The translations under genes and the position numbers were made by a program. The notes under the pieces are model-generated. The model did no database searches. It saw only the letters and a list, made by a program, of their open reading frames with translations, and was not told the DNA's origin. Below, in pieces: positions 1 through 22,243 of a DNA stretch of 22,243 nt. The stretch is from a virus: IMG/VR virus record IMGVR_UViG_3300032296_001137, positions 1-22,243 of that record. One strand, 5' to 3'. Each line of letters begins with the position of its first letter. Position 1 is the stretch's first letter.

Positions 1-21
1 TTCGTTGAGCGCGACGACTAA
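1..21 (+). CDS. 3' end of an upstream rightward gene (partial, uncertain)
   Basis: In frame 1 the first bases read FVERDD and then a TAA stop at 19-21. That stop shares one base with the ATG of the next gene at 21, a TAATG junction. This fits the tightly coupled rightward operon that follows, but only six codons are visible, so nothing can be said about the product. Confidence 0.3.
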   Translation, partial: FVERDD

Positions 22-254
22 TGCCACGCCCAACCATATGCGACGGCGACGCTTGCCACGCCGTCGCCGAACCTTTGCGCGTCTATGACTATTCGCCGAC
101 TTACAAGCGAAGCTTGTGCGAGCCGTGCTTTAGACGCGAGACAGAGCTGGCGCGACGAATACTCGCCGCGTCCGCAATTCCCGAACTTTGGCCGCTGAGA
201 GAATGGGAAACGGCTGGAGCCTATGAACCCGCAAGTAATGGAGAGAGAAAATGA
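21..254 (+). CDS. small Cys-containing protein, possible zinc binder
   Basis: The 77-residue product is not recognised as a named family. Its N-terminal half carries cysteines in two groups: one near residues 7-12 (ICDGDACH) and a CEPC knuckle in LCEPCF. They could together bind one zinc ion. The C-terminal half is Glu/Arg-rich and probably helical. The ATG at 21 overlaps an upstream stop, and its own TGA overlaps the ATG of the AT-hook gene as ATGA at 251-254, so translation is probably coupled. It is the first complete gene of a three-gene rightward operon facing the leftward train. A regulatory or DNA-associated role is inferred only from its neighbours, which look DNA-binding. Confidence 0.6.
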   Translation: MPRPTICDGDACHAVAEPLRVYDYSPTYKRSLCEPCFRRETELARRILAASAIPELWPLREWETAGAYEPASNGERK

Positions 255-583
255 CGAAAGCAACCAAGCCAACCAAGCCCGCCGCTGAAGCGCCTAAGCG
301 CGGACGCCCGCGCAAGACGGTGAACCCTTTCAGCTATCGCCCGAACGCTAAGACGACGGCCGCACAATTTGACTTCATCGCGACCAGGCTGGAGCGCGCC
401 GAATATATCGTGACGCGGGTTTATCTCGATCTCGCGGAGCGCCACGCGGAAACAGAAGGTGGAGACTTTTTGGAATTTGAATTGGCCCAGCTCGACGCCT
501 TGATGGTTTACTTGAGCAAAGCTACCGAGCACGCCCGCTGGTCCAGTGAACGTCAAAACAAGCCGGAGATGCCAAAAAAATGA
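251..583 (+). CDS. AT-hook-containing phage protein
   Basis: This 110-residue protein starts with a Lys/Pro/Ala-rich segment that contains KRGRPRK near residues 16-22. That is the GRP core of an AT-hook, which binds the minor groove of AT-rich DNA. The remainder (residues about 35-105) looks like two helices rich in Glu, Leu and Arg, without a motif I recognise. The start overlaps the preceding stop as ATGA, and the stop at 581-583 overlaps the next ATG at 580 in the same way. The middle gene of a coupled operon ending in an HTH protein, it is probably an accessory DNA-binding protein. The function is inferred from the AT-hook alone. Confidence 0.65.
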   Translation: MTKATKPTKPAAEAPKRGRPRKTVNPFSYRPNAKTTAAQFDFIATRLERAEYIVTRVYLDLAERHAETEGGDFLEFELAQLDALMVYLSKATEHARWSSERQNKPEMPKK

Positions 584-816
584 CACCCTCAGACCTGCGC
601 GAGATACTGGAAGCGCGCGGAATGTCCCAGCAGGCGCTTGCGCGCTTGCTGGGCGTCAATCCTCGAACGGTGCGCAGATGGGTGGAGCTTAATCGCGAAC
701 GCCTACCGGAGCTGGCGATCATGCGGCTCCGGCTGGCGAAACTCGACAAGCCGGCGCAGAAGCCTAAAACTCGTCGCGATCTTTCCCCGGATGAGTTTCG
801 CGGCCCTGGCTCGTAA
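580..816 (+). CDS. small helix-turn-helix DNA-binding protein
   Basis: The 78-residue product is a single XRE/Cro-like helix-turn-helix domain. Residues 1-40 read as helices with the pattern MSQQALARLLGVNPRTVRRW, in which SQQALARLLG is the second helix and NPRTVRRW the recognition helix. The tail (LAKLDKPAQKPKTRRDL) is basic. The ATG overlaps the upstream stop as ATGA. The last 53 bases (764-816) are also the 3' end of the leftward primase-helicase gene, so the two transcription units converge and overlap. The protein probably regulates transcription in this region, but no operator was identified. RepA-type initiator accessory or repressor roles are both possible. Confidence 0.7.
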   Translation: MTPSDLREILEARGMSQQALARLLGVNPRTVRRWVELNRERLPELAIMRLRLAKLDKPAQKPKTRRDLSPDEFRGPGS

Positions 817-3097
817 ACCCTGCCGGTGCGATGATCCAATAATAGTCACCCCAATGACCGGCGGCGCCGCTGCCGGTCAAATACGTTTTAGCCCGCTTCC
901 AGGCGTTGCGCTCGCTTGAGCCTCGCTCCGCCGTTGTGACTTGCTGGAAGTAAGCGCGCCAAGTCGCCTCGCGCACGCATTTGACGCCTGACGGGATATG
1001 GGCGCCGGCCGTCGAGGGATATTCCCCCGCGTCCGCAATGGCTGTTTTAAGCGCCTCCAGGGCCTCCCTTGTGTGGCCCCTAGCTCCGGCCCCTTTGTCC
1101 GTCTTATTGGCCGCCCGCTGGGCTTGCAAGGCCGCTGCGGCGATAGGCTCCACCGCCAGCGACGACGCCTCCGGGTCGATCTGCGAAAGGCTGACGAGCT
1201 GCATCAGGTAGCCGAGAACAATCCCATCTTCGCCGTCTTTGCTTTTCGTGATCGTGAGCTGCCCGACGCGCTCCGTTGATCCTTCTTGGCTAACCTTCAC
1301 GCACTCCAACTCAAGATCGACGGCGCCGAGAAGCGCCGAGCTGCCGCGCATCCCACGGCTTTCATCCTTGCCGGCATGGTGAACGATTAGAACGCCAGCG
1401 CGTAGCTGGTCCTGAATGTATCCCATCACGGCGACGGCCTCGCCCACGTCCTTGGCGCTGTTTTCTTCTCCGCCTGCAAAGGCTCGCGCGAACGTATCCA
1501 CGACTAGCAGCGACGGCTCGATGTTCAGCGCGCGAACGGCTGCGATCACTGCGTCCGCATCCTCGAGCGTCGAGCGCAGATTGAGCTGCGCCTTAATGAA
1601 ATACACGGCGACATTGCCGGTGACGTTGTGGTGCGCCTTCAGCGCCTCCCAGCGACGTTTCAGACCGGCCCCGCCTTCTCCGGCGATATAGACGACCGCC
1701 CCTTGCGTTGCCGGCTTGTCGAACGCATCAGCTCCCGCCGCGATGCAGTAAGACAGATACAAGGCGACGAAAGACTTATAGCTCCCCGGCCGGCCGTATA
1801 GCGCGAGGAAACTTTCAGCCGGTACGATGTCTTTTATGAGCCACTTAACGGCGACATCCTTCAGCTCCCATGATGGGATGATCTCAATTTGTCGCTTGGG
1901 CTTTTCGGCTGGCGCTTCCTTCTTTGGAAGGAATGTCTCTGCCTCTTTTTGTTCTTCTTGTGCCACGCTGGGCAGATAGTTAGGCTTTTCGGCCGTCCAG
2001 TTGTCTAAAACTGAGCGGCCTTCCACCTGGCGCGCCGCGATCTTCTCCGCAATGCTCAATTCCTGCTCTTTCGGAAAGAGCGCGCGATAGGCTGCTTTCT
2101 TATCCCCGCCATGCTGAAGCGTTGCGACAAGCGCGAACGGGTCGCAGACATGGCCGGAGAGAGGATCGGCCGCGCCGTGGTGGCTGTAGGTACACCAATG
2201 CCCGAACTTGCCCTTGAATAGCATCACGCCGGCTGTTTTCGTGGTCGAGCCTGGACGCATGAAGCGCAATACGTCGGCGCCCCTGTCGTAATATCCGAAA
2301 ATATAACCGGCGCGTTCCAAGATCGACCGCACGTCCTCGCGGCTCTGCGCGCTGTTGAACGCCTCGATCTTGTTCTCCCCGTCGAACTGGCGCGCGGGCT
2401 GCTGGGCTTGCGGCGCCTGCTGCGCGGCCTCTTGCGCGCGGACGGCCTCAGCCTGCCGGCGTGCGTCCGCCCACTCTTGCGCCATCCTGACGTCGAACGG
2501 CAGGCAGTCGGCGCGCATCGAGACGAAATTGGCAAGCGCGGCTTCGTCGCGCACGCGCGGGAGATACCAAGGCTGGCTCCACCGCTTCGCCTCCGGCACG
2601 TCTGAAAGGTAAATCCCAAAGCCCCGCAGTTGCTCCAGGATAAAATCCACGCAGTCGGCGAGCTGCTGTGAATTGGCGAGCTTTGCAGGTATCAGGATGC
2701 GATACTTCCAGAAACCATCCTCCGGGCGTGCGCTGTGGCTCGTATGGGCGCAGAACGTGATGCCGAGCGTGTCGAGCGCCTTGGCGACGTCTGGCAATGG
2801 CGGCGCGCCCTCGATCACTTCCCCCGTTTCCGGGTCGAACTGGCTGTCGCCGTCTAGGACGATCAACTCGCCTTCGAGTAGGTTTTCGTCCGCGCGCTTA
2901 GGAACCTTGAGCTTTCCGCCCCGGATCAGGTAGGAGCCGTCCTTATCACCCACGCGCGGCTTCGCGGCCAAGCCGCAGAGCTTGTCCCAGTCGTATTCTT
3001 TGACGACGAGTTTTGTGTCTGACCGGCCGCCGGTCGCAAAAGCAAGAAGCATAGGAATGGTGTTTTCTTCGCCGAACTGTGCTATTAGTTGTGTCAC
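764..3097 (-). CDS. primase-helicase: primase-like N-terminus fused to RepA-like ATPase
   Basis: A protein of about 777 residues with two parts. The N-terminal third has the look of an archaeo-eukaryotic-type primase/RepB domain: an acidic LIVLDGDS strand near residues 78-85, then a histidine motif (AHTSHSARP) followed by YRILIP near 117-137. A Cys/His-containing linker with HWCTYSHHG and HVCDPF follows. The C-terminal half is a RecA-fold RepA-like helicase: Walker A GRPGSYKS at about 435-442, Walker B LLVVD at about 530-534, and LIVHHAGK followed by RGSSALLGAVD near 570-594. It should unwind and prime DNA at phage forks. I choose GTG at 3097, preceded by a G-rich Shine-Dalgarno (GATGGGGGCAAC). 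A TTG at 3130 is in frame but abuts a hairpin and lacks a well-spaced ribosome site. The C-terminus ends DRDEF, like the SSB-like protein upstream. Confidence 0.88.
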   Translation of the reverse strand: MTQLIAQFGEENTIPMLLAFATGGRSDTKLVVKEYDWDKLCGLAAKPRVGDKDGSYLIRGGKLKVPKRADENLLEGELIVLDGDSQFDPETGEVIEGAPPLPDVAKALDTLGITFCAHTSHSARPEDGFWKYRILIPAKLANSQQLADCVDFILEQLRGFGIYLSDVPEAKRWSQPWYLPRVRDEAALANFVSMRADCLPFDVRMAQEWADARRQAEAVRAQEAAQQAPQAQQPARQFDGENKIEAFNSAQSREDVRSILERAGYIFGYYDRGADVLRFMRPGSTTKTAGVMLFKGKFGHWCTYSHHGAADPLSGHVCDPFALVATLQHGGDKKAAYRALFPKEQELSIAEKIAARQVEGRSVLDNWTAEKPNYLPSVAQEEQKEAETFLPKKEAPAEKPKRQIEIIPSWELKDVAVKWLIKDIVPAESFLALYGRPGSYKSFVALYLSYCIAAGADAFDKPATQGAVVYIAGEGGAGLKRRWEALKAHHNVTGNVAVYFIKAQLNLRSTLEDADAVIAAVRALNIEPSLLVVDTFARAFAGGEENSAKDVGEAVAVMGYIQDQLRAGVLIVHHAGKDESRGMRGSSALLGAVDLELECVKVSQEGSTERVGQLTITKSKDGEDGIVLGYLMQLVSLSQIDPEASSLAVEPIAAAALQAQRAANKTDKGAGARGHTREALEALKTAIADAGEYPSTAGAHIPSGVKCVREATWRAYFQQVTTAERGSSERNAWKRAKTYLTGSGAAGHWGDYYWIIAPAGFTSQGRETHPGKDRDEF

Positions 3098-3130
3098 CGC
3101 GTTGCCCCCATCTTTCGCGGTACCAGGCAA

Positions 3131-3160
3131 GCCCCCGGTGAAGCTCTCCTCACCGGGGGC
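3131..3160. terminator. perfect 11-bp hairpin between SSB-like and primase-helicase genes
   Basis: The arms GCCCCCGGTGA (3131-3141) and TCACCGGGGGC (3150-3160) pair perfectly around an 8-base loop. On the plus strand the hairpin is followed by GTTTCTTTGTT, a fair T-tract, so it resembles an intrinsic terminator for rightward transcription. On the minus strand, the direction of the flanking genes, it is preceded by A-rich sequence but followed by TTGCCTGG. It would therefore be a weak terminator, an attenuator or an mRNA-processing/stability element in that direction. Confidence 0.55.
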
Positions 3161-3169
3161 GTTTCTTTG

Positions 3170-3814
3170 TTAGAACTCGTCTTCCTCGTCAGCGCGCGGC
3201 GCCTTCTTAGGCGCAGGCTTTGCAGCCGGTGCTGGCGCCGGAGCTGCTGCGCTGCCCTTCGCCTCATGCTCAGCGAAAGCTTCCGGCGGCGCAACCCAGC
3301 CGACGAGCTTGCAAGTCGGAGCCTTGAAACGCAGCTCGCCTTGCGGCGTCGAAACTTTGACAGTCTCGGTGCCGGAGAACTCGATCACCGGCATTTTGCC
3401 TTTGTTGTCGCCAGCCTCAGCAATAAACTGATCGTGAAGCTGGTCGATCACCCGCATGACGGTCTTGCTGGTCGGCGTGAACTCGCGAAGTCCATGCTCT
3501 TTGAAAAAGAGCTTCAGGGAAACGGCCTGCTTGTGATCGGCCGAAGGCTTTGCGGGCATTTTCTCGCCAGCCGGAGCGAGGGTCGCCGAGTAGGTAGGAG
3601 CAAACGTGATCCAGCCAACGGACAAGTTGGCGAAGTCGGCGACTGCCTTAATCGGCAGGTCGATTTCAACCTCCACCTTATCCCAGCTACCGTCGCCTTG
3701 CGGCTCCCGGTTCACCGCAATGAAGTCGCCCGCTTTCGCGTCGAACTTCACAACGGGAAGAAACTTTCCCCCACCAGACGATCCACCGCCATCGAAGTTG
3801 ATTCCCAATGCCAT
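3170..3814 (-). CDS. single-stranded DNA-binding-like protein with acidic C-terminal tail
   Basis: The product is about 214 residues from the chosen ATG at 3814. The ATG six bases upstream (3820) is too close to the GGAG site, whereas 3814 gives about 7 bases of spacing. The body (residues about 15-170) looks beta-rich with alternating hydrophobics. A flexible Ala/Pro/Lys linker follows (AAPAPAPAAKPAPKKAP), and the tail ends in DEEDEF. A folded body, flexible linker and acidic tip ending in Phe is the layout of bacterial and phage SSB proteins, whose tip recruits partner enzymes. Its place between a RuvC-like resolvase and a primase-helicase supports a role coating single strands. No clear OB-fold signature is readable by eye, so the assignment is by architecture and context. 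Confidence 0.6.
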   Translation of the reverse strand: MALGINFDGGGSSGGGKFLPVVKFDAKAGDFIAVNREPQGDGSWDKVEVEIDLPIKAVADFANLSVGWITFAPTYSATLAPAGEKMPAKPSADHKQAVSLKLFFKEHGLREFTPTSKTVMRVIDQLHDQFIAEAGDNKGKMPVIEFSGTETVKVSTPQGELRFKAPTCKLVGWVAPPEAFAEHEAKGSAAAPAPAPAAKPAPKKAPRADEEDEF

Positions 3815-3855
3815 TGCCATACTCCATGTTTTGCCACTGATCCCCGTGGCCGGGA

Positions 3856-4095
3856 TTACTTCGTGAACGCATCGTCAATTGAATTGACGAGGTTCTCCGT
3901 GAAATGTTTGACGACGCTCAGCGCGGCATTGTGCTCAGACGCAGCGTTGACGATTGAATAGCTCAGCAACGCCCCAAGCGCGGCGATGACGACAGGATCA
4001 TCCACGTCCGTTGCGTCGATCACGTCCGCAAGCTGGTCGATCAGCTCAATCGTTTGCTTCTTGCGCTCGACCGTAAACTCAAACCTATCCCTCAT
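3856..4095 (-). CDS. small phage protein of unknown function
   Basis: A 79-residue product beginning MRDRFEFTVERKKQ. The reading frame stays open further upstream, but the internal ATG at 4095 is preferred because it overlaps the stop of the RuvC-like gene as ATGA (4092-4095), the junction used throughout this operon. The protein appears helical, with an Ile/Asp/Val-rich stretch (LIDQLADVIDATDVDDP) and an Ala-rich middle, and no cysteines. I do not recognise a family. It lies between resolvase and SSB-like genes, so a replication-accessory role is possible but unproven. Confidence 0.65.
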   Translation of the reverse strand: MRDRFEFTVERKKQTIELIDQLADVIDATDVDDPVVIAALGALLSYSIVNAASEHNAALSVVKHFTENLVNSIDDAFTK

Positions 4096-4556
4096 CTTTG
4101 CGCTCCCCACCAAGCCATCAACGCCGCATCGGCGCGCCCATCGTCTTTCTTGCGCGAGAACATATGCGCGTAAGCCGGAAACAGCTCTGCCGCGCGCTGC
4201 CTGTTCCCGTCCTTGCCGCTCCGCGCGTTGACAGCCTTCTGCCACCCAGCTGGCGAGATGTATGTGACAGGGACGTCGAGCGCCGACAAGATACCTTCCA
4301 GCATCCCAACGCCCCTGCCGAACTGAAACATGCTGCTTACGCCTTGCCCCGGCATCGCGCCGACAATCTCCAGGATAGCGACGCTAGGGTTCCGCGCTTT
4401 GATGATCGCCGCCAGCATTTGCGGGCTGATCTCAGTCTTCAACTTCTGCCCGCGTTTGACCTCGACGGTTGGCGTGTCGATTAGCTCCAGCGTCCCCTGA
4501 TCTGGACGAAAGAACGCAAGCGCGCCTTTGGCGCCGGGGTCGATTGCGAGGATCAT
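4092..4556 (-). CDS. RuvC-like Holliday junction resolvase
   Basis: A 154-residue RNase H-fold nuclease. It opens with the RuvC motif ILAIDPGAKGAL (catalytic Asp6), then has ILEIV (Glu63) on the second strand, and ends with KDDGRADAALMAWWG, which supplies Asp139 and Asp143. These fit the acidic metal-binding set of RuvC. The QFGRGVGMLEGIL segment near residues 78-90 is also typical of phage and bacterial RuvC proteins. It would cut branched DNA made during phage recombination or replication before packaging. The ATG at 4556 overlaps the stop of the HTH gene (ATGA 4553-4556), and its TGA overlaps the next ATG. Length is slightly below the 170-odd residues usual for host RuvC, as is common in phages. 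Confidence 0.9.
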   Translation of the reverse strand: MILAIDPGAKGALAFFRPDQGTLELIDTPTVEVKRGQKLKTEISPQMLAAIIKARNPSVAILEIVGAMPGQGVSSMFQFGRGVGMLEGILSALDVPVTYISPAGWQKAVNARSGKDGNRQRAAELFPAYAHMFSRKKDDGRADAALMAWWGAQR

Positions 4557-4771
4557 TTCTTACCCACCAACTCGATCTGCAATTCCAGCGCAGCCGCATA
4601 AGCCAGCGCCGTCTTGACGTTCATGTTCTTGTCGTCGCGCGCGTCGATCAGGCTCCAAGTTGACGGCGAAACGCCGGCTTCCTTGTTGACCTTGCGCTGC
4701 GAATACTGGAGCTGCTTGCGCTGCTCATTAAACAGCGCGAACAGATGCTCAGAACTTTCAACCTTAGTCAT
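4553..4771 (-). CDS. small XRE-type helix-turn-helix protein
   Basis: The 72-residue product is essentially one XRE/Cro-like HTH domain. Helices run from residue 10 onward, with YSQRKVNKEAGVSPSTWSLI as the helix-turn-helix core and a closing hydrophobic helix (ALAYAAALELQIELV). The ATG at 4771 has one of the strongest ribosome-binding sites in the window, AGGAGG seven bases upstream. A 59-bp gap separates it from the nuclease gene before it. It probably regulates transcription of the DNA-metabolism genes, but no operator repeat was found. An antitoxin-like role cannot be excluded, although no partner toxin is adjacent. Confidence 0.75.
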   Translation of the reverse strand: MTKVESSEHLFALFNEQRKQLQYSQRKVNKEAGVSPSTWSLIDARDDKNMNVKTALAYAAALELQIELVGKK

Positions 4772-4830
4772 GCGTCAACCTCCTGTTAAGGAACCTGAAC
4801 GCATACGATTGAAAGCGCAAGCCGCTGTCC

Positions 4831-5640
4831 TCATATTTCAAACGGTTCCCCCAATGCCCATTGCGGAATTGAGATTGTCTGCACGCCGCGCGTGTAGTGG
4901 TATCTCTTCTGCGGCTTGTCGGTCGCGAGGATGTAAGCCTCGGCGGCCTCGCGCATAGCGCGCCTGCCGGCGAGCAAAGACTTAGCGTCCAGCTCATAGA
5001 CGCCAACCGCGTGCGGCGCCTCGCTCTCAACCGCGATGAAGACGAACTTCTTCAGCTCGATGCCTGCGACCGCAAGGAACCCATGCGTATAATGCGCCGC
5101 CTGTAGGTGGTATTTGAACGTCGCGATCTGACGCGCGAACCCCTCCGGCGAAGCATCTTGGCAGGTCTTGAGATCAAGCATGACGTCGCCGACGATAAAA
5201 TCGACGCGCGCCTTGCACGGGACACCATACTGATCCCAGAGCATCGTGACTTCTGCGTCGCCGCCTTCTTCAAAGTAGTCTTTGACGACTGGGTTTTCCT
5301 TGGCCGAGCTAGCGATTGCTTTGGCGCGGGAATACTGCGCCTCGTCAAGTATCGTCTTGCCCTGATTGTCATCCTGGAACTCCTGCGCGGCCTTCTTACC
5401 GATGGTCGTGCGCATGTCGAAGCGCGGGCTGATCGCGAACTCCTGCTCGAACTTCTCAGGCTCGAAGAACAGAGTATGCGTCAGCGTGCCGAGCTTCATG
5501 GCTGCGGTAGGTTCACGCGGGTTAGTCATCGACTCCAGGAAGTGCGCCGGAGAACGGAGCAACAGTTTCGCTCCTGACGCGCTCAGCGCCTTGATTGCGT
5601 GATACTCGCTTGCCGGCATGTCTTTGATTAGCTTCGCCAT
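4831..5640 (-). CDS. PD-(D/E)XK nuclease of exonuclease VIII/RecB type
   Basis: A 269-residue product related to the RecE/exonuclease VIII C-terminal and Cas4/RecB nuclease superfamily. It opens with the typical MPASEYHAIKALSASGAKLL and SPAHF. It then has GTLTH with His55, DAEVTMLW (Glu130), CKARVDF with Asp147, the core MLDLKT (Asp156, Lys158), and FKYHLQAAHY, which provides the Gln and Tyr of the last motif. All the nuclease residues appear present. It probably resects double-stranded ends to make single strands for recombination. The ATG at 5640 follows GGGGGAG. An in-frame upstream start at 5670 would add ten residues with no matching site. The first 119 bases also encode the C-terminus of the overlapping zinc-knuckle protein in another frame. 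Confidence 0.87.
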   Translation of the reverse strand: MAKLIKDMPASEYHAIKALSASGAKLLLRSPAHFLESMTNPREPTAAMKLGTLTHTLFFEPEKFEQEFAISPRFDMRTTIGKKAAQEFQDDNQGKTILDEAQYSRAKAIASSAKENPVVKDYFEEGGDAEVTMLWDQYGVPCKARVDFIVGDVMLDLKTCQDASPEGFARQIATFKYHLQAAHYTHGFLAVAGIELKKFVFIAVESEAPHAVGVYELDAKSLLAGRRAMREAAEAYILATDKPQKRYHYTRGVQTISIPQWALGEPFEI

Positions 5641-5770
5641 CGTTCTCCCCCATCGGTTGATATTCACCACAAAAGTAGCTGCGCGCGACGCGGACAGGCG
5701 TCGGATAACGCTGGCAGCTCAGAGACCCGCCTTCTTTACCAGGCGTAAACTTGCAGGTTTCACATTTCAT
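5522..5770 (-). CDS. Cys4 zinc-knuckle protein overlapping the nuclease gene
   Basis: The 82-residue protein begins MKCETCKF, with further cysteines at 19 (SCQRYP) and 34 (YFCGEY). This CxxC-x12-C-x14-C spacing suggests one bound zinc, as in many tiny phage proteins. The ATG at 5770 has AAGGA seven bases upstream. From about residue 44 onward the coding sequence runs out of frame inside the nuclease gene for 119 bases, to a TAA at 5522-5524. The Cys4 module is thus complete before the overlap. The overprinted tail (ending GALPGVDD) has unbiased composition and may be a by-product. No function is known to me. It could act with the nuclease, to which it is translationally close. Confidence 0.65.
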   Translation of the reverse strand: MKCETCKFTPGKEGGSLSCQRYPTPVRVARSYFCGEYQPMGENDGEANQRHAGKRVSRNQGAERVRSETVAPFSGALPGVDD

Positions 5771-5941
5771 ATTGCGTTCCTTGTTAGTGTCACCAGCACC
5801 AGAGCGCGATGCTGGATGACTTTCGGCAATGACCTTTCGGCCCCGTGTTGTGACTGTCCGGGTTGCTCTCTACTTGCTTCTTGCCTACGTCTGACGCCAG
5901 TTTGCAGTCACCGTTGGTTTCAGGACGGCCTGCTCTTTGCG
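5771..5941 (-). other. 171-bp gap, no gene seen
   Basis: This is the longest stretch without a gene in the window. No leftward ATG is present, and the GTG frames close within about ten codons. A weak inverted repeat CCAGCA (5793-5798) / TGCTGG (5810-5815) lies just upstream of the zinc-knuckle gene. No convincing -35/-10 pair could be read. A promoter recognised by a phage factor or a small RNA is possible but not shown. Confidence 0.35.
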
Positions 5942-6211
5942 TCAGTCGATTGCTTTAACTGAAGCATCAGCAAGTATGACCTTCATCTTCTTGCTGATTT
6001 CCAAAAGTGCTCTTGTCGTTAATGCAAAGGCGTCCATTTCTGCTTCACTGTCTCCAATGCGGACTGGATGCGAGTAGACAGTATTACGCATTTCAATGAG
6101 CGCCTTCTCCAACGCCTCGATGCGGTCGGCGGCTTCATTGCAGATTTCATTTGCACTGTCATAATCGTAAATGTCTGCTTCACGCAGCCGCTTCACAAGA
6201 TCATCGCCCAT
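5942..6211 (-). CDS. small acidic helical phage protein, Ea22-like
   Basis: The 89-residue product from the ATG at 6211 reads DDLVKRLREADIYDYDSANE and then NEAADRIEALEKAL. It is a highly charged helical protein of the kind seen in many early phage regions, where a D-L-V-K-R-L-R start and an A-A-D-R-I-E-x-L-E helix recur. A role is not established for that group. The start is set by GGAGGGG just upstream and overlaps the preceding gene by 11 bases. A more distal in-frame start at 6244 would run further into that gene and lacks a better site. The C-terminal half (ALTTRALLEISKKMKVI) forms another helix. It is the last of four closely spaced small unknown genes. Confidence 0.7.
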   Translation of the reverse strand: MGDDLVKRLREADIYDYDSANEICNEAADRIEALEKALIEMRNTVYSHPVRIGDSEAEMDAFALTTRALLEISKKMKVILADASVKAID

Positions 6212-6596
6212 CTTTCCCCTCCAGCGCCCGGAATATATCGTCAATCAACGGCTTGCTAATGAAGACGCTTCGAATGTACGACGCCTCCGCAATCGGTACG
6301 CTTCCATAAAACGAAGACGAAGCCTTCTTCAGCAGGTCTTCCAAAATCTGAACTCGGTCAAATCTTTCGTAGGCTACTTTCTCCAGCTCTGCGATATTGA
6401 ACTCTAAAGACTTGATATACCTGTATGTATCTCGCAGAAGTTTCCTGTCTTCCGCGTCGATTTCTTTAGACTTAGAAAACTTTTGAATGTACCCAGCTAT
6501 CGTTTCATCATCAAAGTTCACGCTTGGCTCTTCGTATATGATGTCTGTGATCGTCTTCTGAAGATCGTCGCTGTGTTTTTTGATATCGTCGCTCAT
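6201..6596 (-). CDS. hypothetical helical phage protein
   Basis: The 131-residue product begins MSDDIKKHSDDLQ. The ATG at 6596 is preferred over a codon five residues upstream because it overlaps the preceding stop as ATGA (6593-6596). The sequence is rich in Asp, Glu, Lys and Ile. A likely coiled coil covers residues about 55-95 (YRYIKSLEFNIAELEKVAYE, then ILEDLLKK). There are no cysteines, signal peptide or membrane segments. I recognise no family. Its A+T content looks higher than in the neighbouring DNA-metabolism genes, as for the adjoining small genes, which fits a separately acquired early-region block. Confidence 0.65.
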   Translation of the reverse strand: MSDDIKKHSDDLQKTITDIIYEEPSVNFDDETIAGYIQKFSKSKEIDAEDRKLLRDTYRYIKSLEFNIAELEKVAYERFDRVQILEDLLKKASSSFYGSVPIAEASYIRSVFISKPLIDDIFRALEGKDGR

Positions 6597-6790
6597 CTGC
6601 GCTTCTCCCATTCAGCCAGCATCGCATCGGCGTATTCATACGAAGCCTTCGCCGTCTTCGCTGGCTCAAGGGCTACGTTACTCAAAAGCGCCTTAAACGC
6701 TGCCAAGACGAGTTTATCGCGCATATCGCGGCGATCCATCTCGCTGACAATCTCTTTGAACGTGCGGCGCTCATTATCAATCTGTGACAT
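6593..6790 (-). CDS. small hypothetical phage protein
   Basis: A 65-residue helical protein beginning MSQIDNERRTFKEIV. An ATG nine bases upstream (6799) sits directly against the AGAAGG ribosome site, whereas the ATG at 6790 stands about 8 bases from AAGGA and is therefore chosen. The C-terminus (YEYADAMLAEWEKRR) resembles endings of many tiny phage proteins in which a helix closes with M-L-x-E-x-E-K, but I cannot name a family. Its TGA overlaps the next ATG. No domain, cysteines or membrane segment are visible. Confidence 0.65.
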   Translation of the reverse strand: MSQIDNERRTFKEIVSEMDRRDMRDKLVLAAFKALLSNVALEPAKTAKASYEYADAMLAEWEKRR

Positions 6791-6811
6791 ATACCCCATC
6801 CTTCTTCTCCA

Positions 6812-7135
6812 TCAGTCTCTCCCAAGGGCTTCTTTGGCTCTCCAACCGCAGTAGTCCTGGTCTTGCCAATCTTTAGAACATAGCGTCTCACATTCGCAGG
6901 CGTACTGACGCGCCAGTTTCTTGTGCTTCTCATAAAGCTCAAGGTATCTGTCATAGTCTGACAGTCTTGAGAGCCGGATCATCGCTAGTTCTTTTTTCAA
7001 TTCTCTCACATCGCGCGTCGCATAGCGCAGCGCAAAGTAGACATGGCAAATGTCCTCATAAGTGATCGACTGCACATTATCTGGACAGTTATACATCTTC
7101 CGCATGATCTCAAGCGGCTCAAGATCGTCGTTCAT
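6812..7135 (-). CDS. hypothetical protein with C-terminal Cys cluster
   Basis: The 107-residue product starts MNDDLEPLEIMRK and has a long charged helix (residues about 40-78, including RDVRELKKELAMIRLSRL). It ends with four cysteines at 80, 82, 86 and 96 (CECETLC then YCGW), which could hold a metal ion. Two further cysteines lie at 17 and 30. The start overlaps the GapR-like gene's stop as ATGA (7132-7135), so it is probably coupled to that gene. No family is recognised. A helical body with a small metal-binding tail suggests a protein- or nucleic-acid-binding adaptor, but that is only a guess. Confidence 0.65.
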   Translation of the reverse strand: MNDDLEPLEIMRKMYNCPDNVQSITYEDICHVYFALRYATRDVRELKKELAMIRLSRLSDYDRYLELYEKHKKLARQYACECETLCSKDWQDQDYCGWRAKEALGRD

Positions 7136-7410
7136 TCGACACCTTTTGCGCGCTCGATGCTGGCTTGTCCAAGCGGAGTATCCGCCAGCATCCCAAGCGC
7201 AGACATATAGGTGTCAATTAGAGCCTGCTCTTCAGCGAGCTTGGCTGAGTCCTGCTTGCGCATAGCTACAACCCTCTTCAGCGCCTTCGCGTCGAAGCCA
7301 AGAGATTTGGCTTCTGCGTAAATGTCCTTGATAGACAAGCGCAACTCGTCGCGCTCGTCCTCCAGCTTCTCGATGCGCTGGACGATGCTATTCAACTGGT
7401 TGTTGATCAT
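7132..7410 (-). CDS. gapR: GapR-like DUF2312 nucleoid-associated protein
   Basis: The 92-residue product matches the DUF2312/GapR family across its length. Residues 10-30 read VQRIEKLEDERDELRLSIKD, followed by IYAEAKSLGFDAKALKRVV and MRKQD. The tail LIDTYMSALGMLADTPLG is also family-like. In Caulobacter, GapR forms tetramers that clamp overtwisted AT-rich DNA and stimulate gyrase and topoisomerase IV. A phage copy could relieve supercoiling ahead of phage forks or compete with the host protein. The ATG at 7410 follows GGAGG with suitable spacing. It overlaps the DUF6378-like gene by 23 bases, and its TGA overlaps the next ATG. The match rests on the motif pattern as remembered; the function in phage is inferred. 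Confidence 0.88.
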   Translation of the reverse strand: MINNQLNSIVQRIEKLEDERDELRLSIKDIYAEAKSLGFDAKALKRVVAMRKQDSAKLAEEQALIDTYMSALGMLADTPLGQASIERAKGVE

Positions 7411-7726
7411 TGGGTTCCTCCACGCGGGTGGTTTCCATTACCCTTTCCATGTGCAATTCACGGTCACTGCGCTCAAGCTCACTCACGACAAGCATGGCGT
7501 AGCCCGCAATGTCCAGCCAATGATCGCGCGCCCGCGCGTTGCCGGCCAAGATGCGGGCCTGTTTCATCGAGATCATGTCCAAGGCTTCAGCCATGTAGAA
7601 CTCCAGGTCGTTGTAGAACGAGCTAGACTTCAGCGTGTGCTTCAAGTCTTGGGACATTTTGGAGACGTACCGATAGTCTCCATGCGACTGCGCGCGTTGC
7701 TTAATGATGTCATTAACGGCGTTCAA
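7388..7726 (-). CDS. DUF6378-like phage protein
   Basis: The 112-residue protein has the layout I associate with DUF6378. An early helix carries QRAQSHGDY at residues 10-18, and a second helix has EFYMAEALDMISMKQARILAG followed by ARDHWLDIAGYAMLV at about 66-80. The His-Trp-x-Asp-Ile-Ala-Gly-Tyr core is the clearest sign. This helical arrangement also recalls MazG-like nucleotide-binding folds, but the family's reaction is not known to me. Translation starts at TTG (7726) behind AGGAGG, a strong site. The start overlaps the stop of the DnaA-domain gene by 14 bases. The C-terminal 25 residues, outside the domain, are charged and probably disordered. Confidence 0.75.
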   Translation of the reverse strand: MNAVNDIIKQRAQSHGDYRYVSKMSQDLKHTLKSSSFYNDLEFYMAEALDMISMKQARILAGNARARDHWLDIAGYAMLVVSELERSDRELHMERVMETTRVEEPNDQQPVE

Positions 7727-8108
7727 CGTAGCCTCCTCTTCTTAGGGCATGTAAGATTGACGTATGGTCGCGGTTGCAGAAGCGGCCAATCTTCGACAAA
7801 GACCAGCCGCGCCTATACAGATACCCGTATATTTCGCGCCGAACAGCGTGCGTGGGTTGAAGGCGAGAATGGTTAACAACAAGAGCCCATGTGGCTTCGT
7901 GCCTAATCAGGACAGCAGTTAGATCGTCTTTCAACTGCGGATCAGCGATAGGCGGAAGACGCGGGACGCGCTCCTCGACTTCCTTTTTCGGCTCAATATG
8001 AACAAAAAGCCTCAATTTGGGCTCTGGGGCTTTTTGCTTAACGGCAGCAGAAACCATCCGCTGACGCGCTTCTTTCCATTTCTGGTGATATTCATTGACT
8101 AGGTTCAA
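7713..8108 (-). CDS. DnaA domain IV-like DNA-binding protein
   Basis: About 131 residues from a TTG start. The C-terminal part (residues about 88-125) is a DnaA domain IV-type helix-turn-helix: VRREIYGYLYRRGWSLSKIG and then NRDHTSILHALRR, where RDHTSILH matches the DnaA signature that contacts DnaA boxes. The AAA+ ATPase of true DnaA is missing, and the N-terminal 85 residues are a charged, Pro-containing region without a domain. TTG at 8108 is preferred: it overlaps the preceding TGA (ATTGA) and follows TTGGAGAT. A more upstream ATG at 8141 would overlap the previous gene by 37 bases. It may bind DnaA boxes on phage or host DNA, as an origin or regulatory factor. No perfect DnaA box was seen here. 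Confidence 0.8.
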   Translation of the reverse strand: MNLVNEYHQKWKEARQRMVSAAVKQKAPEPKLRLFVHIEPKKEVEERVPRLPPIADPQLKDDLTAVLIRHEATWALVVNHSRLQPTHAVRREIYGYLYRRGWSLSKIGRFCNRDHTSILHALRRGGYVERR

Positions 8109-8299
8109 TGGTACATCTCCAACAGACGTGACTGCGCCCATCCGAGACTGCGAGCATAGCAAAGCTGGCCGTGAACGCTCACGGCTCGATAGGCGCGCTC
8201 ATTGTTGTGCTTGATACGGCATTTATTAACGTAGCCGACGACCTTGCCCATGTAGAAGCAGGTCCACGTTCCATCTTCATTCTTCGTAAGCTGAACCAC
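8105..8299 (-). CDS. small hypothetical phage protein behind a hairpin
   Basis: The 64-residue product begins MVQLTKNEDGTWTCFYMGKV. The pattern suggests a small beta-rich fold with an aromatic hairpin, followed by a basic helix (KCRIKHNNERAYRAV). No family is recognised. Translation starts at GTG (8299), eight bases after GGAGG. That Shine-Dalgarno lies inside the 3' arm of a perfect hairpin (8304-8334), so expression is probably controlled by RNA folding. It is the first gene after the structural block and heads the small early-type genes. Its TGA overlaps the TTG of the DnaA-domain gene. Confidence 0.7.
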   Translation of the reverse strand: MVQLTKNEDGTWTCFYMGKVVGYVNKCRIKHNNERAYRAVSVHGQLCYARSLGWAQSRLLEMYH

Positions 8300-8303
8300 G
8301 GGC

Positions 8304-8334
8304 TCTCCCTCCGCGAATCATCAACGGAGGGAGA
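8304..8334 (-). promoter_or_regulatory. hairpin that sequesters a ribosome-binding site
   Basis: On the minus strand TCTCCCTCCG (8334-8325) pairs perfectly with CGGAGGGAGA (8313-8304) around an 11-base loop. The second arm holds the GGAGGG Shine-Dalgarno of the GTG gene at 8299, and the first arm is its exact complement. It lies in the 66-bp gap that separates the last structural gene from the early block. No T-tract follows in the leftward direction, so a translational switch or an RNA end/processing element is more likely than a classical terminator. Confidence 0.6.
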
Positions 8335-8365
8335 TTGCCTGATTTCTAAGATTAGCGCAAGGGGC

Positions 8366-10453
8366 TTATTGGCCCAAAAGACCAGGGATGGTTAATCCCA
8401 GCCCTTGCGCCTCTAGCTCGCGCTTTCTTGCGCCAGCGAGTATCTGGTTCAGCATCATGTCTCTTTCGGCGCCCTGAAGAGACATCGCCTGCGCGATCTG
8501 GTTCTGGATATTCATGTTGGAGCTTTGCGTTGCTCCACGAAGCATCCTCTGACCGAGGTTTGCCGCAAGACCAGTAAGCGTAGCGCCAGTCGGAATAGTC
8601 CTGCCGGCCGTTTCCTCAAGATACTGACGAGCAAACGTAGTCGGAGCTGTTCTAGACCCAGCAACCGTCTGGCCGTAGGTTCTGGCGAATGTCTGCTCGC
8701 GCTCGATGGCATTAACCATACGATTAACGGCATCCTCACCGAACATCTCAACCATCTTGGTGCGGTTCCAATCAGTTTCGCCGCCAAGCGCCCTGCGAAG
8801 TTGAGGAAGATCGTTTACCTGAGTACCTACGGCGCGCTCAATCTCACCGCGTGCGCCTTGAACGATTTGCTGGCGAGCCTCTCCACCGCGAGCTTCAAGA
8901 GCAGCCTTGAAACGATCAGGCCAGAGAGCCTCTTTCCCACCAGCAAGCGACTGCGTGCCAAGCTCAACGCTTTCGATCTGCCGGCTGATGCGAGAGAAAG
9001 CATCATTTATTTTCTCGTAACCGGGAACCTTTAAAAGAGTATTGTTAAGCTCATTGATTACCTGCTTAGCAGCGCCTTCCTTCTTGGTGATTGCACCAGG
9101 CTGAACGCCTATCGTTGGGTTGCCAAAATCTATCAGGTTTTGAAGAGTGACCTTAGCGTCGTGAATTTTCTGCGCATTAGTCTCCAGCACCTCTGGCGTC
9201 GGAGGCGTGGCAGGAACATCGCGATAGCGAATTATAGACCCAGTGCTGGGATCAACGACTGGCTCTCGCCGGGCAGGCGATCCAGGCTTGGCAGGAGATG
9301 CGATAAGGTTTTCTCTTGCCGATCTAAGAGCTGCAGCCTGCGGGCTGTTTTTTGCAGCCGCAGAAATAAGCTCATCAACACGATTTACAACATTTGATAC
9401 GTCTAACTTTGGAGCGGCATCCCAAACGTCTGTATAAAGAGGGCTAAGATTTGATCTTGCCTCTTTCAAAGCCTGCGCGACTTCAAGCGGGTCTTTTGCC
9501 TTGCCAAGAGCAGCCTGAGTATCAACAGCCAGACGCGCCGAACGAGCAGCTTCGCGCGCCGTCAAAACGTCTTTCATGGCTTGAGTGCCAGGGCCAGGGG
9601 TTGCCGCACCCTGAGCTATAGACGTCATAGACGGTCCAATATCCGCCAACGTGGCCTCTGGACCAAGTTGAGCAAGACGCGCCCGCGCCGCTTCTGGCCC
9701 CTCCCACGCAACGCCCTGCTCCATCAAACGCTGCCCGCGCTGGGGCATTTGCTGGAACGGAGACATGGGCGCGCCAGTTGCGCGGCGATACATATCAGCA
9801 AGACCGCGCGCAATAGCGGAACCACCGGCAAATCCGCCAGTAAGCGCGCCGCCAAGAGCAGCGCCGGGAATGGCGCCGGCAACCGCGCCGGCTGCTTTAT
9901 CTGCGACCCCGCCCGTGTAAGTTTCCGATGCGCCTTGCAATCCACCCCAAATGCCGCCCTCAAAAGCGCCAAGAGCAGTTTTACCTACCCCGCCAACGCG
10001 AGGACCAAACGCGGCAAGTGGAGAAAGCCCCAAACGCATGGCTCCGACAGCCGGAGCCATAGTACCGGCCGCAGACATGGTTCCAGAAATAACGGGACCA
10101 ATGTTCTTAGCTGCCTGCTCAGTCTTGGCGACTTCTTCCTTCAGCGCCTGATCGTAAGAAACCTCGCCCAGCGTCGAGCGCGCAAGCGCGGACAGGCGGT
10201 CGTAGTTCCCAATCGTGGCGCCCTTGGCGAATTGGCGCGCCATCGAGCCAGCAGACCTTTCAATCTGCTCACCATATGGCATTGAGGTTTGCGGCGCAGC
10301 AGCCTGCATCATTCCAGTGGGAACGCCCATCGGGTCAAAGGCGAGAACCTGCGGCTGTTCAGCAGCGGGGGGCGCAACAGGCTGGCCCCTCTCCCACCAT
10401 TTCTCACGCTTTTGATCCTCAACGATCGGGGAGCTTTCCCACCAATTTGCCAT
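8366..10453 (-). CDS. large putative ejection/internal virion protein
   Basis: This 695-residue protein is the last of the structural block. Its N-terminus has two Trp-rich repeats, NWWESSPIV and KWWERGQPV, within the first 26 residues. Residues about 110-215 are Gly/Ala-rich and amphipathic to hydrophobic (GAVAGAIPGAALGGALTGG), like glycine-zipper segments of membrane-inserting proteins. The rest is mostly helical, with a Pro-containing segment (SPAKPGSPARREPV) near the middle and a Gln/Met-rich end. It is similar in size and position to P22 gp16 or T7 gp16-type proteins that leave the virion with the DNA and cross the host envelope. The ATG shares one base with the preceding stop (TAATG). 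No catalytic motif is seen. The role is inferred from composition and neighbours. Confidence 0.72.
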   Translation of the reverse strand: MANWWESSPIVEDQKREKWWERGQPVAPPAAEQPQVLAFDPMGVPTGMMQAAAPQTSMPYGEQIERSAGSMARQFAKGATIGNYDRLSALARSTLGEVSYDQALKEEVAKTEQAAKNIGPVISGTMSAAGTMAPAVGAMRLGLSPLAAFGPRVGGVGKTALGAFEGGIWGGLQGASETYTGGVADKAAGAVAGAIPGAALGGALTGGFAGGSAIARGLADMYRRATGAPMSPFQQMPQRGQRLMEQGVAWEGPEAARARLAQLGPEATLADIGPSMTSIAQGAATPGPGTQAMKDVLTAREAARSARLAVDTQAALGKAKDPLEVAQALKEARSNLSPLYTDVWDAAPKLDVSNVVNRVDELISAAAKNSPQAAALRSARENLIASPAKPGSPARREPVVDPSTGSIIRYRDVPATPPTPEVLETNAQKIHDAKVTLQNLIDFGNPTIGVQPGAITKKEGAAKQVINELNNTLLKVPGYEKINDAFSRISRQIESVELGTQSLAGGKEALWPDRFKAALEARGGEARQQIVQGARGEIERAVGTQVNDLPQLRRALGGETDWNRTKMVEMFGEDAVNRMVNAIEREQTFARTYGQTVAGSRTAPTTFARQYLEETAGRTIPTGATLTGLAANLGQRMLRGATQSSNMNIQNQIAQAMSLQGAERDMMLNQILAGARKRELEAQGLGLTIPGLLGQ

Positions 10454-11973
10454 TATGGTTTTCTCCTCAAGACGCCGAACGGATCTAGATATTCAGCCCC
10501 GCTTGGAAGAGCGTTGAACTCAGTTTCGTCTTTGGGTCTGGCAACACCGCCCCGTTGCTCAGCGCCGGCGGAAGCGCCTTTGCCCTCCGAGAATGGCCGC
10601 GCCCTTTCAGCAAGGCCAGCGAAAAGAGACTCGCCACCTTCTTTTTCTTGTCTATTCAGCTTCGCAACATAAGCATCTTCAAAGTCTGCAAAGGAAGGCT
10701 TTTTACCGGCCGCGCGCTGCTCTTCAGAATAAGCGCGCCACTCAGCCTGCTTCTGCGCCTTGCGAAGCTCGCCTCTCTTGGCGACTTCAATGGCGATAAA
10801 GTTCGCTCCAGGTTCGTTCTTAATGCTGGGCCAAATCTTTTCCAAGAAGTCGCGGTCAGCGTTCGAGAAGCTATTCGCCGGGAACCCACCAGGCCCGATA
10901 AGGCCGATGGTAAGCTCGTTGACGATCTTCTCAATAGCTTGCCCTGTAGCGGGAAGGTTCGGATCGCCGCCTATCCTCTTGATAGCTTCGTCGCTAACGC
11001 CAAGCGACCTAGCGTTTGAGATGAGATAAGACTGAATAGGGGCAAGCGCACCAGTCTTCACGCCCTGCGTCAGATCGGCCAAAAGATTAAGTTTGGCGAT
11101 GTTGTCAGGGGCGCGCGCCGCCGCCGTGCGAAGTTCAGCCTGCGCCTCGCCAAGAGCTTTACCGATGACCTTTTGTTCTTCGGTTTCGCCTGCCGGCTGA
11201 TTGATCGTAACTCCACCACCGCCAATGCCCTTAATTTCACCAGTGCGCGTGTTGCGCTGGATCATCAAAGGCATGTTTGTGTTGGGGTTGATGATAGGTT
11301 GCCCATTAGCGTCTTTTTGAGCCTCAGTGACCCACTGCTCTTCAGGGCGCAAACGGCTCTTCGACCATTCAGACCAATTAAGGCGCGCAGCCGCCTTTTC
11401 CTCGTCAGACATATCTGACTTGTCGATCATTGCCATAGCCTGCTGCCGCGCTGCCGCGTCTTCCCGTGCTTTCGCAAGAGCAGCCGCAGCCGCAGCCTGC
11501 TGGATAGGATCGCGAGAAGCTTGGGCCTGAATAACTGACCTAACGCCAGAAATTCCAAGAATATTAAACTGCTCTGGCGTCATCCCAATTTTAGACAGGT
11601 TCTCAGGGCTCTTCGCCCATTCGGACAGAGCCTTGTTCTGCTCTATCTCGCGCATCTTCTCTTGCGTTTGCGCGTTCATCAGCCTTGCCTGCTGCGAACG
11701 AAACGCAGCCTGCTCGACATTAGGAACAGCATTTCCAAGCTGGGACAGGATCTGAGCCCGCTGCGCTGGCATCTGCTTCTGACCTGCGGCAAGCAGCGTC
11801 GCGCCGACTTGGCCTAGCGTGCCAAGCATCAGCCGACGCTTCTCAGCCTCAGACAGCATGTCGTAAGGGTCAGAGGGACCAGCACCGCCAGTAGCTGACG
11901 GCTGGCCGACAAAACCAAGAAGCCCGCCAAGAGAGGAGCCGATCTGGCTCAGGAAATTAGGTTCTTCGGCCAT
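10453..11973 (-). CDS. putative internal virion/ejection protein, helical
   Basis: The 506-residue product begins with a short Gly/Leu-rich segment (LSQIGSSLGGLLGFVGQ). It continues as long Gln/Ala/Glu-rich helices (residues about 60-200, with runs such as QQAAAAAALAKAREDAAARQ). The middle (NTNMPLMIQRNTRTGEIKGI) resembles beta-hairpin linkers of virion proteins, and the C-terminus closes with FNALPSGAEYLDPFGVLRRK, an ending I have seen on phage structural proteins. The composition fits the helical ejection proteins of short-tailed phages (the P22 gp20 class). The ATG at 11973 follows AGGTGG, and the stop overlaps the next ATG by one base. No enzymatic motif is visible. Tape-measure-like or scaffold roles are alternatives. 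Confidence 0.7.
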   Translation of the reverse strand: MAEEPNFLSQIGSSLGGLLGFVGQPSATGGAGPSDPYDMLSEAEKRRLMLGTLGQVGATLLAAGQKQMPAQRAQILSQLGNAVPNVEQAAFRSQQARLMNAQTQEKMREIEQNKALSEWAKSPENLSKIGMTPEQFNILGISGVRSVIQAQASRDPIQQAAAAAALAKAREDAAARQQAMAMIDKSDMSDEEKAAARLNWSEWSKSRLRPEEQWVTEAQKDANGQPIINPNTNMPLMIQRNTRTGEIKGIGGGGVTINQPAGETEEQKVIGKALGEAQAELRTAAARAPDNIAKLNLLADLTQGVKTGALAPIQSYLISNARSLGVSDEAIKRIGGDPNLPATGQAIEKIVNELTIGLIGPGGFPANSFSNADRDFLEKIWPSIKNEPGANFIAIEVAKRGELRKAQKQAEWRAYSEEQRAAGKKPSFADFEDAYVAKLNRQEKEGGESLFAGLAERARPFSEGKGASAGAEQRGGVARPKDETEFNALPSGAEYLDPFGVLRRKP

Positions 11974-11985
11974 GATCCACCTATC

Positions 11986-13230
11986 TTAGAAGTCTGAGCC
12001 ACCAAGAAGACCGCCAGTATTCGCAGCAGCCGTTCTTGCCTGCGCTTCTGCGGAGTTAAAGATCGCATTAGTGATCGCGTTTAACGGGGTTCCCGTGTTG
12101 TAAAGGTTCGTCCAGTAAGCAGCGCCTGCCGTATCCGGGGCGCGGCCAAAAGCCATATCATAAGACTGATTGAGGATTTGCTGGAACTGTGCGGCATCAT
12201 TAGACGAGCCACCGGGTTGCTGAACAACTGGCGGCTGAACGACTGGCGGCTGAACAACTGGCGGCTGAACAACTGGCGGCTGAACAACTGGCGGCTGAAC
12301 AACTGGCGGCTGAACGAAAGGAACCTGACCGGGCGTGGTTGACGTTATCGCCGAGGCAGCAGGAGTTGTATCCGCCACTCGGTCCATGCTCTCATAGTCT
12401 TTTGATGCCGCGCTTCTCAGCCACTCAGGGACAGTAATGTTGCTTATGTCGAGCCGCTGGCGCGGCTGCGCTATCTGCTGATACGTCGCCGGAATGTCGG
12501 CAGGATTAAACTGCGGGATCATCCAAGGAAGCGCGGCCTGATAAGCAAGCGACTGCTGGAAAGCGTTCTGAATGGACGGCGGAAGGTTCTGCTGCGCGCC
12601 ATAGTTTGCAACATCGCGAACCTGACCCATGATCGGCTGCTGACCAAACTGGACTTGCCGAATACCAGCCTGCGCAGCCTGAGAGCCGGGCGTCTGAGCT
12701 TCAGCAGACCTTTGGATGTTAGCCAAAACTTCCGACCAAGTTTCTTCACCAGAAGTCAGAAGATTGGCCCAATAATCCAGACCAGCCTGATCTGGCACTC
12801 GATCAAAGTAATTGCGATAAGCGCCAGTGATAAGTGAAACAGCTTGATCGCGCGGGATGCCTTGATTGATCGGCTGTTGCACAATAGGCTGCTGTACAAC
12901 TGGAGGCTTACCAGTCGTCGTTGATCCAAGAAGCCCTTGAGCCTCCTGAGACGCACGAATAGCCGCAGCAACATCAGCCTGCGTAGCGCCACCAGAACCA
13001 AGAAGGCCAGTCCAGTATTCACGACCGGCTGTTTCTGGCGCACGGTTTAAAGATGCGGAGTATTGATCGACAACAAATGCTTCAGGCGACGAAGCAATCG
13101 CGTTTCTGACATCGGCCAAAGTCGCCTGACCAGATGCGATCACGTCTGACCAATAGTTGAGGCCAGCAGCGTCCGGGGCGCGAGCAAGTTCAGATTGATA
13201 AATTGCTGCGATTTCGTCTTGGATAGCCAT
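11986..13230 (-). CDS. DUF4214-repeat protein with PPVVQ linker
   Basis: A 414-residue protein with four DUF4214-like modules. Each has the pattern R-x-P-D/E-x-A-G-x-x-Y-W, a gap, then a helix: RAPDAAGLNYW near residue 18, RAPETAGREYW near 61, RVPDQAGLDYW near 145, and RAPDTAGAAYW near 367. Modules 2 and 3 are split by a PPVVQ/QPIVQQP linker, and module 4 follows six perfect PPVVQ units. DUF4214 occurs in large bacterial exported and S-layer-type proteins, where its role is poorly known. Here it sits between a transglycosylase and ejection-type proteins, so it may be a virion protein binding the cell envelope. The ATG follows GGGGTAAG. The function is inferred. Confidence 0.78.
   Translation of the reverse strand: MAIQDEIAAIYQSELARAPDAAGLNYWSDVIASGQATLADVRNAIASSPEAFVVDQYSASLNRAPETAGREYWTGLLGSGGATQADVAAAIRASQEAQGLLGSTTTGKPPVVQQPIVQQPINQGIPRDQAVSLITGAYRNYFDRVPDQAGLDYWANLLTSGEETWSEVLANIQRSAEAQTPGSQAAQAGIRQVQFGQQPIMGQVRDVANYGAQQNLPPSIQNAFQQSLAYQAALPWMIPQFNPADIPATYQQIAQPRQRLDISNITVPEWLRSAASKDYESMDRVADTTPAASAITSTTPGQVPFVQPPVVQPPVVQPPVVQPPVVQPPVVQPPVVQQPGGSSNDAAQFQQILNQSYDMAFGRAPDTAGAAYWTNLYNTGTPLNAITNAIFNSAEAQARTAAANTGGLLGGSDF
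12221..12310 (-). repeat. 15-bp tandem repeat, six units, in the DUF4214 gene
   Basis: Six back-to-back copies of TGAACAACTGGCGGC (plus-strand reading) differ at a single base in the second unit. They encode PPVVQ on the minus strand and stay in frame because the unit is five codons. Near-identity at the DNA level suggests recent slippage expansion of a flexible linker rather than old divergence. Confidence 0.92.
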
Positions 13231-13235
13231 GTTTC

Positions 13236-14147
13236 TTACCCCAGCAAGCCGGCAAAGATGTCATCTCGCCATTTACCACGAACAGCAGGAGGCGGCGGCC
13301 CAGGTGTCCAAGTTTGTTTGGGTGCGCCTGCGGCCATTAGCGCCATCCCAAGCGTACCGAGAGAAGCAAACCCGCGCATTTGGTCTGGCGTCAGGCTTGG
13401 TGCTGCTTCAGGCTTTGGAAGCGGACGTGATGTAAGAGCCGCAGATGCTCCACCGCCAACAGACCCAACACCGCCCATCGGGGAAGGGCCAGAAAACTGC
13501 GCGCCCATTTGCTGCGTAGGCGCTTGGAACGGAGGGGAATATGGAAGTTCTGAATCAAAAGGTACCTTACCGCCGTCAGAACCCCCAAGAATACCTAACC
13601 GTTGACCAAGCACACCCATTCTATCGCTAAGCAATCCGCCGAATTGAGTAAGCGATTTTTCATCTGCGGATGCAACCCGCGTAGGGGTTGAAGACCCAAA
13701 GCCTCCAAATTTCGCCCTAATAGCACTGGCAAAATCAGCTCCGGTCTGCCCTTCTTTTCCAGCGTTCCAAAGAACAGCCTTCTCCCCAACAACACTGGTT
13801 GCAGGTTCCTGAGAGCGCATCAAATTGAGAGCCCCCTTAGCCCCCTGCTGGTGCGCGAGATAGAGCTGAGATGCATCAGGGGACTCAATTCCGGCGCGCT
13901 GCATAGCAGCACGATTATCAACCGCAAGGCGCGCAGCGGCGTCTGCCGACTGCGCAAGATCATACGGGTCAAAGTCACCGTAAGCCTTAGCAGTTCTTGG
14001 AATAAACTGAAAATGCCCGGCTGCACCAGATTTCGGATTATACAGATTTCGGCCGGAGGCACTTTCTATCTGCCAAGTCCGACCAAGATACCCAGTTGGG
14101 AGCCTGTATTTTTCCTCAATACTGGCGAAAAGCTCTGCCGGCGTCAT
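13236..14147 (-). CDS. virion-associated lytic transglycosylase
   Basis: The 303-residue product starts with an SLT-type lysozyme-like domain (residues about 1-130). Its pattern is LGRTWQIESASGRNLYNP with the catalytic Glu at 28, then SGAAGHFQFIPRTAKAYG as the second motif, and a third helix with SQLYLAHQQGAKGALNLM near 95. It would cut glycan strands of peptidoglycan with formation of an anhydro product. The remaining 170 residues are Gly/Pro/Ser-rich and look unstructured, ending IFAGLLG. Position inside the ejection cluster suggests it opens the cell wall locally during DNA entry, as T7 gp16 and similar proteins do, rather than causing lysis, for which a separate endolysin exists. Its ATG shares a base with the preceding stop (TAATG). 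Confidence 0.85.
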   Translation of the reverse strand: MTPAELFASIEEKYRLPTGYLGRTWQIESASGRNLYNPKSGAAGHFQFIPRTAKAYGDFDPYDLAQSADAAARLAVDNRAAMQRAGIESPDASQLYLAHQQGAKGALNLMRSQEPATSVVGEKAVLWNAGKEGQTGADFASAIRAKFGGFGSSTPTRVASADEKSLTQFGGLLSDRMGVLGQRLGILGGSDGGKVPFDSELPYSPPFQAPTQQMGAQFSGPSPMGGVGSVGGGASAALTSRPLPKPEAAPSLTPDQMRGFASLGTLGMALMAAGAPKQTWTPGPPPPAVRGKWRDDIFAGLLG

Positions 14148-15286
14148 TAGACTTGTCCAGATAGCATGGATGGAAACTTAACAGCCAGCTTCCCGCCTTT
14201 TTCTTCTACAGCATCAGGATATTTCTTCTTAATATCCTGAGCCATTGGCCCGACAACTTTTGGATATGTCTTTGGATCGCCTTTGTAGCGGTAGGAATAC
14301 ATATCAAGGCCAGTTTCTTCGTCTTTGCCGATCTTTTCAATGTCCGTTTTCATACGCTTGTCGGACAGGAAGCCAATAATAGACGCGAGAGATGACGCTG
14401 CACCAAGACCAGTCATTAAAGGATTGCTGGATGGGCCAGGCCCTGTTTGCGTGCTTGTCTGCCCATAAGGAGTGAAACCGAGAGCTTGAAGCGGTATTTG
14501 AAGCTGTTGCAACGGGAACTGCTGCTGCTCTGTGTAAGCCTGCCGCGCTGCATCAAGCTCAGCCTGCTGCTGCTGCTGGATGGCAGACTGGGCGGCAAGA
14601 GAACTGGCAGCTCCGCTAAGAAAACTTTGCTGACCAGCGCCAGCAAGGCCGCCAAGGGCCTGCGCACCAGAAATACCAAGTCCAGCACCCTGAAGACCAG
14701 CAGCCTGGTTGAGCTGCTGAGCAGCCATCTGTCGCTGAATGTCCGCCTGCGCCGCAGCCTGAGACTGGGCGAAGTTCTGCGACATGAGGTTAGCCGCGAG
14801 CTGGCCCGCCTGCTGCTGAGCCGCCGCGTTAACAAGACCTTCTTGGATCGCCTGACGCGATCCGCCAAAGGCGCGAGCCCTGATAGCAGCATCCGCAGCC
14901 TGGTTCAGTCCGGTCAGCCGCTGCTGATTAAGAGTATCAAGCGACGTCTGGAGAACAGACTGGGTATAGGGGTTCATGTAGGGAGACAGGTCAGTCGTAG
15001 CCAACTGGCCGGCCTGGACCCGCTCCGGCTGGTATCCCCCAGCTTGCGCAGCCATCTGCTGCGCGTAGGCATAGGCAGGCTGGGCCAGCGCGTAGTTGTT
15101 AGCAATAGTTCCGATGGTACTGACCTGACCAGGCGTCATCGCGGCAACCCGCTGGCCTTCATACGGCCCCTGCAGATTGCGGGAAACATCGTAAGCCGCA
15201 GCAAGATTGCGCTGCCCGGCTTCCTGCACCCACTGAGGGATTTCGGTCTTGTTAACTACGGTCTGAGTTCCGCCGCCGCCGCTCAT
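14147..15286 (-). CDS. Gln/Ala-rich virion protein with C-terminal S74-like domain
   Basis: A 379-residue protein starting MSGGGGTQTVVNKTEIPQWV. Residues about 90-260 are Gln/Ala/Leu-rich helices (AAQADIQRQMAAQQLNQAAG and similar), typical of ejection-type proteins. The last 72 residues begin at Ser308 with SDKRMKTDIEKIG. After GLDMYSYRYKGDP comes VVGPMAQDIKKKYPDAVEE, the pattern of the peptidase S74 intramolecular chaperone found at the end of tail fibres and spikes. In that family the Ser and a Lys a few residues on (here Lys313) perform self-cleavage. The domain looks short at its C-terminus, lacking the long final helix. The ATG overlaps the preceding stop (ATGA 15283-15286). The fold is well supported. 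Whether it still cleaves is open. Confidence 0.78.
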   Translation of the reverse strand: MSGGGGTQTVVNKTEIPQWVQEAGQRNLAAAYDVSRNLQGPYEGQRVAAMTPGQVSTIGTIANNYALAQPAYAYAQQMAAQAGGYQPERVQAGQLATTDLSPYMNPYTQSVLQTSLDTLNQQRLTGLNQAADAAIRARAFGGSRQAIQEGLVNAAAQQQAGQLAANLMSQNFAQSQAAAQADIQRQMAAQQLNQAAGLQGAGLGISGAQALGGLAGAGQQSFLSGAASSLAAQSAIQQQQQAELDAARQAYTEQQQFPLQQLQIPLQALGFTPYGQTSTQTGPGPSSNPLMTGLGAASSLASIIGFLSDKRMKTDIEKIGKDEETGLDMYSYRYKGDPKTYPKVVGPMAQDIKKKYPDAVEEKGGKLAVKFPSMLSGQV

Positions 15287-15642
15287 GTCAGTTCCCTTTG
15301 ATAAACAGTATGGGTGGTTTTCCAGCCATACTCAGGGTTAAACTTTTCCCATCCCTTCCGGGCGGTTGCTTGCATGAAGTCGCATCCGTTTTGGCGAGCA
15401 AACTTCTCGACTTTACGGTGCAACTTTAACACAGCTTTCATTTCACCGGCAGCAAGAAAGATGTTCAGATACCGCTTCCGGGGACACTGAATTATCTCCG
15501 TCACCGCTATTCCACCATTGTTCCAGAACAACTGAAACCGACCCTGCTCTAAGCCCTCTACAATATCTTGGAGGGCGAAAGTACCACCGCCATGCTCAAG
15601 CGCCTGCTCTAACCGCGCAATCATATGCTCCCGGTCGATCAA
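15283..15642 (-). CDS. small virion-region protein, possibly GNAT-like
   Basis: A 119-residue product. The middle and end (YLNIFLAAGEMKAVLKLHRK, then VEKFARQNGCDFMQATARKG and WEKFNPEYGW) have the order strand, helix, strand, Gly-Trp, helix, seen in GNAT acetyltransferases and in a common 120-residue protein of short-tailed phages. No full acetyl-CoA loop is visible, so activity is doubtful. Two starts are possible: TTG at 15642, which overlaps the preceding TGA (TTGA), and ATG at 15624, six codons later, with GGGAG only three bases away. I keep the TTG because the same coupling is used at 8108, with moderate certainty. Confidence 0.65.
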   Translation of the reverse strand: MIDREHMIARLEQALEHGGGTFALQDIVEGLEQGRFQLFWNNGGIAVTEIIQCPRKRYLNIFLAAGEMKAVLKLHRKVEKFARQNGCDFMQATARKGWEKFNPEYGWKTTHTVYQRELT

Positions 15643-15869
15643 TAGTTCGGCGCTCCCTGCTGGCCTAGTGGGATCGACTCAGTGTTCAGGTTGCCGGAGT
15701 TATCGACCGTCACCTTCCAAACGCCGCCATCCGGGGCAAGCAAGAGGACGCCATCGACGGCCTCAAGCCTTCCAATAGACTGGCTGAGAACCCGCTCCAG
15801 CAGAGAGAAGGAGAAGCGGAAATACTCGCGGTCGTAGCCAGAAGGTGGTGTCGGAAGATTGACAATCAT
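15639..15869 (-). CDS. small hypothetical phage structural-region protein
   Basis: The 76-residue protein starts MIVNLPTPPSGYDREYFRF. It has a helix (SFSLLERVLSQSIGRLEAV), then a beta hairpin with GVLLLAPDGGVWKVTVDNSG. This small mixed fold recurs directly after hub genes in some short-tailed phages, but I cannot name it. The ATG overlaps the stop of the gp10-like gene as ATGA (15866-15869), and its TGA is overlapped by the next start. It is probably a minor virion or assembly factor, judged by position only. Confidence 0.65.
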   Translation of the reverse strand: MIVNLPTPPSGYDREYFRFSFSLLERVLSQSIGRLEAVDGVLLLAPDGGVWKVTVDNSGNLNTESIPLGQQGAPNY

Positions 15870-17611
15870 CGCCCGCCTCCAGGGACAATCTCAAGGCGCA
15901 TCTCGCCGATACTCCACTCGCCATCCTCGGTCGCCGCGATCTTCACGCGGAAGTCGCGGCCCGTGACGCGCATGTCGGTGTAGCCAGATGCACGCGGGTT
16001 ATACGGCCCACTCGTCGTCTCTGCCGCTTCTGGCGTGAACGATGAGAAGAAAGTCAGCTGGGTGCTGTCGTAGCCGTACCCGCTGTCCGTGATCGCTTGC
16101 CTGACGTGCGTGATCTGGTTGCCGTTCTGGATGTTAATGGAACCAGTCTCAGCATAGCGGCCAGTGGTGATCGGCGTGCCTGCTGCCGTCCACCCGCTCT
16201 CCTGCTGATAGATGTCGTTCGCCTCGTCAGAAGCCAGCGGATACTGGAACACGCCAGAACCGCAAGCAGCCGTTCTGGTCATGGTGTCAGTGATGCCCCA
16301 CCAGCTTTCCGCATAGTTAAAATAAACGGCGCGATCTGGGACAGCCGATCCTTCTGACGGATACCAGAACCAGACTTCGGGGAAGATATTGTTCTCTGAA
16401 CCGTGCGTCCAGAGCGAGCCGACCTGCGGGTCAACGTCGTCGAACACGTAAGAACCGACATCGCACGGCAGCGGGCGAACCGTGCCGCCGTCGTACAGGT
16501 AGAAGCTCTCACGGCCCATCCAGATGCACCGGCCAGAGAAGGTTGCAAAGGCTTGCGGTGCGATCAGGCCGCAACCAAAGCCGATGCGCTCGATCTGATA
16601 CACATACGGGAGGCCGATGTAGCGCATCAGCCATGCCTCGTCTTCCGTGAAGATCAGCGTGCCTTCGCGGACAGGAGCAGCCATGACGATCTTGTTCTGG
16701 GTATCAAGGTCAAGATAGCCAGAAGTATTCGTCGGGTCTGCTGCATCCCAGTCAGAATAGTCTTCACGCGACGACCACCACACGCGGCGGGTGTTTCCGC
16801 CAGCACCGATCAGAACAGCGTGACGCTCAGGCGTAACGATGACGCCACGGTTGTTGATTGGCGGAAGTTCCGCAGCAACCGAAGTTGCAGTTCCGCCTGA
16901 GCCAGTAGCGTTCGTGCCAGAGTTCGCATAGGTGAACGTGGTCAGCGACGGCGTGCTGGTGATCGTATACGTGCCGTTCAAACTGCCGACGCTATTGCCT
17001 GCGATGACGACTTGGTTGCCAGTATTAAACCCGTGATGGTTAGCCGTCGTCACAGTTGCAACGTTAGAGACGCGATCAATCGTTGTGATTGTCGCATAGC
17101 CAACCGGCTCGGCATACTGCTCGTCGTGGTTCCAGTGCAGCAGGCGACCGTCTGACGAGGCCACAGCCAGAATGTCTCCGCCCCAGTTGTCGATAGTCCA
17201 AGAGAACGTCGGCAAGAAGCTCTGCGTGGGGCTGCGTGGATACGTCGGATCAGTGTCCAATCCGTAGTACGTGTCGCCGTAGTCACCTGTCCCAAACGCA
17301 CCATATACACCGACTTCAGCACCTGAAAACCCAACGGGAGTGATGTCGGTGTAGGTAGAGCCGGTCAGAACATACAACTTGTCTTCGCATCCGAGCGCAC
17401 AATAAGTCGCCCCGTTCGTACCGGCCCACGGGAAAATTTTGCGAACAGTAGTGTCGAGTGGAGTATTGGTGATCCGCTGCCACCCGCCAACCGGGAGTAG
17501 CTTTCCTGAACGCCACCGGATCATGTTGCCGTCCCAGTAGCGGCCTTTGACCTGCAACGGGGTGGCTGCCTTCACGATACCGGGCGGGATGTTGACTGGC
17601 GCAAGAGGCAT
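15866..17611 (-). CDS. P22 gp10-like tail hub / DNA-stabilisation protein
   Basis: The 581-residue product starts MPLAPVNIPPGIVKAATPLQ, then has GRYWDGNMIRWRSGKLLPVG, a beginning typical of podovirus tail-hub proteins that close the portal after packaging. The body is beta-rich with Trp/Tyr/Gly blades (LLHWNHDEQY, RRVWWSSREDYSDW, AWLMRYIGLPYVYQIERIG), consistent with a propeller-like hub. An inserted module lies at about residues 174-245 (HHGFNTGNQVVIAG, then LNGTYTITST and TTFTYANSG). This Ig-like or small beta domain is common in phage tail proteins. The TAATG junction couples it to the Rz1-like gene, and its stop overlaps the next ATG. Family assignment is by pattern; P22 gp10 itself is somewhat shorter. 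This is the strongest hint of a short-tail morphology. Confidence 0.8.
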   Translation of the reverse strand: MPLAPVNIPPGIVKAATPLQVKGRYWDGNMIRWRSGKLLPVGGWQRITNTPLDTTVRKIFPWAGTNGATYCALGCEDKLYVLTGSTYTDITPVGFSGAEVGVYGAFGTGDYGDTYYGLDTDPTYPRSPTQSFLPTFSWTIDNWGGDILAVASSDGRLLHWNHDEQYAEPVGYATITTIDRVSNVATVTTANHHGFNTGNQVVIAGNSVGSLNGTYTITSTPSLTTFTYANSGTNATGSGGTATSVAAELPPINNRGVIVTPERHAVLIGAGGNTRRVWWSSREDYSDWDAADPTNTSGYLDLDTQNKIVMAAPVREGTLIFTEDEAWLMRYIGLPYVYQIERIGFGCGLIAPQAFATFSGRCIWMGRESFYLYDGGTVRPLPCDVGSYVFDDVDPQVGSLWTHGSENNIFPEVWFWYPSEGSAVPDRAVYFNYAESWWGITDTMTRTAACGSGVFQYPLASDEANDIYQQESGWTAAGTPITTGRYAETGSINIQNGNQITHVRQAITDSGYGYDSTQLTFFSSFTPEAAETTSGPYNPRASGYTDMRVTGRDFRVKIAATEDGEWSIGEMRLEIVPGGGR

Positions 17612-17805
17612 TACTTCTTACCTTCGCAGAAGCCCTCGCGGCGGGCATTGTTAATCTTCACCTCAGTGATCGTCTGCGGCGTATCCTTGGACGACCACGA
17701 GATGTCACGCCACACGGTGCAGGCGCTGTCAGTCCCGCCGATGGCCGTCGTCTTGAAGCAGCCGGTCAGGAGAAACAGCGGCAGCATCACCAGCAGCAAT
17801 CGCAT
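17611..17805 (-). CDS. Rz1-like outer-membrane spanin lipoprotein
   Basis: The 64-residue product is a lipoprotein. A basic start and hydrophobic core (MRLLLVMLPLFLLTGC) end in a lipobox LLTGC, with Cys16 as the lipidated residue. The mature part of 48 residues contains SACTVWRDISWSSKD, then TPQTITEVKINNARREGFC. This C-x-x-W...DT-x-x-T-x-x-I-x-x-x-N-A ending is typical of Rz1-like proteins of alphaproteobacterial phages. It should sit in the outer membrane and bind the inner-membrane spanin to fuse the membranes at the end of lysis. The ATG follows AAGGA by seven bases and lies inside the 3' end of the partner gene in another frame (77-base overlap). Two more cysteines (29, 60) may form disulphides. 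Confidence 0.83.
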   Translation of the reverse strand: MRLLLVMLPLFLLTGCFKTTAIGGTDSACTVWRDISWSSKDTPQTITEVKINNARREGFCEGKK

Positions 17806-17959
17806 CTTGCGTCCTTTTCAGAGCGTCAGCAGTCGCCTGCGCTTTGATTTCATTGATGGCGTCTGAGCGGATTTTAACATACACCCCGCCCAAAGCCACG
17901 ATCAACACACCGCCGATCAGGATATAGCGGCCCAATGGAGAGAACAGAAACCCGATCAT
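17729..17959 (-). CDS. Rz-like inner-membrane spanin
   Basis: The 76-residue product from the ATG at 17959 has an N-terminal membrane segment (residues about 9-31, ILIGGVLIVALGGVYV), then a charged coiled-coil region (DAINEIKAQATADALKRTQD). It ends VSPDRLLQDDGHRRD, an ending I recognise from small i-spanins of alphaproteobacterial phages. It should span the inner membrane with its coiled coil in the periplasm and pair with the lipoprotein encoded in the overlapping frame. The ATG overlaps the endolysin stop as ATGA (17956-17959). An in-frame codon 12 residues upstream would extend into the endolysin without a ribosome site. Confidence 0.8.
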   Translation of the reverse strand: MIGFLFSPLGRYILIGGVLIVALGGVYVKIRSDAINEIKAQATADALKRTQDAIAAGDAAAVSPDRLLQDDGHRRD

Positions 17960-18675
17960 GCCGCCTCCTCGTCCAGCCGCTGCTTGCGGAACCACCAGAC
18001 AGCGCCTGCCGCGACAACAATCACGACAAGGATCGCGACAGTCGGGCTAAATGCGCCAAGGATGTCGCCGCCTTCCTTGACCAGCGGGATTACCTCTTGC
18101 GCCACGGCAATCGTTCCCAGTCCGCCAGCCGCGACCGCAGCATTGGCTTCCTTCGACTGCGTGATCGACTTGGAAGCCTTCGGCTGCTCAGGCTTCAGGC
18201 GAGCCTCCAGAATGTCCACCGGCTGCTCGGTATCGACGCCGCGCCAAAGTTTAGCCTCTGCACGGCGGCGACGTACAAGCCCGGAAACCTCTTTACCGCC
18301 TGCCTTGGTCCACTTCATAAGCTCGGCGGGAACGGCGTCGTGTTTGCCTTCATTCACTCGCTTTAGCAGGGTGGACTTCTTCAAGGCTCCAAGGCCGCAG
18401 TTGAAGGCAAAAGACACCAGCACGTCGAACTGCGCCTGCGTGACCTCGACTTCCAGCATCCTATCGACGCCAAGCTCAAAGGCAGCCAGATCGCGGGCAA
18501 GGATCGTGGAGCTTTCAGCAGCGGTGATCGTCATGCCTTCGCTGACTTCAGGCGCACCGGCTGCCGACGTATGCCCGACGCCGATGGTCCAGACGCCCGC
18601 GCTGCACTTGTACGCCTTCAGCCGCTCGCCCTCGAACTCACGGATGTGCTTGATGCCTGCTGCTGAAGTCTTCAT
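17956..18675 (-). CDS. endolysin, GH24 lysozyme with C-terminal membrane helix
   Basis: The 239-residue protein opens with a T4/P1-type lysozyme domain (residues about 1-150). IREFEGERLKAYKCSAGVWT is followed by IGVGHT, which gives catalytic Glu15, Cys24 and Thr30 with the same 9- and 6-residue spacing as the Glu-Asp-Thr of T4 lysozyme. Cys in place of Asp is known from P1 Lyz. Further conserved parts are FDVLVSFAFNCGLGAL and GLVRRRRAEAKLW. After a linker (KPEQPKASKSITQSKEANAA), residues about 209-231 form a hydrophobic helix (PTVAILVVIVVAAGAVWWF) followed by RKQR. That makes it a lysozyme with a C-terminal anchor, unlike the N-terminal SAR of P1. Its stop overlaps the spanin start. Peptidoglycan degradation is well supported. 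The role of the anchor is unknown. Confidence 0.9.
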   Translation of the reverse strand: MKTSAAGIKHIREFEGERLKAYKCSAGVWTIGVGHTSAAGAPEVSEGMTITAAESSTILARDLAAFELGVDRMLEVEVTQAQFDVLVSFAFNCGLGALKKSTLLKRVNEGKHDAVPAELMKWTKAGGKEVSGLVRRRRAEAKLWRGVDTEQPVDILEARLKPEQPKASKSITQSKEANAAVAAGGLGTIAVAQEVIPLVKEGGDILGAFSPTVAILVVIVVAAGAVWWFRKQRLDEEAA

Positions 18676-18678
18676 ATT

Positions 18679-19152
18679 TCACCCGCCGATTAGAATTGCC
18701 AATGTAAACAACCCAACAACAAGAACAACTGCGACCAAGGCAATCGCGCCGAGCAAGGCAAAGTCTTCCTTCATCTGCGCTGCGTCTCGTTTGCGCTGCT
18801 CCTCAAGTATCCGCTGCTCCTTGCGGACGCGGATGATTTCTCTTTGTACTTCGTCCCAACCTTTTAGGCCGTAGACCGCGACAAACTCGTTCTTAACATG
18901 CTCCGCCCACTCCGCCGCCTGCCTGCGTTTCTGGACGGTATCTAACGCAATCTCCTCCGCAGTCAGCTTGCTGAACAGTTTCGGCTTTGGCGGGTCAGCC
19001 GCAGCCTGCGTTAGTTTAGCAACTGATCCGTATAGTTTGGCGACATCCCCGCACATGGACTGAATGTCTTTGCCGAACTTGATGCCCTGCTGGATGGCGG
19101 AATAGGCCGTTTTGGCAGCACCAAAGATCAGCGCAATGCTGGCTGGGTCCAT
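18679..19152 (-). CDS. C-terminally anchored coiled-coil membrane protein
   Basis: A 157-residue protein in the lysis cassette. The start is amphipathic (SIALIFGAAKTAYSAIQQGI). A long charged helix follows at about 85-130 (WDEVQREIIRVRKEQRILEE then QRKRDAAQMKED), and the last 25 residues are a membrane helix (LGAIALVAVVLVVGLFTLAI). The end almost at the lipid phase implies a tail-anchored protein with a cytoplasmic coiled coil, or the reverse if exported. I recognise no family. Its place between the endolysin and another membrane protein suggests a holin, antiholin or lysis regulator. The ATG follows GAGG, and there are only 3 bases to each neighbour. Confidence 0.68.
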   Translation of the reverse strand: MDPASIALIFGAAKTAYSAIQQGIKFGKDIQSMCGDVAKLYGSVAKLTQAAADPPKPKLFSKLTAEEIALDTVQKRRQAAEWAEHVKNEFVAVYGLKGWDEVQREIIRVRKEQRILEEQRKRDAAQMKEDFALLGAIALVAVVLVVGLFTLAILIGG

Positions 19153-19155
19153 ACA

Positions 19156-19875
19156 TTACCTCGCCATCTCCCGCGCCGTCTGATTGATCCGCGCCTTAAC
19201 TGCCACAATATCACGCGGCTCCTGCTTAAATCCAACGCTGATATACCCGACCATATGACCGGGTTCCGGCGGGATCGAGCCGCGACAGGCGTAAACTACA
19301 CCGCGCGCCGTGATCCAATCTCCAACGTCAGATGATGCTTGAAACCCCTCGCACAACACCTCCCCATTCAGCATTGCTACGGCTGCACGGTTCCGCGCCG
19401 TAGAGCCAGAAAAGAACGCTCCCTTCTGCCCCTCCAGTGGTGCGAACCTGCCGTCAGCCGACTGAGCAATCCGGGTTATCCGTGCGTTCTTGGCAAGGTC
19501 GATCTGGTGAATGATGACAGTTTCAGCACGCAGATCACGCAGCAACTCACGGCTCAAAGACGACAACCGTTCATCCGCAAGAAGTTCCGGCATCGTTTCG
19601 CGAGCGGTCAAAGAGCCGATTAGTTTATCCTGCTGCTGGTAGATGATGTATCCACCAAGGCCGAGAACGCCGAGTAGGATGACAGTCGCCAACTTAAACG
19701 GGCTGTCGATCCACTTCACAAGATCGAGAGCTTTGTCGATAGGTCCGCCGGCAGGTTTAGGTGGAGCTGGAGGAGTATCAATCTCCGCTTTGACTTTGAT
19801 GATCTTGGTGCGGATTTCTTCCGTCTTACGCGGGCGGCGCTTAGCCACCGGCTTCTTTTGAGCTGCCCGCGCCAT
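19156..19875 (-). CDS. single-span membrane protein with sensor-like domain
   Basis: A 239-residue protein. The N-terminal 50 residues are basic (KKPVAKRRPRKTEEIRTK) and Pro-rich, followed by a membrane helix at about 62-79 (LATVILLGVLGLGGYIIY). The positive-inside rule puts the N-terminus in the cytoplasm and the remaining 155 residues in the periplasm. That part contains ETVIIHQIDLAKNARITRIA, then GEVLCEGFQ and GVVYACRGSIPPEPGHMVGY, an alternating strand pattern that reminds me of GAF/PAS-like folds. The overall layout matches T4 holin gpT (cytoplasmic N-terminus, one span, large periplasmic domain), although no sequence kinship is visible. The ATG directly abuts the preceding stop (TAAATG). 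It could be a holin or a lysis-timing sensor. This is a hypothesis. Confidence 0.68.
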   Translation of the reverse strand: MARAAQKKPVAKRRPRKTEEIRTKIIKVKAEIDTPPAPPKPAGGPIDKALDLVKWIDSPFKLATVILLGVLGLGGYIIYQQQDKLIGSLTARETMPELLADERLSSLSRELLRDLRAETVIIHQIDLAKNARITRIAQSADGRFAPLEGQKGAFFSGSTARNRAAVAMLNGEVLCEGFQASSDVGDWITARGVVYACRGSIPPEPGHMVGYISVGFKQEPRDIVAVKARINQTAREMAR

Positions 19876-20058
19876 TTATTCAGACTTCGACGGCTGCTTC
19901 CATTCACGGACAGCCAGCATGATCCTAAAGCAAACAAGGATCAGGCCACCCAGAACGGTGACGAAATACATCCAGCCGGACAAGTTAATCGCCCACCAAG
20001 GAAGCGTCAGCGCACCGGCTGCAACCGCTCCATCAACGACCAATTTGTTCTCAGCCAT
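19876..20058 (-). CDS. holin candidate
   Basis: The 60-residue protein is mostly hydrophobic. One segment lies at about 10-27 (GAVAAGALTLPWWAINL) and a second at 30-49 (MYFVTVLGGLILVCFRIMLA), with a charged tail (REWKQPSKSE). Small size, two possible spans, a positively charged C-terminus and a place at the head of the lysis genes match class II holins. Such holins form lesions that release or activate the endolysin. The ATG at 20058 lies one base from the preceding stop. No family motif is readable, so the call rests on topology and position. The two longer membrane proteins that follow are rival candidates. Confidence 0.7.
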   Translation of the reverse strand: MAENKLVVDGAVAAGALTLPWWAINLSGWMYFVTVLGGLILVCFRIMLAVREWKQPSKSE

Positions 20059-20059
20059 C

Positions 20060-20548
20060 TTACGGCTCCACAGGCCACGTCACATTCCAAGGGAACCCAG
20101 CCTGCACCGTGACATCACGGAGAGACTGCCGGTAGGTAGCCCAAGAAGGCTTGTCAGCAGAGCTGTCGGCCAACTGGGTCCAGTCGCACGCGGCGAGCTT
20201 GGTGTTTCGTGCGGCACGAACGGAGGTAGCCTGCTCGGCGTCCTTCTGCGCCTTGTAGGCTGCTTCCTGCTGCGCTGCGGTGCTGCCATCTACGTCCACA
20301 AAGACCGGGCCAAGGACGTACTTGGAGTACCATTTCCCGTCAGACTGCTGCTCGACGCCCTGACGCATGGAATACTGATAGACAGTGCCACCCGTCGCCT
20401 GCGCGCCCTCGAACACAGGGTCCACGCCAATCGCTTCCATGACTTCCGGCGTCAGCGTCTCGTAGGACGGCCCACCAGTTTCATGCAGCCAGCGGCGAAG
20501 GCCGTCTTCAAGCATCACCGCGCCAGTTGATCTAACCCGTACTTCCAT
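20060..20548 (-). CDS. tail fibre assembly chaperone-like protein
   Basis: A 162-residue product. Its C-terminal 60 residues carry the pattern of the phage tail assembly chaperone family: RAARNTKLAACDWTQLADSS, then KPSWATYRQSLRDVTVQAGF, closing PWNVTWPVEP. The N-terminal 90 residues begin MEVRVRSTGAVMLEDGLRRW and include a strand-rich part (GTVYQYSMRQGVEQQSDGKW). Such proteins help fold or trimerise the adjacent fibre and may stay on its tip. The start is taken at ATG 20548 with GAGG seven bases before it. The upstream GTG (20560) overlaps the fibre gene's stop but has no ribosome site. Its place directly after the fibre gene supports the pairing. Confidence 0.82.
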   Translation of the reverse strand: MEVRVRSTGAVMLEDGLRRWLHETGGPSYETLTPEVMEAIGVDPVFEGAQATGGTVYQYSMRQGVEQQSDGKWYSKYVLGPVFVDVDGSTAAQQEAAYKAQKDAEQATSVRAARNTKLAACDWTQLADSSADKPSWATYRQSLRDVTVQAGFPWNVTWPVEP

Positions 20549-20556
20549 GATGTGCC

Positions 20557-22243
20557 TCACGCGATTGCCAAGAAGATGAAGGTGCCGCCGTTAGCATTGA
20601 TGGCCGCAGGAGCCGTTGAACTGAGTTCAAACCCTGCGGAATAAGTGTCAACGTAGTCCGTGTTTGTGACTTCTGCTGCCGTGCTGTTGAGCAGCAAATA
20701 CGGATCATCACCAGCCACGATACCACGCGCGCTGTCCCAAACGTACCAGTCGCCTGTGCTGTCAGTGCGCTTAATCAGCACGAAACGCGCGCCACCTGTG
20801 AACCCGCAGTCGATCTGCTTTGTTGTTCCGCTCCCGGTGTACGATCCGACCTTGCTTACGCCGGGGCATGTAGCGAATAGGTAGGCGACGTAAAGCGAAC
20901 CGTTTTCGTTAGAGAACCCAGCAAGGCCGGAGCCAATTTGAAAACTGCTTGAAGTTACGTTTCTCCACGCATCAGAATTTGTGCCAGCAGACGAGGCCGA
21001 GTTCAACGCGGGGCTTTTGTCGAGCGGGCTAGAAAGCACAGACCAGTACGAGTACCAACTATTATTAGTGCCGGTGCGATTTTTGGTGATTATGATTTCT
21101 GGTGCTACGGCTAAGCTGTGGGAGATAGTCTGACCTGTTGCACCCGTCCCCGTATAGCACACCTCGTCAAAGAAGCCGGGGGCGCGGCGGAAGTTCCAGA
21201 ACACTTGCGTATATCCTGCTCCATAACTACCGGCTAAGACTCTTGTGTTGCTGTCCCAACCATAACTGTACGGACTATAATTTGCTTCCGCGTCTGTATT
21301 TGTCGTATTAAGGCCTCTGTTCCCTGTTGCTGTATCTGTTTTAGGCACACCTCGCAAACGATCTGTCAGCAAGCTCCATTCGCCAGCAAGAGACCTAAAT
21401 CTGCCAATGCTCATGTCCACCGGGAAGTTGGTGGTGATTGTGGCTCCAGAAGTTACCGACAAAGCGTTAGGACTAAACACACTCGTCCCGCTCGTCGGCG
21501 TCCGCATCGGGCCACGGCGGATGGCGATGTAGATGTAGGACTGTCCGCTAGACCCGTTTAAGTATGTGAAGCCAGTGGCATTTGGAACAACGCCATAAGA
21601 AGTTGCTGTCTCCGCATTTGACAAGTTTGGATATAGCAGTTGAGTGCTGTTGGTAATTGATGTCAACAGAGCAGTTGTGCCCCGCATATTGTCAGCAAGA
21701 TACCAATTGTCGACATAGGATGTCGGCTTGATAAGAACCCATTGCGGCTCGTATCCAAGGTTTACTACAGCGTAACCACTGCCATCAAATGTCCCGCCAC
21801 CACACGTAATCACATTGTCAGTGCCGGACGTGCCAAAGCCGCCAGCGTCGTGCGCGAACAGGTAGGCGACGTAGGTGCCGCCTGACGCATTTACGTCAGT
21901 GTCAAACCCAAGAGTAAAAACAGTAGAAGTTGGGTCGGTGTCATTCCAGTATCTTATATTTGTTAGAGCAGCATTCGTAGCGTTAAGGAAAAGAGCTTTA
22001 GTTCCACCTAAAGACCTGTGATAAACATGCCAAGAGCCAACGTCGTCTGTACGCTTAACAATAATGCACCCCGGCACAGACCCAAGGCTGTGAGAAACCG
22101 TGCGCCCAGCCGTTCCATTCCCCGTATACGTCACAACGTCAAAGAACTTCGCCTGCTTGCGGAAGGTCCATGAGACTTCAGTAGTCCCAGAGCTGTTTTC
22201 CCCTTCCCAATCTTTTCCAAGTGTAAATCCATTTGTATTGAAA
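20557..22243 (-). CDS. tail fibre-like protein with tandem DUF7483-like modules (5' end outside window)
   Basis: The frame is open to the right edge (36 further codons beyond the in-frame GTG at 22134), so the gene starts outside and at least 561 residues are seen. The protein is Gly/Ser/Thr/Asn-rich and beta-rich. Two similar modules are visible. Each begins with a Trp-x-Phe-Arg pair and FFD (SWTFRKQAKFFDVVTYTG and FWNFRRAPGFFDEVCYTG). G-T/A-x-G-x-T-I/V-S-H-S-L and a strand ending in VKRTD or TKNRTG follow, then YVAYLFA. This pattern occurs in phage fibre proteins as DUF7483. A spacer with SIGRFRSLAGEWSLLTDRLR lies between them. The protein probably contacts the host surface. Its stop overlaps the chaperone gene's region (TGA 20557-20559). 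Confidence 0.82.
   Translation of the reverse strand, partial: FNTNGFTLGKDWEGENSSGTTEVSWTFRKQAKFFDVVTYTGNGTAGRTVSHSLGSVPGCIIVKRTDDVGSWHVYHRSLGGTKALFLNATNAALTNIRYWNDTDPTSTVFTLGFDTDVNASGGTYVAYLFAHDAGGFGTSGTDNVITCGGGTFDGSGYAVVNLGYEPQWVLIKPTSYVDNWYLADNMRGTTALLTSITNSTQLLYPNLSNAETATSYGVVPNATGFTYLNGSSGQSYIYIAIRRGPMRTPTSGTSVFSPNALSVTSGATITTNFPVDMSIGRFRSLAGEWSLLTDRLRGVPKTDTATGNRGLNTTNTDAEANYSPYSYGWDSNTRVLAGSYGAGYTQVFWNFRRAPGFFDEVCYTGTGATGQTISHSLAVAPEIIITKNRTGTNNSWYSYWSVLSSPLDKSPALNSASSAGTNSDAWRNVTSSSFQIGSGLAGFSNENGSLYVAYLFATCPGVSKVGSYTGSGTTKQIDCGFTGGARFVLIKRTDSTGDWYVWDSARGIVAGDDPYLLLNSTAAEVTNTDYVDTYSAGFELSSTAPAAINANGGTFIFLAIA

Follow-up and report, generated by a model that had tools for sequence, protein, structure and literature searches.

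A conserved hairpin that pairs the Shine-Dalgarno sequence of the first early-type gene of a phage genome and may block its translation on read-through mRNA

All genes considered here lie on the minus strand of the window (the whole stretch of DNA that was analyzed, a virus record of 22.2 kb; 22,243 nucleotides). The last gene of the virion or late region encodes a 695-aa protein (Table 1), and the virion-type genes upstream of it encode a Peptidase_S74 protein, a phage lysozyme, and a protein similar to the ‘phage stabilization protein’ of MW202711. On the other side is a region of small genes, the first of which encodes a 64-aa protein that is predicted to comprise five strands followed by a helix (pLDDT 91.5). 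Its function is unassigned, and a fold search returned close structural matches solely to uncharacterized phage proteins. Four bases (TTGA) are shared by the end of the 64-aa gene and the start of the next gene, whose product has a weak DnaA label (PF08299, E 6e-6, under the curated cut-off). Genes coding for a DUF3799 nuclease-like protein and an AAA_25 primase/helicase follow further downstream, and the window shares its gene order with MW202711, a circular phage genome. Judged only from gene content, the two groups of genes would be expressed late and early, respectively. The hairpin described below is located at the border between them, in the position that the original prediction had assigned to it.

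Table 1. Coordinates of genes and sequence features around the virion/small-gene border of the window.
Feature	Position	Strand	Remarks
Last virion/late-region gene, 695 aa, phrog_5880	8366..10453	-	
-35-like hexamer TTGCGC	8355..8360	-	61 nt before start codon; putative promoter element
-10-like hexamer CAATCT	8332..8337	-	17 bp from -35; putative promoter element
Whole helix with outer GGC/GCC pairs	8301..8339	-	GGC 8339-8337 with GCC 8303-8301
5' arm (anti-SD) TCTCCCTCCG	8325..8334	-	Sequence, fold
Predicted transcription start G	8325	-	Last base of anti-SD arm; predicted from spacing
Loop TTGATGATTCG	8314..8324	-	Conserved TGATTC; GANTC site at 8315-8319
3' arm CGGAGGGAGA	8304..8313	-	SD GGAGGG inside, 8307-8312
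First early-type gene, GTG start, 64 aa	8105..8299	-	Small conserved phage protein
DnaA-domain-IV-like HTH protein	7713..8108	-	TTG start overlaps 64-aa stop
DUF6378-like protein	7388..7726	-	Own SD GGAGGC, opening 5.5 kcal/mol
GapR-like protein, PF10073, E 4e-27	7132..7410	-	Own SD GGAGGA, opening 2.5 kcal/mol

GapR is typical of alphaproteobacteria. The GANTC site of CcrM is strongly depleted in the window (9 seen versus ~84 expected), which suggests a host that carries CcrM. Taken together, the GapR-like protein and the depletion of GANTC make an alphaproteobacterial host likely. One of the nine sites in the window is in the hairpin loop and reads GATTT in relatives with zero GANTC; two related contigs (L016 and L017) have no GANTC at all.

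The minus-strand leader that ends at the GTG at 8299 reads CCCCTTGCGCTAATCTTAGAAATCAGGCAATCTCCCTCCGTTGATGATTCGCGGAGGGAGAGCCC-GTG. Within it, the two arms TCTCCCTCCG and CGGAGGGAGA are exact reverse complements and form a perfect 10-bp stem (minus-strand 8334-8304), which confirms the predicted pairing of the Shine-Dalgarno sequence (SD) with an anti-SD; folding puts the cost of opening this SD at 16.8 kcal/mol, the highest among 31 starts tested in the window and compared with 10.5 kcal/mol for the next-highest among starts with a strong SD. The predicted RNA fold of the leader has an energy of -28.7 kcal/mol (z -3.85), which none of 200 shuffled sequences equalled, and places the outer GGC/GCC extension of the helix below an AA bulge; in two relatives (L006 and L007) the outer pairs are CGGGC/GCCCG. 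The 5' arm is shared with the end of the -10-like hexamer and with the promoter discriminator. Perfect 10-bp inverted repeats with a short loop occur at three distinct sites in the window versus 0.7 expected, and in relatives, ~10% of 862 ORF starts that carry an SD have an SD-opening cost of at least 8 kcal/mol. It is the position over a strong SD, not the perfect repeat itself, that sets the hairpin apart.

The stem was also considered as an intrinsic terminator and rejected, since it is followed by GCCCGTGG and not by a U-run, and a terminator scan lists none at the stem. Two further sites in the window feature structure. At 3160-3131 on the minus strand, between the gene at 3170-3820 and the start of the primase gene, GCCCCCGGTGA and TCACCGGGGGC form a perfect stem of 11 bp (loop GGAGAGCT) with no clear U-run. 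The minus-strand start at 4771 of a 72-aa HTH-type ORF has a strong SD (GGAGGT) that is rather buried (10.5 kcal/mol), and the corresponding start in the relative L039 is buried similarly (10.1 kcal/mol).

The 64-aa gene and the same leader were identified in IMG/VR contigs that range from 98% to ~40% protein identity, and also in MW202711. Thirteen further loci of this phage group carry an SD-burying hairpin, and these belong to three clades (type A): a W-type clade, to which the window belongs (L002, L004, L005, L006, and L007), an MW202711-type clade (MW202711/L024, L036, and L050), and an L052-type clade with imperfect stems (L052, L040, L041, L042, and L045). No match was obtained among phage records, whether a 2-kb nucleotide query in distant mode or the 695-aa late protein was used, and among genome contigs a profile search with the 64-aa protein yielded no confirmed relatives and one with the DnaA-HTH protein yielded just distant host or prophage HTH matches.

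In the W- and MW-type stems, two-sided changes occur in five of the ten stem columns and broken pairs in none, as counted over five distinct arm sets in six rows that were placed in pairing register by hand, because a MAFFT alignment across the two types loses this register; a hand register leans toward structure. U-G replaces a Watson-Crick pair in column 8 of L006, column 3 of MW202711/L036, and column 4 of L050. The most telling of the pair-preserving changes is that from L006 to L007, where the SD arm has one G fewer, the opposite arm has C to T and T to C changes at matching places, and a helix with a single bulge remains. Across eight arms, pairing is better between true partners than after exchange of partners (52 of 40,320 permutations were as good, with relatedness not removed). 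Between 0.3% (W) and 59% (L052) of shuffled 5' arms pair equally well; a pyrimidine-rich arm pairs fairly easily with any purine-rich SD, and the covariation draws on few, non-independent sequences. The original prediction had named a lack of base-pair conservation in relatives as grounds for its refutation; in 13 further loci the stem persists, and the changes in its arms preserve pairing. Collectively, the comparison with relatives supports a putative function of the hairpin.

A conserved promoter-like block overlaps the hairpin. In the W-type it reads TTGCGCTAAT-N5-AAATC-N-GGCAATCT, is present in all W-type relatives and, among 2.9 million viral contigs, in those five only, and has a single copy within the window. 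TTGACG replaces TTGCGC at the corresponding position in the MW202711- and L052-type clades, such that all type-A loci feature either TTGCGC-N17-CAATCT or TTGACG-N16-18-CA/CGxxxT, with -10-like hexamers that read CAATCT (W), CAGTAT (MW), and CATAGT or CGTAGT (L052-type) after spacers of 16-18 bp. In the nine W- and MW-type loci, the anti-SD arm ends with a G that is the predicted +1. Sigma-70 promoters of Sinorhizobium read CTTGAC-N17-CTATAT (PMC2573895). The W-type -10 CAATCT is a poor match to the sigma-70 consensus and is invariant among W-type relatives. From this block we infer an early promoter that starts at about G8325; the promoter remains putative because the -10 hexamers are weak and a generic promoter consensus scan found no promoter at the hairpin site. 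Just 5 bp separate the stop codon of the 695-aa gene from the -35-like hexamer, too few to hold a terminator. In the L052-type clade, a strong intrinsic terminator is located immediately upstream of the -35 and would mark the border of two transcription units, as expected.

The hairpin thus lies over the SD, is retained in relatives through pair-preserving changes, and stands at a fixed spacing from a promoter-like block. We consider it probable that it blocks translation of mRNA that reads through from the late into the early genes. A co-directional late mRNA, if it runs into this site, would carry both arms, and with both arms on one RNA the SD of the 64-aa gene would be paired and ribosomes prevented from starting. 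A promoter whose -10 and discriminator form the anti-SD arm would instead start an RNA at about G8325 without that arm and with an accessible SD. Folding predictions for 13 type-A loci are in line with this, with SD opening at 8.0-17.8 kcal/mol in read-through RNA versus 0.2-5.7 kcal/mol in RNA that begins at the predicted +1, which makes opening 5.6-13.8 kcal/mol cheaper; promoter-started W RNA keeps some SD pairing (~5 kcal/mol). These predicted opening costs agree with the claim that a transcript begun inside the hairpin would be open. The original interpretation is supported in part: comparison favors the claimed block on translation of the 64-aa protein, through the conserved stem and the promoter-like block, and the effect itself, including its size, is a prediction. 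The further claim that control extends to the later genes is not supported, because those that start at 7726 and 7410 carry accessible SDs of their own; the DnaA-HTH gene, whose start overlaps the 64-aa stop, could be translationally coupled.

Relatives with a different gene upstream bear on this reading. In L077, L083-L085, L055, L053, L103, L058, and L062, the late gene is separated from the 64-aa gene by a divergent ORF of ~300 aa, and the four of these ORFs that were scanned encode tyrosine integrases (PF00589). These loci keep a -35-like element of the TTGAC- or TTGCG-type and have no SD-burying stem, with SD opening at 3-7 kcal/mol. This absence would fit a role of the hairpin against co-directional read-through. 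A strict link between its absence and upstream orientation is not proven, because there are few clades, a tree built from three short proteins resolves them weakly (between-clade support of 45-68), and the stem is also missing from L158 and L161, which are distant and co-directional. A CTTGACG...CGTCAAG dyad, the first arm of which is the -35 of the promoter, was observed in L077 (~4560-4600), L055 (~4475-4510), and L083 (~4480-4530) and is perhaps an operator. We tentatively suggest that the early -10 and discriminator are dual-coded as an anti-SD strand, which provides insulation where late genes run head-to-tail into the early promoter and not behind a divergent integrase gene. If so, the hairpin would do in RNA the work of physical or terminator insulation and would vary with lytic or temperate gene content.

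The same palindrome could be read as DNA, as an operator dyad over -10 to +22 through which a regulator of phage or host origin would repress or activate the early promoter by binding, with RNA pairing incidental. Its placement directly over the predicted start, the different dyad around the same promoter in integrase-carrying relatives, and the DNA-binding DnaA-HTH and GapR-like proteins encoded just downstream are all consistent with this. However, the one-strand U-G replacements in L006, MW202711/L036, and L050 break the symmetry of the DNA and keep the RNA pairing, the SD is always within the 3' arm, and arm sequences differ between clades where a single binding protein would need shared arms, which together make an operator unlikely. 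It is distinctly unlikely that the element is mainly a stem-loop at the 5' end of the early mRNA, serving stability or as a site for a regulator or ribosomal protein, with SD burial in the W- and MW-types as a by-product of stem drift. A UGAUUC loop does occur between the predicted start and the SD in the type-A clades and also in L103, L058, and L062, where the stem is not over the SD, and the upper stem of the L052-type (AGUCGC/GCGGCU) survives in promoter-started RNA; yet promoter-started W and MW RNAs retain almost no stem, and their stem is precisely the SD/anti-SD pairing.

Chance pairing of a pyrimidine-rich discriminator with the SD, without selected function, would follow if ribosome binding fixes one arm and the promoter the other, and moderately buried SDs are common in relatives. 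Two-sided changes in half of the columns, the coordinated change in L007, an SD burial in the window that is the best in the genome, and the absence of the hairpin from integrase-carrying relatives argue against this, and we regard it as very unlikely. A buried SD is also the usual off-state of switches that act on one and the same transcript, whether RNA thermometers, riboswitches, or protein-controlled elements. At ~17 kcal/mol, opening of the stem costs too much for a thermometer, the hairpin region has no match among Rfam leader and riboswitch families at the gathering threshold, and upstream there is no conserved aptamer-like domain, only the promoter-like block, which would stay untranscribed. 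Such a switch is therefore highly improbable.

A translational block on read-through mRNA has a precedent in phage T4, where the ribosome-binding sites of genes e, soc, 49, and I-TevI are hidden in early read-through RNA, and a late promoter in the DNA of the 5' strand yields an open mRNA that lacks this strand; for gene e the hairpin causes a reduction of ~100-fold (PMC3014915). The hairpin described here resembles the gene e type in that the SD is paired in upstream-extended RNA, here by folding prediction, and in that the pairing is kept in related phages. Where T4 has its promoter in the 5' strand, a conserved -35/-10-like block lies over the arm here, with a weak -10 and no consensus match. 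The timing is reversed: T4 silences early and middle read-through while late genes wait, whereas here early-type genes would be silenced on late read-through. The phage and the genes are unrelated to those of T4, the putative promoter here is sigma-70-like and not of the T4 late type, and the effects are measured in T4 and predicted here. In IS10, IS50, and similar elements, externally started transcripts fold back and hide the ribosome-binding site of the transposase, and the element's own promoter starts inside the fold-back structure; these are mobile-element transposases, not a phage early operon, and are not homologous. Relatives with and without the hairpin make the idea of a dual role directly testable. 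The mechanism would thus be known in kind, with a new place and reversed timing. If this is correct, the read-through block of the T4 lysozyme type would extend to an unrelated group of phages, probably of alphaproteobacteria, in the reverse temporal direction, with early genes silenced on late mRNA, and the hairpin would be a compact example of a short DNA segment that has to be both promoter and anti-SD strand.
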